Shown here one piece after another: positions 1 through 64,000 of a stretch of 64,000 nucleotides of DNA. Source of the DNA: Candidatus Thioglobus autotrophicus (lineage in GTDB: Bacteria; Pseudomonadota; Gammaproteobacteria; PS1; Pseudothioglobaceae); the NCBI RefSeq assembly GCF_001293165.1, contig NZ_CP010552.1, positions 1,240,001-1,304,000 on the forward strand, written 5' to 3'. Each line of letters begins with the position of its first letter. The stretch's first letter is position 1. The notes under the pieces are model-generated. The model saw only the letters and a list, made by a program, of their open reading frames with translations, did not search any database and was not told the origin of the DNA. Both the position numbers and the translations under genes were made by a program.

Positions 1-38
1 TAGGTGTTCACAAGTAAATCTTGTAACGTTTAGTTATA

Positions 39-70
39 AAAGCCTCTGCTACATGTAGAGGCTTTTTTTT
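39..70 (+). terminator. Intrinsic terminator of an upstream gene
   Basis: A 7-bp stem (AGCCTCT with AGAGGCT, 41-47 and 57-63) is followed at once by a run of eight T. The loop holds the small palindrome CTACATGTAG. It would end a plus-strand transcript entering from the left; the gene itself is outside the window. Confidence 0.8.
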
Positions 71-74
71 CTAA

Positions 75-124
75 GAAACTCTTACCCAAGTGAGAACGTA
101 GGTTCTTATTTTGGTAAGCGTTTC
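75..124. repeat. 50-bp imperfect inverted repeat upstream of cbbQ
   Basis: Two 23-nt arms (75-97 and 102-124) surround a 4-nt loop GTAG. By hand pairing I count 19 Watson-Crick pairs, 2 G-T pairs and 2 mismatches. No T-run follows, so it is not a normal terminator. It sits 54 bp before the cbbQ start and could be a leader stem-loop, a processing site or an operator. Confidence 0.6.
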
Positions 125-145
125 AAACTACACAAGTTATTGTGT

Positions 146-160
146 TTAAGTATAACTTAA
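146..160. promoter_or_regulatory. Possible LysR-type (CbbR-like) box
   Basis: TTAAGTATAACTTAA is a perfect dyad with a 3-nt centre and contains the T-N11-A pattern of LysR-type sites. CbbR regulators of this family commonly control cbb operons. No cbbR gene lies in the window. The site is very close to the start codon, so the call is weak. Confidence 0.25.
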
Positions 161-178
161 ATTAATAAGGATAGAACT

Positions 179-988
179 ATGTCAGATTTCGATATCAATC
201 AATTTAAAATTGAATCAGAGCCGTTTTACGAAGCACAATCAAACGAAGCAGAACTTTATACGGCGGCATACAATGCAAGATTTCCGGTGATGGTTAAAGG
301 TCCAACAGGTTGTGGTAAATCTCGTTTTATTGAGTATATGGCGTATAAGTTAGATAAGCCTATTATTACCGTTTCTTGTAATGAAGATATTACCGCTTCA
401 GATCTAATTGGTCGCTACTTGTTGGATTCTAATGGTACTCGTTGGGTAGATGGTCCTTTAACATTAGCAGCGCGTCATGGCGCTATTTGTTATTTAGATG
501 AAATCGTTGAGGCTCGTCAAGACACCATGGTGGTTATTCACTCATTAACGGATCATCGTCGTGAATTAATGTTGGATAAAAAAGGCGAACTTGTTAAGGC
601 ACACCCTGATTTCCAATTAGTGATCTCATATAACCCTGGTTATCAGTCACTCATGAAAGATCTTAAGCAATCAACCAAGCAGCGTTTTACAGGTATGGAC
701 TTTGACTATGCTTCAGCTGAATTGGAAGCGTCAATTGTTGTTAAGGAATCGGATGTAGATGCAGATACTGCCGCTAAATTGGTTAAGCTTGCTGAAACCA
801 CTCGTAATTTAGTAGGGCATGGATTGGATGAAGGTGCTTCAACGCGTCTTTTAAATTATGCAGGCACGTTGATTGCTGCTGGTGTTGATACTAAGGATGC
901 TTGCCATATGGCATTAGTGTGTCCAATTACAGATGATGCTGAGGTTCGCACAACTATGAGTGGTGCAATTGACGCTATTTTTGGCTAA
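179..988 (+). CDS. cbbQ: RuBisCO activase AAA+ ATPase CbbQ (copy 1)
   Basis: This 269-residue MoxR-type AAA+ ATPase is the motor of the CbbQO activase, which removes inhibitory sugar phosphates from RuBisCO in the cytoplasm. Walker A GPTGCGKS is at residues 41-48 and Walker B (YLDE) near 104-107. The length is normal for CbbQ. The ATG at 179 follows an AAGGA-like ribosome site. The partner cbbO follows after 14 bp, so the two are surely co-transcribed. A second cbbQ (6149-6964) is closely related, with near-identical stretches around Walker A and the segment PGYQSLMKDLKQST. The family assignment is firm. That this copy serves the cbbLS downstream is inference from position. Confidence 0.93.
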   Translation: MSDFDINQFKIESEPFYEAQSNEAELYTAAYNARFPVMVKGPTGCGKSRFIEYMAYKLDKPIITVSCNEDITASDLIGRYLLDSNGTRWVDGPLTLAARHGAICYLDEIVEARQDTMVVIHSLTDHRRELMLDKKGELVKAHPDFQLVISYNPGYQSLMKDLKQSTKQRFTGMDFDYASAELEASIVVKESDVDADTAAKLVKLAETTRNLVGHGLDEGASTRLLNYAGTLIAAGVDTKDACHMALVCPITDDAEVRTTMSGAIDAIFG

Positions 989-1002
989 TAGGTAAATAAC
1001 TT

Positions 1003-3249
1003 ATGACCGAAGAAGTTCAATATAAGCCTCTAGATTGCGCATTTGAATCCGTACAAGCCGTTTTTGCCTTAAATATTGAGCAGGCAGTAGAGCACTTATC
1101 AGAAGCCAGCCTTAGTGAGTATTATGAGGGTGCTGAGTTTTTGGCTAAAATTGGCCAGGGTGACAAATTATCTATTGCATTTTTAAAAACCATGCCATGG
1201 GCGGGTGAGCATTTTGGTGACGGTAGCATTAAAAAAATTACTGATTTCACCTACAATAAAATTTGTAGAACGCCCAACAAACCAGCTGTTGAAAAGTTTC
1301 TAGATAGCTTTATTATTGTTGTTGATCATATTGACAAAGATCAGCTAGATGAATATTTAGCATTAATTGAATATCATTTGTCTGAGACAACCTTCTCTAT
1401 TCATGGTATTCACGACACACATCCATCGCCATCGCTAATAGCAATGCTTGCTAATATTAATTTATTATTAGAGCAACTAGATTTTAAAGGTATTTATGAG
1501 TGGATTAATTATGGTCTTAGATATTTTAAAGATCATCCAGAGCGCCAAGAAGAGTATTTTACGTTAACAACGGCTGATTCGAAAGCAGTCTTTCAGCGTC
1601 AACGAAAAGGTTTGTTATTTAGTGATATTGAACGTCCTATTAATTTATTCCAGCAAGCTCTATGGAAGACGAATTTTATGTACGCGCCGTATTCACCAGA
1701 TTTTGAAGCGCTTGAGCATTTTCATCCTTATTTAGAAGATGAAGTTATTCGCTTGCCTGATATTTATAGCGACTTAAATGGTGTTAACGGTTGTAAGCGC
1801 TATATGGCATTAATTGCGCATATTATTGCCCATCATCAGTTCACCACAAAAATTGTGGCTGATAACGTCTCACCACAGCAACGATTCTTTACCGAAGTGT
1901 TTGAAGATGCACGCGTTGAATATTTAGCCATTCAGCAATATCCAGGTTTGAAAAAACTTTGGTTAAGTTTAATGCCAGTAGTGGACGAGTTTGATTGTGA
2001 CGATACGAGGCAGTCTTGCCTAAGACACCGAGCCATTATGCTTACTCGCGCATTACTGGATGACAATCATCCGTATCAAAATCAAATTATTTTGGATTAT
2101 GTTGAAAAGTTCAAAGAATTAATGAGTAGGGGTGAAACAACTACTTCCGATAGTTTAAGTCTTGGCCTTGGTTATTTAATTAAAACTCGAAGTGCGTCTG
2201 ATGCACTGGGCAGTATTTATTTTGAAAATACTGAGGTTAGCTATCGTGATGACAATCGTTCTATATGGCTGTTCATTGAAGAGTTTGATGAAGAAGATAA
2301 TATTTTTGAACATCAGAAAAAATCTGAGGATGAAGATGATGAGGAGGTTGAAGTAATTCCGCCACATTATTACGATGAATGGGATTATGCCTATGAATCG
2401 TATAAGCCAGATTGGGCGGCGGTTTATGAGCGCTTGCATACACATACGAATGCTTCAAAAATTGATCAAATTTTAGACAAGCATTCATCTTTAGTTAAAC
2501 AGCTTAAGAAGGTGCTTGATTTGCTTAAACCTCAAAATAAGAAGCGTGTTCGTTATCAGGAAGAAGGTGTTGAGTTGGATTTAGATATTGCACTTCGTAG
2601 CGTGATTGATATTAAAAATGGCTCACAGCCGGATACTCGAATTAATGTTGATTTTGAGCATGATTCTCGCAGTGTCTCAGTGCTATTGTTGCTTGACTTA
2701 TCACAATCACTTAATGAAGTGGCAGGGTCTTCTGGTCAGACCATTTTAGAGCTTTCTCAAGAAGCGGTATCGCTATTGGCTTGGGCGGTGGAACAATTGG
2801 GTGATAATTTTGCCATTGCAGGGTTTAATTCAGATACTCGTCAAAAAGTTATGTATTATCACATTAAAGGCTATAGTGAGCATTGGGACGATACGGTTAA
2901 ATCTAGATTGGCCGACCTTAAGGCTGAGTTTTCAACGCGTATGGGCGCCGCTATTCGTCATGGTGCACATTATCTTGATATGCAGCAAAGCGATAAAAAA
3001 CTCATGTTAATCCTAACTGATGGCGAGCCTGCTGATATTGATATGCATGATTCAAAAGCTTTGATTCAAGATACGCACAAAGCAGTACAAGAAGCGCAGC
3101 AAAAAGGCATGTATCCATATTGCATTAGTTTAGATAAAAAAGCGGATGAGTATATTGCTGATATTTTTGGATCGCATTATTCAGTGATTGATCGTATTGA
3201 GTCTCTACCAAAAGAATTACCACAGTTATTTTTATCCTTAACTACATAA
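1003..3249 (+). CDS. cbbO: RuBisCO activase adaptor CbbO (copy 1), von Willebrand factor A domain
   Basis: A 748-residue protein with a C-terminal von Willebrand factor A domain. The MIDAS metal site reads DLSQS near residue 565, followed by the conserved TDGEPADID segment. CbbO bridges the CbbQ hexamer to RuBisCO through the MIDAS aspartate, which is intact here. An acidic stretch rich in Asp and Glu lies near residues 430-450. It starts 14 bp after cbbQ. Its TAA overlaps the ATG of the next small gene (TAATG), so these are translationally coupled. Codon use is AT-rich like the surroundings. It differs clearly in sequence from the second CbbO (7054-9399). Confidence 0.92.
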   Translation: MTEEVQYKPLDCAFESVQAVFALNIEQAVEHLSEASLSEYYEGAEFLAKIGQGDKLSIAFLKTMPWAGEHFGDGSIKKITDFTYNKICRTPNKPAVEKFLDSFIIVVDHIDKDQLDEYLALIEYHLSETTFSIHGIHDTHPSPSLIAMLANINLLLEQLDFKGIYEWINYGLRYFKDHPERQEEYFTLTTADSKAVFQRQRKGLLFSDIERPINLFQQALWKTNFMYAPYSPDFEALEHFHPYLEDEVIRLPDIYSDLNGVNGCKRYMALIAHIIAHHQFTTKIVADNVSPQQRFFTEVFEDARVEYLAIQQYPGLKKLWLSLMPVVDEFDCDDTRQSCLRHRAIMLTRALLDDNHPYQNQIILDYVEKFKELMSRGETTTSDSLSLGLGYLIKTRSASDALGSIYFENTEVSYRDDNRSIWLFIEEFDEEDNIFEHQKKSEDEDDEEVEVIPPHYYDEWDYAYESYKPDWAAVYERLHTHTNASKIDQILDKHSSLVKQLKKVLDLLKPQNKKRVRYQEEGVELDLDIALRSVIDIKNGSQPDTRINVDFEHDSRSVSVLLLLDLSQSLNEVAGSSGQTILELSQEAVSLLAWAVEQLGDNFAIAGFNSDTRQKVMYYHIKGYSEHWDDTVKSRLADLKAEFSTRMGAAIRHGAHYLDMQQSDKKLMLILTDGEPADIDMHDSKALIQDTHKAVQEAQQKGMYPYCISLDKKADEYIADIFGSHYSVIDRIESLPKELPQLFLSLTT

Positions 3250-3638
3250 TGAAAAATATTACGGCCACTGTAGAATTTGATTATAAAGCTCAGCATTACA
3301 AACTGTCTTCAGAGATTGATATTGAGACAATCATTAATCAAGATAACTATTGTGAATCTATCTATCTGACAATTGCAAGGGAGAATAGTGTTGGACTTTA
3401 CAGTTATGAGCTTGAAATTATGATGGATCAGAAAATCATATTTTCAGATAAGGATGGATATATACAGCAGTGTTTAAACAATGGAGATATAGATATATCA
3501 AAATTGAGAGATTTACATACCAAACAACTATTGACATCAGTTATAACTGAATTAATGGATAAATATGATTTGAAGAAAGACGATAAAAATACGTTCGATG
3601 CACTAACAGATGCATATATTAAAGGAAAAAATAGCTAA
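3249..3638 (+). CDS. Hypothetical protein coupled to cbbO (129 aa)
   Basis: I do not recognise this family. The 129-residue protein has no signal peptide or membrane segment and looks like a soluble cytoplasmic alpha/beta protein. The N-terminal half is strand-like and a helical region rich in Lys and Asp follows near the C terminus. The start ATG shares its A with the cbbO stop codon, so its expression is tied to cbbO and a role in RuBisCO activation or assembly is plausible, but that is inference. No equivalent follows the second cbbO at the same position. Confidence 0.7.
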   Translation: MKNITATVEFDYKAQHYKLSSEIDIETIINQDNYCESIYLTIARENSVGLYSYELEIMMDQKIIFSDKDGYIQQCLNNGDIDISKLRDLHTKQLLTSVITELMDKYDLKKDDKNTFDALTDAYIKGKNS

Positions 3639-3724
3639 TTTTCTTACTTTCTTTAGCTGAATAGAGCTGATTTATAGCTATTAACCATGTTTATTTTAGG
3701 TTTATACCTTATAAAAGCACTAGG

Positions 3725-3749
3725 TTTTTTCTATTTTCAATAGAAAAAA
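3725..3749. repeat. Perfect AT-rich palindrome between cbbQO and cbbL
   Basis: Two 11-bp arms (TTTTTTCTATT and AATAGAAAAAA) flank a 3-nt centre TTC. It may act as a bidirectional terminator for the cbbQO-hypothetical transcript or as an operator for cbbL. The rest of the 275-bp gap is AT-rich and holds only the cbbL promoter. Confidence 0.45.
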
Positions 3750-3850
3750 ATATAGAAATATCCTTTAGTGTCAGTATTTTTTGCAAGAAATTGATATATT
3801 ACCAACTTCTAATAATAATAATAACTTATGATTAACTAAAAAAAAATTAA

Positions 3851-3878
3851 TTTACATTTTTTTTTCTCTACCTATAAT
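3851..3878 (+). promoter_or_regulatory. Strong sigma70-type promoter of cbbLS
   Basis: A -35 box TTTACA (3851-3856) and a perfect -10 TATAAT (3873-3878) are separated by 16 bp. The predicted start near 3885 gives a leader of about 30 nt ahead of the AAGGAG ribosome site at 3901-3906. This fits high, separate expression of cbbLS rather than read-through from cbbQO. Confidence 0.65.
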
Positions 3879-3914
3879 GGGGGCTCCAATTTAACAAAAA
3901 AAGGAGTTAAAAAA

Positions 3915-5333
3915 ATGGCAAAGGTTTATGATGCGGGTGTTAAAGATTACCGCGAAACATATTGGATGCCGGATTACACACCGTTAGAAACGGATATCCT
4001 GGCATGTTTTAAAATCACACCACAAGACGGTGTACCACGTGAAGAAGTAGCAGCGGCAGTAGCAGCTGAGTCTTCTACAGGTACTTGGACTACGGTGTGG
4101 ACAGATCTATTAACAGATCTTGATCACTATAAAGGTCGTTGTTATGCGATCGAAGACGTACCGGGCGATGATACATGTTTCTACGGTTTTGTTGCTTACC
4201 CAATTGATCTTTTTGAAGAAGGTTCAGTTGTAAACGTAATGACATCATTAGTTGGTAACGTATTCGGCTTTAAAGCTCTACGTGCACTTAGACTTGAAGA
4301 TATCAGATTCCCAATTGCATACGTAATGACTTGTAACGGTCCACCGCAAGGTATCCAGTTAGAGCGTGACATCATGAACAAATACGGTCGTCCTTTATTA
4401 GGTTGTACTATTAAGCCTAAGTTAGGTTTATCAGCTAAGAACTATGGTCGTGCATGTTATGAAGGTCTTCGTGGTGGTTTAGACTTCACGAAAGATGATG
4501 AAAATGTTAACTCACAGCCGTTCATGCGTTGGAGAGCTCGTTTTGACTTCGTACAAGAAGCTATCGAGAAAGCTGAAGCTGAAACTGGTGAGCGTAAAGG
4601 TCACTACCTAAACGTTACTGCGCCGACTTCTGATGAAATGATGAAGCGTGCCGAGTATGCTAAAGAAATCGGTTCTCCGATCATTATGCATGACTACATT
4701 ACTGGTGGTTGGTCTGCTAACACGCAGCTAGCACAATGGTGTCAAGACAACGGTATGTTATTACACATTCACCGTGCAATGCATGCGGTATTAGACCGTA
4801 ACCCGCATCACGGTATCCATTTCCGCGTATTGACTAAGATCTTGCGTTTATCTGGTGGTGATCATTTACACTCAGGTACTGTTGTAGGTAAGCTTGAAGG
4901 TGACCGTGAGGCTACTTTAGGTTGGATCGACATTATGCGTGATTCATACATTAAAGAAGATCGTTCACGCGGTATCTTCTTTGACCAAGATTGGGGCGCA
5001 ATGCCGGGTGTAATCCCAGTAGCTTCTGGTGGTATTCACGTATGGCACATGCCAGCACTAGTAAACATTTTCGGCGACGATTCTGTATTACAGTTTGGTG
5101 GTGGTACATTAGGTCACCCGTGGGGTAACGCAGCTGGTGCAGCAGCAAACCGTGTAGCGGTTGAAGCTTGTACTGAAGCTCGTAACCAGGGTCGTGAGTT
5201 AGAGAAAGAAGGTAAAGACATCCTTACTACTGCAGCTAAGCACAGTCCTGAACTTGCTATCGCAATGGAAACTTGGAAAGAAATCAAGTTTGAATTCGAT
5301 ACAGTTGACAAGATTGACGCAGCACATAAGTAA
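3915..5333 (+). CDS. cbbL: RuBisCO large subunit, form I
   Basis: Catalyses carboxylation of ribulose-1,5-bisphosphate, the entry step of the Calvin cycle. The 472-residue length and the adjacent small subunit mark it as form I, most likely the proteobacterial IA type; form II enzymes are shorter in sequence similarity and lack a small subunit. Visible catalytic segments are TIKPKLGLS, the carbamylated-lysine motif [13 protein letters not shown], and loop 6 [11 protein letters not shown]. The AAGGAG at 3901-3906 fixes the ATG. cbbS follows after 59 bp. No carboxysome shell genes are near, so the enzyme is probably free in the cytoplasm. Confidence 0.98.
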
Positions 5334-5392
5334 AGTGTCACTAGCAAGGTGTCAAAACCTTGCTATTTAACTAATATATAAGGAGCATTAAT

Positions 5393-5740
5393 ATGCAAGA
5401 TTATCAATCAAGTTTAGGTAACACTGACAGTCGTAAATTTGAGACTTTCTCATACTTACCTACAATGAACGCTGAGCAAACTCGTCAACAAGTTCAATAC
5501 ATTATTGATCAAGGTTGGAACCCGAGTATTGAGCACACTGAGCCACAGCATGCTGCTGGTTCGTACTGGTACATGTGGAAACTGCCAATGTTTGGTGAAA
5601 CAGACGTTGACGCGATTCTTCAAGAAATTGAAAATTGTCATGCTGCACATCCGGACAACCATGTTCGTTTGTTAGGTCTAGACAACTTCGCACAATGTGC
5701 TGGCGCTTCAATGGTTATCTACCGTGGTAAAACGGTTTAA
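5393..5740 (+). CDS. cbbS: RuBisCO small subunit, form I
   Basis: The 115-residue small subunit assembles with eight large subunits to form the L8S8 enzyme. Conserved features include FETFSYLP near the start, the [10 protein letters not shown] segment and the C-terminal VRLLGLDN region. The length is typical for form IA small subunits. It lies 59 bp after cbbL, with AAGGAG ahead of the ATG. A hairpin with a T-run follows the gene, closing the cbbLS unit. Confidence 0.97.
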
Positions 5741-5762
5741 TAACTCTTAAGTGATAGATTTA

Positions 5763-5799
5763 AAAAGCCTTAGCTATTAATTTGGTTAGGGCTTTTTTT
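5763..5799 (+). terminator. Terminator of cbbLS
   Basis: AAAAGCC (763-769) pairs with GGCTTTT (790-796), extended inwards by G-T-containing pairs, and ends in seven T. It lies just before the next small gene, which therefore needs read-through or its own promoter. Confidence 0.7.
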
Positions 5800-5814
5800 A
5801 ACTATCAAATAATT

Positions 5815-6132
5815 ATGACAAATAAACCAAAAACATATATCGGTATTAATAATGAGATCAATGGCGGCATGACCACCATTGGTAAAATAATTCGCGATGC
5901 CTGGGTGTTTGAGTTAATTGAAGAAACAGAAACTTGTGAAGGGTGGAACCTGGCAGGTATTGACGCATTGTTAGAAAAAGTTAATAATGAGTGGGATAAG
6001 TACAGCTGTTTAGTCGGTTTTTTACCACCAGAGCTAAGAGAACGCCATCAGCGTATTCATGATGTTGCCATTCAAAATGCTAAGAAAGCAGGCTGGTCAG
6101 GCGAATCAGAAACTGATGATGAAGATGAATAA
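5815..6132 (+). CDS. Conserved hypothetical protein before cbbQ2 (105 aa)
   Basis: I cannot name the family. The ATG at 5815 is chosen because the longer reading frame back to 5782 runs through the cbbLS terminator. The 105-residue soluble protein starts with a GIN-rich segment (YIGINNEINGG), has a region with E and W residues in the middle, and ends in a strongly acidic tail (ETDDEDE). It lies 16 bp before cbbQ2, so it probably belongs to the activase operon. A role with RuBisCO or CbbQO is inferred from position only. Confidence 0.7.
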   Translation: MTNKPKTYIGINNEINGGMTTIGKIIRDAWVFELIEETETCEGWNLAGIDALLEKVNNEWDKYSCLVGFLPPELRERHQRIHDVAIQNAKKAGWSGESETDDEDE

Positions 6133-6148
6133 ATAGGAAAGGAGAATT

Positions 6149-6964
6149 ATGTCTGAAATAAAAGTAGATCCAAAACAATATATTGTTAAAGATGAGCCTT
6201 ACTATGAGGCCGTTAATGATGAGATAGAATTATATCAATCAGCTTACGATGTACGTATGCCAATGATGATTAAAGGTCCAACAGGTTGTGGTAAATCACG
6301 TTTTGTTGAGCACATGGCTTGGAAACTTGGAAAGCCACTAATCAGTGTTGCCTGTAACGAAGATATGACTGCCTCTGATTTAGTGGGTCGTTTTTTATTA
6401 GACAAAGATGGTACAAAGTGGCAAGATGGACCTCTAACAACCGCTGCTCGTATTGGTGCGATTTGTTACCTAGATGAAATCGTTGAAGCGCGCCAAGACA
6501 CGACAGTTGTGATTCACCCATTAACGGATCACCGTCGTGAATTACCTCTTGATAAGAAAGGTGAGTTAGTTAAGGCACATCCTGATTTTCAATTAGTTAT
6601 TTCATATAACCCTGGTTACCAGTCTCTTATGAAAGATCTTAAGCAATCTACTAAACAGCGTTTCGGTGGCATGGATTTTGATTATCCAGAGACTGAATTA
6701 GAAGTGGCAATTGTTACTAAAGAGTCTGGTGTTGATCAGGCGATTGCTGAAAAACTAGTGCAAATTGCACATCGTGCTAGAAACTTAAAAGGCCATGGTC
6801 TTGATGAAGGTATCTCTACTCGATTATTGGTTTACGCAGGTCAGTTAATTGCTAAAGGTGTTGCTGCTGAAGCAGCTTGTAGCATGACGATGATTACTCC
6901 GTTGACAGATGATCCAGATATGCGTGATACACTTAATGCTGCTGTACAAACGTTTTTAGGCTAA
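6149..6964 (+). CDS. cbbQ: RuBisCO activase AAA+ ATPase CbbQ (copy 2)
   Basis: A second, complete 271-residue CbbQ. Walker A GPTGCGKS is at residues 43-50 and Walker B (YLDE) at about 107-110. It has a good ribosome site (AAAGGAGAA) before the ATG at 6149. It is closely similar to copy 1 over the whole length, including runs of near-identical DNA near Walker A, which suggests duplication or gene conversion. The N terminus and the last 60 residues diverge most. The gap to cbbO2 is 89 bp, longer than in copy 1. Whether both copies act on the same RuBisCO is unknown. Confidence 0.93.
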   Translation: MSEIKVDPKQYIVKDEPYYEAVNDEIELYQSAYDVRMPMMIKGPTGCGKSRFVEHMAWKLGKPLISVACNEDMTASDLVGRFLLDKDGTKWQDGPLTTAARIGAICYLDEIVEARQDTTVVIHPLTDHRRELPLDKKGELVKAHPDFQLVISYNPGYQSLMKDLKQSTKQRFGGMDFDYPETELEVAIVTKESGVDQAIAEKLVQIAHRARNLKGHGLDEGISTRLLVYAGQLIAKGVAAEAACSMTMITPLTDDPDMRDTLNAAVQTFLG

Positions 6965-7053
6965 AACAGACTATTCGTTAACAATAATTTCTCGTTTGGT
7001 AATATTATTGGCTTAACGGGTTGATTTTAAGTAATTAATCAAGGTGAGTTGTC

Positions 7054-9399
7054 ATGTCAAAAGTTGTACTTGAAGATTATGCAGAATTTCTAGAAAAAAT
7101 CGCACCTGAAGTAAGAGGTGTTTTGGATGCAACATTTCAGGATGCTGCTCGTGTAATTTCTCCTGCAGGTTTAAAAGATTATTTAGATGGTGCCAAGTCT
7201 TTATGTGGTTTGGGTAGAGGTAATGACCTTGTCATAACTTATTTAGAGGTTATGCCACAAATTGCAAAAGAATGTGGTGAGGATATTATCCCTGATTGTG
7301 TTACTGCCGCTATGAAGGCTTCATCTCTAACCTCAGGTGAAGTTATTTCATTGTTGATATCGACACTTCCAGTGGTTTCTAGACACCTGGGTGATGCTCA
7401 GTTGGTTCGTGGCTATCTAACGATGATTCATCAGCTTGCCTCTACAGCAGCCCGTGGATTGCGCCCAATGCTACTCAATATCGATGAGTTATTGTCTAAA
7501 CTAACGTTAAGTGGGTTGCGTCGCTGGTCCCAATTTGGTGCCAAAGCTTACCGTCGTGATTTTAAAAATCTAACCTCTTATTTCTCCCTAGATTCGGCAG
7601 ATTCTCGTGCCATGCTTGAAAAAGAACGTCGTGGCGTTTTATTTGTTAGAGTTCAGCGAAAGTTAAACTTTTATTTGCGTGCTCTATGGGGGCGTGACTT
7701 CTTTATTCGTCCAACGGGCGCTGACTATGCTGATTTTAGACCTTATGTTGAAGATCGGATTATTTATGTGCCAGATGCACTAGATGATGTTGAGGGGGTT
7801 GAAGGCTTAGAAGTATATCGTGCAACTGTAGCCCATATGGCTGCACACATGATGTATACCAATAAATCCATGTCAGCAGAGCAGCTTAGCCCTGCGCAAA
7901 TGTTTTTTATTGGCCTGCTTGAAGATGCCCGTGTTGAGTATAAAGCGATTAATGATTTTCCTGGATTGGGTAAGTTATGGCGTTCGTTAATGGTGTTAGA
8001 GCATGAAGAGCCTTCAGAGCACAAAACCATGGATATTTTAGAGAGTTTTGCTTTGCAATTGCTTGATCCAGAGGTTAAGGGAGGTGACGAACAGTTAAAC
8101 GATTTTGCAGAAAAGTTCCATCGTGAGATTGAAGCCAATCAAGATGATAATCACTTTGCTTGGTTAATGGGTGTTGAACTTTATAATATTTTTGAGGGGC
8201 GTAAAGAAATTCCTAGTTTGAGAATTTTAGAACGCTACCGCATTGATTACCGTGATGATAATCGCATTATTTGGCATTACGAAGATATTAACTGGGACAT
8301 GGGTATTGAATACATGGCTGCCAGTCAACAGCAAGTGCGTTATGAAGTAAGCCCCTTAATGATGGCGCATGAAGTGGATTGTGAATTAGCCGGCGATGAT
8401 GCTCAAGAAGTTTGGACTTGTAAAGATAATATGCGTTTTTATGAGGATGATTTAACAGATACCGCTAGATCGTTTAATGATGAATGGGGTAGGGAGCCAA
8501 TTTCAGATCCTTATCATTATCATGAGTGGGATTATCAAATCCAACTTCATCGTCCAGATTGGGCAACAATTTATGAAAGGCGTGCCACCAAAGGAAATCC
8601 AGAAGATATTGAGGCGATTTTGACCGAGCATAAGCCAATTGCCCATAGAATTAGGCAAATTATTGACTTACTGTCTCCAGCGGGTGTTCAGCGACAACGC
8701 GGCATGGAAGATGGCGATGAAGTGGATATTAATGCAGCTATTGATGCAATGATTGCTATTCGCATGGGCGAGCAGCCTAATCCTCGTATTACCATGCGTA
8801 ATGTGTTAAATAATCGAGATCTGTCTGTAGTTGTGCTTTTAGATTTATCTGAGTCAACCAATGAAATGGTGGGTGATTCTGATAAGACAATCTTGCAATT
8901 AACGCGTGAAGCGGCCACATTAGTTTCAACTGCCATTGAAGGTATTGGCGATCCATTTGCACTTCATGGTTTTGCTTCAGATGGTCGTCACGATGTTCAA
9001 TATTTCCGTTTTAAAGATTTTAATCAGCATTTTGATGATGAGGCAAGATCCCGTTTAGCAGGCATGAAGGGTGGTTTGTCTACTCGAATGGGTGCGGCGC
9101 TAAGGCATGCAGGCGCGCATTTGCATAAACAACAAGAAAAGCGTAAGCTGATTTTGTTAGTCACTGATGGTGAGCCGGCAGATATCGATGAGACAGATCC
9201 GCAACACTTACGTTTTGATACTAAAAAAGCAGTTGAAGAATTATATTCAACTGGTGTTTTAACATACTGTCTAACGCTTGATCCACATGCAGATGCTTAT
9301 GTGAAGCGAATTTTTGGTGAAAATAATTATACGGTTATTGAAAATGTTGAAAAATTGCCTGAACAGTTGCCGTTACTATTTGCCAGTTTAACTGCTTAG
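7054..9399 (+). CDS. cbbO: RuBisCO activase adaptor CbbO (copy 2), von Willebrand factor A domain
   Basis: A 781-residue CbbO with an intact C-terminal von Willebrand factor A domain. The MIDAS motif DLSES is near residue 595, and VTDGEPADID follows. It is 33 residues longer than copy 1, with much lower identity in the N-terminal half, while the C-terminal domain is well conserved (for example STRMGAA in both). AAGGTGAG precedes the ATG. An 84-residue gene follows after 7 bp. Two such divergent CbbO proteins paired with two similar CbbQ proteins suggest that the CbbO subunits set target or partner specificity; this is inference. Confidence 0.92.
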   Translation: MSKVVLEDYAEFLEKIAPEVRGVLDATFQDAARVISPAGLKDYLDGAKSLCGLGRGNDLVITYLEVMPQIAKECGEDIIPDCVTAAMKASSLTSGEVISLLISTLPVVSRHLGDAQLVRGYLTMIHQLASTAARGLRPMLLNIDELLSKLTLSGLRRWSQFGAKAYRRDFKNLTSYFSLDSADSRAMLEKERRGVLFVRVQRKLNFYLRALWGRDFFIRPTGADYADFRPYVEDRIIYVPDALDDVEGVEGLEVYRATVAHMAAHMMYTNKSMSAEQLSPAQMFFIGLLEDARVEYKAINDFPGLGKLWRSLMVLEHEEPSEHKTMDILESFALQLLDPEVKGGDEQLNDFAEKFHREIEANQDDNHFAWLMGVELYNIFEGRKEIPSLRILERYRIDYRDDNRIIWHYEDINWDMGIEYMAASQQQVRYEVSPLMMAHEVDCELAGDDAQEVWTCKDNMRFYEDDLTDTARSFNDEWGREPISDPYHYHEWDYQIQLHRPDWATIYERRATKGNPEDIEAILTEHKPIAHRIRQIIDLLSPAGVQRQRGMEDGDEVDINAAIDAMIAIRMGEQPNPRITMRNVLNNRDLSVVVLLDLSESTNEMVGDSDKTILQLTREAATLVSTAIEGIGDPFALHGFASDGRHDVQYFRFKDFNQHFDDEARSRLAGMKGGLSTRMGAALRHAGAHLHKQQEKRKLILLVTDGEPADIDETDPQHLRFDTKKAVEELYSTGVLTYCLTLDPHADAYVKRIFGENNYTVIENVEKLPEQLPLLFASLTA

Positions 9400-9406
9400 T
9401 TATCAC

Positions 9407-9661
9407 ATGTTTGAGGATGATGAAAAACTCATTGAGTTTGTTCCTAAATATCCTCATACGTTACCGCAAGATTGGGCCGATACGGGAAATCCTACTGTTT
9501 ATGAGATAAGTGCAACTCTGGATACCCTTAAAAAAATGTATGCTGACCAAGTTAAAGACCTAAGCCAAGGTCGAGTTGGTACTGAAATAGGCGAAGAAAA
9601 TTTAAGAAATATAGCGACCAATTATCAGTCGATTAAATCGATTTTATTTGAACCCCGTTAA
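9407..9661 (+). CDS. Hypothetical protein after cbbO2 (84 aa)
   Basis: A small soluble protein with no cysteine, signal peptide or membrane segment. I do not recognise it. The first third is rich in Pro and aromatic residues, and the remainder is helical. It starts 7 bp after cbbO2 and 14 bp before the thioredoxin-TPR gene, so all three are one transcript. Confidence 0.65.
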   Translation: MFEDDEKLIEFVPKYPHTLPQDWADTGNPTVYEISATLDTLKKMYADQVKDLSQGRVGTEIGEENLRNIATNYQSIKSILFEPR

Positions 9662-9675
9662 AAGAGGAAGGCCGT

Positions 9676-10554
9676 GTGAGTGATGAAAATAAACCCCTAA
9701 TTTTTGAAGTTAGTCAAAATAATTTTGAAGATCTTGTTGTGCATAATTCATCGCACTTACCGGTTTTAGTTGAATTTATGGGAATTTGGTCTGAGCCATG
9801 TATTAAGACTGAATACATTTTGTCAGACCTTGCTAAAGAATTCCCTGGCGGCTTTGTTTTTGCTAAAGTTGATATTGATGAGCAAGAGGAATTGAAACAG
9901 CAATTTTCAATTACCAACATACCTACCTTGGCAGTATTCAAGGATGGTAAAGAGGTTCAGCGTGAAGAGGGTGAATTACAGCAAGAAGAGCTACGTATCT
10001 TGTTGAAACATTATGGGGTTTTTCGAAAGTCTGATGAATTGCGCGACCAAGCCAGAACTAAGCATATGGCAGGCGATACCCAGTCTGCAATTATGCTACT
10101 AACTCAAGCCATTTCATCTGATCCAAGTAATACCCGTATTGCTTTGGATATGGTGCAAATTTTCTTGGATATTAATGAACTGGAGCAAGCGCAAGCATTA
10201 TTTGATAAATTACCTGAATCCGTTAAAACAAAGGATATGGGCTTGTCAATTTCAACTCAGATTAATTTCATTAGGCTTGCTCAAAATACATCAGGCATTG
10301 ACTCTCTGAAAGTGCAAATTTTAAGTACCCCGAATGACTACCAGGTTCGTTTTGATTTGGCAGTTTGTTTATTTGCTCAACATGAGATTAAAGAGGGCAT
10401 GGAGATGCTATTCTTTATCCAAGAAAATGAACCAAGCTTTAAAGAGGGTGCTGCCAGAGAAATGATCGGTATGATCTGTAACATGCTGGCTAATACCAAC
10501 CCTGAAGAAAGTGGCGCATACCGCCAGCGCTTAGCTAATTTAATTAGCGAATAG
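9676..10554 (+). CDS. Thioredoxin-fold/TPR chaperone-like protein (CnoX/YbbN-like)
   Basis: An N-terminal thioredoxin domain (about residues 8-112) is followed by a TPR-like helical domain, the layout of the E. coli co-chaperone CnoX (YbbN), which holds unfolded or oxidised proteins and hands them to chaperones. The active-site segment reads WSEPC, so the first Cys of the usual WCGPC is Ser and it cannot act as a normal disulfide reductase. The length of 292 is close to CnoX. The GTG at 9676 is supported by AAAGAGGAAG just upstream. Its place at the end of the cbb cluster suggests help with RuBisCO folding, as inference. Confidence 0.8.
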   Translation: MSDENKPLIFEVSQNNFEDLVVHNSSHLPVLVEFMGIWSEPCIKTEYILSDLAKEFPGGFVFAKVDIDEQEELKQQFSITNIPTLAVFKDGKEVQREEGELQQEELRILLKHYGVFRKSDELRDQARTKHMAGDTQSAIMLLTQAISSDPSNTRIALDMVQIFLDINELEQAQALFDKLPESVKTKDMGLSISTQINFIRLAQNTSGIDSLKVQILSTPNDYQVRFDLAVCLFAQHEIKEGMEMLFFIQENEPSFKEGAAREMIGMICNMLANTNPEESGAYRQRLANLISE

Positions 10555-10556
10555 TC

Positions 10557-11084
10557 TTAAAATTCCTGTTCAACAAAATCCAAATCAATTTGAATATTAG
10601 AGCCATCCAAAAGCTCTAAACATTTTGGCACGGCTAAGAATACCGCGCCCAAACATACTGCAATAGCAGCTGGCTTGCCAGGCAGGTTAATGATTAAACT
10701 TTTACCACGTGTACCAGCAGTCTGACGCGAGAGTATTGCGGTTGGTACAGTTTTTAAACTAACTGCACGCATTTGTTCAGCAAACCCATCAAAAATACGC
10801 TCACAGACAGTGTGTGTCGCCTCAGGGGTAACATCGCGCGTGGTTGGTCCAGTGCCACCCGTTGTTAGGATTAAATTACAATTTTTATTGTCAGCAAAGT
10901 CAATTATGGTTTGTTCAATGAGTGATTGCTCATCCTCAATAATAATATTGTCTATTTCATAAGGCGACAAGACTGCACTTTTAATCCACTCTTGCATGGC
11001 TGGACCGCCAATATCCTCGTATTCGCCACGGGCAGCTCGATCTGAAATCGTAATAAATCCAATTTTTATCTTTGTGTTATTCAT
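10557..11084 (-). CDS. mogA: Molybdopterin adenylyltransferase MogA
   Basis: MogA adenylates molybdopterin with ATP before molybdate insertion. The 175-residue protein shows the family motifs TTGGTGPTTRDVTPEAT and the downstream LINLPGKPAA segment. Length is normal for MogA rather than the larger MoeA. It is convergent with the thioredoxin-TPR gene (2-bp gap) and divergent from narK, so it sits at the edge of the nitrate respiration locus. Together with moaA, moaC, moaD, moaE, moeA and mobA further on, it supplies cofactor for NarG, NapA and NasA. Confidence 0.9.
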   Translation of the reverse strand: MNNTKIKIGFITISDRAARGEYEDIGGPAMQEWIKSAVLSPYEIDNIIIEDEQSLIEQTIIDFADNKNCNLILTTGGTGPTTRDVTPEATHTVCERIFDGFAEQMRAVSLKTVPTAILSRQTAGTRGKSLIINLPGKPAAIAVCLGAVFLAVPKCLELLDGSNIQIDLDFVEQEF

Positions 11085-11179
11085 ATTTCTTTTGTTGAAC
11101 TAAAAGTTTCATAATTTTAATCGTAAAAAACCAGTCAAGAGTTGTCAAAAATTAAAAAAACCTAATTTAATTAGCTTTC

Positions 11180-11193
11180 TTGATATGGGTCAA
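11180..11193. promoter_or_regulatory. FNR-type box upstream of narK (distal)
   Basis: TTGATATGGGTCAA matches the FNR consensus TTGAT-N4-ATCAA with one change. It lies 38 bp upstream of the second box and 106 bp before the narK start, in the mogA-narK divergent region. Confidence 0.6.
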
Positions 11194-11217
11194 GAAAGTT
11201 AAAAATAGTTTTATAAA

Positions 11218-11231
11218 TTGATCCAAGTCAA
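11218..11231. promoter_or_regulatory. FNR-type box upstream of narK (proximal)
   Basis: TTGATCCAAGTCAA matches TTGAT-N4-ATCAA with one change. The following GGTTTAT and a downstream GCAAAAT (11252-11258) recur at the narG promoter at the same distance, so the two promoters share a design. This places narK under oxygen-responsive FNR-type control. Confidence 0.7.
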
Positions 11232-11298
11232 GGTTTATAAGGGTTTTAAAGGCAAAATCGCTGACAAGTATTCTTAAATTTGATAACAAGGAGAAATA

Positions 11299-12573
11299 AT
11301 GGGTTTATCGATGATTAAAAGCCATGGCGCACAAGCCAACTCTGTTTTAGCGGCAAATACAATTGCATTTACAGCTTGTTTTGCAGTTTGGGTTATGTTT
11401 TCAATTATTGGTATTCCAATTAAAGAATTACTTGAATTATCTGAAACACAATTTGGATTATTAGTAGCCACTCCTATTTTAACAGGCTCGTTGTTTAGAT
11501 TGCCTGTGGGTATGTTGACCGACAAGATTGGTGGTCGAGTTGTTTATCTAGTCCTGATGCTGGCGATGATTATTCCATTATGGTTTATTGGTAATGCTAC
11601 TGAATACTGGCAATTTTTAGTATTGGGTTTATTTGTTGGTATTGCAGGCGCATCATTCTCAGTTGGTATTGCTTATACTGCCAAATGGTTTGACAAAGAT
11701 CATCAAGGATTTGCTATGGGTATTTTTGGTGCGGGTAATGCAGGAGCTGCGTTAACTAAGTTTATTGCCCCTTCATTGGTTATTGCGTATGGATGGCAGG
11801 CAGTTCCTAAAATTTACGCAGTGGCTATGGTGATTGTGATTATTGGCTACTGGATGTTTACTTATGAAGATCCTGCTCACCATACCGCTAAAAATGTCAG
11901 CATGAGAGAGCAGTTAAAAGCCTTGAATGACCCTAAGCTTTGGAAATACATGCAGTACTACTCACTAGTATTTGGCGGGTTTGTTGCCTTATCTTTATGG
12001 ATGACAAAATACTACATTAACGAATATGGTTTTGATTTACAAACAGCTGCACTATTGGCTGCTATTTTTGTATTGCCTTCTGGTGTGATTCGTGCATTAG
12101 GCGGGTGGTTTTCAGATAAATATGGTGCTTACAAAGTCACTTGGTGGGTTATGTGGATTTCTTTGGTTTCGCTATTCTTTATGTCATATCCACAAACTGC
12201 AATGATAATCGAAACAACTCACGGACCTGAAAAGTTTGATCTTAGTTTGAACGTTTGGGTGTTTACAGCATTTTTATTTATCCTAGGTATTGCTTGGGGC
12301 TTTGGCAAGGCATCAGTATTCAAATTCTTATCAGATGAGTATCCAGATAATATCGGTGTGGTTTCAGGCATTGTAGGTCTAGCAGGTGGTATGGGTGGAT
12401 TCTTGTTGCCAATCATGTTTGGCGCATTGATTGACTACACACATGTTAATTCTGTGATTTTTATGTTGCTATATGGTGCAACAGCAGTATCACTAATCTG
12501 GATGCACTTTACATTTGGTAAAGAACAAAAAGCAAAGAATATTGAACAAGCAGTTCAAACAGTAAACGAATAA
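11299..12573 (+). CDS. narK: Nitrate/nitrite transporter, NarK1 type
   Basis: A 424-residue major facilitator with about 12 membrane segments. The segments GNAGAALTKF and GIVGLAGGMGGF are the two nitrate-signature regions of NarK proteins. This subtype resembles NarK1, thought to import nitrate with protons. A GGAGAAAT ribosome site precedes the ATG. The second transporter starts 32 bp later with its own GGAG site. Two FNR-type boxes lie upstream, so expression should rise at low oxygen. The NarK1/NarK2 split mirrors the fused NarK1-NarK2 protein of some denitrifiers. The exact transport mode is inferred from family. Confidence 0.9.
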   Translation: MGLSMIKSHGAQANSVLAANTIAFTACFAVWVMFSIIGIPIKELLELSETQFGLLVATPILTGSLFRLPVGMLTDKIGGRVVYLVLMLAMIIPLWFIGNATEYWQFLVLGLFVGIAGASFSVGIAYTAKWFDKDHQGFAMGIFGAGNAGAALTKFIAPSLVIAYGWQAVPKIYAVAMVIVIIGYWMFTYEDPAHHTAKNVSMREQLKALNDPKLWKYMQYYSLVFGGFVALSLWMTKYYINEYGFDLQTAALLAAIFVLPSGVIRALGGWFSDKYGAYKVTWWVMWISLVSLFFMSYPQTAMIIETTHGPEKFDLSLNVWVFTAFLFILGIAWGFGKASVFKFLSDEYPDNIGVVSGIVGLAGGMGGFLLPIMFGALIDYTHVNSVIFMLLYGATAVSLIWMHFTFGKEQKAKNIEQAVQTVNE

Positions 12574-12605
12574 TTTTAATCAATTTTTAATAAAAGGAGC
12601 TAATC

Positions 12606-14219
12606 ATGGCTAAAGACATAAAAAGCTGGAATCCGGATGATTCATCCGAGTGGGAAAGCACAGGTAAGGCGATAGCTACCCGCAATTTGTGGATTTCTAT
12701 CCCAAGCTTGCTGGCAGGTTTTGCCACGTGGTTGATGTGGGGTATTATTACCGTGCAAATGATGAATACGGGTTATGGTGGTTTTGATAAATCCCAGTTA
12801 TTCACACTAGCAGCGATTGCTGGTTTATCGGGCGCAACACTACGTATCCCTTCAACATTCTTTATTCGTCTAGCAGGTGGTAGAAATACTATCTTCTTAA
12901 CAACCTCGCTATTGATATTACCAGCCTTGGGTTTGGGTATGGCATTATCAACACCAGATACGCCTTTTTGGCAATTCCAGTTATTGGCATTGTTATCTGG
13001 CTTTGGTGGTGGTAATTTTGCTTCTTCAATGTCAAACATCTCTTTCTTCTTTCCTAAAAAAATCCAGGGTTATTCATTGGGCATGAATGCAGGTTTGGGT
13101 AACTTTGGTGTAACAACCATGCAAATCGTTATTCCTTTAGTGATGACACTAGCAGTTATGGGAAATCCAACCGAGCTGCAGATTGCTTCAGGAACCTTGA
13201 TTGGTAAAATTCCTGCAGGTACAGACACCTATTTACAAAATGCAGGTTATGTTTGGCTGATTATCTTAATTCCATTGTCAATCGCATCATGGATGGGGAT
13301 GAATAATATTACCGAAGATCATGTATCTCCAAATATTGGCTCAACCATGGGTGCTTTTATTAAGATTATCGTTATGTTAATTTTAGGTCTTTCAACAGCG
13401 GCATTTGGTTTATGGTTGATGTTGCCTGAAGTTGCATCTGGATCAGGACTAATGATTAGTAAATGGGTAGTATTACCAATAATCATTGCACTAACAGTGT
13501 TGTTACTTAAGTTGTTACCACTAGGTAAAGATTATAAAGATGGACTTAAGCGTCAATATAAGATTTTTGAAAATAAGCACACATGGGCAATGACAATCAT
13601 TTATGTGATGACATTCGGATCTTTTATTGGCTACGCTGCAACGCTAGCCTTGTCAATTAAAGTAATTTTTGGTTTTCAGCATATTATGGTTGATGGCATC
13701 ATGACACATAATACGGTTAATCCAAATGGCCCTTCGGCATTAACTTATGCTTGGATGGGTGCCTTTGTTGGTGCGCTTATTCGCCCAATTGGCGGCATGA
13801 TTGCCGATAAGATTGGTGGCGCAAAAGTGACACAAATTATCTCAGCAGTGATGGTTGCTTCAGCTTTAGGCGTGGCTTATTACATGAAGCAGGCTTACGC
13901 TAGTGCTACACCAGAAGAATTCTTTTGGCCATTCTTAATCTTATTTGTGGTCTTGTTTGCAATGACCGGTTTGGGTAATGGATCGACCTTTAGAACTATT
14001 TCACAAGTGTTTAATAAAGAGCAAGCTGGCCCAGTTCTGGGTTGGACATCTGCGGTAGCAGCTTACGGTGCTTTTATCATTCCTAAAGTGTTTGGTGAGC
14101 AAATTAAGCTAACGACACCTGAGAACGCTTTATATGGTTTCGCGGTGTTCTATGCACTTTGCATGGTGATTAACTGGTGGTTCTACTTGCGTAAAAACGC
14201 TGAGTTTCATAATCCATAG
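12606..14219 (+). CDS. narK: Nitrate/nitrite transporter, NarK2 type
   Basis: A 537-residue major facilitator with nitrate-signature segments GNFASSMSN and GLGNFGVTTMQ. It matches the longer E. coli-like NarK group, often nitrate/nitrite antiporters. It extends about 110 residues beyond NarK1, mainly in loops and near the middle. AAAGGAGC precedes the ATG. It is in one operon with narK1. A hairpin-poor 187-bp gap with an FNR box separates it from narG, so the nar structural genes have their own promoter. Confidence 0.9.
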   Translation: MAKDIKSWNPDDSSEWESTGKAIATRNLWISIPSLLAGFATWLMWGIITVQMMNTGYGGFDKSQLFTLAAIAGLSGATLRIPSTFFIRLAGGRNTIFLTTSLLILPALGLGMALSTPDTPFWQFQLLALLSGFGGGNFASSMSNISFFFPKKIQGYSLGMNAGLGNFGVTTMQIVIPLVMTLAVMGNPTELQIASGTLIGKIPAGTDTYLQNAGYVWLIILIPLSIASWMGMNNITEDHVSPNIGSTMGAFIKIIVMLILGLSTAAFGLWLMLPEVASGSGLMISKWVVLPIIIALTVLLLKLLPLGKDYKDGLKRQYKIFENKHTWAMTIIYVMTFGSFIGYAATLALSIKVIFGFQHIMVDGIMTHNTVNPNGPSALTYAWMGAFVGALIRPIGGMIADKIGGAKVTQIISAVMVASALGVAYYMKQAYASATPEEFFWPFLILFVVLFAMTGLGNGSTFRTISQVFNKEQAGPVLGWTSAVAAYGAFIIPKVFGEQIKLTTPENALYGFAVFYALCMVINWWFYLRKNAEFHNP

Positions 14220-14308
14220 ACATAAATAAATAAGTTGAGTAGTGCAAGCTACTCTTCTTTATTAAAAATAATTTTAAATGGTTATTTTTAATAAAGAGTT
14301 GAATTTTG

Positions 14309-14322
14309 TTGATCCACATCAA
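14309..14322. promoter_or_regulatory. FNR box of the narGHJI operon
   Basis: TTGATCCACATCAA is a perfect FNR consensus match, centred 91 bp before the narG ATG. A -10-like CAAAAT (14344-14349) lies at about the class II distance. The core TTGATCCA-N2-TCAAGGTTTAT is shared with the narK promoter. Confidence 0.75.
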
Positions 14323-14406
14323 GGTTTATTTAGTAAGTGTGAGCAAAATTTATCTTTACAGCAGGGCTTTTAATTAATAAAAAAAAGAGATAAACAGGAG
14401 AAAAAT

Positions 14407-17400
14407 ATGAGTCATTTTTTAGACAGACTTAAATATCTTAGTCGTAAAAAATCAACCTTTTCTAAAGGACATGGTATTGTTACTGGTGAGGATCGAGCAT
14501 GGGAAGACACCTATCGTAATCGCTGGCGTCATGATAAGGTGGTTCGATCAACACATGGTGTGAATTGTACGGGTGGTTGTTCATGGCAGATTTTTGTAAA
14601 AAATGGCCTTGTATCATATGAAATGCAACAAACGGATTATCCACGTACTCGTGAAGATCTTCCAAATCACGAGCCTCGCGGTTGTCAACGTGGCGCCTCA
14701 TTCTCTTGGTACTTATACTCTCCACACCGTATAAAATATCCATTGGTTCGTGGTCGTCTACTTGATTTATACCGCGCTGAACGCGCTACCGGAAAAGATC
14801 CAGTAGAATCTTGGGAAGCGATTCAAGCTGATAAAGCTAAGCGCGATTCTTATGTTAGTGTTCGTGGTCTAGGCGGGTTCGTTCGTGGAAACTGGGATGA
14901 AGTGGTTGAAATGACAGCTGCTGCAAATGTCTACACGATTAAAAAATATGGCCCTGACCGTATTTATGGTTTTTCTCCAATTCCTGCTATGAGTATGATT
15001 TCATACGCTGCTGGATCTAGATACTTATCTATGATTGGCGCAGGTGTGGGCTCGTTCTATGATTGGTACTGTGACTTGCCACCAGCTTCTCCACAAGTAT
15101 GGGGCGAGCAGACTGACGTACCTGAGTCAGCTGATTGGTACAACTCTAAATATATTATTATTTGTGGTGCAAACCTACCAATGACACGTACACCAGACGC
15201 ACACTTTATGACAGAGTCGCGTTATAACGGTACCAAAATTGTTTCAATGGCACCTGATTATGCAGAATATGTGAAGTTTGCTGATCTTTGGATGCCAGTT
15301 AAGCAAGGTACAGATGCAGCTGCATTTATGGCCATGGGTCATGTTGCATTAAAAGAATTCCACGTTGATAAGCAAGATCCGTATTTTGCTGAATATGCGC
15401 GTAGTTTTACTGACTTCCCAATGCAGGTTATCCTAGAAGAGGTTAACGGAAAATTGGTTACGGGTCGTTTCCTTCGTGCTTCGGACTTTGACAAGAATAT
15501 GGGTGAAGATAACAACCCTGAATGGAAGACAGTTGTTTTCGATTCCAAATCAAATACCTTTGTTTCTCCAAACGGATCAATTGGTTATCGTTGGGGTGAA
15601 GAGGGTAAATGGAATATTTTAGAGCAGGCTAATGGTAAAGATATTGAACAAGAGCTTAGTTGTATTGATAATTCTGATGCAGTTATCGATGTAACTTTCC
15701 CACACTTTAACCCAGAAGAGGGTGATACATTAGTTCGTAAGATTCCAGTGCGTAAATTAACACTTACTGATGGTAAAGAAGTAATGGTTACATCAGTTTG
15801 TGATTTACAAATTGCACAATACGGTATTGATCGTGGCTTGGGTGATAACTTAGCTACTTCATACGATGATGAAAGTGTTCCTTACACACCAGCATGGGCT
15901 GCCAAAATTACAGGCGTTCCAGCTGCTGACTTAGAAAGAACAGGTCGTGAATTTGCTGATAATGCTTCGAAAACTCGAGGCAAGTCAATGGTTATTTTAG
16001 GTGCGGCGATTAATCACTGGTACCACAATGACATGAATTACCGCGGCATTATGAATCTACTGCATATGTGTGGCTGTGTTGGCCAATCAGGTGGTGGTTG
16101 GGCTCACTATGTGGGGCAAGAGAAATTACGTCCTCAAGCAGGTTGGGCGCCAATTGCATTTGGTTTGGATTGGAATAGACCGCCACGTCACATGGCCTCA
16201 ACAACTTACTGGTATTTCCATACAGATCAGTGGCGTTATGAGCGTGTTGAAGCGGACGAATTATTAGCATCAACTGCTAAAGCTAAATACAAGGGTAATC
16301 AATTAGCCGACTATAACGTTGCAGCGCAACGTATGGGTTGGACACCTTCGATACCACAATTTGATCAAAACCCGTTAGAACTTGCTAAAGAGGCTGAAGC
16401 GGCGGGTGCAACCGATGAAGCGGCAGTATCAGATTATGTTGCTAATAAGCTTAAAAGTGGTGATTTGAATTTTGCTTATGAAGATATCGATGCAGAGGAA
16501 AACTTCCCTCGTAACTTATTCGTATGGCGAGCTAACTTAATTGGTAGCTCATCTAAAGGTCATGAGTACTTCCTTAAACATTTACTAGGTTCACAAAATG
16601 GTGTACTTGCTGAAGGCACAGAAGGTGAAGCTTGTAAAGAAATTAAGTGGCATGAAAAAGCACCAGTCGGTAAGTTGGACTTAATGGTCGATATTAACTT
16701 CCGATTGAATTCAACAGGTGCTTATTCTGATATTGTCTTACCAACAGCAACTTGGTATGAAAAAGCCGATCTTAATACGACAGATATGCATCCATTTATC
16801 CATCCATTGGGTAAGGCAGTTGATCCAGCTTGGGAGTCTAAGTCTGATTGGCAAATCTTTAAAACCATTGCTAAAAAATTCTCAGAATTATCAGAGAAGC
16901 ATTTAGGTGTACAAAAAGATGTGGTATCTCTACCAATGCAACACGATACACCAATGGCTATGGCTCAACCTTTCGGTGAGGTAAAAGATTGGAAGAAAGG
17001 TGAGTGTGATTTAATTCCAGGTAAGACGGCGCCAATTTTTAAAGTCGTTGAAAGAGACTATCCAAGTACATATGCTAAATATATTGCTCTAGGTCCTCTA
17101 ATGAAGACTATTGGTAATAACATCAAGGGTATTGATTGGAATACCGATCATGAAGTTGATGAACTTGCAGTATTGAATGGTGTTATTAAAGAAGAGGGTG
17201 TTTCTAAAGGCATGCCGTCACTCGCTGAAGATATTCATGTGTGTGATGCGGTAATGCGTATGGCACCTGAAACTAATGGTGAAGTGGCGCATAAATCGTG
17301 GTCTGGTCAATCTAAGAAAACAGGTATTGATCATTCACACCTTTATAAAGGCCGTCAAGATGAGAAGATTACTTACAGAGATATTGTATCTCAACCACGT

Positions 17401-18150
17401 AAGATTATTACCGCACCAACTTGGTCTGGTATCGAATCTGAAGAGGTGAGTTACAATGCTTGTTACACCAATCTTCATGAGAAAATTCCTTTGAGAACAT
17501 TAACAGGTCGTGCACAATTCTATCAAGATCATGAATGGATGCTAGACTTTGGTGAAGGTTTCTGTGCTTATAAGCCAGCAATCGACATGAAGACGCATAA
17601 CAACATTCCTAAGAATGTTAAAAATAAACCTCACTTAGTGTTGAACTGGATTACACCACACTCAAAATGGGGTATTCATTCAACCTATCAAGATAACTTA
17701 AGAATGTTGACGCTTTTCCGTGGCGGTCCATACTTCTGGATTTCTGAAGAAGATGCTAAGTCAGTTGGTCTTGAGGATAACGATTGGGTGGAAGCGGTTA
17801 ACGATAACGGCGCAACAACTGCAAGAGTAGTTGTTTCACAAAGAGTACCAAATGGTATGGCGATGATGTATCACGCTCAAGAAAAGATTGTTAACGTTCC
17901 AGGGTCTCCAACTACAGGAAAACGTGGTGGTATTTTGAATGCAGTAACAAGAACGGTGCCTAAGCCAACTCATATGATTGGTGGCTATGCGCAACTATCT
18001 TACTCATTTAACTACTACGGCACAGTGGGATCAAATCGCGATGAATACGTTATTGTTCATAAGATTGAAGATCAAGATGTTGATTGGTTAGAAGAGCCGT
18101 TGACGCCAGAAAGAGAGGCTCAGAAGAATCCTCCAGGCATCAACAATTAA
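14407..18150 (+). CDS. narG: Respiratory nitrate reductase alpha subunit NarG
   Basis: The catalytic molybdenum subunit of the membrane-bound enzyme, facing the cytoplasm and reducing nitrate to nitrite. Its 1247 residues are the normal length. It shows the HxxxCxxxC iron-sulfur motif (HGVNCTGGCSW) near residue 50 and the YCDLPPASPQ segment, whose Asp ligates molybdenum. The N terminus (SHFLDRLKYL) is typical. AGGAG is upstream of the ATG. narH follows after 20 bp. It depends on NarJ for maturation and on the cofactor genes downstream. An FNR box upstream implies anaerobic induction. Confidence 0.98.
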   Translation: MSHFLDRLKYLSRKKSTFSKGHGIVTGEDRAWEDTYRNRWRHDKVVRSTHGVNCTGGCSWQIFVKNGLVSYEMQQTDYPRTREDLPNHEPRGCQRGASFSWYLYSPHRIKYPLVRGRLLDLYRAERATGKDPVESWEAIQADKAKRDSYVSVRGLGGFVRGNWDEVVEMTAAANVYTIKKYGPDRIYGFSPIPAMSMISYAAGSRYLSMIGAGVGSFYDWYCDLPPASPQVWGEQTDVPESADWYNSKYIIICGANLPMTRTPDAHFMTESRYNGTKIVSMAPDYAEYVKFADLWMPVKQGTDAAAFMAMGHVALKEFHVDKQDPYFAEYARSFTDFPMQVILEEVNGKLVTGRFLRASDFDKNMGEDNNPEWKTVVFDSKSNTFVSPNGSIGYRWGEEGKWNILEQANGKDIEQELSCIDNSDAVIDVTFPHFNPEEGDTLVRKIPVRKLTLTDGKEVMVTSVCDLQIAQYGIDRGLGDNLATSYDDESVPYTPAWAAKITGVPAADLERTGREFADNASKTRGKSMVILGAAINHWYHNDMNYRGIMNLLHMCGCVGQSGGGWAHYVGQEKLRPQAGWAPIAFGLDWNRPPRHMASTTYWYFHTDQWRYERVEADELLASTAKAKYKGNQLADYNVAAQRMGWTPSIPQFDQNPLELAKEAEAAGATDEAAVSDYVANKLKSGDLNFAYEDIDAEENFPRNLFVWRANLIGSSSKGHEYFLKHLLGSQNGVLAEGTEGEACKEIKWHEKAPVGKLDLMVDINFRLNSTGAYSDIVLPTATWYEKADLNTTDMHPFIHPLGKAVDPAWESKSDWQIFKTIAKKFSELSEKHLGVQKDVVSLPMQHDTPMAMAQPFGEVKDWKKGECDLIPGKTAPIFKVVERDYPSTYAKYIALGPLMKTIGNNIKGIDWNTDHEVDELAVLNGVIKEEGVSKGMPSLAEDIHVCDAVMRMAPETNGEVAHKSWSGQSKKTGIDHSHLYKGRQDEKITYRDIVSQPRKIITAPTWSGIESEEVSYNACYTNLHEKIPLRTLTGRAQFYQDHEWMLDFGEGFCAYKPAIDMKTHNNIPKNVKNKPHLVLNWITPHSKWGIHSTYQDNLRMLTLFRGGPYFWISEEDAKSVGLEDNDWVEAVNDNGATTARVVVSQRVPNGMAMMYHAQEKIVNVPGSPTTGKRGGILNAVTRTVPKPTHMIGGYAQLSYSFNYYGTVGSNRDEYVIVHKIEDQDVDWLEEPLTPEREAQKNPPGINN

Positions 18151-18170
18151 ACCATCTAGGAGAATAAGAG

Positions 18171-19730
18171 ATGAAAATAAGAGCACAAATTTCAATGGTA
18201 CTGAACCTAGACAAATGTATTGGTTGTCATACTTGTTCAGTTACTTGTAAAAATATTTGGACTAACCGTAAGGGTGTTGAATACGCTTGGTTTAATAATG
18301 TTGAATCTAAGCCGGGTATTGGCTTTCCTAAAAATTGGGAAGATCAAGGTAAATGGAAAGGTGGCTGGGAGCTTGCCAAAGGCAAGTTAGAACTTAAGGC
18401 AGGCGGACGTATGAGTAAACTGGCCAATATCTTTGCCAATCCTGATATGCCGGAAATTGATGATTACTATGAGCCTTATGATTTTAAATATCATAAGTTG
18501 CAGTCATCACCGCTACTTGAAGCGGCACCAACAGCGCGCCCTGTCTCGCAAATTACAGGTAAGGATATGGACAAGATTGAATGGGGTCCTAACTGGGAAG
18601 ATGATCTTGCAGGTGAGTTTGAAAAGCGTTCTAAAGATGTCAATTTCAAAGATATTGAAAAAGAGATGTACAAGGACTTTGAGAATACATTCCATATGTA
18701 TCTTCCACGTCTTTGCAACCATTGTCTTAATCCAGCTTGTGCTGCGTCTTGTCCATCGGGTGCAATCTATAAGCGTGAAGAAGATGGTATTGTTTTAGTT
18801 GATCAAGACAAATGTCGCGGTTGGAGAATGTGTGTTACTGGCTGCCCTTATAAGAAGGTTTATTACAATTGGGAATCAGGAAAATCTGAAAAATGTATTG
18901 GTTGTTATCCACGCATTGAGTCTGGCTTGCCAATGGCGTGTGCAGAATCATGTGTAGGACGTATTCGTTATGTGGGCGTTATGTTGTACGATGCGGATAA
19001 AATTGGTGATACTGCTGCAACACCTAATGAAACAGACCTATACCAAGAGCATTTAGATGTATTTATGGATCCAAATGATCCAGAAGTAATCAAACAAGCT
19101 TTGGAGGACGGTGTACCACAATCATGGATTGATGCTGCTCAAAACTCTCCAGTTTATAAAATGGTCATGGACTGGAAGATTGCTTTCCCAATTCACCCTG
19201 AGTACAGAACTTTGCCAATGATGTGGTATGTTCCGCCTTTATCTCCGGTTCAATCTCAGATTGATAAGGGTACGATTCAAACATCAAATGGCGTTATTCC
19301 AACAGTTGATTCTGTACGTTTTCCTGCGAAGTATTTAGCTAATATGTTTACTGCAGGCGATGAGAAGCCAATTATCAACTCGATTAGTAAGCTACTCGCT
19401 ATGAGAGCTCATCAACGCTTTAAATCAGTTGATGGAACGGATGGTAAAGAGGTATTGGCAGATGCAGGTTTGAGTGTTGAACAGGCAGAAGAGATGTATC
19501 AGATGTTAGGTATTGCAAACTATGAAGATCGTTTTGTTATTCCAACTTCACACGAAGAGATGCGTCATGAAGACCCGTACGGTTTCCAGGGTCAAAATGG
19601 TTTTTCTGGTGGTAATACTAGTTCTCATGGTCCAGATGGTGGATCTGGGTTTAGCTTATTCCCATCAACCCGTAAAAAGTCATTTATTCCAGTAGAAAAT
19701 ATGCCTAGGCATAAAAGTAAGGAGAGTTAA
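18171..19730 (+). CDS. narH: Respiratory nitrate reductase beta subunit NarH
   Basis: The electron-transfer subunit passes electrons from NarI hemes to NarG through four iron-sulfur clusters. Four cysteine groups are visible: CIGCHTCSVTCK, CNHCLNPACAASCP, CRGWRMCVTGCP and CIGCYPRIESGLPMAC. The Trp in the third group is typical of the 3Fe-4S site. At 519 residues it is normal. The ATG follows an AGGAG site and narJ begins 1 bp after the stop. The C-terminal Gly/Ser-rich segment before KSFIPV is less conserved. Confidence 0.97.
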   Translation: MKIRAQISMVLNLDKCIGCHTCSVTCKNIWTNRKGVEYAWFNNVESKPGIGFPKNWEDQGKWKGGWELAKGKLELKAGGRMSKLANIFANPDMPEIDDYYEPYDFKYHKLQSSPLLEAAPTARPVSQITGKDMDKIEWGPNWEDDLAGEFEKRSKDVNFKDIEKEMYKDFENTFHMYLPRLCNHCLNPACAASCPSGAIYKREEDGIVLVDQDKCRGWRMCVTGCPYKKVYYNWESGKSEKCIGCYPRIESGLPMACAESCVGRIRYVGVMLYDADKIGDTAATPNETDLYQEHLDVFMDPNDPEVIKQALEDGVPQSWIDAAQNSPVYKMVMDWKIAFPIHPEYRTLPMMWYVPPLSPVQSQIDKGTIQTSNGVIPTVDSVRFPAKYLANMFTAGDEKPIINSISKLLAMRAHQRFKSVDGTDGKEVLADAGLSVEQAEEMYQMLGIANYEDRFVIPTSHEEMRHEDPYGFQGQNGFSGGNTSSHGPDGGSGFSLFPSTRKKSFIPVENMPRHKSKES

Positions 19731-19731
19731 C

Positions 19732-20247
19732 ATGCAAATATTTAAAGTTATATCAAAACTTATTGATTATCCAAATAAAGAGTTGATGGAAAATTTGGAT
19801 TCGGTGATTGAATTTGTGAAAGATTCATCAGAAATTGATGATAGCGAGAAAGAGGCTGTCATGGAATTTATCTCTTGGATGGGGGTACATACAGAAACAG
19901 GCCTGCAGCAAACCTATGTCGAAACATTTGACATGGTGCCAGAGCACGATCTACATATCACACACCATATTTTTGGTGATGATAATAATCGTGGCCCTGC
20001 CTTGATTGATTTATCTGAGCATTATAAAGGCGAAGGTTTTGAGGTAAATGATGGAGAAATTCCTGATTTTCTACCTTTGATTTTAGAATATGTATCAACG
20101 TTAAGCGAAATGGAATCACGCATATTCTTAGGTGATGCCAAGAAAGTCATTAAGGTGATAGCGGACAATTTGGAAGAGGCTCAAAGTCCTTATTCTAAGT
20201 TGATTAGAATTGTTGAGAAGCGCAGCTATTTAGCTGAAGCAGCATAA
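19732..20247 (+). CDS. narJ: Nitrate reductase assembly chaperone NarJ
   Basis: NarJ keeps NarG-NarH in a competent state while cofactors are inserted, and is not part of the final enzyme. This version has 171 residues, shorter than the roughly 230 of E. coli NarJ, with the conserved N-terminal region (KVISKLIDYPNKEL) and the MVPEHDLHITHHIFGD segment intact. The length difference is at the C terminus. It starts immediately after narH and lies 11 bp before narI, so translation is coupled. The reduced size is common among environmental nar operons, as far as I know. Confidence 0.9.
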   Translation: MQIFKVISKLIDYPNKELMENLDSVIEFVKDSSEIDDSEKEAVMEFISWMGVHTETGLQQTYVETFDMVPEHDLHITHHIFGDDNNRGPALIDLSEHYKGEGFEVNDGEIPDFLPLILEYVSTLSEMESRIFLGDAKKVIKVIADNLEEAQSPYSKLIRIVEKRSYLAEAA

Positions 20248-20258
20248 GGAGAGATGAT

Positions 20259-20954
20259 ATGAGTTTAGATAACTTTTTATTTGGGGTTTATCCCTATATC
20301 GCTGGCGTAGTTTTTATTCTAGGAAGCTGGATTCGATTTGATCGAGAACAGTACACTTGGAAAGCAGATTCGTCTCAGCTACTTGGTAATAAAGGCATGG
20401 TTATGGCCAGCAATTTATTTCATGTTGGTATTTTGGGTATTTTCTTTGGACATGCGGCAGGCATGTTGTTGCCGCATAGTTGGTGGCAGTTAGTGGCAAC
20501 CGACGTTCAACATCAGTACATTGCTATTTATGCAGGCATGGTGTTTGGTGGTATGGCGGCTATTGGTGCTGCCCTTCTTTTTTATCGTCGCATGACAAAC
20601 GAGCGCGTGAAAGCGGTGAGTCGTTTTAGAGATAATTTTGTGATTTTTTGGCTACTGGTCACTGCAACATTAGGTCTTAATACGATTTTTGGTTCACTAC
20701 ATCATGCTGAGTCGGGAGACGTATCAACTATGCTGGTGTTGGCTGAATATGTAAAGAGTATTGCCACATTAAGTGTTGATCCAACTTTGTTAACAGGCGT
20801 TTCGTATACTTATAAGTTGCATATGTTATTTGGCATGACGTTATTTTTAGTATTTCCGTTCACACGTTTGGTGCACGTTTGGTCAGTGCCATTAGCTTAT
20901 TTAATGCGCCCTTATCAAATTGTTAGAACAAAACGGATTAAGACCCATCTATAA
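20259..20954 (+). CDS. narI: Respiratory nitrate reductase gamma subunit NarI (cytochrome b)
   Basis: The membrane-anchor subunit oxidises quinol on the periplasmic side and delivers electrons to NarH. It has five membrane segments across 231 residues and the histidines that bind two b hemes (for example FHVGILGIFFGHAAG near residue 50 and the later KLHMLFG). Length is normal. A GGAGAGA site precedes the ATG. It is the last catalytic gene of the operon; a DsrC-like gene follows after 24 bp. Confidence 0.96.
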   Translation: MSLDNFLFGVYPYIAGVVFILGSWIRFDREQYTWKADSSQLLGNKGMVMASNLFHVGILGIFFGHAAGMLLPHSWWQLVATDVQHQYIAIYAGMVFGGMAAIGAALLFYRRMTNERVKAVSRFRDNFVIFWLLVTATLGLNTIFGSLHHAESGDVSTMLVLAEYVKSIATLSVDPTLLTGVSYTYKLHMLFGMTLFLVFPFTRLVHVWSVPLAYLMRPYQIVRTKRIKTHL

Positions 20955-20978
20955 AATTTGCTTGATTAGAGGTAATGT

Positions 20979-21323
20979 ATGGTGACTATAGAAGTAGATA
21001 ATAAAAAAATAGAGCTAGATCCAGAAGGGTATTTGATCTATCCAGAAGATTGGAGTCATGATGTCGCACTTGAATTGGCTGGCTCAGAGCAACTAAATTT
21101 AAGCGAAGAGTATTGGGTGGTATTTGACTTTATGCGTCATTATTATGACGAGCATGGCGTGGCACCTGATGTGCGGCATACAACCAAGCAAATGGCGATT
21201 GATTTTGGTATTGACAAAAAAGGCGCCAAGGCAAAATTATTTACTATGTTTCCTTATGGTTACGTGAAACAGGCTTGTAAGGTCTCAGGTATGAAACGAC
21301 CACGAGGCTGGAGTACTGGATAA
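20979..21323 (+). CDS. DsrC/TusE-family protein lacking the terminal cysteine
   Basis: A 114-residue member of the DsrC/TusE family of sulfur-carrier proteins. It keeps the family core (DPEGYL, DWSHDVA, FMRHYYDEHG) and Cys100, which corresponds to the second conserved cysteine (CysB). The penultimate carrier cysteine (CysA, Cys111 in Allochromatium DsrC) is replaced by Trp111, in RPRGWSTG. It therefore cannot carry sulfur as DsrC or TusE do. It sits at the end of the nar operon, 24 bp after narI, so a regulatory or assembly role linked to nitrate respiration is possible. It is not the sulfite-reductase partner DsrC. Confidence 0.88.
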   Translation: MVTIEVDNKKIELDPEGYLIYPEDWSHDVALELAGSEQLNLSEEYWVVFDFMRHYYDEHGVAPDVRHTTKQMAIDFGIDKKGAKAKLFTMFPYGYVKQACKVSGMKRPRGWSTG

Positions 21324-21363
21324 GATTAGCCCACTCAGCTTGTTGAGCGCAGACGAATAGCGC

Positions 21364-21458
21364 TTAATAATAAGTTAGTGAATTGCATGCTTCCCTCCCT
21401 TTTTATAGAAAGGTCTGAACACCTTTCTTAGGTATGCAGTTTGCTAATTTATTATTAA
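21364..21458 (+). other. Long plus-strand RNA stem-loop after the nar operon
   Basis: The segments 21364-21390 and 21432-21458 pair over 27 positions with no mismatch: 22 Watson-Crick and 5 G-U pairs when read as plus-strand RNA. As minus-strand RNA the five would be A-C mismatches, so the structure belongs to the plus strand. A second 8-bp hairpin (21407-21414 with 21421-21428, loop CTGAAC) sits inside, with an unpaired pyrimidine-rich stretch TTCCCTCCC. A short T-run follows at 21470-21474. It may be the nar terminator or a stable small RNA. Confidence 0.65.
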
Positions 21459-21472
21459 TAGTGTATCGCTTT

Positions 21473-21709
21473 TTATCCGCCAGTTACCGGCGGGTAGAAA
21501 GCAACTTCGTCAGTTTGCTGAATCACTAAAGCATCAGCTGCAATAGCCTGGTTAACGGCACATAAAATATTTTCAGGAAAATAATGTTGACCATGCTTGT
21601 TGGCTAGAATCTCTCTTAATTGTTTGACACTTATCTGAGTGTTAATTTCAATCTCTTCACTGGGAATTTTAAGATTTTCTTTAAGAGATGCAAAGTATAG
21701 AATTTTCAT
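21473..21709 (-). CDS. moaD: Molybdopterin synthase sulfur-carrier subunit MoaD
   Basis: MoaD carries the thiocarboxylate sulfur that MoaE uses to make molybdopterin. The 78-residue ubiquitin-like protein ends in the required Gly-Gly (PPVTGG). It lies 2 bp after moaA in the same operon (moeA, moaC, moaA, moaD). Its partner moaE is nearby but on its own, at 25734-26186. Confidence 0.92.
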   Translation of the reverse strand: MKILYFASLKENLKIPSEEIEINTQISVKQLREILANKHGQHYFPENILCAVNQAIAADALVIQQTDEVAFYPPVTGG

Positions 21710-21711
21710 TT

Positions 21712-22707
21712 TTACCCCCCAATTTCTACCATTTGTCTATTGCTGATATTATCAATAGATTCATTAAACACATGTTTCTCAGGTTTTTTGTTAATCGCAT
21801 TAATGATCATTGTTTTGATTTCCTTATCGCTCAAATTAGAGCGTACCGCATCTTTTAAAGAAATACTGTCCTCTTGCCCTAAGCACAAAATAAGATCACC
21901 TTTAGCGGTTAATCTAACGCGATTACAGGTTTGGCAGAAATGATTAGAAACAGCACTAATAACGCCAACAGTTGTATTGGTGTTATTAATTTTGTAATTA
22001 CTCGCAGGACCATCTGTTTTACTGGCTATCAGTGGTGTTAATTGGCCAGGAAGGTGTTGCTTAATCCTGTCCATAATATCATCTTCACTCATGTGATGCG
22101 ATTGCATACCAATCCCAGCTTCACCGATTGGCATAGCTTCAATAAAGCGAATGTCAATGCCTTTTTCGATGGCAAAATCAATCAAAGATTCGATCTCATC
22201 ATCGTTAACGCCTTGCATAGCTACTGCATTAATTTTAATTGGATGCATGCCCGCTGCAATCGCAGCATCGATTCCTTTGATCACTTGTGTCACATCGCCA
22301 CCGCGGGTGATTTCTTTAAATCGTTCAGGTATTAAAGAATCAATAGAAATATTAGCCCGATTGACGCCGTTTTCATGGAGTTTGTTGGCAAATTTTTCTA
22401 ATAGTTGGGCGTTAGTTGACAAGGGTACATCAGTAATACCTGGTATGGTACTAATGAGTTTGGCGATTTTGGAGATTCCGCGACGCAACAAAGGCTCACC
22501 CCCTGTGAGACGAACTTTAGAGATGCCCATTTCAGCGAATAGCCTGACAATTCTTTGAATATCCTCATAGCTTAAGATATCTTCACGTTTACAGTTTGGC
22601 AGTAGCTCATCATCGCGACAATAAAAACATCTAAAGTTGCAATGTTCAGTTACAGAAAGCCTTAGATAGCTAATCTCGCGACCAAACTTATCGACTAATT
22701 TAGTCAT
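21712..22707 (-). CDS. moaA: GTP 3',8-cyclase MoaA (radical SAM)
   Basis: First step of molybdenum cofactor synthesis, converting GTP to the cyclic precursor with MoaC. The radical SAM motif CNFRCFYC lies about 25 residues from the start and a C-terminal cluster motif CQTCNRVR is present. The start at 22707 ([11 protein letters not shown]) is preferred to an upstream start, which would run well into moaC; it gives 331 residues, the usual length, and an 8-bp overlap with the moaC end. The C terminus (RQMVEIGG) has the Gly-Gly tail that MoaA needs. Confidence 0.95.
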
Positions 22708-23206
22708 GGTCTTTAGAGGTTTGTCTAGAGTGTTGAGTGTCGTTGCTCCACTGGCCAGATTTTCCACCTTGTTTTTCCAGTAATTGCACATCAGTTATTT
22801 GCATAAATCGATCTACTGCTTTGCACATATCGTAAATCGTTAAAGCGGCAATACTGGCTGCTGTAAGCGCTTCCATTTCAACCCCAGTTTGGGCATTAAG
22901 TTTGGCAAAAGTGGTAATTTGCACGCCATTTTCAATAAATTCAAAATCCACGCTAACCTTTGAAAGATTAAGGCTATGACACATTGGAATAAGGTGGTGC
23001 GTCTGCTTGGCCGCCATAATGCCTGCAATTCTTGCTACCGATAAAACATCGCCTTTTTTAAAGTCGTTGTCTTTAATTTTTTGCAGCGTTGCGCTTTTCA
23101 TTAGAATTTTGGCCATTGCTTTAGCGCTGCGTGTTGTACTATCTTTGCTTGATACATCAACCATATTGGCTTCACCTTGGTGATTAACGTGTGTTAGTTT
23201 GCTCAT
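22700..23206 (-). CDS. moaC: Cyclic pyranopterin monophosphate synthase MoaC
   Basis: MoaC acts after MoaA to form cyclic pyranopterin monophosphate. It has 168 residues with the conserved segments [31 protein letters not shown] and [11 protein letters not shown]. It overlaps moeA upstream by 4 bp and moaA downstream by 8 bp, so the operon is tightly coupled. Confidence 0.96.
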
Positions 23207-24468
23207 AGCATCATTGTATTTAAGGGATAAAAATTAACCAGCTCGCCTGATTTTAAAACAGTATCTTCAGGAATTTCTGCAAAGCCATCTGCCCATACCA
23301 TTGAAGACAAAACATCAGAGCCTTGTTTGGGGTATTGGTTTACAGTTGCAGGCAGGGTTGATTGATCTAGCTTAACTCTGACAAACTCTCGTCTTGGCTT
23401 AGGTCTATGCCAATCAAAATCAACAGCGACTTTAAAATGGGTGTTTAGATAATTTGCACAGCCTTGGGTTTTTTTAATAAAAGGGCGGGCAAATAATAAG
23501 AAAGTGACCATGGCTGAAACAGGATTTCCTGGTAGGCCGATAAAGGCTGATTGGCCAATTTGGCCAAAGGCTAAAGGCTTGCCCGGCTTCATTTTAATAC
23601 GCCAAAGATTTAGCTGTCCTAGCTGTTCTACTGCAGGCTTAACGTGATCTTCTTCGCCAACAGAGACACCGCCTGTGGTAATGATTAAGTCGCATTGATT
23701 TTGGAGTGAGTTTAGAGCACTGATAGTATCATCTAGTGTATCTTTGATATGTTGAAGGTTGATAATGTCACAGCCTAAATTATTCAGCATGGCGACTAAA
23801 GCATATCGGTTTGAATCATAGATTTGTCCTGGACGAAGCTCATCCCCAGGCTTGACAAGCTCATCCCCAGTGAAAAAAATACCCACCTTAATTTTTTTAA
23901 ATACTGCTAACGTACTAATGCCTACAGAGGCTGCTAGCGCAATATCTTGAGCTTTAAGTGTTATGCCTTTTGCTAGAATTGTGTCGCCTGATTGAATGTC
24001 ATTGCCCATAGGGCGAATGTTTTCATTTAATGATAAAGGGCGCCAGGTTTCAATACTATTACCTTCTTCAGAGACTTCACACTCTTCTTGCATGATGACA
24101 GTATTCGCCCCTTGGGGAATAGGTGCACCGGTAAATATTCGCGCTGCACATCCAGGCTGTAGTTCAGCGCCTGTCATGCCTGCAGGAATTCTCCCAGTAA
24201 TAGTAAAGGAAAGAGCGCCAGGTTTATTTATTTGCTCTTCTTGCAAGTGAATAGCATAGCCATCCATTGCAGAGTTATCAAACCCGGGTACGTTGATGTT
24301 AGATTGAATATCAGCGCTTAATACGCGCCCCAGAGCTTCATCAAGTTCTAGCGACTCAGTGGTGCTAATAACCTTGGCTGCATTGGTTAGGGTGGCTAGC
24401 GCTTGATCGGTTGATAGAAGTGGTTGCGGTATTTCATCACAACCACATTCAGTGTTTTGATCACTCAT
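23203..24468 (-). CDS. moeA: Molybdopterin molybdotransferase MoeA
   Basis: MoeA inserts molybdate into adenylated molybdopterin made by MogA. The 421-residue length is normal. Visible motifs are [10 protein letters not shown] near residue 65, [13 protein letters not shown] and GLPGNPVSA. The N terminus has a Cys-rich start (ECGCDE) that is unusual for MoeA. It is first in a minus-strand operon and divergent from mobA, with a 77-bp shared promoter region. Confidence 0.96.
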
Positions 24469-24545
24469 TGGTTAATACTCTGTTGTCTATAAAAAATGCG
24501 TTTAATTGTATCATATGCTTATTAATTGTCCGATAACATAACCAC

Positions 24546-25127
24546 ATGAAAAATATAAGTAAACGCGATGTTAGTGTTGTTATCCTTGCTGGTGGCCAAG
24601 CCTTGCGCATGGGTAATAAAGACAAAGGGTTGATTTTATTTAATCAAAAACCACTTATCCATTACGTAGTGCATGCCGTTAGTCAATCAGTGGGTAGTAT
24701 ATGGGTGAGTGCTAACAGAAACCTTGACCTATATCAAAAATTTGGCCAAGTGGTCAGTGACGAGCTATCTGGTTATCAGGGTCCGTTAGCCGGTATTTCT
24801 GCTGTGTTAAGTCACATCGATACTCGATATTTGCTGGTTGTTCCGTGTGATGGACCTTATATTAATACAACCTTATTAGAAAGATTGGCTGATGAAATGC
24901 TAACAAAGCAAGCTAAGTTGTGTGTGGCCAGTGAGAAAGGTTGTTTGCATCCAACTTTTGCATTACTTGAAACTTCTATTAAAACTGAGCTGGACCAATA
25001 CCTGCGAAGTGGACAAAGAAAGCTCGGCCATTTTTTTAAAGAAAATAATGCCATTGAGGTAGATTTCTCGGACTCCCCTGAATTGTTTGTTAATTTTAAT
25101 ACACCTGAAGATTTGCTTAAGCGTTAG
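24546..25127 (+). CDS. mobA: Molybdenum cofactor guanylyltransferase MobA
   Basis: MobA adds GMP to the cofactor to give the bis-guanine dinucleotide form that NarG, NapA and NasA need. The 193-residue protein begins with the nucleotide-binding motif VVILAGGQALRMGNKDKG, and has VVPCDGPYI for metal binding and HPTFAL further on. Length is normal. It is followed without a gap by the LysE-type transporter gene. Confidence 0.94.
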   Translation: MKNISKRDVSVVILAGGQALRMGNKDKGLILFNQKPLIHYVVHAVSQSVGSIWVSANRNLDLYQKFGQVVSDELSGYQGPLAGISAVLSHIDTRYLLVVPCDGPYINTTLLERLADEMLTKQAKLCVASEKGCLHPTFALLETSIKTELDQYLRSGQRKLGHFFKENNAIEVDFSDSPELFVNFNTPEDLLKR

Positions 25128-25739
25128 TTGATGATGGATATTGAAGTTTTTAACAAAGTTTTATTTTTTTGGTTTATTTTTTATATAACGCCTGGCCCAG
25201 TGTGGTTGGCTGTGATGGTAACAACCGCAAAGAAAAGCAGCCGACAAATTATCGGTTTCTTTCTAAGTGTTTTTTTAGCGGTTAATCTCATCGTTCAAGC
25301 CCCTCAAGCCTTTATAAGTGTTGTTTTTATCGATACGGTGATGAGATTATTTGGAGAAATTGGCTTTATTTTTTACTTTTTAGGCGGCGCTTATATTTTT
25401 TATTTAGCAATAAAGGCGCTTAAAGCTCATCAAGCAGAATCAACTCTGCAGTTGAGTTTTGGAAACTTGATGTTGATTATGTTGTTATCGCCCAAGATTT
25501 GGATATTATTTCCTTCTGGCGCACTGATTGCTAATCAACTGGGTTTGGGTTTAATGGCCAATGCCAGTATTTATGCACTAACAATGTTTATCATCTCTAG
25601 CGTGTTCTTCTTCTTTTATGTGATGGTTGGAAAAGTGGGTCAAAAAATATTAAAAGACAATTTTGCATATTTGGTGTTTTTGCTATTGAGCGGGTTTGCA
25701 ATATTTTTATTATTTGAGGGTGTTCAGGCGATTTTATAA
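25128..25739 (+). CDS. LysE/RhtB-type exporter-like membrane protein
   Basis: A 203-residue protein with about six hydrophobic segments, in the LysE/RhtB fold. The N-terminal segment ending TPGPVWLAV is the family signature (TPGP). The substrate cannot be told; relatives export amino acids. The start could be the TTG at 25128 or the ATG codons at 25131 and 25134. It is adjacent to mobA and ends 6 bp inside the convergent moaE. Confidence 0.75.
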   Translation: MMMDIEVFNKVLFFWFIFYITPGPVWLAVMVTTAKKSSRQIIGFFLSVFLAVNLIVQAPQAFISVVFIDTVMRLFGEIGFIFYFLGGAYIFYLAIKALKAHQAESTLQLSFGNLMLIMLLSPKIWILFPSGALIANQLGLGLMANASIYALTMFIISSVFFFFYVMVGKVGQKILKDNFAYLVFLLLSGFAIFLLFEGVQAIL

Positions 25740-26186
25740 TGCCCATTTATCCATTTGATCGGTATCGCTATCTTTAGCCTCAACCCATTTAGACTGCTCA
25801 TTAGTCTGTTCTTTTTTCCAAAAAGGCGCCTGAGTTTTTAAATAATCCATGATAAATTCACAAGCCTCAAAAGCAGCTTTTCGATGTTTGCTGGTAGTAA
25901 CAACCAACACAATCTGATCATTAATGGATAGCTTTCCAACGCGATGAATAATGGTTGTGTTGCCAAGAGGCCAGCGCTTTTGGGCTTGCTCTGCAATCGT
26001 GTTTAGGGCTTTTTCTGTCATACCTGGATAATGCTCCAAGGTCATGGATTGAATGCTTGAATGCTCAAGATCTCGCACCGTACCAACAAAGCTAACCACG
26101 GCGCCAATATCACTATCATTAGCTCTAGCAAGTGTTACTTCAGTGGTTAGATCAAAGTCAGATTTTTGGACAATAATTTTGTTCAT
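25734..26186 (-). CDS. moaE: Molybdopterin synthase catalytic subunit MoaE
   Basis: MoaE with MoaD converts cyclic pyranopterin monophosphate to molybdopterin. It has 150 residues with conserved VSFVGTVRD, LEHYPGM, HRVGKL and the C-terminal PFWKKE segment with its catalytic lysine. It is convergent with the LysE-like gene and separated from moaD by five genes. The upstream side faces the nitrate-assimilation leader. Confidence 0.95.
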   Translation of the reverse strand: MNKIIVQKSDFDLTTEVTLARANDSDIGAVVSFVGTVRDLEHSSIQSMTLEHYPGMTEKALNTIAEQAQKRWPLGNTTIIHRVGKLSINDQIVLVVTTSKHRKAAFEACEFIMDYLKTQAPFWKKEQTNEQSKWVEAKDSDTDQMDKWAL

Positions 26187-26264
26187 ATTTTTATTATAGG
26201 GGTATGTCGCTTGATCGTTTATCCTTTTTTATTAGTTTATTCTAATATTCTGAATAAAATTTGG

Positions 26265-26270
26265 TATAAT
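26265..26270 (+). promoter_or_regulatory. -10 box of the nitrate-assimilation leader
   Basis: A perfect TATAAT in the context TTGGTATAAT would start transcription near 26277, a few bases before the first leader hairpin. No clear -35 was seen, so an activator may be needed. Confidence 0.5.
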
Positions 26271-26276
26271 TGACAT

Positions 26277-26456
26277 CAGTTAATTCCCAAAGACGGGAAC
26301 AGCAACAAACACAGACGTTTATTTTTTAAATCTATTTGATAGGTTTTAAAATAAGCGTTTTTTTTTTTGCCAATTTTAAAGATGAAGTTGGTCCCAAGGT
26401 ATTGAAGCCGGATATTGTCTAAGCATTTTGCTAACGACAATATCCGGCTTTTTTTT
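26277..26456 (+). promoter_or_regulatory. ANTAR-type two-hexaloop antitermination leader
   Basis: Two hairpins carry six-base loops with A at loop position 1 and G at position 4, the known signature bound by ANTAR antiterminators such as NasR and EutV. The first pairs TTCCC (26284-26288) with GGGAA around AAAGAC. The second pairs 26370-26377 with 26384-26391 around AAAGAT. A strong intrinsic terminator (15-bp stem, 26405-26419 with 26436-26450, then eight T) follows. An ANTAR protein, probably NasT/NasR-like, would allow read-through in nitrate. No ANTAR gene lies in the window. Confidence 0.75.
26405..26456 (+). terminator. Conditional terminator of the nitrate-assimilation leader
   Basis: AAGCCGGATATTGTC pairs perfectly with GACAATATCCGGCTT, with a further AGCA/TGCT pairing in the loop, then eight T. 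It is one of the strongest hairpins in the window and lies 43 bp before the nirB remnant. Confidence 0.85.
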
Positions 26457-26498
26457 GGCTTAACGCCAGTGATTAATTAACACATAGAAGGATATAGA

Positions 26499-26883
26499 AT
26501 GAAAAATTTAGTGATAGTTGGCTCAGGAATGAGTGCGATGAAAGTAGTGGACGAAGTATTAAAAATAGATCCCTTAATGTATCACATTACCATTGTTGGT
26601 GCAGAAACGGTATTGCCATACAATAGGATTATGTTGTCACCGGTTTTAGCGGGAGAGAAAGAATTTGACGACATTAAAACTCATGATGATAATTATTTTG
26701 CTCAAAACAACATTGTTTTTAAGCCAGGTTGTGAAGTGACAATGGTTGATAGAAGATCCAAATTCAAATTTTTTAAAGACTTATAAGCCGAAGAATCCTG
26801 AATCTAAATTAAGCAAATATAAAGCTTTTATTGCGCTTTCTATGTTGTTAAATCTTTTCTTATTATTGTTAGTTATTAGATAA
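26499..26883 (+). pseudogene. nirB: Truncated nitrite reductase large subunit (NirB N-terminal fragment)
   Basis: Codons from 26499 give the start of an FAD-dependent nitrite reductase: VIVGSGMSAMKVVDEVL is the nucleotide-binding loop and YNRIMLSPVLAGEK is a family-typical segment. Similarity ends at VDRRSK and the frame stops at 26786, after 95 residues instead of about 800. A second open frame (26761-26883) encodes about 40 residues with a hydrophobic C-terminal segment, ALSMLLNLFLLLLV, which looks like the tail of a different membrane protein. This fits a large deletion joining two genes. GAAGGATATAG precedes the ATG, so the fragment may still be translated. Confidence 0.8.
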
Positions 26884-26888
26884 AAAAT

Positions 26889-28343
26889 ATGAGCTTTAAA
26901 ACAACTTGTCCTTATTGTGGCGTTGGTTGCGGTATTGAAATTAGCCGCACAGGATCAAGCCTAAAATTAATCGGAGATAAAGACTCGCCTGTTAATCAGG
27001 GCATGCTCTGCATTAAAGGCCAAACCTTGTTAGAAACTGTGGGTAGCGACGATGATAGACTCCTAGTGCCATCAACTGGTAGTTGGTCGAGTGCTATTAA
27101 GCGTATTAGCGAGGCGTTTAAAAACACCCCAAAAGATTCGATCGCGTTGTACCTCTCTGGTCAAATGCTGATGGAGGACTTATATGTGGCCAAAAAATTT
27201 GCCCATGCTTATGGCATTAAAAATCTAGAGAGTAATTCCAGGTTATGTATGTATTCTACGGTGGCTGCTAACAATCGAGCTTATGGCAGCGATATTGTGC
27301 CGGTGTCGTATGATGATATTTATCAAGCTGAAACAGTTTTTATTATTGGTAGTAATACCGCAGATTGCCACCCGATTGTGTTTAATCATATTAAGAAATC
27401 TAAGGCTTTTGTGGTGTGCGTGGATGTGTACAAAAGTACCACTGCCAAACGCTCTGATTTGTTTATTCAGGTTGAGCCAGGCCAAGATATGGTATTGATT
27501 GATGATTTGGTCAATCAGTCTTGGTTTAAGGATAAAAAAACTTTAAGTGTTTATTCTCAAGGGCTAACCCAATCAACTGACGCCACCGATAAGGTCAACG
27601 CGTTGATCAATGCTCATATTAAAACAGGTAATATCAACAAACCAGGCTGCGGCGTTTTGTCACTTACAGGGCAATGTAACGCCATGGGTGGGCGTGAAAT
27701 TGGCATTAAAACTCAAGACTTAACCGCGACTGAATTTTTCTCTACAGATCAAATTAAAACCCTTTGGGTAATGGCAACCAACCCAGCTCATAGCATGATA
27801 AATTACCGACAATTTGAAACACTAATTGTTTCAGATTTTACAAAAACTCTAACCACGCAAGACGCAGACATTGTCTTACCAGCTTGTAGCTGGAGTGAGC
27901 AAACAGGTCATCAGAAAAATTCTGAGCGTCGATATTTAGAGCAAAATGCATTTTTACCACCAGCGGGTGAGTCAAAGCCCGATTGGGAGATTATCTGCCT
28001 AGTAGCGAAAGAGCTAGGTTTAGAAGGTTTTGATTATGCGCATGCTGATGAAATTTGGGCAGAAATGGACATTGATCAAACTTGGACGTCTAATATCCAG
28101 GTAAGAGAAGTGCCTGTTGAAATCAACACCCCCGAAAGAGAATACGGCTCGTCGATTAATAATGGGCGTTTATTGGCGCAATGGCACGGAATGAGCAGAA
28201 CAGGTAAAAGCGAAACGCTTAATAAAATGACTCAAGAGAATTCTGCAATGGTGTCAATACATCACATCACCAATACTGAGCTGTTTAAAGATAAGGAAGT
28301 TGAGCTAGACAAGTACTCCAAACAGCCTTGCTTTAAAGGCTAG
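26889..28343 (+). CDS. Shortened assimilatory nitrate reductase NasA-like molybdoprotein
   Basis: It matches the catalytic subunit of assimilatory nitrate reductase: CPYCGVGCG and MLCIKG form the 4Fe-4S site, NSRLCM carries the likely molybdenum Cys, and [11 protein letters not shown] and [18 protein letters not shown] are family segments. It has only 484 residues against about 700-900 in the family. Two gaps are apparent, one before [20 protein letters not shown] and one after GGREIG, and the C-terminal cofactor-binding domain after HGMSRTGK is cut to about 50 residues. The frame is intact, so it is either a compact enzyme or an early stage of decay. It ends 4 bp inside the convergent pdxB. 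Confidence 0.8.
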
Positions 28344-29386
28344 ACAATTGGCAGAGGTGTTTTGCTACGGTAATGTGGCCATTCGTAGCGAATTGGATAA
28401 TTTCGGCGATAAATTTCAAAATTTTCAATATTTTTAATGGCTATTGTGTCTTGTTTAAAATCGTAAATCTCGTTAAGAGAATCGAGTAAATTATCACTTT
28501 TTAGCATTAAAACACCAGGATTTATGAGGTTTTTGATGTTTTCTTGCTGTTTTTCGCCAAAAAATTCACATAAAGCTTCATAAACCATAAAACTTCCCAT
28601 AAATTTGGCATCAACAGAGTGTCCAGCGATGTGTGGTGAGGCTAAATAGGCGGTTTTTTGTAAGTTTTGGTTAATATTTGGCTCATTTTCCCAACAATCG
28701 ATCACATTTTCAAGCGTTTGCGTTTTTTCCCAAATTTTTTCATCGATGACACCGCCACGCGCGGCGTTAAAAAGGATGGTTTGCTCGTTAATATGGTGAA
28801 AATTAGCCTGATTAAGTAGTTTATAGCTTGGATATTGCCCGTCAAACGTCAAAGGCGTATGAAAAGTGACAATATCAGCGCTGAGTGCGATGTCAAGATC
28901 AACAAAATTTCCCAAATTTTCATTATGCTGACGAATCGGGTCATTCAGTAAGGTTTTAATGCCTAAAAGATCTGCTTTTGCCGCTAGACGCGAACCCACA
29001 TTACCCACACCGATTATTCCCAAGGTTTTTTGTTGATAATTAAATTTGTGCTTTTCAGCTAAGTTAATAATCGTACTAATAACAAATTCCGCCACCGCCA
29101 TCGAGTTACAGCCTTGGGCGGAGAAAAACTCAATGTCATTGTTTTTAAGATAGTCCTGATCAACATGATCAAGCCCTGCTACGGTTGAGCCGACAAATTT
29201 AATCGAGCTGCCTTCGAGTAAGGCTTGGTTGACTTGGGTGCGCGAACGCACGATTAATACATCGCAATCTTTGACAGATTTAGCGTTAATATCACGTCCA
29301 GCCATTGTAATAACTTTCCCAAATTGAGAAAAAATTTCATCATAGGCGTAGCAAGCGTCGTCAATAATAAGCTTCATGGTTGCCAA
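28340..29386 (-). CDS. pdxB: Erythronate-4-phosphate dehydrogenase PdxB
   Basis: Second step of pyridoxal phosphate synthesis, oxidising 4-phosphoerythronate. The 348-residue protein has the D-2-hydroxyacid dehydrogenase fold with [13 protein letters not shown] for NAD binding, [10 protein letters not shown] and the C-terminal [10 protein letters not shown] catalytic-His region. The last 80 residues form the PdxB-specific domain. It overlaps ung upstream by 13 bp. Confidence 0.93.
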
Positions 29387-30048
29387 TTAATTTGTTGTAA
29401 ATGGTTTATTTTAAGGTAGTCATTAGTCTTAGAGAAATGTTTACAACCAAAAAAACCTTTATAAGCAGAAAAAGGTGACGGATGTGAGGCGACTAATACT
29501 AGGTGTTTATCGCTATCGATCAGCTCGGATTTTTGTTGTGCGTGCGCACCCCAAAGCAAAAACACCAAGTTTTGCTTGTGATCGCTGAGTTGTTGAATCA
29601 CGGCTTCGGTGAAATCAATCCAAGGGGTTTTTGCATGTGATCCTGGGGAGTTTTTCTCAACGGTGAGTGCACTATTAAGCAGTAGTACGCCTTGAGATGC
29701 CCAACGCTCTAAATTGCCACTAGCATTAGGCGTAATGCCCAAATCCAACTCTAACTCTTTGTAGATGTTGAGCAGCGAAGGCGGTATTTTTATACCATCG
29801 GGCACCGAAAAGCTGAGTCCGTGCGCCTGATGTTCGTTATGATAAGGGTCTTGCCCAAGGATAACTACCTGAGTTTTGGCAAAGCTACTGAGCTCAAACG
29901 CTTTAAAAATTTGTGCCTCAGGTGGAAAAATACTGATTTTTTTATCTTTTTGATATTGCAAGAATTCTTCAAGTCTTTGAAAAGATTCTTGTTGAAATAA
30001 AGGGTCTAAATACTCAGACCAATCATTGTTTAAAGTCCTGCCCACCAT
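29374..30048 (-). CDS. ung: Uracil-DNA glycosylase
   Basis: Removes uracil from DNA in base-excision repair. The 224-residue family 1 enzyme has the catalytic [17 protein letters not shown] segment and the [11 protein letters not shown] motif, both intact. It overlaps the TlpA-like gene upstream by 19 bp and pdxB downstream by 13 bp, forming one minus-strand operon. Confidence 0.96.
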
Positions 30049-30530
30049 AGCCTTAAACGATAGCCTAGTGTAGTGACATAGCCCACTTCAACAAACTGAA
30101 TTCTGCCTTTGGTGTTTACAAAAAAACTACTGGGCGTGCCTTTAACGCCAAATAGTTTGGCAATCGAGCCGGATTGGTCGTTAATAATATTGTCGAGCTG
30201 CATATTGTTTTCTTCAGCATGTGCTTGAATCTCTAAATCACTGCCTGACTGAATAGCAATATTTAGCACTTTATAGTCTTTTGAAATGGCTTGAATGTTG
30301 TCATTTTCTAGATTGCACACAGGGCACCAAGTGGCCCAAAAGTGAATTAACACCCCTTGATCTGGTAGTGGATTGGAGCTCATGACTTCGCCACTTAGCG
30401 TTTGTGAGCTAAAGCTCGGTACTAAGCCAATAGTTAAATCTTGTTGTTGATAGGCGCGGATAATAAAAATGGCTAAAATAACCATCATAAATTGCATGAG
30501 GGTTTTTCGATTTGGTCGTTTAATGTTCAT
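30030..30530 (-). CDS. Membrane-anchored TlpA/ScsD-like thioredoxin
   Basis: A 166-residue protein with an N-terminal membrane segment (LMQFMMVILAIFIIRAY) and a periplasmic thioredoxin domain with active site TWCPVC. Such proteins reduce or rearrange disulfides outside the cytoplasm, often for cytochrome c or copper proteins. The many c-type cytochromes nearby make a redox role in their maturation plausible, but the operon with ung and pdxB gives no support for that. The fold is clear; the target is unknown. Confidence 0.82.
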   Translation of the reverse strand: MNIKRPNRKTLMQFMMVILAIFIIRAYQQQDLTIGLVPSFSSQTLSGEVMSSNPLPDQGVLIHFWATWCPVCNLENDNIQAISKDYKVLNIAIQSGSDLEIQAHAEENNMQLDNIINDQSGSIAKLFGVKGTPSSFFVNTKGRIQFVEVGYVTTLGYRLRLWWAGL

Positions 30531-30590
30531 TTTTAAATTATATCCTAAGCACTCAATCTATAAGTTTTTACCCTTGTTTGTTTTTTAGAA

Positions 30591-30674
30591 TGTGTCGCCT
30601 TATAAAAAAAGTTTGACCAAAATCAAGAATTATTAACATAGGTTGTTTTTTATTTAAACAGTGAATCATATAAT
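30591..30674 (+). promoter_or_regulatory. Tandem-site promoter of the Crp/Fnr gene at 30712
   Basis: A -10 TATAAT (30669-30674) predicts a start near 30681. AACATAGGTT (30635-30644) is centred at -41.5 and an FNR-type TTGACCAAAATCAA (30613-30626) at -61.5, exactly two helical turns apart. The 10-mer TGTGTCGCCT (30591-30600) recurs upstream of the methyltransferase at 45906. The layout suggests joint activation by FNR and a second regulator. Confidence 0.65.
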
Positions 30675-30711
30675 GTGCTTGTCAAATTAATTTAATACCT
30701 GGGGGTTTGAA

Positions 30712-31437
30712 ATGATTTCTGCAAAAAATTACCACAATAAATACTATAAGTTTTTGGAAAAGACGTCTATATTTAAAGATATAGATACGAACGATCTGGT
30801 CGATTTTCTTGAGACGATTAAAATTAAGCAATATCGCAAAGGGGAGATGGTCACCTTTGATTCGCAAGAGCATGCCAAGTGTTATATTGTATTTGATGGC
30901 TTGTTCAAACTTACCAGAGTAGATGAGAGAGGTGATGAAATAGTCATCGCTCTGGTGGATAAAAAAGATATTGTGTCGCCAATGCATTATTCTAAGCATT
31001 ATGACATTTGTGCAGAATTCGTTAAAAATACCACCTTGATTTATTTTAATAAAGATGAAATTGAGAGATTTACAGAGAAAAGCCATCAATTCTCTACCAA
31101 CATCATTACTTATTTGGCAGGCAATGTGCAGAAATTGATGGTTAATGCCGAGGTGTTGCAATTGAAATCTGCCAAGGAGAAAGTGGGCTGGTATTTGGCG
31201 CACAGCAAAATTAACAACACATTTAGATTGCCTTATTCAAAAAGCCTGATTGCCTCTTATTTGGGGATAAAGCCCGAGTCTTTTTCAAGAGCGTTAGTTT
31301 TATTAAAAGAAGAAGGTATCAGTCTTGCCAACAAGACTATTAATCTTGAAAGTGGTGATGAGCTGTGTAAATATTGCGACAAAGTGACAGGATCAAATTG
31401 CCGCTCTTTTGAGTCTGAAGGTTGTGCACACGCCTAG
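30712..31437 (+). CDS. Crp/Fnr-family regulator with C-terminal cysteine cluster
   Basis: A 241-residue transcription regulator with a cyclic-nucleotide-type sensor domain (about residues 20-120), a dimerisation helix and a helix-turn-helix. The recognition helix in LGIKPESFSRALVLL keeps the Glu..Ser-Arg set of FNR, so it should read TTGAT-like half-sites. It lacks the N-terminal FNR cysteines. The unusual feature is a C-terminal tail with four cysteines spaced C-X2-C-X7-C-X7-C (CKYCDKVTGSNC...C), which could bind zinc or an iron-sulfur cluster. It lies near hao and nap, and its own promoter carries two regulator sites. The signal it senses is unknown. Confidence 0.85.
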   Translation: MISAKNYHNKYYKFLEKTSIFKDIDTNDLVDFLETIKIKQYRKGEMVTFDSQEHAKCYIVFDGLFKLTRVDERGDEIVIALVDKKDIVSPMHYSKHYDICAEFVKNTTLIYFNKDEIERFTEKSHQFSTNIITYLAGNVQKLMVNAEVLQLKSAKEKVGWYLAHSKINNTFRLPYSKSLIASYLGIKPESFSRALVLLKEEGISLANKTINLESGDELCKYCDKVTGSNCRSFESEGCAHA

Positions 31438-31438
31438 T

Positions 31439-31918
31439 TTAATTCGTTTTCCCGGCTTTAGCCGCTCTGGCTAACACAGCTTGCTTTTTGTCAATATATT
31501 CAACAATTTTACTTGCATGCTCGAGTGTTGGTTTTAGGGCTAAAGCCTGCTGTGCCATTGCTTTGGATGCTTCGTAAAATCCAAGATGCAGATAGGCAAC
31601 AGACATAGATGTAAAGACCTTTGGATCTGTTGGCTCTAATAGCGCCGCCTCTTGATAATAACCGATTGCCTCCTGGTTTTTGTTTTGCCCAATATATAAA
31701 TTGGCTAATTCTACATAAGCTTGCTTACTGGGAGAATTTGCAATTATATTTTTGAGCTTTTGTTCAGACTCTTTGAATTTATTATCTTGCATTATTTGAC
31801 CTACCTGTTGCAAAATTTTGCTTGAATCTGGTAATTTTGCCAGGGCAGGGTAGTTTAAAGCAGTGATACAAAATAGTAGTAATGTGATTAGTTTTTTTGA
31901 TTTCATTTTCTTATCCAT
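31439..31918 (-). CDS. Exported TPR-repeat protein
   Basis: A 159-residue protein with an N-terminal signal peptide (LITLLLFCITALNYPALA) and tetratricopeptide repeats, seen as AYVELANLYIGQNKNQEAI and similar helical pairs. TPR domains hold protein partners. It lies downstream of hao on the same strand, 75 bp after it, but a strong terminator separates them. It may help assemble the Hao or Nap proteins; this is inference from position. No closer family name was recognised. Confidence 0.7.
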   Translation of the reverse strand: MDKKMKSKKLITLLLFCITALNYPALAKLPDSSKILQQVGQIMQDNKFKESEQKLKNIIANSPSKQAYVELANLYIGQNKNQEAIGYYQEAALLEPTDPKVFTSMSVAYLHLGFYEASKAMAQQALALKPTLEHASKIVEYIDKKQAVLARAAKAGKTN

Positions 31919-31927
31919 ATAAAAAAT

Positions 31928-31970
31928 AGTAAAAAAATACCCCTGTCAAGTTGCCTTGTCAGGGGTATTT
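31928..31970 (-). terminator. Terminator after hao
   Basis: AAATACCCCTG (31935-31945) pairs with CAGGGGTATTT (31960-31970); an inner CAAG/CTTG stem closes the loop. On the minus strand a T-run follows the hairpin, so it ends the hao transcript before the TPR gene. Confidence 0.8.
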
Positions 31971-31993
31971 AAGTTAAAACTTATGAGGCCTTG

Positions 31994-33454
31994 TTATTTT
32001 TCAAATTGAGCCTTAAAGTCTGCAGTCGCCTTCTTGCGAATCTCCTGCTGTTTGGCGCTCATCTTGCCCAGGTACCATTTATGGTTATCCGAGTTGAGCA
32101 CTTCATCAATGGTTGCCTGTAAAAGCGCAGCAGATGCTTGTTTCTTCTCAGATGTAGAGCGCATACCTTTTTCAACTAGGTACTCTAATTCTGGAATGAA
32201 CTTAGCATAGAAATGCTTAGCAACTTCATAAGTACCATGCCAATGAGTGATATCAGGACCCATCATTGCAGCACCATGACGAGCTCGACGACCTTCGTGA
32301 TGCCAGATTTCAAACCAAATAAAGTCAATCTTATTAGAGAATTTAACTGGCTTCATCAATGGTTTAGCGGCCTTCATTAACTTAATACCAGGCTTGGCAA
32401 ACTTTTCATTGTACAAGTTAACCAATCCATCATATTGTGCATAGAAGTTTTCAATATAGTCTTCTGAGTGACAAGCGGAACAAACATCTTGCATGTTGTC
32501 TCGACGAGTTTCCCAATCGACGTGTTGACCAGGTAGACCCATTTTCTTATCAGACACTTCAGGACGAATAGATACTGGTGGGCGATTGTTCCAAGAGATG
32601 CGCATACCTACATCATGTGTCACATCTTGATCTTTAGTCGCACCCATATGACAAGTTGAGCAAGTTGGGGCGGTGTAGTAATCTTCACCAGGAACCCACT
32701 TGGACTTATCCATACCTAATTGACCTTTTTGAGAAGCATATTGAATACCATGCTTAGACTCATTGTAGATTTCGATATGTGGATGATCAGGGCCCATATG
32801 ACACTTACCACAGGTTTCAGGTGCACGTGCTTGCTCTACCGAGAAGCTATGACGAGAATGACAAGCTGTGCAAGCGCCTTCTGAGCCATCAGGGTTGATT
32901 CTACCAATACCTGTGTTTGGCCATGTTGCAGGATCTAGCGCACCATCTTCTAGCACCTTTACCTGTGAACCGTGACACTGCCAACAGCCATTAACGGCAG
33001 CAGCAGAATTACCATCAGGGAATCCTTCTGTTACAAAGCCACTATTACCCTCCACAACCTCTGCTAATAAATTATCTAGCGATCCTAGAATTCGACCTGC
33101 TTTAGCATGGTGTGAATCTTCAGTTTGTTTAACTTCGTGAGCGTGGCAATTTGCACAATCACGTGGGGATACGATAATGGAGATTAGTTTTTTATCGCCT
33201 TTCTTACCATGCAAGAAAGCATCTTTATCTCCAGGATCAGCAGCGTGACATTCGTAACAGCCTACTTTAGCACGATGATGTTTGCTGTCCCCCCATTGCT
33301 GGACGATGCCGTTATTGTTCTTTTTATGGCAAGTGGCACATTGCTTACTAGTCTCTGACATTTGAGCGGGCGGCTCAGTAACTGACGAAAACGCCGAGCT
33401 ACTTAAAAACATCAAAGATAAAAAGAAAATTAAACTTTTTATAATTGCTTTCAT
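31994..33454 (-). CDS. Octaheme c-type cytochrome, hydroxylamine oxidoreductase (Hao) family
   Basis: A periplasmic multiheme protein of about 486 residues with a signal peptide (SLIFFLSLMFLSSSAFS) and eight CXXCH heme sites: CATCH, CYECH, CANCH, CWQCH, CTACH, CGKCH, CSTCH and CSACH. Conserved HAO-family segments such as THWHGTYEVAKHFY are near the C terminus. The start at 33454 is chosen for its AGGAG site and signal peptide. In epsilonproteobacteria such Hao proteins work with Nap to reduce nitrite; nitrifier HAO oxidises hydroxylamine. No ammonia monooxygenase is visible and nap is divergent, so the reductive role is more likely. I cannot decide from the sequence whether the cross-linking Tyr of nitrifier HAO is present. 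Confidence 0.88.
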   Translation of the reverse strand: MKAIIKSLIFFLSLMFLSSSAFSSVTEPPAQMSETSKQCATCHKKNNNGIVQQWGDSKHHRAKVGCYECHAADPGDKDAFLHGKKGDKKLISIIVSPRDCANCHAHEVKQTEDSHHAKAGRILGSLDNLLAEVVEGNSGFVTEGFPDGNSAAAVNGCWQCHGSQVKVLEDGALDPATWPNTGIGRINPDGSEGACTACHSRHSFSVEQARAPETCGKCHMGPDHPHIEIYNESKHGIQYASQKGQLGMDKSKWVPGEDYYTAPTCSTCHMGATKDQDVTHDVGMRISWNNRPPVSIRPEVSDKKMGLPGQHVDWETRRDNMQDVCSACHSEDYIENFYAQYDGLVNLYNEKFAKPGIKLMKAAKPLMKPVKFSNKIDFIWFEIWHHEGRRARHGAAMMGPDITHWHGTYEVAKHFYAKFIPELEYLVEKGMRSTSEKKQASAALLQATIDEVLNSDNHKWYLGKMSAKQQEIRKKATADFKAQFEK

Positions 33455-33502
33455 TGCATTTCTCCTGTAGATTTTTATAACAAAATAGTGGTTTTCCATG
33501 CA

Positions 33503-33542
33503 ATCTTAACTTATTTAAAAAAATATAAAAACAACTTAGGTT
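33503..33542 (-). promoter_or_regulatory. hao promoter with AAC-N4-GTT site
   Basis: Read on the minus strand, AACCTAAGTT (33533-33542) is followed by a -10-like TAAGAT (33508 down to 33503). The motif centre is 29.5 bp from the first -10 base, the same as at four other promoters. The predicted start near 33496 gives a 42-nt leader before the hao ATG. Confidence 0.55.
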
Positions 33543-33620
33543 ATCAAAATAAAACTATTTTTTATTAAGATAACATAGGTCAAGAAAAACGTTAAAAATT
33601 ATAAAAAATTAACCTATATT
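33533..33620. promoter_or_regulatory. Array of three AAC-N4-GTT-like sites, 39-bp spacing
   Basis: AACTTAGGTT (33533-33542), AACATAGGTC (33572-33581) and AACCTATATT (33611-33620) have centres exactly 39 bp apart. The third has a -10-like TAGAAT (33644-33649) at 28.5 bp on the plus strand. They lie in the divergent hao-nap gap. The middle and last copies are imperfect. Confidence 0.5.
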
Positions 33621-33654
33621 ATTGAAATTAAAGGGAATTTTATTAGAATGCAAT

Positions 33655-33704
33655 TGTGCCTTCTGTATATCATTCTCCCAATATAGTAGCTAACAGGAGG
33701 CACA
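33655..33704 (+). other. Stem-loop in the hao-nap gap
   Basis: TGTGCCTTCTG (33655-33665) pairs with CAGGAGGCACA (33694-33704) over 11 positions, one of them G-U, around a 28-nt loop. The right arm contains AGGAGG, so the fold would hide a Shine-Dalgarno-like sequence. No convincing gene follows it. Confidence 0.4.
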
Positions 33705-33743
33705 CCTTCTTTGCCATTCCAATACCGTGAATTAACTAAAAAC

Positions 33744-33783
33744 AATCTATGTTGTTGTTAATTTGGGGTGTCTTTTTTATAAT
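33744..33783 (+). promoter_or_regulatory. napD promoter with AAC-N4-GTT site
   Basis: AATCTATGTT (33744-33753) is 29.5 bp (centre to first base) from a perfect -10 TATAAT (33778-33783). The predicted start near 33790 puts the site at -41.5, the class II activator position. The leader to the ATG at 33824 is about 34 nt. Confidence 0.6.
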
Positions 33784-33823
33784 GTCAGTCTATATTTAAA
33801 ATTGGTATTGGGTGGTCTTAACA

Positions 33824-34078
33824 ATGGAGCAGACTAAGGATAGTATTGATATTTGTGGTGTTTTAGTGCACACAAGTAAAGGTAAGGAAGAAGAGGTAAA
33901 AAATGCGCTCAGCATAATAGAAGGCGTCGAAGTGCATCATACAACACAAGATTCACGATTACTAGTCACCATTGAGCTCCAAGGTAGAAAACAAATTATG
34001 GATACCATGGGCAGTTTTAACGATATACCTTATGTAATTTCTACTGTATTAACTTACCAACACTCAGAAGAAGTGTAG
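33824..34078 (+). CDS. napD: Nap assembly chaperone NapD
   Basis: NapD binds the twin-arginine signal of NapA and holds back export until the cofactor is in place. The small ferredoxin-like protein (about 84 residues) has the typical start DICGVLVHTSKGKEEEV and VEVHHTTQDSRLLVTIE. ATG at 33824 and GTG at 33812 are both possible; no clear ribosome site decides. It is the first gene of the plus-strand nap cluster, 11 bp before napG. Confidence 0.85.
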   Translation: MEQTKDSIDICGVLVHTSKGKEEEVKNALSIIEGVEVHHTTQDSRLLVTIELQGRKQIMDTMGSFNDIPYVISTVLTYQHSEEV

Positions 34079-34089
34079 GCTTGGGCGGT

Positions 34090-34926
34090 ATGGCTATTTC
34101 TCGTCGAGAGTTTTTCATAAATTCTGCAAAATTAGCCACCACATCAGCCCTGATTGCAACCGGGCTCATCAGTTATTCAAAATATGCGTATGCAATTCCA
34201 GCAACTGCCATACGCCCGCCTGGCGCCTTAAAAGAAAAAGAGTTTATTTCAGCTTGTATTCGTTGCGGGTTGTGTGTCAATGATTGCCCATTTCCAACCT
34301 TATCGTTAGCAACTGAAAAAGACAATATAGCAATTGGCACTCCTTTCTTTACTGCGCGTAAAGCAGGATGCGAGATGTGCGACGATATTCCTTGCGTTAA
34401 GGCTTGCCCAACAGGTGCATTGGATAAAAGTCTAACGGATATTAATGATGCAAAAATGGGGCTTGCACGCATTGTCGACACCAAAGGCTGTATTGCTTAT
34501 CAAGGGTTAAGATGCGAGGTGTGTTTTAATATTTGCCCACTTCAGGGTAAAGCGATCACTGTAGAAATGCGACATAATGACCGCAGTGGTAAGCATGCGC
34601 TCTTTGTTCCAATGGTTAATTATGAGCATTGCACCGGTTGCGGAAAGTGTGAAGAGGCTTGTATTATGGAAGAAGCAGTTATCAAAGTATTGCCGACTCA
34701 TTTAGCCATGGGTAAGCGTCAAGCGCATTACAAAATTGGCTGGGAGGAAAAGCAAAAATCTGGTGGATCTCTGGTGTCCCCAGATATTGAGCATCAATAC
34801 AATCTTCCTAAAGGTAAAAAATATGACTTGCAAGGCGAAGGTTTGACAGATGTCAATACTTCTTTAGATAATGCACTGGATGCCTTGAACAATCTTAACC
34901 CGTTGTTTGATATTAAGAAAAAATGA
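34090..34926 (+). CDS. napG: Ferredoxin-type quinol dehydrogenase subunit NapG
   Basis: NapG carries four 4Fe-4S clusters and with NapH passes electrons from quinol to NapAB in the periplasm. A twin-arginine signal (SRREFF) is followed by a hydrophobic run. Cysteine groups CIRCGLCVNDCP, CEMCDDIPCVKACP, CEVCFNICP and CTGCGKCEEAC are all present. The ATG at 34090 is preferred to the upstream TTG. About 278 residues is usual. It overlaps napH by 4 bp. Confidence 0.93.
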   Translation: MAISRREFFINSAKLATTSALIATGLISYSKYAYAIPATAIRPPGALKEKEFISACIRCGLCVNDCPFPTLSLATEKDNIAIGTPFFTARKAGCEMCDDIPCVKACPTGALDKSLTDINDAKMGLARIVDTKGCIAYQGLRCEVCFNICPLQGKAITVEMRHNDRSGKHALFVPMVNYEHCTGCGKCEEACIMEEAVIKVLPTHLAMGKRQAHYKIGWEEKQKSGGSLVSPDIEHQYNLPKGKKYDLQGEGLTDVNTSLDNALDALNNLNPLFDIKKK

Positions 34927-35783
34927 AGAAAGTTAATATTTGCAAGGTAGTGGGTAAAGATGCCAAAGTCTCAAGAGGATGGCTAAGTAGTCACAAATAT
35001 CTAATCCTTCGCCGCCTATCGCAATTGTCTATTTTGGGGTTATTTTTATTAGGCCCATGGTTTGGCATTTGGATTGTCAAAGGCAACCTTTCTTCGAGCC
35101 TTACTTTGGATACACTGCCACTAACCGATCCCTTTGTTTTATTACAATCTGTATTTGCAGGGCATTCAATCGCCACTGATGCGCTCATTGGTGCCTTGAT
35201 TATTTTGGTGTTTTATTTATTAATTGGTGGGCGAGTTTTTTGCTCTTGGGTGTGCCCGGTAAATATCATAACGGACTCGGCATCCTGGCTTAGATGTAGA
35301 CTTGGCATTAAGACCAATAGTGGCGGCGTTTCCAGAAAAACGCGCTATTGGCTATTGGCCACTATTATGCTTGTATCCTTAATAACCGGATCCATTGTTT
35401 GGGAGTTGATAAACCCGGTTTCGATGCTGCACCGCGGTATTATTTTTGGCATGAGTTTTGGCTGGTTTTTAATTGTATTGTTGTTTTTATTTGATGTGTT
35501 TGTGGTTAAAAATGGCTGGTGCTCGCGGATATGTCCAATGGGAGCTTTTTATTCACTATTGGGTAAATTTTCAATACTAAGGGTAAATGCATCCCGTAGA
35601 GATGCGTGCACAGATTGCTTGGAATGCTTTATCGTCTGCCCTGAATCACAAGTTATTAACCCGGCATTAAAGGGTACAAAATCTCCCATTGTACTGGATA
35701 GTAATTGTACAAATTGCGGCAGATGTATTGATATTTGTGAGCCAAAAGTCTTTAGTTACTCCTCTCGAATAAAGAGAAATTAG
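34923..35783 (+). CDS. napH: Membrane quinol dehydrogenase subunit NapH
   Basis: NapH is the membrane partner of NapG, with four membrane segments and two 4Fe-4S sites near the C terminus (CTDCLECFIVCPE and CTNCGRCIDIC). The conserved CSWVCPVN and CSRICPMG motifs face the cytoplasmic side. At 286 residues it is a normal length. With no napC in the window, NapGH is probably the only local quinol-to-Nap route. Confidence 0.93.
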   Translation: MKKVNICKVVGKDAKVSRGWLSSHKYLILRRLSQLSILGLFLLGPWFGIWIVKGNLSSSLTLDTLPLTDPFVLLQSVFAGHSIATDALIGALIILVFYLLIGGRVFCSWVCPVNIITDSASWLRCRLGIKTNSGGVSRKTRYWLLATIMLVSLITGSIVWELINPVSMLHRGIIFGMSFGWFLIVLLFLFDVFVVKNGWCSRICPMGAFYSLLGKFSILRVNASRRDACTDCLECFIVCPESQVINPALKGTKSPIVLDSNCTNCGRCIDICEPKVFSYSSRIKRN

Positions 35784-35791
35784 TACAAAAC

Positions 35792-35831
35792 AACCTATGT
35801 TAATGAAATAAAACGTTGAAGCGTTTAAAGT
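35792..35831 (+). promoter_or_regulatory. napA promoter with AAC-N4-GTT site
   Basis: AACCTATGTT (35792-35801) is centred 29.5 bp from a weak -10-like TAAAGT (35826-35831). The napH-napA gap is 102 bp, so napABF can be started separately from napDGH. Confidence 0.5.
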
Positions 35832-35885
35832 TGTTAGTTCATTTTAATAGCTAATTTATTTCAATAAAATTTACGAGGAGAAGAG

Positions 35886-38429
35886 ATGGCCATCACAAGA
35901 AGAGAGTTCATTAAAAATAGTGCAATTAGCGCAACAGCTGCAACAGCTGGCGTAACCTTGCCAGGTATTGCCTTATCAAATTACAACGAAAGTGTTGACG
36001 GTATTAAGTGGGATAAAATTCCCTGTCGTTTTTGTGGCACTGGTTGTTCCGTTTTAGTAGGTACTAAAAATGGCAAAATGGTGGCCTCACAGGGTGATCC
36101 AGATGCACCAGTAAATAAAGGTCTTAACTGTGTTAAGGGTTATTTCTTATCAAAAATTATGTATGGTAAGGATCGACTTACTCAGCCTCTTCTTCGTAAG
36201 AAAAATGGTAAATATGATAAAAATGGTGATTTCACTCCAGTATCTTGGGATGAAGCATTTGACATCATGGAAGAAAAATGGAAGACCGCCCTTAATGTAT
36301 CTAAAGAAGAAAATAAAGGTAAGCCTGCTGACAAGCTAACCTCTCGTGTTGGTATGTTTGGCTCAGGACAGTGGACTGTTTGGGAGGGTTACGCAGCAAG
36401 TAAATTATTCAAAGCTGGCTTTAGATCAAATAATATCGATCCTAATGCTCGTCATTGTATGGCATCAGCAGTGGGCGCTTTTATTCGCGCCTTTGGTTCG
36501 GATGAGCCAATGGGTTGTTATGATGACTTCGAGCATGGCGATGCATTTGTGCTTTGGGGTTCGAATATGGCAGAGATGCATCCAATTTTATGGTCTCGTA
36601 TTTCTGATACTCGCCTCACCAAGAAAGACTCAGAGGTTCATGTGTTGTCAACATACGAGCATCGTTCATTTGAGTTAGCAGATAATGGCATGATCATGAA
36701 TCCGCAGTCAGATTTAGCGATTCTTAACTACATTGCAAATTACATTGTTGAAAATAAGGCTTATAACAAAGATTTTTTAAGAAAGCATGTTAATTTCAAC
36801 AAAACTCCAACTGATATTGGTTATGGATTGAGAAATGAACACCCACTGCAAAAAAATGCTAAAAATCCTAATAAAGGCAAACTGACTAAAATTAGTTGGG
36901 AAGAGTACAAAGAATCACTTAAGCCTTATACTTTAGAAAAAGCAGTTGAGATTTCAGGTGTTCCAGCAGAAAAATTAGAGCGTTTGGCTAAGCTTTATGC
37001 TGATCCAGATAAAAAAATCGTATCACTATGGACAATGGGCTTTAACCAGCATACTCGTGGTGTTTGGGTAAATGGTCTAATGTACAACGTACACCTATTA
37101 ACCGGTAAGATTTCTGAGCCTGGCAATGGTCCATTCTCACTAACTGGCCAACCTTCAGCTTGTGGTACTGCTCGTGAGGTAGGTACATTTGCTCACCGTC
37201 TACCTGCAGATTATGTCATCATGAAAAAATCACACCGTGATTTTGCTGAGAAAATTTGGAAGCTGCCAGAAGGCACAATTCCTGGTAAGAAAGGCTTGCA
37301 CGCGGTTGCACAAAGTAGAGCGCTTAAAGATGGCAAGTTGAATGTTTACTGGGTAATGTGTAATAACAACATGCAAGCCGGCCCTAATATCAACGATGAA
37401 ATGCTACCTGGTTGGAGAAATCCAGATAACTTTGTTGTAGTGTCAGACCCGTATCCAACAGTATCCGCACAAGCGGCTGATCTTATTTTGCCAACAGCAA
37501 TGTGGGCAGAAAAAGAAGGTGCATACGGTAATGCTGAAAGACGCACACAATTCTGGCGCCAGCAAGTTCAGGCACCAGGTAAAGCAAAATCTGATTTATG
37601 GCAGTTGGTTGAATTCTCCAAGAGATTTACAACGGACGACGCTTGGACAGATGAGTTGCTAGCTAAAAACCCAGAATATAAAGGTAAAAATTTATACGAT
37701 GTACTGTTTGCCAATGGTCAAGTTGATAAATTTGATAAGCAAGATATTACCGATGATCGTGGTAACAAATACGATAACAATGAAATGGATGATTTTGGCT
37801 ACTACATTCAAAAAGGATTGTTTGAAGAGTATCGCAGGTTCCAGCTTGAAGGGCCTAAAAAAGGCCATGAGCAGGCAGACTTCGATGTGTATCACAAGGC
37901 TAGAGGTTTGCGCTGGCCAGTGGTCAACGGCAAAGAAACGCTATGGCGTTACCGTGAAGGCTATGATCCATATGTTAAATCTGGTGAAGATGTTAGTTTT
38001 TATGGGAATAAAGATGGCAAGGCCAATATTATTACCGCACCATACGAGCCACCTGCAGAAGTGCCAGATGAAGAATTTGACTTATGGATGTCAACCGGAC
38101 GTGTACTTGAGCACTGGCATTCAGGCTCCATGACAAGACGTGTACCGGAGTTGTATCGCGCAGTGCCAGATGCGGTCATTTACATGCATCCAGATGATGC
38201 TAAATCACGTGGTTTAAGACGTGGTAAAAACGCTAAAGTTGTTTCTTCACGTGGTGAAATTGTTGCCATGATTGAAACCAAAGGCCGTAACAAGCCACCT
38301 AAGGGTTTGGTATTTGTACCGTGGTTCGATGCATCGCGCTTAGTTAATAAACTAATACTGGATGCGACTGATCCACTTTCTAAAGAAACGGACTACAAAA
38401 AGACGCCCGTTAAAATTGTTAAGGTATAG
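35886..38429 (+). CDS. napA: Periplasmic nitrate reductase catalytic subunit NapA
   Basis: Reduces nitrate to nitrite in the periplasm with a bis-MGD molybdenum site and one 4Fe-4S cluster. The twin-arginine signal TRREFIKNS is at the N terminus. The cluster motif [13 protein letters not shown] is at about residue 48, and [13 protein letters not shown] carries the molybdenum Cys. The 847-residue length is typical. CGAGGAG-type Shine-Dalgarno sequence precedes the ATG. napB follows after 12 bp. Confidence 0.98.
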
Positions 38430-38441
38430 GAGGAGATGAGC

Positions 38442-39044
38442 ATGAAAACTAAAATATTAGCACTAACAATTGCATCAGTTTTTACACTAGGATCTCAGGC
38501 TAATTTCTTTGGCAGTGGCCATAACTGGAATAATCCATTTTCAACAGTCATTGAAAATATTAAAGAGGTGGCTGAAGAGGTTAAAGAGGTTGCAACTGAT
38601 ACGGTAGATTCGGTTAAAGATGCTACAGAGGTGGTGGTTGATACAGTCACTGATGTGGCTAGTTCAGCAGCCGATGTTGTTGACGTTGCTTCTCTTCGTG
38701 GTACTCATGTACTGGATGATTTGTCAATTGCACCAGATAAAATTAAGTGGATTAAGAAAAATGTTGAGTTTGAAAGAAATTATGATGATCAGCCGCCACT
38801 AATTCCACACAAAACGGATGGCATGACAATAAATCTTAAAAAGAATAAATGTTTGAGTTGCCATAGTGATGAGAATTATAAAGAAGAAGATTCACCAAAA
38901 ATGTCAAGCACACACTTCTTTACTCGTGATGAAACACGCTTACCTGAAATGTCGCCAAGACGCTATTTTTGCCTACAGTGTCATGTTCCTCAGGCTAAGT
39001 TAGATCCTTTAGTTGACAGTAACTTTGTTAACTTAGATGAGTAG
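38442..39044 (+). CDS. napB: Diheme cytochrome NapB with long N-terminal helical insert
   Basis: NapB passes electrons to NapA through two c hemes at CLSCH and CLQCH. The ATG at 38442 is preferred because AGGAGG at 38428-38433 is 8 bp away, while the in-frame ATG at 38436 is only 2 bp from it. After the signal peptide about 50 extra residues appear, rich in Val, Glu, Asp and Thr (IKEVAEEVKEV, VDTVTDVASSAADVVDV), predicted as an amphipathic helix. Usual NapB proteins are about 150 residues; this one has about 200. The insert might bind a partner or membrane. Confidence 0.9.
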   Translation: MKTKILALTIASVFTLGSQANFFGSGHNWNNPFSTVIENIKEVAEEVKEVATDTVDSVKDATEVVVDTVTDVASSAADVVDVASLRGTHVLDDLSIAPDKIKWIKKNVEFERNYDDQPPLIPHKTDGMTINLKKNKCLSCHSDENYKEEDSPKMSSTHFFTRDETRLPEMSPRRYFCLQCHVPQAKLDPLVDSNFVNLDE

Positions 39045-39060
39045 CATTTGAGTGAGTGTC

Positions 39061-39528
39061 ATGACCAGAGCCCAACTCCTGCGAGGGGGGTGGGGCTCAA
39101 ATAAGAAATCTGTTGTTAGGCCGCCATGGGCTAAGGACGAGGCTTTGTTTACAGATTTGTGTAATCGGTGTGGTGCTTGTATAGACGCATGTCCTGAGAA
39201 GATTATCACAACAGGATCTGGAAAGTTTCCAGTGATTGATTTTAGTAAAGGTGGCTGTAGCTTTTGCAAAAAATGTGTGACATCTTGTCAGTATGACGCT
39301 TTTAGTAAGGTCGATGCACCTTGGAATTTGACGGCCAATATTAAAGACAGTTGTCTGTCTAAAATTGGCGTGGTTTGCCAGTCATGCTCTGAGGTGTGCG
39401 AGCACGGAGCTATTGAATTTAGCCTGCAAATGGGAGGTGTGCCACAAATCGCAATGGACACCAGCCATTGTAATGGTTGTGGTGAGTGTGTTTCAGTTTG
39501 CCCAAAGAGCGCCATACAATTAAATTAA
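39061..39528 (+). CDS. napF: Ferredoxin-type protein NapF
   Basis: NapF is a cytoplasmic protein with several 4Fe-4S clusters that is thought to help mature NapA. It has about 156 residues with cysteine groups CNRCGACIDACP, CSFCKKCVTSC, CQSCSEVC and CNGCGECVSVCP. The ATG at 39061 or the GTG at 39052 may start it. It is the last gene of the nap cluster, and soxY follows after 27 bp. Confidence 0.9.
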   Translation: MTRAQLLRGGWGSNKKSVVRPPWAKDEALFTDLCNRCGACIDACPEKIITTGSGKFPVIDFSKGGCSFCKKCVTSCQYDAFSKVDAPWNLTANIKDSCLSKIGVVCQSCSEVCEHGAIEFSLQMGGVPQIAMDTSHCNGCGECVSVCPKSAIQLN

Positions 39529-39555
39529 ATATATTTTATAAAAGGAGAAAATAAA

Positions 39556-39990
39556 ATGAATAGAAGAGCTGCTATAAAAATGTTAATGGGTGGTGCAGTT
39601 GCGCTATCTGGAATATTGCCGTTAAGTGCAATTGCCAACTTCATGGGTAATTTAAAAGCCGATGATGCAATCAGTAAAATTACCGGTGGAAAGCACACAG
39701 CCTCAGCTGATTTAAAGCTTAAAACCCCAAAGTTGGCTGAGAATGGATCACAAGTCCCAGTAACAGTTGATGCAACTGCATTAACAGGTGTTAAAAGTGT
39801 TTTTTTGATTGTTCATGAAAATCTTAAGCCGGTGGCTATGCGTGTAGATTTTGAATCTGCAGATGTTGCTGCTTTTGCCAGTTTCAGAGTGAAGATGGGC
39901 AAGCCTACTAAAGTTACGGCCATTGCGCATACTGCAAACGGCTTTGTAACGGCTAATGGCATTACTAAAGTTACCAAAGGTGGCTGTTAA
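39556..39990 (+). CDS. soxY: Sulfur-carrier protein SoxY
   Basis: SoxY carries sulfur intermediates covalently on a C-terminal cysteine in the periplasm. The 144-residue protein has a twin-arginine-like signal (NRRAAIKMLMGG) followed by a hydrophobic run. The C terminus reads KGGC and then stops, whereas SoxY usually ends in GGCGG, so the last two glycines are missing and the carrier Cys is the final residue. AAAGGAG precedes the ATG. soxZ follows after 21 bp. No soxAX, soxB or soxCD genes are in the window. Confidence 0.93.
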   Translation: MNRRAAIKMLMGGAVALSGILPLSAIANFMGNLKADDAISKITGGKHTASADLKLKTPKLAENGSQVPVTVDATALTGVKSVFLIVHENLKPVAMRVDFESADVAAFASFRVKMGKPTKVTAIAHTANGFVTANGITKVTKGGC

Positions 39991-40011
39991 TCTAATTAAG
40001 GAGAATTTATC

Positions 40012-40320
40012 ATGGCAAAAAAAATTAAAGCAAGAGCAAAAATGAAAAGCGGCCTTATTGAGGTTAAATATAAAATTACACACCCAATGGAAACTGGACG
40101 AAGAAAAGACAAGGCGGGAAATATTGTTGCTGAAGAATACATTAATCACATCACGATTTTAAAAAATGGTAAAGAGATGTTAAGACTATCTCCTAACTCT
40201 ACAGTATCTGCAAATCCGTACTTATTTGTTAAATTAAATGGCGCTAAAGGTGATGAAATTACCTTGTCATGGGTGAGTAATACTGGTGAAAAAAATTCAT
40301 CCACAACCAAAGTTAAATAA
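40012..40320 (+). CDS. soxZ: Sulfur-carrier partner SoxZ
   Basis: SoxZ forms the stable dimer with SoxY on which sulfur oxidation takes place. It has 102 residues with conserved KARAKMKSGLIEVKYKITHPM and the C-terminal SWVSNTGE segment. There is no signal peptide, as usual: it is exported bound to SoxY. An AGGAG site is upstream. A perfect hairpin lies just after the stop. Confidence 0.95.
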   Translation: MAKKIKARAKMKSGLIEVKYKITHPMETGRRKDKAGNIVAEEYINHITILKNGKEMLRLSPNSTVSANPYLFVKLNGAKGDEITLSWVSNTGEKNSSTTKVK

Positions 40321-40337
40321 CCAGTTAAATTATGTTT

Positions 40338-40381
40338 ACTAATAAACCCTTACTGATTAATATTGGTAAGGGTTTATTAGT
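40338..40381. repeat. Perfect 16-bp inverted repeat after soxZ
   Basis: ACTAATAAACCCTTAC (40338-40353) pairs perfectly with GTAAGGGTTTATTAGT (40366-40381). No T-run follows, so it is more likely an mRNA-stabilising or processing hairpin than a full terminator. Confidence 0.55.
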
Positions 40382-40414
40382 ATCTGGATGAATATAAAAA
40401 AAAGGGGGAGTAGC

Positions 40415-40882
40415 ATGAATACCATTATTAAAATTGGCATTATTCTAGGTGGAGGTGTTGGTGCTTATGGCATGGGGTCTTTTATGTACAACATGGGCCA
40501 TGATATGACTAACATGACAAAATCTGTTGGGCAAATGACTCAAGACGTCCACTCTATGGCAAGGAACATGAATGGCATGGCTGGAAACATGATGCAAATG
40601 GCTCAAAGCATGGTGGAAGGCCAAAAGAAAATGGGTGATGATTTTTCAAATGTTGCTAAAGATATGAATGTTATGACAAGATCGATGGCCTCAATGGGTA
40701 ATGATATGCATAAGATGGGTGGTCAAATTGCACAAATGAATGACAATATTAAAAACATGAATGGATCAATGGCTCAAATGAGTAACGATATGTCAATTAT
40801 GAATGGATCGATGTCAGGTATGCGTTACGATATTAATAAATTTACCAAACCTGAAAATATCATGATGCCTTGGCTGAGATAG
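40415..40882 (+). CDS. Methionine-rich membrane-anchored coiled protein
   Basis: I do not recognise this family. The ATG at 40415 follows an AGGGGGAG site. The 155-residue product has a single N-terminal membrane segment (IIKIGIILGGGVGAYGMG) and then a long helical region with Met about every 3-4 residues, for example MTNMTKSVGQMTQDV. I count 31 Met and no Cys, so 20% Met. Such spacing would put Met along one face of a coiled coil. Met clusters can bind copper or be oxidised. It sits between soxYZ and a diheme cytochrome, so a role in periplasmic sulfur or redox chemistry is possible but not shown. Confidence 0.75.
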   Translation: MNTIIKIGIILGGGVGAYGMGSFMYNMGHDMTNMTKSVGQMTQDVHSMARNMNGMAGNMMQMAQSMVEGQKKMGDDFSNVAKDMNVMTRSMASMGNDMHKMGGQIAQMNDNIKNMNGSMAQMSNDMSIMNGSMSGMRYDINKFTKPENIMMPWLR

Positions 40883-40891
40883 GAGTTGAAT

Positions 40892-41515
40892 ATGAATAAC
40901 AAAACCTCACTAAAAATAACTGCATTATTTTTAACACTCACATTCCAAGTGCAGGCATCTGATCCTGTTAATGGGCAAATTATTGCCGCTAAGTCATGCG
41001 ATCGATGCCATGGGGAGTTTGGCATTAGTGATGATACTGATACGCCTCATTTGGCATCACAAAGTGTTAACTATATCGTTAAGCAGTTAAAAGATTACAA
41101 GAGCAAGGCTCGCAAAGATAAGAATATGTACAAGCGTGCTAAAAAGTTAAACAATAAGCAAATGCTCGATGTTGGCGCTTGGTATGAATCTCAATTGTTA
41201 CCTGAACAAAATCCTACTCTAAGGGAGGCAATTAAAACACCTGCACTAATAAATAAAGGTGACACCAATCGCGGTATTCCGCCGTGTGATTTGTGTCATG
41301 GAAAAGATGGAAAAACTTCAATTGGATCAACGCCAGTGTTGGCAGGTCAGCAGTTTGGTTATTTACTTTCTACTATGGAGTATTTTGCAGACGGGTCTCG
41401 AAACAATGATCCAGGCGGCGCTGTGCAAAGCATTATTAGGAAGTTATCAGATGTTGAGATACAAGCGTTGGCAAAATATTATTCACATTTAGGTGGAACC
41501 GAGGTTGAGGAGTAA
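40892..41515 (+). CDS. Diheme cytochrome c (c553/c4 type)
   Basis: A periplasmic electron carrier with a signal peptide (LKITALFLTLTFQVQA) and two heme sites, CDRCH near residue 37 and CDLCH near residue 133, each with a downstream Met region. Two tandem cytochrome domains of this size are typical of c4/c553 proteins. The ATG at 40892 is preferred to the TTG at 40886 because it is better spaced from TAGGAG. It probably takes electrons from sulfur oxidation to an oxidase or to nitrate reduction; the partner is not shown. Confidence 0.88.
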   Translation: MNNKTSLKITALFLTLTFQVQASDPVNGQIIAAKSCDRCHGEFGISDDTDTPHLASQSVNYIVKQLKDYKSKARKDKNMYKRAKKLNNKQMLDVGAWYESQLLPEQNPTLREAIKTPALINKGDTNRGIPPCDLCHGKDGKTSIGSTPVLAGQQFGYLLSTMEYFADGSRNNDPGGAVQSIIRKLSDVEIQALAKYYSHLGGTEVEE

Positions 41516-41520
41516 AACCC

Positions 41521-41991
41521 CTACCAAGTGACATTCTCTATTAAAGATTGAATGAGCTTATTAGCTTTAATAGTGGGCGCTTCTGATTGTTGATCTAGTG
41601 GCTTTAGCTTTGTATACACCAGATGAGTTTGCTTAGAATTGTTACTTAGTGTGTATAGCGCAATTTTAAAAGGACAAGCTGAAATATTTAAATGATTAGC
41701 CAGTACCAATTGATGAGATATGCTGGCAGAGCAAAATTCAATAATTTCTGCCTGGTGATAAATTTCTTTTGCATTCGATATACTGTCTTTGGTGCGATTC
41801 AACATGTCACTCGCATGATATATTTTAGAGATATTAAGCGCTCTTTGTTCAATGCCATCAATCAGATTACTGCGAATATCTTCATAGGTGTTGTCAACAG
41901 ACGTACTGATAACCGTATTAGCCCATGTAGTATTTGAAAAATAAATACCAGTAATGAGTAATAAAAGTTTTGCCGTTATATTTGTTTTCAA
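41521..41991 (-). CDS. DUF302-family exported protein
   Basis: A 156-residue protein with a signal peptide (LLLLITGIYFSNTTWA) and the DUF302 pattern near EFCSASISHQLV and CPFKIALYTL. The function of DUF302 is unknown; members are often near sulfur or redox genes. It is convergent with the diheme cytochrome and divergent from fccA, so it could use promoter elements in the gap upstream of fccA. Confidence 0.7.
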   Translation of the reverse strand: MKTNITAKLLLLITGIYFSNTTWANTVISTSVDNTYEDIRSNLIDGIEQRALNISKIYHASDMLNRTKDSISNAKEIYHQAEIIEFCSASISHQLVLANHLNISACPFKIALYTLSNNSKQTHLVYTKLKPLDQQSEAPTIKANKLIQSLIENVTW

Positions 41992-42106
41992 GGATTTATA
42001 AGGTTGGTTGTTAGGGGCTTCCTTAGTTTTTTATATCACTATGGGAGAGAGGGTTTAAAAGAAAGGAAGCTTGAAAAAATATTATAGGTCAAATTTATTT
42101 CTAACG

Positions 42107-42150
42107 AAATAACCTATGTTATTTGTTTACATTAAACAACCTTATAGAAT
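42107..42150 (+). promoter_or_regulatory. fccAB promoter with perfect AAC-N4-GTT dyad
   Basis: AAATAACCTATGTTATTT (42107-42124) has 7-bp perfect arms around CTAT, the best copy in the window. A -10-like TAGAAT (42145-42150) is 29.5 bp from its centre; the predicted start is near 42157. The rest of the 41992-42264 gap has no other feature I can support, apart from a weak half-site at 42081-42090. Confidence 0.6.
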
Positions 42151-42264
42151 TAAACCTAATAATAAATTTGTTAAGCAAGTCTATACTGTTTTTTTATTAT
42201 TTAAGTGAGGGGGCTCTGCTGGTTAGTAGTAGGGGTTAATTTAATATAAACAACATGGAGTTTT

Positions 42265-42855
42265 ATGATGAAAGATACAATCATTAAATCTACACTACTA
42301 GTTGCCACATTGGCGTTAGGTTCGTATGCCCAAGCTGCGCCATCTGGCCAAGCTTTAGGCTACACATGTGCAGGTTGTCATGGTACCAATGGTGCCAGTA
42401 CAGGTAATGCTATTCCATCTATCGCAGGTTTATCTGAAACCTACATGGTAGAAACAATGAATGCATATAAGTCAGGTGATAAAGCTTCTACCATTATGGG
42501 TAGAATCGCTAAAGGTTATTCTGAAGAAGATATTGAAAATATGGCAGGTTTTTTTGCTGAGCAAGAGGTACACAAAAACACTAACCAATCTTTCGATGCA
42601 GCCAAAGCCAATGCAGGGCAGGCGTTACACGAGAAATATTGTGATAAGTGTCATACTGAAGGCGGTACTGTAGCAGATGATGATGCAGGTCAATTATCGG
42701 GTAATGCTAAGCTATTTATGCAATATTCATTGGCTGATTTCCATGATGGATCGCGCGACATGGAAAAGAAAATGGCTAAAAAAATGAAGAGAATGATGAA
42801 GAAAGATTCGGATGCATTCGATAAGCTTGTCAATTACTACACAAGTGGTCAATAG
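42265..42855 (+). CDS. fccA: Flavocytochrome c sulfide dehydrogenase, cytochrome subunit
   Basis: The diheme subunit accepts electrons from FccB after sulfide oxidation in the periplasm. The 196-residue protein has a signal peptide ending SYAQAA and heme sites CAGCH and CDKCH. The C-terminal region is rich in Lys and Met (KKMAKKMKRMMKK). fccB follows after 12 bp with an AGGAG site. The two form one operon under the AAC-N4-GTT promoter. Confidence 0.9.
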   Translation: MMKDTIIKSTLLVATLALGSYAQAAPSGQALGYTCAGCHGTNGASTGNAIPSIAGLSETYMVETMNAYKSGDKASTIMGRIAKGYSEEDIENMAGFFAEQEVHKNTNQSFDAAKANAGQALHEKYCDKCHTEGGTVADDDAGQLSGNAKLFMQYSLADFHDGSRDMEKKMAKKMKRMMKKDSDAFDKLVNYYTSGQ

Positions 42856-42867
42856 AGGAGAATACTG

Positions 42868-44166
42868 ATGAGTAAACAAAATAGAAGAAGTTTTTTAAAG
42901 ACATTAGGTCTGGGTGCGACAGCTGCAACTGCAGCAACATATGCGCCATTTGCAATTGGCGGCTCTAGCAAGAAAGTGGTTGTGATTGGTGGTGGTATGG
43001 GTGGTGCAGTTGCCGCAAAATACATTCGTATGATGGATAAGTCTGTTGAAGTTACGTTAATTGAAGCAAACGAAAATTACTTTACCTGCTTTGGCAGTAA
43101 TGAAGTATTAAGTGGTGAGCGCACCATGGATTCAATTAAGTTTGGCTATGACGGTCTTAAGGGTCATGGCGTTAACGTAGTAATTGACAAAGTTATTGAT
43201 ATTGATGCAAGCGGAAGACGCGTTAAGACAGCAAGCGGTCGTAGCTTTAATTATGATCGTTGTATCGTCTCTCCTGGTGTCTCTTTCAGATACGACAAAA
43301 TTGATGGCTATGATGAAAGTGTGGCAAATACCAAGATTACACATGCTTGGAAAGCGGGTCCACAGACAGCTTTATTGCGTGATCAAATCCAATCAATGAG
43401 AAAGGGTGGAACAGTCATCATTTCTGCGCCACCTAATCCATTCCGTTGTCCTCCAGGGCCTTATGAGCGTACCGCACAAATTGCTCATTACTTGAAGCAT
43501 AACAACCCTACAGCTAAAATTTTAGTTTTGGATGATAAGGAAAAATTCTCAAAGTTTGGATTATTTACTGCTGGCTGGAAAAAGCATTACGGCTATGGCA
43601 CGGACAACTCTATGATTGAATGGGTGAAAGGCTCTGCTGGTGGTAAGATTGAATCAGTTGATGTTGCTGGTATGACATTATCGGGTGAAGTTGACGACTA
43701 TAAAGGTGATGTAATTAATATTATCCCTGCTCAAAAAGCAGGGCATATTGCTCATGTTACTGGCTTAACTAATGATTCTGGCTGGTGCCCTATTGAAGGC
43801 AAAACTTTCGAATCAACCATTCACAAAAATATCCATGTGATTGGTGATTCAGCTATTCAGTCTCCACTACCTAAGTCTGGCTACGCAGCCAACTCAGAAG
43901 GCAAAGTGTGTGCAGCAGCAGTGGTTGCAATGCTAAATGGTGATAAAATTCCAGATCCTTCATACGTTAACACTTGTTACTCAGTTATTGCGCCAGGCGA
44001 CGGCATTTCTGTTGCGATGGTTTATAACTATGCAAATGGAAAAATTAACAAGGTTAAAGGCTCTGGTGGTTTAACACCAGGCAAGTTTGATGCCAAAGCT
44101 CGTGCAAGAGAGCAGCAAAATGGCTATTCATGGTTTGATAATATCACCAATGATACATTTGGCTAA
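42868..44166 (+). CDS. fccB: Flavocytochrome c sulfide dehydrogenase, flavoprotein subunit
   Basis: Oxidises sulfide to zero-valent sulfur with covalent FAD in the periplasm. A twin-arginine signal NRRSFLKTLGLG is at the N terminus. The FAD motif VVIGGGMGGAVAAKYI follows. The two redox cysteines appear in PFRCPPGPYER and NTCYSVI. The length of 432 residues is normal. Export as a folded flavoprotein needs the Tat system. A terminator lies after the stop. Confidence 0.95.
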   Translation: MSKQNRRSFLKTLGLGATAATAATYAPFAIGGSSKKVVVIGGGMGGAVAAKYIRMMDKSVEVTLIEANENYFTCFGSNEVLSGERTMDSIKFGYDGLKGHGVNVVIDKVIDIDASGRRVKTASGRSFNYDRCIVSPGVSFRYDKIDGYDESVANTKITHAWKAGPQTALLRDQIQSMRKGGTVIISAPPNPFRCPPGPYERTAQIAHYLKHNNPTAKILVLDDKEKFSKFGLFTAGWKKHYGYGTDNSMIEWVKGSAGGKIESVDVAGMTLSGEVDDYKGDVINIIPAQKAGHIAHVTGLTNDSGWCPIEGKTFESTIHKNIHVIGDSAIQSPLPKSGYAANSEGKVCAAAVVAMLNGDKIPDPSYVNTCYSVIAPGDGISVAMVYNYANGKINKVKGSGGLTPGKFDAKARAREQQNGYSWFDNITNDTFG

Positions 44167-44194
44167 ATAACGTCAAGTTTTAAAAAAACTTAAT

Positions 44195-44223
44195 AAGTCC
44201 GTACTCATGTAAGGACTTTTTTT
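44195..44223 (+). terminator. Terminator of fccAB
   Basis: AAGTCC (44195-44200) pairs with GGACTT (44213-44218) and seven T follow. Confidence 0.7.
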
Positions 44224-44339
44224 ATGTTTTTTTTAAATTTTATGTTTTTTCCTTTTTTTTACCTATAATCTTAATTTTATGGGTTTTGTTGACCTATTAT
44301 ATGATAATATAGTAATATTGAAAATTTGAGGAGAAAAGC

Positions 44340-45077
44340 ATGTCTTGTGGGGGTAGTGATAAAAATAAAGTAAACTGCATGGAATGTGGCATACGAAAGG
44401 ACTCGCTGTTTAAAGATTTGGATGATGAAGAGATCGTGCTAGCAGAGTCACACATTGATTTACAAAGGCAGTGTAAGCCAGGTGAGTATGTTATCAGTGA
44501 GCAGCATCAGGCAAAATCAAGCTACATTCTTGCTTCAGGCTGTGTAATTTTAGGCACTTATTTGGAAGATGGCTCTCGGCAAATATTCCAATTGGCTTTG
44601 CCTGGCGATGTGATTGGCTTTGGTGTTAATAAAGACAATGGGTATTTTGCACAAGCCATTTCCGATGTAAAAGTATGTGTTATGAGTAACACCTCTTTGG
44701 ACAATTTGGTGAAAAATCATAGTGCTGTTGCTATGCGCTTGATTGAAAACCTTGCTAAAAGTAACTCCTCTTATCAGCAATATTTATTAAGCCTAGGTCG
44801 TAAAGACGCCAGACAAGCGCTAGCCTATCTAATAATGGATGTTACAGAGCGACTTAAGAAGCAAGTCCCTGGGTGTTCACTTGACAAGTCAGAAGGTTGT
44901 TTTTTTCCACTAAACCAAGAGGCGATGGCTGATACTTTAGGGATTACAAAGGTGCATGTTTCTCGTGTGATATCTCAATTCAAAAAAGAAGGCTTGATTG
45001 AGTGTAGTCATAAAAAACTAAAAGTGTTAAATCAAGAAAAACTTGGTGAAATAGGTAACTACGCCGCTAGTATTTAA
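44340..45077 (+). CDS. FNR-like regulator with altered recognition helix
   Basis: A 245-residue Crp/Fnr-family regulator. Cysteines at positions 3, 13 and 16 and one in the core (DVKVCVMS, equivalent to FNR Cys122) could hold an oxygen-sensing 4Fe-4S cluster, but the FNR Cys29 position is Ser. The recognition helix reads LGITKVHVSRVISQF. Compared with FNR (LGLTVETISR) it has Val where FNR has Glu209, while Ser-Arg is kept. In CRP, changing the equivalent Glu181 alters base preference, so this protein may read a half-site other than TTGAT. GAGGAGAAAAGC precedes the ATG. It is the best local candidate for the AAC-N4-GTT sites. Confidence 0.87.
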   Translation: MSCGGSDKNKVNCMECGIRKDSLFKDLDDEEIVLAESHIDLQRQCKPGEYVISEQHQAKSSYILASGCVILGTYLEDGSRQIFQLALPGDVIGFGVNKDNGYFAQAISDVKVCVMSNTSLDNLVKNHSAVAMRLIENLAKSNSSYQQYLLSLGRKDARQALAYLIMDVTERLKKQVPGCSLDKSEGCFFPLNQEAMADTLGITKVHVSRVISQFKKEGLIECSHKKLKVLNQEKLGEIGNYAASI

Positions 45078-45574
45078 TTTATTTCTTTATTGTTTTTAAA
45101 GTTTTTTTCTGCCCATATTTTTCCTGATTTATCCCACCAGGTAGATTGCCCGTCTAGTTGGTTGTTTTTGTAATGGTAGCGCTTCATTTTTTTACCATTG
45201 GAAAAAAACCAAGTTTTTGGTCCGTTTAAGGCGCCATATTGATAGCTTATCTCAATTTTCTTGTGACCATTTTTTCGCCAAAAAGTGCTAACTCCGTGCT
45301 CAACGCCGTTGTCGAAGTTGGCTATAAAATCTTTGTTGCCATTAGGTAGGTAGAATATTGATTGCCCTTGTTCTTTGCCGTCTTTGTAGTTAGACTTTCT
45401 AATAATTTGCCCATTTTTGTGTTTACTGATTACTTTCCCGGTGAACACCTTCGAGCTGCCTTTTTTATAAATTGTGCCATTAATACTGATGGTATCACTT
45501 GCGTCCAAAGTGGCATCTGAACAGGAGGCTGTAAAAAATAGTAACAGGCAAGCAATGACAAGGTTTTTAATCAT
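45074..45574 (-). CDS. MORN-repeat (YwqK-like) lipoprotein
   Basis: A 166-residue protein with a lipoprotein signal (LLLFFTASC lipobox) and repeated Tyr/Asn-Gly segments such as HKNGQIIRKSNYKDGKEQG and YHYKNNQLDG, typical of MORN-type repeats. Such proteins are often annotated as YwqK-like. Function is unknown. It overlaps the FNR-like gene by 4 bp and is preceded on its strand by the broken tatA, which ends just upstream. Confidence 0.75.
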   Translation of the reverse strand: MIKNLVIACLLLFFTASCSDATLDASDTISINGTIYKKGSSKVFTGKVISKHKNGQIIRKSNYKDGKEQGQSIFYLPNGNKDFIANFDNGVEHGVSTFWRKNGHKKIEISYQYGALNGPKTWFFSNGKKMKRYHYKNNQLDGQSTWWDKSGKIWAEKNFKNNKEIN

Positions 45575-45576
45575 TA

Positions 45577-45745
45577 CTAGACTTTATTTTCAGCGATAGA
45601 CTTAGACTCTCCTGTCTTTACTTCTTCTTTCATTGATTTTTTAAATGCTACCTAAATCGGTGTCAATATTTTTTAGACGTTTTCCGCCAAAAAGTAATAA
45701 CACAATTGCTAAAATAATAACGAGTTCAAATGGTCCAGGCACCAT
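45577..45745 (-). pseudogene. tatA: Frameshifted TatA (twin-arginine translocase subunit)
   Basis: From the ATG at 45745, after a good AAGGAT site, the reading gives a TatA start: PFELVIILAIVLLLFGGKRL, then KNIDTDLGSI and a TAA at 45643-45641. In the next frame the usual TatA continuation appears (KKSMKEEVKTGESKS) and runs to TAG at 45579-45577. One base in ATTTAAAAAATC breaks the frame, and the usual KGF between LGS and KKS is missing. Either it is a true pseudogene, a slippery-site frameshift, or a sequence error in the A-run. The window needs Tat for NapA, NapG, SoxY and FccB, so another tatA is expected elsewhere. Confidence 0.8.
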
Positions 45746-45802
45746 GCTTTATCCTTATAATTATGATTAAATTTACCTAATTTTAACAAGTTAAAATACT
45801 AC

Positions 45803-45846
45803 TGTGTCGCCTATTTGACAAGGCTTTGCTATTGTTAACATAGGTT
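45803..45846 (+). promoter_or_regulatory. AAC-N4-GTT site upstream of the methyltransferase
   Basis: AACATAGGTT (45837-45846) and, 20 bp upstream by centre, a TTGAC half-site (45815-45819) repeat the layout of the 30712 promoter. TGTGTCGCCT (45803-45812) is also shared, one helical turn closer. The -10 is less certain: TAAAAT (45869-45874) at 27.5 bp. Confidence 0.5.
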
Positions 45847-45905
45847 AATTATTATTTGTATTTTTAGTTAAAATATTGACTTGATATTTCATTATTAATA
45901 AGTAT

Positions 45906-46556
45906 ATGACGAATTGGATTCAACGTTGGAATGAGGGAGAAATTGGCTGGCATCGAGAGGTGCCAAACTCAAAATTAATAGAGTTTATTGACCATCTTCA
46001 ACTAAAAGCTACTGACACGGTATTTGTTCCATTGTGTGGTAAGAGTGTAGATATGTTGTATTTACTAGAGCAGGGTTATCAAGTGATTGGTGTTGAGCTG
46101 AGTACGATAGCTGTTGAACAATTTTTCTCAGAAAACTCAATTCCATTTGAGGTTTTTCAAGAGCCTGATTTTGTTGTTTACCAGTCAGATAAGTTGCGTA
46201 TTTATTGTGGTGACTATTTTAAATTAAACGCAAAACATTTAGCGTCAGTTGTGGCGGTGTATGATCGGGCGGCTTTAATCGCACTACCGACGGGGTTAAG
46301 GGTGAAATATGCACAACATTTATACGCTATAATAGCTAAAGGTTGCCGGGTGTTATTATTAACCTTAAATTATCCGCAATCACAAATCAGTGGCCCGCCT
46401 TTTGCTGTGAATCAAGAGGAGGTGTTGTCACTGTATGAGAATGGGTTCGAATGTCAACTATTGCAATGTTTTAATGACCTAGAAAATGAGCCCAAGTTTC
46501 AACGTGAAAACGTTGATTTTATTGAAAAAGCAACTTATTGTTTGCGTAAATATTAA
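45906..46556 (+). CDS. Thiopurine S-methyltransferase-family protein
   Basis: A 216-residue SAM-dependent methyltransferase of the TPMT family: the N-terminal WIQRWNEGEIGWH, VFVPLCGKSVDMLYLLEQGY for SAM binding, and VYDRAALIALP. In bacteria these enzymes methylate thiols, selenium or tellurium compounds and sulfide. With sulfur metabolism and a nap/hao-like promoter motif, a role in sulfide, thiol or selenite methylation is plausible. The substrate is not shown. Its start lies about 60 bp after the regulator motif. Confidence 0.85.
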   Translation: MTNWIQRWNEGEIGWHREVPNSKLIEFIDHLQLKATDTVFVPLCGKSVDMLYLLEQGYQVIGVELSTIAVEQFFSENSIPFEVFQEPDFVVYQSDKLRIYCGDYFKLNAKHLASVVAVYDRAALIALPTGLRVKYAQHLYAIIAKGCRVLLLTLNYPQSQISGPPFAVNQEEVLSLYENGFECQLLQCFNDLENEPKFQRENVDFIEKATYCLRKY

Positions 46557-46565
46557 GAGGAAAAA

Positions 46566-46910
46566 ATGGCTAAAAAAATAAAAGGCGTTGTCGCGCAGTT
46601 TGGTACTAAAGGATATGGATTTATTACCGGTGATGATGATGAAAAGTATTTTGTTCATCAGAAAAATATCTTTAATAAATCTCGCCTAAAGGCGGGCACA
46701 AGAGTTGTATTTGGTGCTGAGGAGTCTGAAAAGGGTTTAGTGGCTACCAATGTTGAACTTGAAGATGGCTCGAAAATGGCAAGTTTAGGAAGATCGTCAA
46801 AGGCGTCTTCAGGTTCATCGAACGGCGCTATTAAGACTGCATTAGCTATCTTGTTTATCGCCCAAGCTGCGGTGATTTACAAAGTATTTTTCACCAGTGT
46901 TGCGGGCTAA
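46566..46910 (+). CDS. Cold-shock-domain protein with C-terminal membrane anchor
   Basis: The first 65 residues form a cold-shock domain, seen in the RNA-binding motifs KGYGFITGDDD and KYFVHQKNI. A Ser/Gly-rich linker follows, and a C-terminal hydrophobic segment (IKTALAILFIAQAAVIYKVF) should anchor it in the inner membrane. Total length is 114. RNA binding is expected from family; the membrane link suggests localised action. GAGG precedes the ATG and the next gene begins right after the stop. Confidence 0.8.
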   Translation: MAKKIKGVVAQFGTKGYGFITGDDDEKYFVHQKNIFNKSRLKAGTRVVFGAEESEKGLVATNVELEDGSKMASLGRSSKASSGSSNGAIKTALAILFIAQAAVIYKVFFTSVAG

Positions 46911-47516
46911 ATGAAAAAGATTCTATTATTGATGTTGTTATCGCTTTCTTTAGGTGGCTGTCTTTCAACGCCTGCGGTAACGGTTAATAATATCTGTACG
47001 TTAATGGATGAAGAGGTGAGTTGGTATCGTTCTGTTAAAGCGGCGGAGAAAAAATACGGCGCACCAGCGCACGTGGCTTTGGCGATTATGTATCAAGAAT
47101 CTCATTTTGCTTCGGATGCCAAACCGCCAAGAGAAAAACTCTTTGGCGTTGTGCCATGGTTTAGACCGACAACGGCTTACGGCTTTGCTCAAGTAACGGA
47201 TGATACTTGGGAATGGTATCAGCTGAAAACGGGCAATCATAGTGCAGATCGCGATGATTTTGATGATGCGGCGGATTTTGTGGGTTGGTACATTGTGCAA
47301 TCGTCAAAACGTTTTGGTATTGCTAAATCTGATACCTACAACCAATATTTGGCGTATCACGAAGGTCATGGCGGTTTTAAGAGTAAGACTTACAACAAAA
47401 AACCTTGGCTGAAAAAAGTAGCCCGTAAGGTCGATGACAATGCACAGCGTTACAAGCGCCAACTTAACCAATGTTCTTCTGAGCTAAATAGTAATAGTAT
47501 CTGGAGTTTGTTTTAA
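46911..47516 (+). CDS. Lipoprotein with transglycosylase SLT-like domain
   Basis: A 201-residue lipoprotein (lipobox LGGC) with a lysozyme-like fold: IMYQESHF carries the catalytic Glu and YGFAQVTDDTWEWY is the second motif. Such enzymes cut peptidoglycan strands. It overlaps the Rieske gene by 1 bp (stop TAA, start ATG). The link to neighbours is only positional. Confidence 0.85.
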   Translation: MKKILLLMLLSLSLGGCLSTPAVTVNNICTLMDEEVSWYRSVKAAEKKYGAPAHVALAIMYQESHFASDAKPPREKLFGVVPWFRPTTAYGFAQVTDDTWEWYQLKTGNHSADRDDFDDAADFVGWYIVQSSKRFGIAKSDTYNQYLAYHEGHGGFKSKTYNKKPWLKKVARKVDDNAQRYKRQLNQCSSELNSNSIWSLF

Positions 47517-47818
47517 TGGCTGATTGGCATAAGGCGCTTAGCCACCCACCCAAAGAAGGTACGATGGTTGAGGTTGAAATTCAAGGTCAAAAGTTATTTG
47601 TCACCCTGAATAACGGCCAATTATATTGCGCTGAAAATCGCTGTCCTCATGAAGATATCGAGCTCACGCTAGGGTGTCTAAAAGGCAATCGAGTCAAGTG
47701 CTCTTTACATGGCTATAGTTTTGATTTGGCTACTGGCGATAGCTCAGAAGAAGATGTGGATAATATGCAAACTTACCCCGTCAAGCAAGAGAATAACGAA
47801 ATTTATATCGAGGTTTAA
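47516..47818 (+). CDS. Rieske-type [2Fe-2S] protein
   Basis: A 100-residue single-domain Rieske protein with cluster motifs CPHEDIELTLGC (CPH) and CSLHGY (CxxH). There is no signal peptide, so it is cytoplasmic, like NirD or dioxygenase ferredoxins. It is 2 bp before the TrpD-like gene. The electron partner is not evident. It is not clearly NirD, since nirB here is a fragment and lies far away. Confidence 0.85.
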   Translation: MADWHKALSHPPKEGTMVEVEIQGQKLFVTLNNGQLYCAENRCPHEDIELTLGCLKGNRVKCSLHGYSFDLATGDSSEEDVDNMQTYPVKQENNEIYIEV

Positions 47819-47820
47819 TC

Positions 47821-48891
47821 ATGAGTACCGACTCACAAGCATTAATGAAATCTATTATTCAGCGTGTGGCCACTGGCCCAGACTTGAGTAAAAATATCGA
47901 CTTTGAAGAAGCTAGAGACGGCATGCAGGCGATTTTGCGCGGTGAAATTGACGATGTTCAATCGGCCATCTATTTAATTGCGCTACGTATGAAGCGCGAA
48001 ACTATGGATGAAAATACTGGTATTTTGGCCGGAATTTTGGCGCAGAGCGATAAGCAATCTGTTGATGTGGATGAGTTGGTAGACTTAGGCGACCCTTATA
48101 GTGGTTATAACCGTTCGATCCCTATTTCGTCTTTTTTGCCACCAGTTTTAGCTGAGCTAGGCTTGCCAACTGTGATCCATGGTTTGGATAGTGTATCGCC
48201 AAAATTTGGTTTAACGCATCGCCATATTAATGAAGCGCTAGGGCTGAGTGTTGATCATTCAACAGCAGAGGCTAAAGCTCGATTAGAAGATCCAAGTATT
48301 GGTTGGTCTTATATTGATCAAGCCAGCTACTGTAGTGGTTTGCATGATATGGTTGGGCTGCGTAATCGAGTTATTAAGCGTACGGTTATTAATACAGTAG
48401 AAACTTTGATTGGCCCGTTGCGCGCTAAGAAAACACATTCTATTTTGGGTTATGTGCACAAGCCTTATCCGCCAATCTATGCAGAATTAGTTAAATCTTC
48501 TGGCATGGATAGCGCCCTCTTAGTGCGTGGTGTTGAAGGCGGCGTTATTCCGTCTTTGCGTCAAAAAGGACTAATGGTATCGTATGCAGGAAATATTGAG
48601 CAAAATCGAGTAGATATTGAGCCTGCCTCATTGGGCATTGAGCAAGACATGCGTGCAATTTCATTTCCACCTGAGATGGATGTGCATAGCGATATTCCAG
48701 CTTTGGCGCAATATACGGTGAAATTGGGTAAGGCAGCTTTAGCTGGAGAAAAGGGCATGTTTTATGATGGCTTGGTATTGAGTGCTTCACTTGTACTTTG
48801 GCATACTAAAAAAGCAACAACTCTAGTTGAAGCGGCAGATATGGTTAGGTCTGTTTTAGATTCGAAAAAAGCATTAGCGCGACTTCAATAG
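47821..48891 (+). CDS. TrpD2/YbiB-like glycosyltransferase-family protein
   Basis: The 356-residue protein is related to anthranilate phosphoribosyltransferase TrpD but belongs to the YbiB (TrpD2) group: it has DPYSGYNRSIPISSF in place of the usual TrpD GTGG loop. E. coli YbiB binds nucleic acids and does not replace TrpD. Length fits. It lies 2 bp after the Rieske gene. Its function in the cell is not known. Confidence 0.8.
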   Translation: MSTDSQALMKSIIQRVATGPDLSKNIDFEEARDGMQAILRGEIDDVQSAIYLIALRMKRETMDENTGILAGILAQSDKQSVDVDELVDLGDPYSGYNRSIPISSFLPPVLAELGLPTVIHGLDSVSPKFGLTHRHINEALGLSVDHSTAEAKARLEDPSIGWSYIDQASYCSGLHDMVGLRNRVIKRTVINTVETLIGPLRAKKTHSILGYVHKPYPPIYAELVKSSGMDSALLVRGVEGGVIPSLRQKGLMVSYAGNIEQNRVDIEPASLGIEQDMRAISFPPEMDVHSDIPALAQYTVKLGKAALAGEKGMFYDGLVLSASLVLWHTKKATTLVEAADMVRSVLDSKKALARLQ

Positions 48892-49180
48892 TTCATTAAT
48901 TAATTTTTTCAGCAATTTTTATCCTTAAAATCTAGTTTTTTAGGGTGTCTGCTGTTATTTTTTTATCAATATTGGTAGTTTCTGATATTTTTCCAGTGAT
49001 CGTAAATTTATCTAGGTTCAAGAAAAAGTCAGCTAAATAATTTCAATCATTTAGGTTTTTTATTTTTTCCTGAATTATGTTTTATGTTGACTTAAAAACA
49101 CATAATAAAACTTTCTACATATTAACGGTTGAAATTATCCCAGTTAGGCGTAAGATGACTATCAAATATTCGGGGGAATA
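48892..49180. other. 289-bp AT-rich intergenic region
   Basis: I find no gene or clear RNA fold here. A possible -35 TTGACT (49087-49092) has no well-spaced -10. Weak AGGTT half-sites (near 49015 and 49055) lack a matching arm. CGGGGGAA just before the ATG is the ribosome site for the next gene. Confidence 0.5.
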
Positions 49181-50686
49181 ATGCAAACAACAGACAACTT
49201 TAACACCGTCACTAATCTGATGCCAGTTTTGTTTGTCTGGCTGTTAGGCCTGATCTTTGCAGTGGTTGTTTTGACATTTATATTTGATGTTACTCAGAGT
49301 AAAAACGCTGTCTTAAGAAACTACCCTGTTGTTGGACATTTTCGTTACCTATTTAGCAATTTGGGAGAGTTTTTTCGTCAATATTTCTTTGCGATGGATC
49401 GCGAAGAAATGCCGTTTAATCGTGCTGAGAGAGAATGGGTGAATCGCGCCTCAAAAGGCAAGGGCAATACTATTGCTTTTGGATCAACAAAAAATCTCAA
49501 TATACCGGGTTCGACCATTTTTATTAACTGTCCTTTTCCGATGTTGGATAGTGATGCAGTAGAGACTAGAACGGTCATTATTGGTGAGGGTTATAGTGAG
49601 CATCCTTACGCTGCTAAGTCAATCTTTAATATTTCAGGTATGAGTTACGGCGCTATTTCCAAGCCTGCGGTATTAGCCTTATCTGCTGGCGCTAAAAAAG
49701 CAGGCTGTTGGATGAATACAGGTGAGGGTGGATTGAGTCCTTATCATCTCCAAGGTGGTGCGGATTTAGTCTTTCAAATTGGTACTGCTAAGTATGGTGT
49801 CAGAGGAGAAGATGGCCATCTGGATGATCAAAAACTGGCAGATATCGCCCAGCATGATCAAGTGAAAATGTTTGAGATTAAAATTTCTCAAGGGGCTAAG
49901 CCAGGCAAGGGTGGTATTTTGCCAGGTGTTAAGATTACTACTGAAATTTCAAAGATTAGAGGCATACCAAAAGGCATAGATTCAACCTCTCCTAATCGTC
50001 ATATTGAGGTTGCAAATGCCAGTGAGTTGCTTGATATGATTAACCATGTTCGCGATGTTACTCACAAGCCAGTTGGTTTTAAAACGGTTATTGGCCACAT
50101 AAGATGGCTAGAAGCTTTATTGACAGAGGTGAATAAGCGTGGTGTACAAAGTGCACCTGATTTTATTGCAGTTGATGGCGGCGATGGTGGCACAGGTGCA
50201 GCGCCTATGGCGCTCATGGATAATGTAGGTTTGCCTCTTAAAGAAGCGCTACCCTTGGTGGTAGATAAGATCATGCAATGCGGGCTAGAAGATAGAGTTA
50301 AGGTGATTGCTTCTGGCAAGATGATCACCCCAGCGGATGTTGCTTGGGCGATTTGCGCAGGTGCAGATTTTGTCACCTCGGCGCGCGGATTTATGTTTTC
50401 TATTGGTTGTATTCAATCATTAAAGTGTAATAAGAACACGTGTCCAACTGGCATTACAACACACAACAAGCGCTTGCAAAAGGGTTTAGATCCAACCAGT
50501 AAAGCTTTAAAAGTTGCTAATTATGTTGATAATATAACAAAAACCGTTGAAGTGATTGCACACTCATGCGGGGTTAAAGAGGTGCGTCTTTTAAATCGAA
50601 CGCATGTTAGAATTGTGCAAATTGATGGTAAATCCATCCCCATGGATGAGTTGTGTCCGTTATGTGTTGAAGGAGAAAATAAATGA
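49181..50686 (+). CDS. Membrane-anchored FMN-binding glutamate synthase-like protein
   Basis: A 501-residue protein with an N-terminal membrane segment (VLFVWLLGLIFAVVVLTF) and an FMN-binding domain like that of the glutamate synthase large subunit, shown by NTGEGGLSPYH, KPGKGGILPG and VDGGDGGTGAAP. The CNKNTCPTGITT segment resembles the 3Fe-4S motif. There is no glutaminase domain, so it may be an oxidoreductase, not a full glutamate synthase. Its stop overlaps the acetolactate synthase gene by 4 bp, so the three-gene cluster is one unit. Confidence 0.82.
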   Translation: MQTTDNFNTVTNLMPVLFVWLLGLIFAVVVLTFIFDVTQSKNAVLRNYPVVGHFRYLFSNLGEFFRQYFFAMDREEMPFNRAEREWVNRASKGKGNTIAFGSTKNLNIPGSTIFINCPFPMLDSDAVETRTVIIGEGYSEHPYAAKSIFNISGMSYGAISKPAVLALSAGAKKAGCWMNTGEGGLSPYHLQGGADLVFQIGTAKYGVRGEDGHLDDQKLADIAQHDQVKMFEIKISQGAKPGKGGILPGVKITTEISKIRGIPKGIDSTSPNRHIEVANASELLDMINHVRDVTHKPVGFKTVIGHIRWLEALLTEVNKRGVQSAPDFIAVDGGDGGTGAAPMALMDNVGLPLKEALPLVVDKIMQCGLEDRVKVIASGKMITPADVAWAICAGADFVTSARGFMFSIGCIQSLKCNKNTCPTGITTHNKRLQKGLDPTSKALKVANYVDNITKTVEVIAHSCGVKEVRLLNRTHVRIVQIDGKSIPMDELCPLCVEGENK

Positions 50687-52320
50687 AGGCGTCAGACCTG
50701 TTTGTAAAAGCGTTAGAAAATGAAGGTGTAGAGTATATTTTTGGTATTCCTGGTGAGGAAAACCTGGATTTGCTCGATTCGTTACGTGGTTCAAAAATTA
50801 AATTTATCCTAACGCGCCATGAACAGGCTGCGGCTTTTATGGCGGCAACTTATGGTCGGTTAACAGGAAGAGCTGGCGTATGTTTAGCAACCTTAGGTCC
50901 AGGTGCGACAAACCTAGTTACAGCAATTGCATATGCGCAATTGGGCGCTATGCCTATGGTGGTTATTACAGGTCAAAAACCTATCAAAGCGGGCTTGCAA
51001 GGAAAGTTTCAGATTTTAGATATTATTAGAATGATGGAGCCTTTGGTTAAAGACTCTGATCAAATTGTTTATGGGAGGCAAATCCCTTCATTAGTTCGTG
51101 GAGCATTTCGTATTGCTGAAGAAGAGCGACCAGGCGCTGTTCATTTAGAATTACCAGAAGATATTGCTAGAGAGGAAGTTGAAGACGAAAGAGTTTTTCC
51201 TAGGCAAACCATCCATCGAGTGTTTGCTAGTGATCGTGCCATTGAAAAAGCAGTAAATGTGATTAAAGCCGCTAAAAGGCCTTTACTCTTAGTAGGTGCG
51301 GGCGCCAATCGTAAACGTATTAGAAAGCCATTATCTGATTTTGTTAATAAAACCGGCATTATGTTTTTTAACACTCAAATGGGTAAAGGTGTGCTGAGTG
51401 GTGACGATTCTCATTTTATTGGAACGGCTGCATTTTCTTCAAAAGATTACGTTCATGAAGCTATTAAAAAGGCAGACTTAATCATTAACGTAGGTCATGA
51501 CATTATTGAAAAACCCCCTTTTATTATGAAGGGTGATGAGCAAAAAGTGATTCATGTTAATTTTCATTCGGCACAGATTAAAGATATTTATTACCCACAG
51601 GTTGAGGTAGTTGGTAATATTTCTAATTCTATGGATCGAATCAATGAAGCGCTAAATGAGTGTTATGCGTGCAATCGAGACTGGATAAAACCAATTCGTG
51701 AAAAAACACGCAACGCTATTCATTCCCTAGATAACGACACCTCGTTTCCAATGGTGCCACAGCGAGTTGTGGCAGACGTGAGAAAAGTAGTGGATGAAGA
51801 TGGTATTGTATCGTTAGACAACGGCATGTTTAAACTTTGGTTTGCCAGGCATTATCATACGCATCAGCCTAATACATTATTGCTGGATAATGCTTTAGCA
51901 ACTATGGGCGCCGGCTTGCCTTCTGCAATAGCATGTGCACTAATGTATCCAGAGCGTCAAGTGGTAGCTGTGTGTGGTGATGGTGGTTTTATGATGAACT
52001 CCCAAGAGCTAGAAACAGCCGTAAGACTAAAACTTAATTTGATCACAATCATTTTTAATGATAGTGGTTATGGCATGATTAAATGGAAGCAAAAAGGGCA
52101 AGAATTGCCTGATTTTGCATTGGATTTTAACAATCCAGATTTTGTCATGTATGCGAAAAGTTATGGCGCCACTGGGCATAGAATAGCTTCTAGCGAGGAG
52201 CTTGTCCCAACCATGAAAAAAGCCTTTGCTGATGGCGGTGTGCACGTGATTGATTTGCCGATTGACTATTCACAAAACACCAAAACATTGCTAGATGATT
52301 TAAAACAATTTAATAATTAG
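50683..52320 (+). CDS. Acetolactate synthase large subunit-like ThDP enzyme
   Basis: A 545-residue thiamine-diphosphate enzyme. GVEYIFGIPGEENLDLLD at the N terminus, RHEQAAAFMA (catalytic Glu) and VCGDGGFMMNSQELETAVRL (ThDP motif) are present. It is closest to the AlsS-type acetolactate synthases, which act without a small subunit. No ilvH/ilvN gene follows. Placed between the FMN protein and an aldehyde dehydrogenase, it may belong to a catabolic or osmolyte pathway and not to branched amino acid synthesis. Confidence 0.85.
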   Translation: MKASDLFVKALENEGVEYIFGIPGEENLDLLDSLRGSKIKFILTRHEQAAAFMAATYGRLTGRAGVCLATLGPGATNLVTAIAYAQLGAMPMVVITGQKPIKAGLQGKFQILDIIRMMEPLVKDSDQIVYGRQIPSLVRGAFRIAEEERPGAVHLELPEDIAREEVEDERVFPRQTIHRVFASDRAIEKAVNVIKAAKRPLLLVGAGANRKRIRKPLSDFVNKTGIMFFNTQMGKGVLSGDDSHFIGTAAFSSKDYVHEAIKKADLIINVGHDIIEKPPFIMKGDEQKVIHVNFHSAQIKDIYYPQVEVVGNISNSMDRINEALNECYACNRDWIKPIREKTRNAIHSLDNDTSFPMVPQRVVADVRKVVDEDGIVSLDNGMFKLWFARHYHTHQPNTLLLDNALATMGAGLPSAIACALMYPERQVVAVCGDGGFMMNSQELETAVRLKLNLITIIFNDSGYGMIKWKQKGQELPDFALDFNNPDFVMYAKSYGATGHRIASSEELVPTMKKAFADGGVHVIDLPIDYSQNTKTLLDDLKQFNN

Positions 52321-52327
52321 AATAACT

Positions 52328-53707
52328 ATGTCAAATTTATTACAGGTTAAGCAAGCCTATACGGGTGAAGTATTAAAAGAGCTAAAAATGCATGATGGTA
52401 ATCAGGTTGATCAGATGCTAACAACGGCCCAAACATTGCACCATCAAGGTGCCTTACCTGTTTATGAGCGTGTTAATATATTAAGAAAACTGGCTGATTT
52501 GGTTGCAAATGAGCATGAGCAGTTTTCACAATTGATTGCTAACGAAGGTGGCAAGCCAATTCGTGATGCTCGTGTTGAAGTAACACGTGCAGTAGGCGGT
52601 ATTCATATTGCGATTGCTGAAATTCAAACTAGTCAGGGCACTGAAATCCCAATGGATTTAAGCGCCGCAGGCAGTGGACGCAAGGCTTTTACAATTTTAG
52701 AGCCAATTGGCGTGGTGGTAGCGGTCAGCGCTTTTAATCATCCGTTGAATTTAGCCATTCATCAAGTTATTCCTGCAGTTGCAACAGGTTGTCCGGTGAT
52801 TATCAAACCAGCAGCACTAACACCTTTATCAACCTTGCGCTTAGCAGAGCTTATTTTAGAAGCTGGTCTGCCAGCAGGCTGGGTGCAAGTGGCGCTCACT
52901 AATCGTGAGAATTCGGAAAAGCTAGTTACTGATTCCCGAGTAGCTTTTTTCAGTTTTATTGGTTCTAGCAAAGTTGGCTGGTATCTGAAGTCTAAGCTAG
53001 CACCTGGCGTGCGCTGTGCGCTAGAGCATGGCGGTGTGGCGCCACTAATTTTTGATCAGTATGCTGATGAAGAGGGGTTTGTGAGTGGCGTAGTTAAGGC
53101 AAGCATGTATCATTCAGGCCAGGTTTGCGTATCTGTACAACGTGTTTATGTGCCTCAAAATCGAGCGAGTGAATTGGCGCAAAAAATTGCTGATATTGCT
53201 GCTAAACAGGTGGTTGGTGATGCTGTTAATGAAGACAGTGATTTAGGCCCACTTATCCTACCAAAAGAGACTGATAGAATAGAATCATGGGTTAATGAAG
53301 CAGTTGAGCAGGGTGCGCAAGTACTGACAGGCGGCAAGCGAATTAATGATGTTAGCTACGAGCCGACTGTTTTACTTAATCCTTCTAAAAAGTCTAAAGT
53401 ATCTACGCATGAAATTTTCGGCCCTGTTGTTTGTGTGTATGGTTATCAGAATATTGACGAGGCAATCTCAGAGGCGAATAGTCTGGATGTTTCATTTCAG
53501 GCAGCTGTGTTTAGTGATGACATATCTAAAGCAATGGATATTGCTAAAAGGCTAGAGGCATCAGCCGTGATGATTAATGATTACACAACCTTTAGAGTGG
53601 ACTGGATGCCATTTGCAGGGCGTAAGCATTCAGGTTATGGTATTGGCGGTATTGGTTATAGCATGAAAGATATGCTTGAGCATAAGATGCTGGTTGTTAA
53701 AGGTTAG
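52328..53707 (+). CDS. NAD(P)-dependent aldehyde dehydrogenase
   Basis: A 459-residue aldehyde dehydrogenase. The catalytic Cys is in YHSGQVCVSVQRVYV and the general base Glu in CALEHGGVAPLI. It resembles the lactaldehyde / succinate-semialdehyde group. It starts 7 bp after the acetolactate synthase gene. The substrate is unknown; clustered with an acetolactate synthase-type enzyme it may oxidise an aldehyde product of that step. A short gap leads to the convergent ABC exporter. Confidence 0.88.
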   Translation: MSNLLQVKQAYTGEVLKELKMHDGNQVDQMLTTAQTLHHQGALPVYERVNILRKLADLVANEHEQFSQLIANEGGKPIRDARVEVTRAVGGIHIAIAEIQTSQGTEIPMDLSAAGSGRKAFTILEPIGVVVAVSAFNHPLNLAIHQVIPAVATGCPVIIKPAALTPLSTLRLAELILEAGLPAGWVQVALTNRENSEKLVTDSRVAFFSFIGSSKVGWYLKSKLAPGVRCALEHGGVAPLIFDQYADEEGFVSGVVKASMYHSGQVCVSVQRVYVPQNRASELAQKIADIAAKQVVGDAVNEDSDLGPLILPKETDRIESWVNEAVEQGAQVLTGGKRINDVSYEPTVLLNPSKKSKVSTHEIFGPVVCVYGYQNIDEAISEANSLDVSFQAAVFSDDISKAMDIAKRLEASAVMINDYTTFRVDWMPFAGRKHSGYGIGGIGYSMKDMLEHKMLVVKG

Positions 53708-53733
53708 TACCCCCACTTCTCTAGAAATTTACC

Positions 53734-55455
<1,722 letters not shown>

Positions 55456-55510
55456 TTACAATTACTTTGTATTTTGATGTTCAACATTATAACGCGTTAA
55501 GGTATCATAA

Positions 55511-57175
<1,665 letters not shown>

Positions 57176-57505
57176 GTGTTTGATCAAGCGCTAGAATACT
57201 GGGGAAGTGATAGCTTCCCGCATTATTTTAAGCGTGCTTTTAATGAGTTAAGTTTGGCCGAGTTGCCTTTGCTTGCTTGTTGTCAGCATAGCGGGGTGAT
57301 TGATAAAGAGACAATCAGTCTAAGCATTCTAACCAGCTCAGCTGATGAACAAACAATTCACTTAAAGATTGGTGTGTTTTTCTGCGAAATTTTATCGGGC
57401 TGCGCCTGTAGTGACGACCCTTCTCAAGCAATGATACTCGAGAATTCCTATTGCGAGCTAAGTGTTAAACTTGATCGCAACAAGGCTGAATTAAGTTTTG
57501 ACTAA
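57176..57505 (+). CDS. Hypothetical protein after pyrG (109 aa)
   Basis: I do not recognise a domain with certainty. The protein is soluble and has no signal peptide, with a Cys-rich middle (LLACCQHSGVID and GCACSD). It starts with GTG right after the pyrG stop and overlaps der by 4 bp at the end, so its place is tightly constrained. It may be a small conserved gammaproteobacterial protein. Confidence 0.65.
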   Translation: MFDQALEYWGSDSFPHYFKRAFNELSLAELPLLACCQHSGVIDKETISLSILTSSADEQTIHLKIGVFFCEILSGCACSDDPSQAMILENSYCELSVKLDRNKAELSFD

Positions 57506-58914
57506 CGCTTTTTTCTTTTCTTAATAAACTTCATTAGGCGACGCCTTTTAGTTACTTGTCGTGCACTGAGTTCATTCTTAGTGTCTTTAAATGGATTCTC
57601 TCCACTCTTATATTCGCATCTCAAGGGTGTATTTGTTAATTTAAGTGCATCAGTAAAGAAATTCTTTAAATAGCGATCATAGGCGTTAGGGACATTCTGT
57701 AGATGATTTCCATGGAAGGTAAGTGTTGGTGGAAACACATCTGTTTGGTTTACGTATTTAATCTTTAATCGTCTGCCTTTAACAGGTGGCGGTTGATGAC
57801 CATGATTAGCCGCTTCCAGAATTTTGTTCAAGGTTGAGGTTGAGTGTTGAGTGCCTGCATTTTTGTAGGATTTAACAATCGGTGCAAACAATTTTCCAAC
57901 GCCTGAGCCATGCAAGGCAGAAATATAATGCACACTAGCATAATTGACAAATGAGAGTTTTACATCTAGCTTACGTTTAACTTCTGATTTTTGGTATTCA
58001 TCCAAACCATCCCATTTATTAAGAACAATAAGTAGTGCTCGGCCTTTATCAGCAATCATACCTAGAAGTGTTGCATCTTGCTCAGTAACCCCTTCACGTG
58101 CGTCTAACACTAAGATAACTACATGTGATCGATCCAGTGCATCAATGGCTTTAATAATAGAAAAAATTTCAATTTTTTCATGAGTAGAGCGTTTACGCCT
58201 AATTCCAGCTGTATCAATCAGGGTGTATTTTTGTCCTTCACGCTCAAAGGGGATATAAATGCTATCGCGTGTGGTGCCAGGCATATCAATGGCTAGTACT
58301 CTTTCTTCACCTAAGATTCGATTAATAAGGGTTGATTTTCCTACATTAGGCCTACCTAAAACAGCAACTGCAATGCCCTCGACTTCTTCCTCGTCTTCTT
58401 CTATTTCTTGATATTGAGGTAGTAAAGGAAGTGTGTATTCGATTAAATCAGCAATACCTTGACCATGTTCAGCAGAGATAAGTCTAGGCGTTCCTAGACC
58501 TAACTCGTAAAATTCAGCCGCCTTAATCTCATCCAAACCCTCGGATTTGTTACAGACAAGGATTACTTCTTTTTTAAGTCGTCTTAGGCGTGAGGCAATC
58601 TCTAGGTCTAGGCCAATCACACCGTCTCTACTACTAACAATAAAGTAGATAACATCAGATTCTTCAAGCGCACTTAGTACTTGCCCTTGAATGCCACTAT
58701 CGACTTCGTTGTCTTCATTGGTTAATCCGCCTGTATCAATAATAGTGACGAATGTTTCGCTGTCATCATCGAGCAAAACTTCTGCATATTGACGATCACG
58801 TGTTAAACCTTCAAAGTCAGACACGAGAGCTTGACGAGAGTGACTTAGTCGATTAAATAAAGTAGACTTGCCCACATTTGGGCGTCCAACAAGAGAGATG
58901 GTAGGTAGGCCCAT
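57502..58914 (-). CDS. der: Ribosome-assembly GTPase Der (EngA)
   Basis: An essential GTPase for 50S subunit assembly, with two GTPase domains in tandem. GRPNVGKST appears twice (near residues 8 and 186), with a KH-like domain at the C terminus (residues about 350-450) and a basic tail RRRLMKFIKKRKKR. The 470-residue length is normal. It is last in the minus-strand order hisS, yfgM, der; bamB, usually between yfgM and der, is absent here. Confidence 0.97.
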   Translation of the reverse strand: MGLPTISLVGRPNVGKSTLFNRLSHSRQALVSDFEGLTRDRQYAEVLLDDDSETFVTIIDTGGLTNEDNEVDSGIQGQVLSALEESDVIYFIVSSRDGVIGLDLEIASRLRRLKKEVILVCNKSEGLDEIKAAEFYELGLGTPRLISAEHGQGIADLIEYTLPLLPQYQEIEEDEEEVEGIAVAVLGRPNVGKSTLINRILGEERVLAIDMPGTTRDSIYIPFEREGQKYTLIDTAGIRRKRSTHEKIEIFSIIKAIDALDRSHVVILVLDAREGVTEQDATLLGMIADKGRALLIVLNKWDGLDEYQKSEVKRKLDVKLSFVNYASVHYISALHGSGVGKLFAPIVKSYKNAGTQHSTSTLNKILEAANHGHQPPPVKGRRLKIKYVNQTDVFPPTLTFHGNHLQNVPNAYDRYLKNFFTDALKLTNTPLRCEYKSGENPFKDTKNELSARQVTKRRRLMKFIKKRKKR

Positions 58915-58928
58915 GGTATTTTTTATAA

Positions 58929-59543
58929 TTAGTTAAGGTCAGCGAGCTTAATACTGATTAAGCTTTGCAATTCTGAATCTCTAGAGATTTGGCTAAGGGC
59001 TAACTTATAGTGCTCTTTAGCTTTTTCAATTTGATTATCAGCCACATAAATATCGCCTCTTAATTGGCTGTATAGGCCGTTAAACTCGCCTGGTGCTTTT
59101 TGATCTAGTGTGTTGAGTGCTTCTTTAAATTTGCCCATTTCAAACTGTATGCTAGCCATTCTCATATTAGCAACAATGGCGATTAAATCATTATCAGCAT
59201 CTACTAGAGTTGATAAATGTTGTAACGCAGTATCATAATCTTGCTTGTTAACAGCTGTTTTAGCTAACATTAAAATAGCTTGTTGCGTGTATCCACTGTC
59301 AGCATGATTGGTACTTAGCGCCTCAAAAGCTGTTAAGTTGTCTGTTGAAGTGGTATTTAAATATAAAGATCTTGCTTCGATAGACTGTTGTTGCTGGTAG
59401 GTTTTGTAAGCGCCCAGTCCCCAAATACCGCCTAATCCAAGGGCAATACCAACAACAATTTGCAAGCCATTGTCTTTAAGCCATTTTTTAATTTGCTGCG
59501 CTTGTTCGTCTTCAGTTTTGCCTACTTCAATAAAATTTTTCAT
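58929..59543 (-). CDS. yfgM: YfgM-like inner-membrane TPR protein
   Basis: A 204-residue protein with a short cytoplasmic N terminus, one membrane segment (GLQIVVGIALGLGGIWGLGAY) and a periplasmic TPR region. E. coli YfgM works with PpiD at the SecYEG translocon as a chaperone. It overlaps hisS by 4 bp. The order hisS-yfgM-der is conserved in gammaproteobacteria, which supports the call. Confidence 0.9.
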   Translation of the reverse strand: MKNFIEVGKTEDEQAQQIKKWLKDNGLQIVVGIALGLGGIWGLGAYKTYQQQQSIEARSLYLNTTSTDNLTAFEALSTNHADSGYTQQAILMLAKTAVNKQDYDTALQHLSTLVDADNDLIAIVANMRMASIQFEMGKFKEALNTLDQKAPGEFNGLYSQLRGDIYVADNQIEKAKEHYKLALSQISRDSELQSLISIKLADLN

Positions 59544-60808
59544 GTGTAATCCTTAAAATACTTAATCGCCTCGTCAAGACTTAGCGCCACTTGCTGTTCT
59601 TGAGATTTTAATGGTTTAATGCTAACTTGGTTATTATTTAATTCTTCTTCGCCCAATATTAGTGCAAAGTCAGCATTGGCTTTGTCTGCTTTTTTGAACT
59701 GACTTTTAAAGCTACCCAAGCTAATGTCATTATAAATAATGACATTAGCCATAGACTCATGCAGCGTGCCGGCTATTTGCATAGACTGGAGTTGGGCGCT
59801 CTCACTAGGCGTAATAATATAAATGGCAAGCGGCTGATTGTGCAAGTCTATTTCTTGCGCTTCTAATAGCAAAATAAGGCGCTCTAGGCCAATAGCCAGA
59901 CCAACAGCAGGCGTTGGCTTGCCACCCATTTTTTCAACAAGACCATCATAGCGTCCGCCAGCACATATCGTGCCTTGTGCGCCTAAGTCAGTTGTGGTCC
60001 ATTCAAATACAGTTCGATTGTAATAATCAAGCCCACGAACCAAGCGCGTATTAATAACAAAATCAATATTCAAAGCTTTTAAATAGGCTTTAAATTGCTC
60101 AAAATGCTGATCAGATTCTTCATCTAAATGCGTCATGAGTTTTGGTGCATTGTTAATTAAATCTTGCATAGCTGAATTTTTACTATCAAGAATTCTTAGT
60201 GGATTGCTTTCAAGACGTCTAAGACTGTCTTCATCAAGCTGATCTTTATGAGATGAAAAATATTCAACTAAAATATCTCGATAGCTAGCTCTGGCTTCAC
60301 TAGAGCCTAGGGTGTTAATCTCAAGAGTGATGTTTTTTAAGCCTAGTTTTTGCCATAGACTATGCGTTATCATCATCAGTTCTGCATCGACTTTTGCATC
60401 TGGTGCACCAAATACCTCAAGCCCAACTTGATGAAATTGGCGGTAACGTCCTTTTTGTGGACGCTCATGTCTAAACATAGCACCTTGATAGAAGACTTTT
60501 TGAATACCTTCACGCGGAAGATTGTGCTCGATCATCATGCGTACACAACCAGCAGTTCCTTCAGGGCGTAAACTTAAAGAGTCGCCATTAGATTCATGCC
60601 AAGAGTACATTTCCTTTTCAACAATATCAGTAGCCTGACCAATAGCACGACAAAAGGTGTCGGTTTTTTCAACCACAGGCGTGCGAATATTTTTATAGCC
60701 ATAAGCAATAAACAAATCAGCAATAGTGCGCTCTACAAACGCCCAAAGAGCAGAGTCTTTGGGTAGTAGATCGTTCATGCCACGAATGGCCTGGATTTTT
60801 TTGCTCAT
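59540..60808 (-). CDS. hisS: Histidyl-tRNA synthetase
   Basis: Charges tRNA-His. The 422-residue class II enzyme has the expected segments: AIRGMNDLLP at the N terminus, the motif 2 region FRHERPQKGRYRQFHQ, and the histidine-specific VRGLDYYNRTVFEW and GGRYDGL. The length is normal. It begins the hisS-yfgM-der operon. Confidence 0.97.
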   Translation of the reverse strand: MSKKIQAIRGMNDLLPKDSALWAFVERTIADLFIAYGYKNIRTPVVEKTDTFCRAIGQATDIVEKEMYSWHESNGDSLSLRPEGTAGCVRMMIEHNLPREGIQKVFYQGAMFRHERPQKGRYRQFHQVGLEVFGAPDAKVDAELMMITHSLWQKLGLKNITLEINTLGSSEARASYRDILVEYFSSHKDQLDEDSLRRLESNPLRILDSKNSAMQDLINNAPKLMTHLDEESDQHFEQFKAYLKALNIDFVINTRLVRGLDYYNRTVFEWTTTDLGAQGTICAGGRYDGLVEKMGGKPTPAVGLAIGLERLILLLEAQEIDLHNQPLAIYIITPSESAQLQSMQIAGTLHESMANVIIYNDISLGSFKSQFKKADKANADFALILGEEELNNNQVSIKPLKSQEQQVALSLDEAIKYFKDYT

Positions 60809-60874
60809 TTTGACTAGCTAATGATAAGATTAAAAGCGGTATTTTACCAATAATTACAAGGCTTTACCCTGGTA

Positions 60875-61762
60875 TTAAGTGTCAGTTGTCTTGTAATAGT
60901 TTGAGATGAAATAAAACACAATCAGAGCAAAAAACAAACGAATACCAATTAGCAAGAAAATATCGGCACCAAAAAACACAAACAGTAAAGTGTCTTCAAT
61001 GATAGCATGCGCCACCATTAAAAAATAACATACAGAAAGGATTTGTTTTTTGCTCATGTACTGAGCCTCTTTAAGAAGCACACCTGCGCCATAGGTGATG
61101 CCAATCAGTAGGCCCGTTATTAAGGCCATAATCGTACTCAGATGATGGTCAAATTTTTGTAGAAATTTCAAGCCTTTGATTAGAGTAACAATAAAAATAA
61201 CAAGGCTCACTAATATGATAATTTCAATTGCTAACAGAACCGCTTCATAACTTTTTTGCAGTATAAAATCAGTGAAATTATCTGGTGTTGTTAGGGTTGT
61301 TTGATATAGAGCGCTGGCGACATGATCTGGATTATCAAATAAAAATTCCGTTGGAATAATCAGAAGCGGGATTAGTACAATAAAAGCCATGATCAGCCTA
61401 AAACCAACGGAGTGAAGCCAGTCAACCCCCAGTTTTTTCATAATGGCTGACTCGATTGGAATAGAGTGTAATACGCCTAAAAACAAACCTAATATTGTCC
61501 AATCATAAACGCTTAATCCCAAAGGAGCGGCAAAGGCAATCGCAGCATATAAATTAAGAAATACGCCCGATGCTAGTGCTAGTGCGGTTTCTGGTGGCAG
61601 ATTAAGCAAGTTAGTAAAAGGCTCAAATACTTGGGCAATAATAGGCATTAACTCAAAATACATGAGTAATTCTGCCAATAAAAAATAAGGAATAACTGTA
61701 AATACAATAACTTTGGCAGTTGATAAGGCGCTATTTAAAAAGGCTTGAGTGTCAAAATTCAT
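60875..61762 (-). CDS. Nucleoside-recognition (Gate) domain membrane protein
   Basis: A 295-residue polytopic membrane protein with about eight hydrophobic segments and the Gate-like repeat organisation (SGVFLNLYAAIAFAAPLGL in one half and GLLIGITYGAGVLL in the other). These proteins resemble nucleoside transporter gates and SpmA/YjiH-type proteins; the substrate is unknown. It overlaps the 5'-nucleotidase gene by 4 bp, which suggests a shared role in nucleotide or nucleoside handling. Confidence 0.78.
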   Translation of the reverse strand: MNFDTQAFLNSALSTAKVIVFTVIPYFLLAELLMYFELMPIIAQVFEPFTNLLNLPPETALALASGVFLNLYAAIAFAAPLGLSVYDWTILGLFLGVLHSIPIESAIMKKLGVDWLHSVGFRLIMAFIVLIPLLIIPTEFLFDNPDHVASALYQTTLTTPDNFTDFILQKSYEAVLLAIEIIILVSLVIFIVTLIKGLKFLQKFDHHLSTIMALITGLLIGITYGAGVLLKEAQYMSKKQILSVCYFLMVAHAIIEDTLLFVFFGADIFLLIGIRLFFALIVFYFISNYYKTTDT

Positions 61763-62661
61763 GAATTAGAAATTCCGTTAGGAACATGCCCAGTGGGCAC
61801 ATATTGCGAGGCTGATTCGCAATGTGAATGCTGATCATCAAAGAAAATATCGGCGCTAAATTCTTTTAAGAAAACACCTTTATCTAGTCCGCCTAAAAAG
61901 AACGATTCGTCGATGCGAATACCCCATTCACGCATTGTATGAATAACGCGCTTATGCGAAGGGGCGGAGCGGGCAGTGACGAGTGCGGTTCGAATGGGGT
62001 TGTTTTCAACGGGAAAGGCAGATTGGATTTTGTGTAATGATTTTAAAAAACACTTAAACGGGCCCGCTTTAAGCTCTACATTGGCAGACGCTCTTTCGTT
62101 TTCTTCAAAAGCATCAATACCTTTTTCTTGAAATATTTTCTCAGATTCGTCCGAGAAGATAACCGCGTCGCCATCAAAGGCAATTCTTAGTTGAGTTTCA
62201 TGGGCTCCTTTGGAGCTTGCGCCAACAATAGAGGCAGCAGCAAAGCCAGATTCTAGTGCCTTTTGCACGTCTTGATAATTACTTGACAAGAATAAATCTG
62301 CCTCAAAAGCACCCACTAAGCTGTGCGTGCTTTCGCCACGAGTAAACGCTGCACGAGAGATATTAAGGCCGTAATGCTCAATTGAGTTAAAAATACGCAA
62401 CCCTGTGTCCGCACTATTTCTAGAAAGCAAAATAACATCAATGGGGTTTTTTTTGGTATTAAGCGTCAGTAGTTTTTTAACCAAAGAGAATCCAACACCA
62501 GGGGGTAAAACCACATCTTCGTTTTCTTCTTGGTGCTGAGCATAAGCTTCAACCCCTTGCTGTTTGAAGATTTGATGTGATTCATCTAAATCAAACAATG
62601 CTCTGGATGAAATGGCAATAACCAGTTTGTTTTTAGCTTTTGGGTCTACAGCATCTGCCAT
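61759..62661 (-). CDS. 5'-nucleotidase family protein
   Basis: About 300 residues, matching the bacterial 5'-nucleotidase family (PF06189). Visible segments are LVIAISSRALFDLDESH, VILLSRNSADTGLRIF, RGESTHSLVGAFEADLFLS and RIAFDGDAVIFSDE. The start at 62661 is chosen because AAGGA lies 7 bp before that ATG; a longer frame from 62700 would overlap the DUF1249 gene by 55 bp. It probably removes phosphate from nucleotides, feeding the adjacent membrane protein. Confidence 0.88.
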   Translation of the reverse strand: MADAVDPKAKNKLVIAISSRALFDLDESHQIFKQQGVEAYAQHQEENEDVVLPPGVGFSLVKKLLTLNTKKNPIDVILLSRNSADTGLRIFNSIEHYGLNISRAAFTRGESTHSLVGAFEADLFLSSNYQDVQKALESGFAAASIVGASSKGAHETQLRIAFDGDAVIFSDESEKIFQEKGIDAFEENERASANVELKAGPFKCFLKSLHKIQSAFPVENNPIRTALVTARSAPSHKRVIHTMREWGIRIDESFFLGGLDKGVFLKEFSADIFFDDQHSHCESASQYVPTGHVPNGISNS

Positions 62662-63101
62662 GATTTTCCTTGATATTGGTTCAAACAATAGTCTAGCCAT
62701 CTTTCAATGAATAGATTGAGTTCCCATTGTATATTCAGATCACTACATTGGGTTAAATAAGGGTGCTTGCTATTCAACATAGTTTCGTTACAAACCGACA
62801 GCACTTCGACAAGTTTTGCATCAAAATATACTTTGAATTTAATATCAGGCTTGTGAGTAGTGTCTTTAAGAACATGTGTTAAAGTAAAAATACCCGTATG
62901 AGTAAAGCGCTGTTCAACAATCAAATGTAGATCGGGGCAATTAGAATGGCGAATAATACTTGTATGTGCTGTTTGCTCAATAAGCGGAATGATTTTTAGT
63001 ATTTTTTGATAATTTGATTCAAACAATTTTGAAACGTCACTATAAGTCTTCGCTTGACGAGAATTGTATAAATGATGCAAATATTGAGCGTCTAAATCCA
63101 T
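62646..63101 (-). CDS. DUF1249 (YqiB-like) protein
   Basis: A 151-residue soluble protein of the YqiB/DUF1249 family, which lies next to cpdA in many gammaproteobacteria, as it does here. Conserved parts are LFESNYQKILKIIP and the C-terminal LNLFIERWLDYCLNQ. Function is unknown. It overlaps cpdA by 10 bp upstream and the nucleotidase by 16 bp downstream. Confidence 0.85.
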   Translation of the reverse strand: MDLDAQYLHHLYNSRQAKTYSDVSKLFESNYQKILKIIPLIEQTAHTSIIRHSNCPDLHLIVEQRFTHTGIFTLTHVLKDTTHKPDIKFKVYFDAKLVEVLSVCNETMLNSKHPYLTQCSDLNIQWELNLFIERWLDYCLNQYQGKSWQML

Positions 63102-63817
63102 TGTGTTTTAAAATTAATTGTGCCGTTTTCATTAAGCTCAAGCTCATTAAAGCCGATTCTATTTTTTCTTTTTAATGCTCCCTTGAGAGGTGCTTGGTTA
63201 AATTGTAGAGCAGTGGACGGACATGATAAGATTGTTATACCTAAGTGAGAAAATTCAGCCGCCTCATGCGCATGACCAAAGGTAATTAGGCGTATTTTAG
63301 AGTGTTTATCTAATACTTGAAATAAATCTTGAGGATTTGTTAATGATAGTGCGTCATCCCAGCTGCTGTTCATCGGCACAATAGGGTGATGCAAAACAAT
63401 CATGATATGCGCCGCATCAGAATTTAAACAAGCTTGATCAAGCTCTAAAAGCGCTGATTGAGTCACTAGGCCGTGAGTCTTTTTTGCCTGCACCGAATCA
63501 ATGTTAATAATTTCCCAATTGGCTAGTTTAAAGCTTTTAAACAAGCTTTTTTTAAAGATTTTTTCGAGATTGTCTGCTTGGTCATGATTGCCGCCAATGA
63601 CAAAAATTGGCTGCTTAATGGGGCGGAGTATTTCTTTTAAAGTTTGGTAAGAATTGAGTGTGCCTTGATGTGTTAAATCACCACTGATTAATACGCCATC
63701 AGATTCAATCTCTTTGATTCGTTGTGCCACTAACTGAAGATTGTGTTGAGAGTCAACCCCCATGACCATGGGTTGGTCGTCAATATGGCAATCACTTATT
63801 TGAATTAGTTTAGGCAC
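63092..63817 (-). CDS. cpdA: 3',5'-cyclic-AMP phosphodiesterase CpdA
   Basis: A metallophosphoesterase of 241 residues. Metal-binding motifs DCHIDD, GDLTHQG, GGNHDQ and the later HHPIVPMNS and FGHAHEAAEF are present. E. coli CpdA breaks down cAMP, but the signal molecule here is not shown. The start is GTG at 63817, inside the alr coding end (8-bp overlap). Confidence 0.9.
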   Translation of the reverse strand: MPKLIQISDCHIDDQPMVMGVDSQHNLQLVAQRIKEIESDGVLISGDLTHQGTLNSYQTLKEILRPIKQPIFVIGGNHDQADNLEKIFKKSLFKSFKLANWEIINIDSVQAKKTHGLVTQSALLELDQACLNSDAAHIMIVLHHPIVPMNSSWDDALSLTNPQDLFQVLDKHSKIRLITFGHAHEAAEFSHLGITILSCPSTALQFNQAPLKGALKRKNRIGFNELELNENGTINFKTQWI

Positions 63818-64000
63818 ACTGAGTAAAGGTTACGCGAGCACTAACGCCCGTTAGTAGTTCGTATGCAATTGTCTGGCTATAAGAAGCAACAGTTTCAACG
63901 CGTAGTTTAACATTTCCCCACAAGATGGCGCGATCGCCAATTTTGGCGCTGGTCTGTTTAATATCAACACAAATCAGATCCATGGATACACGCCCTGCCA
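63810..64000 (-). CDS. alr: Alanine racemase, C-terminal part (cut by window edge)
   Basis: Only the last 63 residues are in the window. GRVSMDLICVD is the typical C-terminal alanine racemase motif, and GVSARVTFTQ near the stop matches the family end. It makes D-alanine for peptidoglycan. The stop TAA (63812-63810) overlaps the cpdA start, so the two are coupled. Confidence 0.9.
   Translation of the reverse strand, partial: AGRVSMDLICVDIKQTSAKIGDRAILWGNVKLRVETVASYSQTIAYELLTGVSARVTFTQCA

Follow-up and report, generated by a model that had tools for sequence, protein, structure and literature searches.

The open reading frame at positions 40415..40882 (+ strand) of the window, the whole stretch of 64,000 nucleotides analysed here, encodes a Met-zipper membrane protein of 155 amino acids (stop codon TAG) which is genuine, conserved and unnamed, and which has a remarkable core. 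The assignment is based on the open reading frame, the periodicity of Met and the homologues. As far as alignments can tell, the protein forms one branch of a superfamily that has not been described before, whose members combine a membrane helix with a heptad rod and a Pro-broken aromatic tail, and this superfamily tracks the gene set for the oxidation of sulfide and stored sulfur (FCSD, Sox and dsrA). Our favoured reading, plausible rather than probable, is that the protein may be anchored in the inner membrane and serve sulfur oxidation as a tether or spacer, a periplasmic coiled coil in which Met packs the core.

The start of the gene is backed by a ribosome-binding-like GGGGGA immediately 5' of it, and an alternative in-frame ATG is located at 40388. 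The protein contains 31 Met (20.0%) and no Cys, the runner-up among the window's open reading frames of at least 100 amino acids having a Met content of 9%; the binomial probability of such an enrichment against the window background of 2.8% is 9e-18. Met recurs with a period of 3.5 (best value 3.52), and none of 5000 random placements gave an equally strong signal. Between residues 31 and 143, Met occupies 24 of the 33 core (a/d) positions and 1 of the 80 non-core positions. The non-random 20% Met content claimed by an earlier note on this DNA, its single membrane segment and its lack of Cys are thus borne out by the 155-residue sequence, and the spacing of 3-4 residues that the note had described over some 110 residues was found as a 3-4 heptad repeat across about 112. 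The cores of long heptad rods are usually made of Leu, Ile, Val and Ala, and it is unusual for Met to make up about 70% of the core, as it does over the 28 homologues; a natural rod of this kind would offer a clean test of the role of Met in coiled coils.

Three parts can be distinguished along the chain. The N-terminal membrane segment comprises about residues 2-24 (40418..40486, +), as read from the sequence, and an N-in/C-out orientation is suggested by the charges and by the long N-terminal tails of relatives. The heptad rod spans residues 31-143 (40505..40843, +), according to the 3-4 core spacing, the homologues and an AlphaFold2 helix, and is followed by the conserved C-terminal tail, residues 139-155 (DINKFTKPENIMMPWLR; 40829..40879, +), defined by the alignment of superfamily members, among which Pro146 is invariant. 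The core spacing is unbroken save for one 4-4 stutter at residues 69-73-77, within a conserved EGQKKMGDDF. The AlphaFold2 model consists of a single helix from residue 3 to 144, broken before Pro146, with a mean pLDDT of 74. A hydrophobic a/d heptad core was found together with changes of rod length by whole heptads, and these differences of -7, +7 and +14 residues among homologues support a coiled coil. Since the Met period lies at 3.515-3.525 in all 28 homologues, a left-handed supercoil fits better than a helix lying on a surface, which has a period of about 3.6-3.67. The Met-lined coiled coil that the earlier note placed in the periplasm is thus supported as a heptad Met core on one membrane anchor; the periplasmic side is the conditional part, for the C-terminal rod would be periplasmic to judge from the basic residues that precede the membrane helix, the acidic ones that follow it and the relatives' N-terminal tails.

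Conservation was analysed in a set of 28 homologues with identities down to 39%. Core Met is retained in 79-100% of them while identity in the non-core part of the helix drops to 21%, and in most homologues Leu substitutes Met at one core position only (residue 101). The stretch M20-F23-M24-M27-M31 at the membrane exit is invariant. At the DNA level, 19-24 of the 24 core ATG codons are retained even though, with the near-identical L052 set aside, 42-90% of the third bases in matching four-fold codons are different, which indicates purifying selection on the Met core. The non-Met core residues V38, V45, G69, I105, I140 and F143 are retained about as strictly as core Met, suggesting packing rather than Met chemistry alone. 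Searches of genomes and contigs located homologues in Thioglobaceae, the Solemya velum gill symbiont, the vent bacterium Milos-ODIII6 and other gammaproteobacterial families, the closest named one belonging to a Candidatus Thioglobus bin. Three copies occur in one metagenome bin, on three contigs (L079, L080 and L082). Copies decayed by deletion, frameshift or stops were also observed (L066:9104-9351, L065:9550-9840 and L063:2294-2706), one of them adjoining remnants of nap genes.

The earlier note knew of no named family for the protein, and none emerged. The window protein reaches no curated cut-off of Pfam or NCBIfam, the best scores being 29.4 bits for DUF1664 (cut-off 34.6) and 23.4 for IcmG/DotF (cut-off 200). 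The matches to Pfam, NCBIfam and PHROGs were rejected as coiled-coil noise; DUF1664 and DUF948, among the top Pfam scores, are coiled-coil-like and show only generic repeat similarity below their cut-offs. A profile search against PDB sequences returned generic coiled coils only, Foldseek with the helix model gave no PDB match, the viral contigs scanned contained no relative, and literature searches found no Met-rich protein of sulfur oxidisers. The long heptad rods of Lpp (Braun lipoprotein) and of methyl-accepting chemotaxis proteins show weak profile similarity, but they differ in having conventional cores, no Met zipper and no common tail motif. More distant proteins have the same layout of membrane helix and heptad rod, followed by a tail in which the Pro is invariant (17 of 17 superfamily members) and which mostly ends in an aromatic residue. 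The C-terminal tail and the membrane-proximal region are thus shared. Comparison with other subfamilies by hhalign gave a probability of 99.3 and an E value of 2.6e-20, scores which heptad repeats inflate, and the tail scores rank in the top 0.3-3% of 1508 open reading frame tails, most of the higher-scoring ones being also member-like. One other subfamily ends in FTSPxNYMRNM, and in a second structure model, of an outer subfamily (mean pLDDT 67.5), the long helix is likewise interrupted close to the tail.

The genome that carries the gene has 1,512,449 bases in one contig and, judging by that closest named homologue, is of the Thioglobus/SUP05 kind. The sox/cytochrome cluster to which the gene had been assigned was recovered as a series, all on the + strand save where stated. 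It begins upstream with napD, G, H, A, B and F for periplasmic nitrate reductase (33812..39528; napD and napH are placed by position and sequence only), followed by soxY (39556..39990), which ends in KGGC-stop and not in GGCGG, and soxZ (40012..40320), a family match. Between soxZ and the Met-zipper gene lies a long, strong hairpin (40337..40382) with no T run, for which the folding energy is -29.8 kcal/mol over 40315-40420 (z -5.2); L052 shows base changes in both of its arms. Downstream, a c-type cytochrome gene (40892..41515) starts 9 bases past the Met-zipper stop, and the two genes probably share a transcript. A DUF302-like gene below the Pfam cut-off (41521-41991, - strand), similar genes of which persist in the relatives' cluster, separates it from a second c-type cytochrome (42265..42855; PdsA-like, below cut-off), which stands beside the flavoprotein of flavocytochrome c sulfide dehydrogenase (fccB-like, 42868..44166; family match), itself followed by a Crp/Fnr regulator gene. 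The KGGC-stop ending of soxY, which lacks the last two Gly of the common GGCGG arm, is also present in L052, L053 and L066, and the relatives' other soxY set (L054 and L057) ends in GGCGG.

The search for homologues near soxYZ gave a divided result. The homologue adjoins soxYZ in G277 (L125), lies in one genus next to a psiE-like gene and near a soxYZA locus (L054-L057), and adjoins fccAB in G192 (L119); in G035 and G039 its neighbours are fcc and genes for multihaem proteins or cytochromes. Against this, the neighbours of several distant homologues are unrelated (L087 of the S. velum symbiont, L064 and L122). Gene and cluster can also be lost separately: G005 retains nap-soxYZ-fcc with a decayed Met-zipper copy, and in G018 the gene is still in place although nap, sox and fcc are missing from its surroundings and the genome (81% complete) gives no FCSD match. 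Strict functional coupling to these neighbours is therefore rejected, and for the same reason the gene looks accessory. In G027 no soxYZ is present between napF and the Met-zipper gene.

The relation with sulfur oxidation is seen in the distribution. A survey of 369 genomes of the class, with profile matches at E 1e-8, yielded 22 carriers. FCSD is found in 20 of these carriers and in 115 of the 369 genomes overall (P 3e-9), dsrA in 19 and in 117 (P 7e-8), and SoxZ in 21 and in 197 (P 2e-5), all three probabilities ignoring phylogeny. The 347 genomes without a match are rich in coiled coils, from which it follows that the profile does not simply detect heptads. Among 95 relatives, the presence of the superfamily and that of dsrA agree in 84, and both are missing from the ten genomes of the sister genus g3. 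Within Thioglobaceae, the Met branch has 11 carriers, of which 7 have FCSD, as against 5 of 40 others (phylogeny again ignored).

On the basis of these data we propose the following working model for the tether or spacer. The N-terminal hydrophobic segment would anchor the protein in the inner membrane, and the chains would associate through the Met core to give a rod of about 16-17 nm projecting from it. The aromatic tail, broken by Pro, may dock the far end of the rod on a partner. Least certain are the last two steps, namely that the rod might organise periplasmic sulfur work against the membrane, through either the sulfide- or thiosulfate-oxidising proteins or the sulfur globule, and that Met could have been chosen because it gives a soft, Cys-free hydrophobic core which polysulfides leave unmodified, and not for the sake of binding a metal. 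Ca. Thioglobus autotrophicus stores sulfur in globules in the periplasm, and four putative sgp genes are listed for it (PMC6509183). SgpD of Allochromatium vinosum is likewise a candidate periplasmic coiled coil of a sulfur oxidiser and is dispensable, but its signal peptide is cleaved, its prolines are regularly spaced and it is almost confined to Chromatiaceae (PMC10386293); on these described features SgpD was set aside.

The strongest rival is a structural rod for which it would be irrelevant that the core is Met, since any similarly shaped hydrophobic residue could take its place, the abundance of Met reflecting drift within a coiled-coil family whose role in the envelope is not specific to sulfur; we regard this as possible, on the doubtful side. 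The outer subfamilies have mixed Met/Ile/Leu/Val cores with nearly the same period (L036, for example, has 7 M against 11 I, 7 L and 9 V), and the subfamily located between ileS-aroB and gatCAB occurs in almost every dsrA-carrying member of Thioglobaceae that was sampled, among them some with genomes of 1.0 Mb. The host's own second superfamily member (L032:8335-8919, genome about 242334-242918) lies between aroB and gatC. The retention of core ATG codons amid scrambled synonymous sites and the rarity of Leu in place of Met argue against drift, and most genomes without dsrA also lack the superfamily. The earlier note had considered that relatives keeping the heptads with Leu or Ile in place of Met would speak against a Met-specific role; the answer is split, for the true homologues keep Met, whereas the outer subfamilies do keep heptads with many Ile, Leu and Val.

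A role in copper binding, put forward in the earlier note, is improbable. Oligomeric Met layers would here hold or pass Cu(I), for which the Met triads of Ctr1 offer a parallel, and such an array would agree with the MxxM and MxxxM spacing, which runs on without a gap and takes in the invariant stretch where the chain leaves the membrane. Nevertheless, in the neighbourhoods examined, mostly by visual reading or BLAST against the window, no gene for copper chaperones, for the assembly of oxidases or for efflux of the Cus/Cop type was recognised, the distribution follows sulfur genes, and the core Val, Ile, Phe and Gly are about as invariant as Met.

To the other chemical role in that note, a periplasmic oxidant sink, we assign an equally low probability. 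The protein would here resemble MrpX with its sulfoxide reductase. MrpX, the Met-rich periplasmic peptide of Azospira associated with Melnyk et al. 2015, reportedly works with YedY1/MsrP; we know of no conserved heptad core or anchor in it, and the similarity with the Met-zipper protein lies in the richness in Met and the periplasmic location, predicted for the latter. The very high Met content would suit a sink, MsrA is present in 14 of 16 carriers and MsrB in 15, and the MsrAB proteins of G277, G376 and G304 have an N-terminal hydrophobic segment. However, pairing with MsrP was rejected in view of the absence of that molybdoenzyme family (PF00174) from 13 of the 16 carriers, G000 included; no export signal was seen in MsrA or MsrB of the host genome, both MsrA proteins of which start at or near the catalytic domain with no evident signal peptide. 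Furthermore, the Mets lie in the core and are not exposed, and a sink would not need their strict positional conservation.

The weakest alternative, a sulfur globule coat whose Met stripe would rest flat against zero-valent sulfur, is very improbable: it draws on the co-occurrence with dsrA and on G026 and G032, where a gene of a related subfamily is the second gene after one for an exported Gly/Asn/Pro/Met-rich protein of globule-protein-like composition (L039:6841-7311 and L041:3989-4462), but that neighbour matches no family model, the period of 3.52 and the whole-heptad indels fit a supercoil and not a flat helix, and the Met-zipper protein is membrane-anchored, unlike SgpA-D, which have signal peptides, that of SgpD being cleaved (PMC10386293).

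Returning to the tether or spacer, its broadest extension would be that the methionine zipper is a new kind of coiled coil and the superfamily a group of membrane tethers for sulfur storage and sulfide oxidation, whose thioether core meets zero-valent sulfur, Cu(I) or oxidants; we consider this unlikely. In Gammaproteobacteria the superfamily accompanies the FCSD/Sox/rDsr pathway without having been named, and it may supply a missing piece in the holding and transfer of periplasmic sulfur. Its forms also occur in another class of the phylum, where several members (L131, L136, L137, L138 and L139) adjoin a gene for a ParA-like ATPase, as if the latter positioned the membrane protein.
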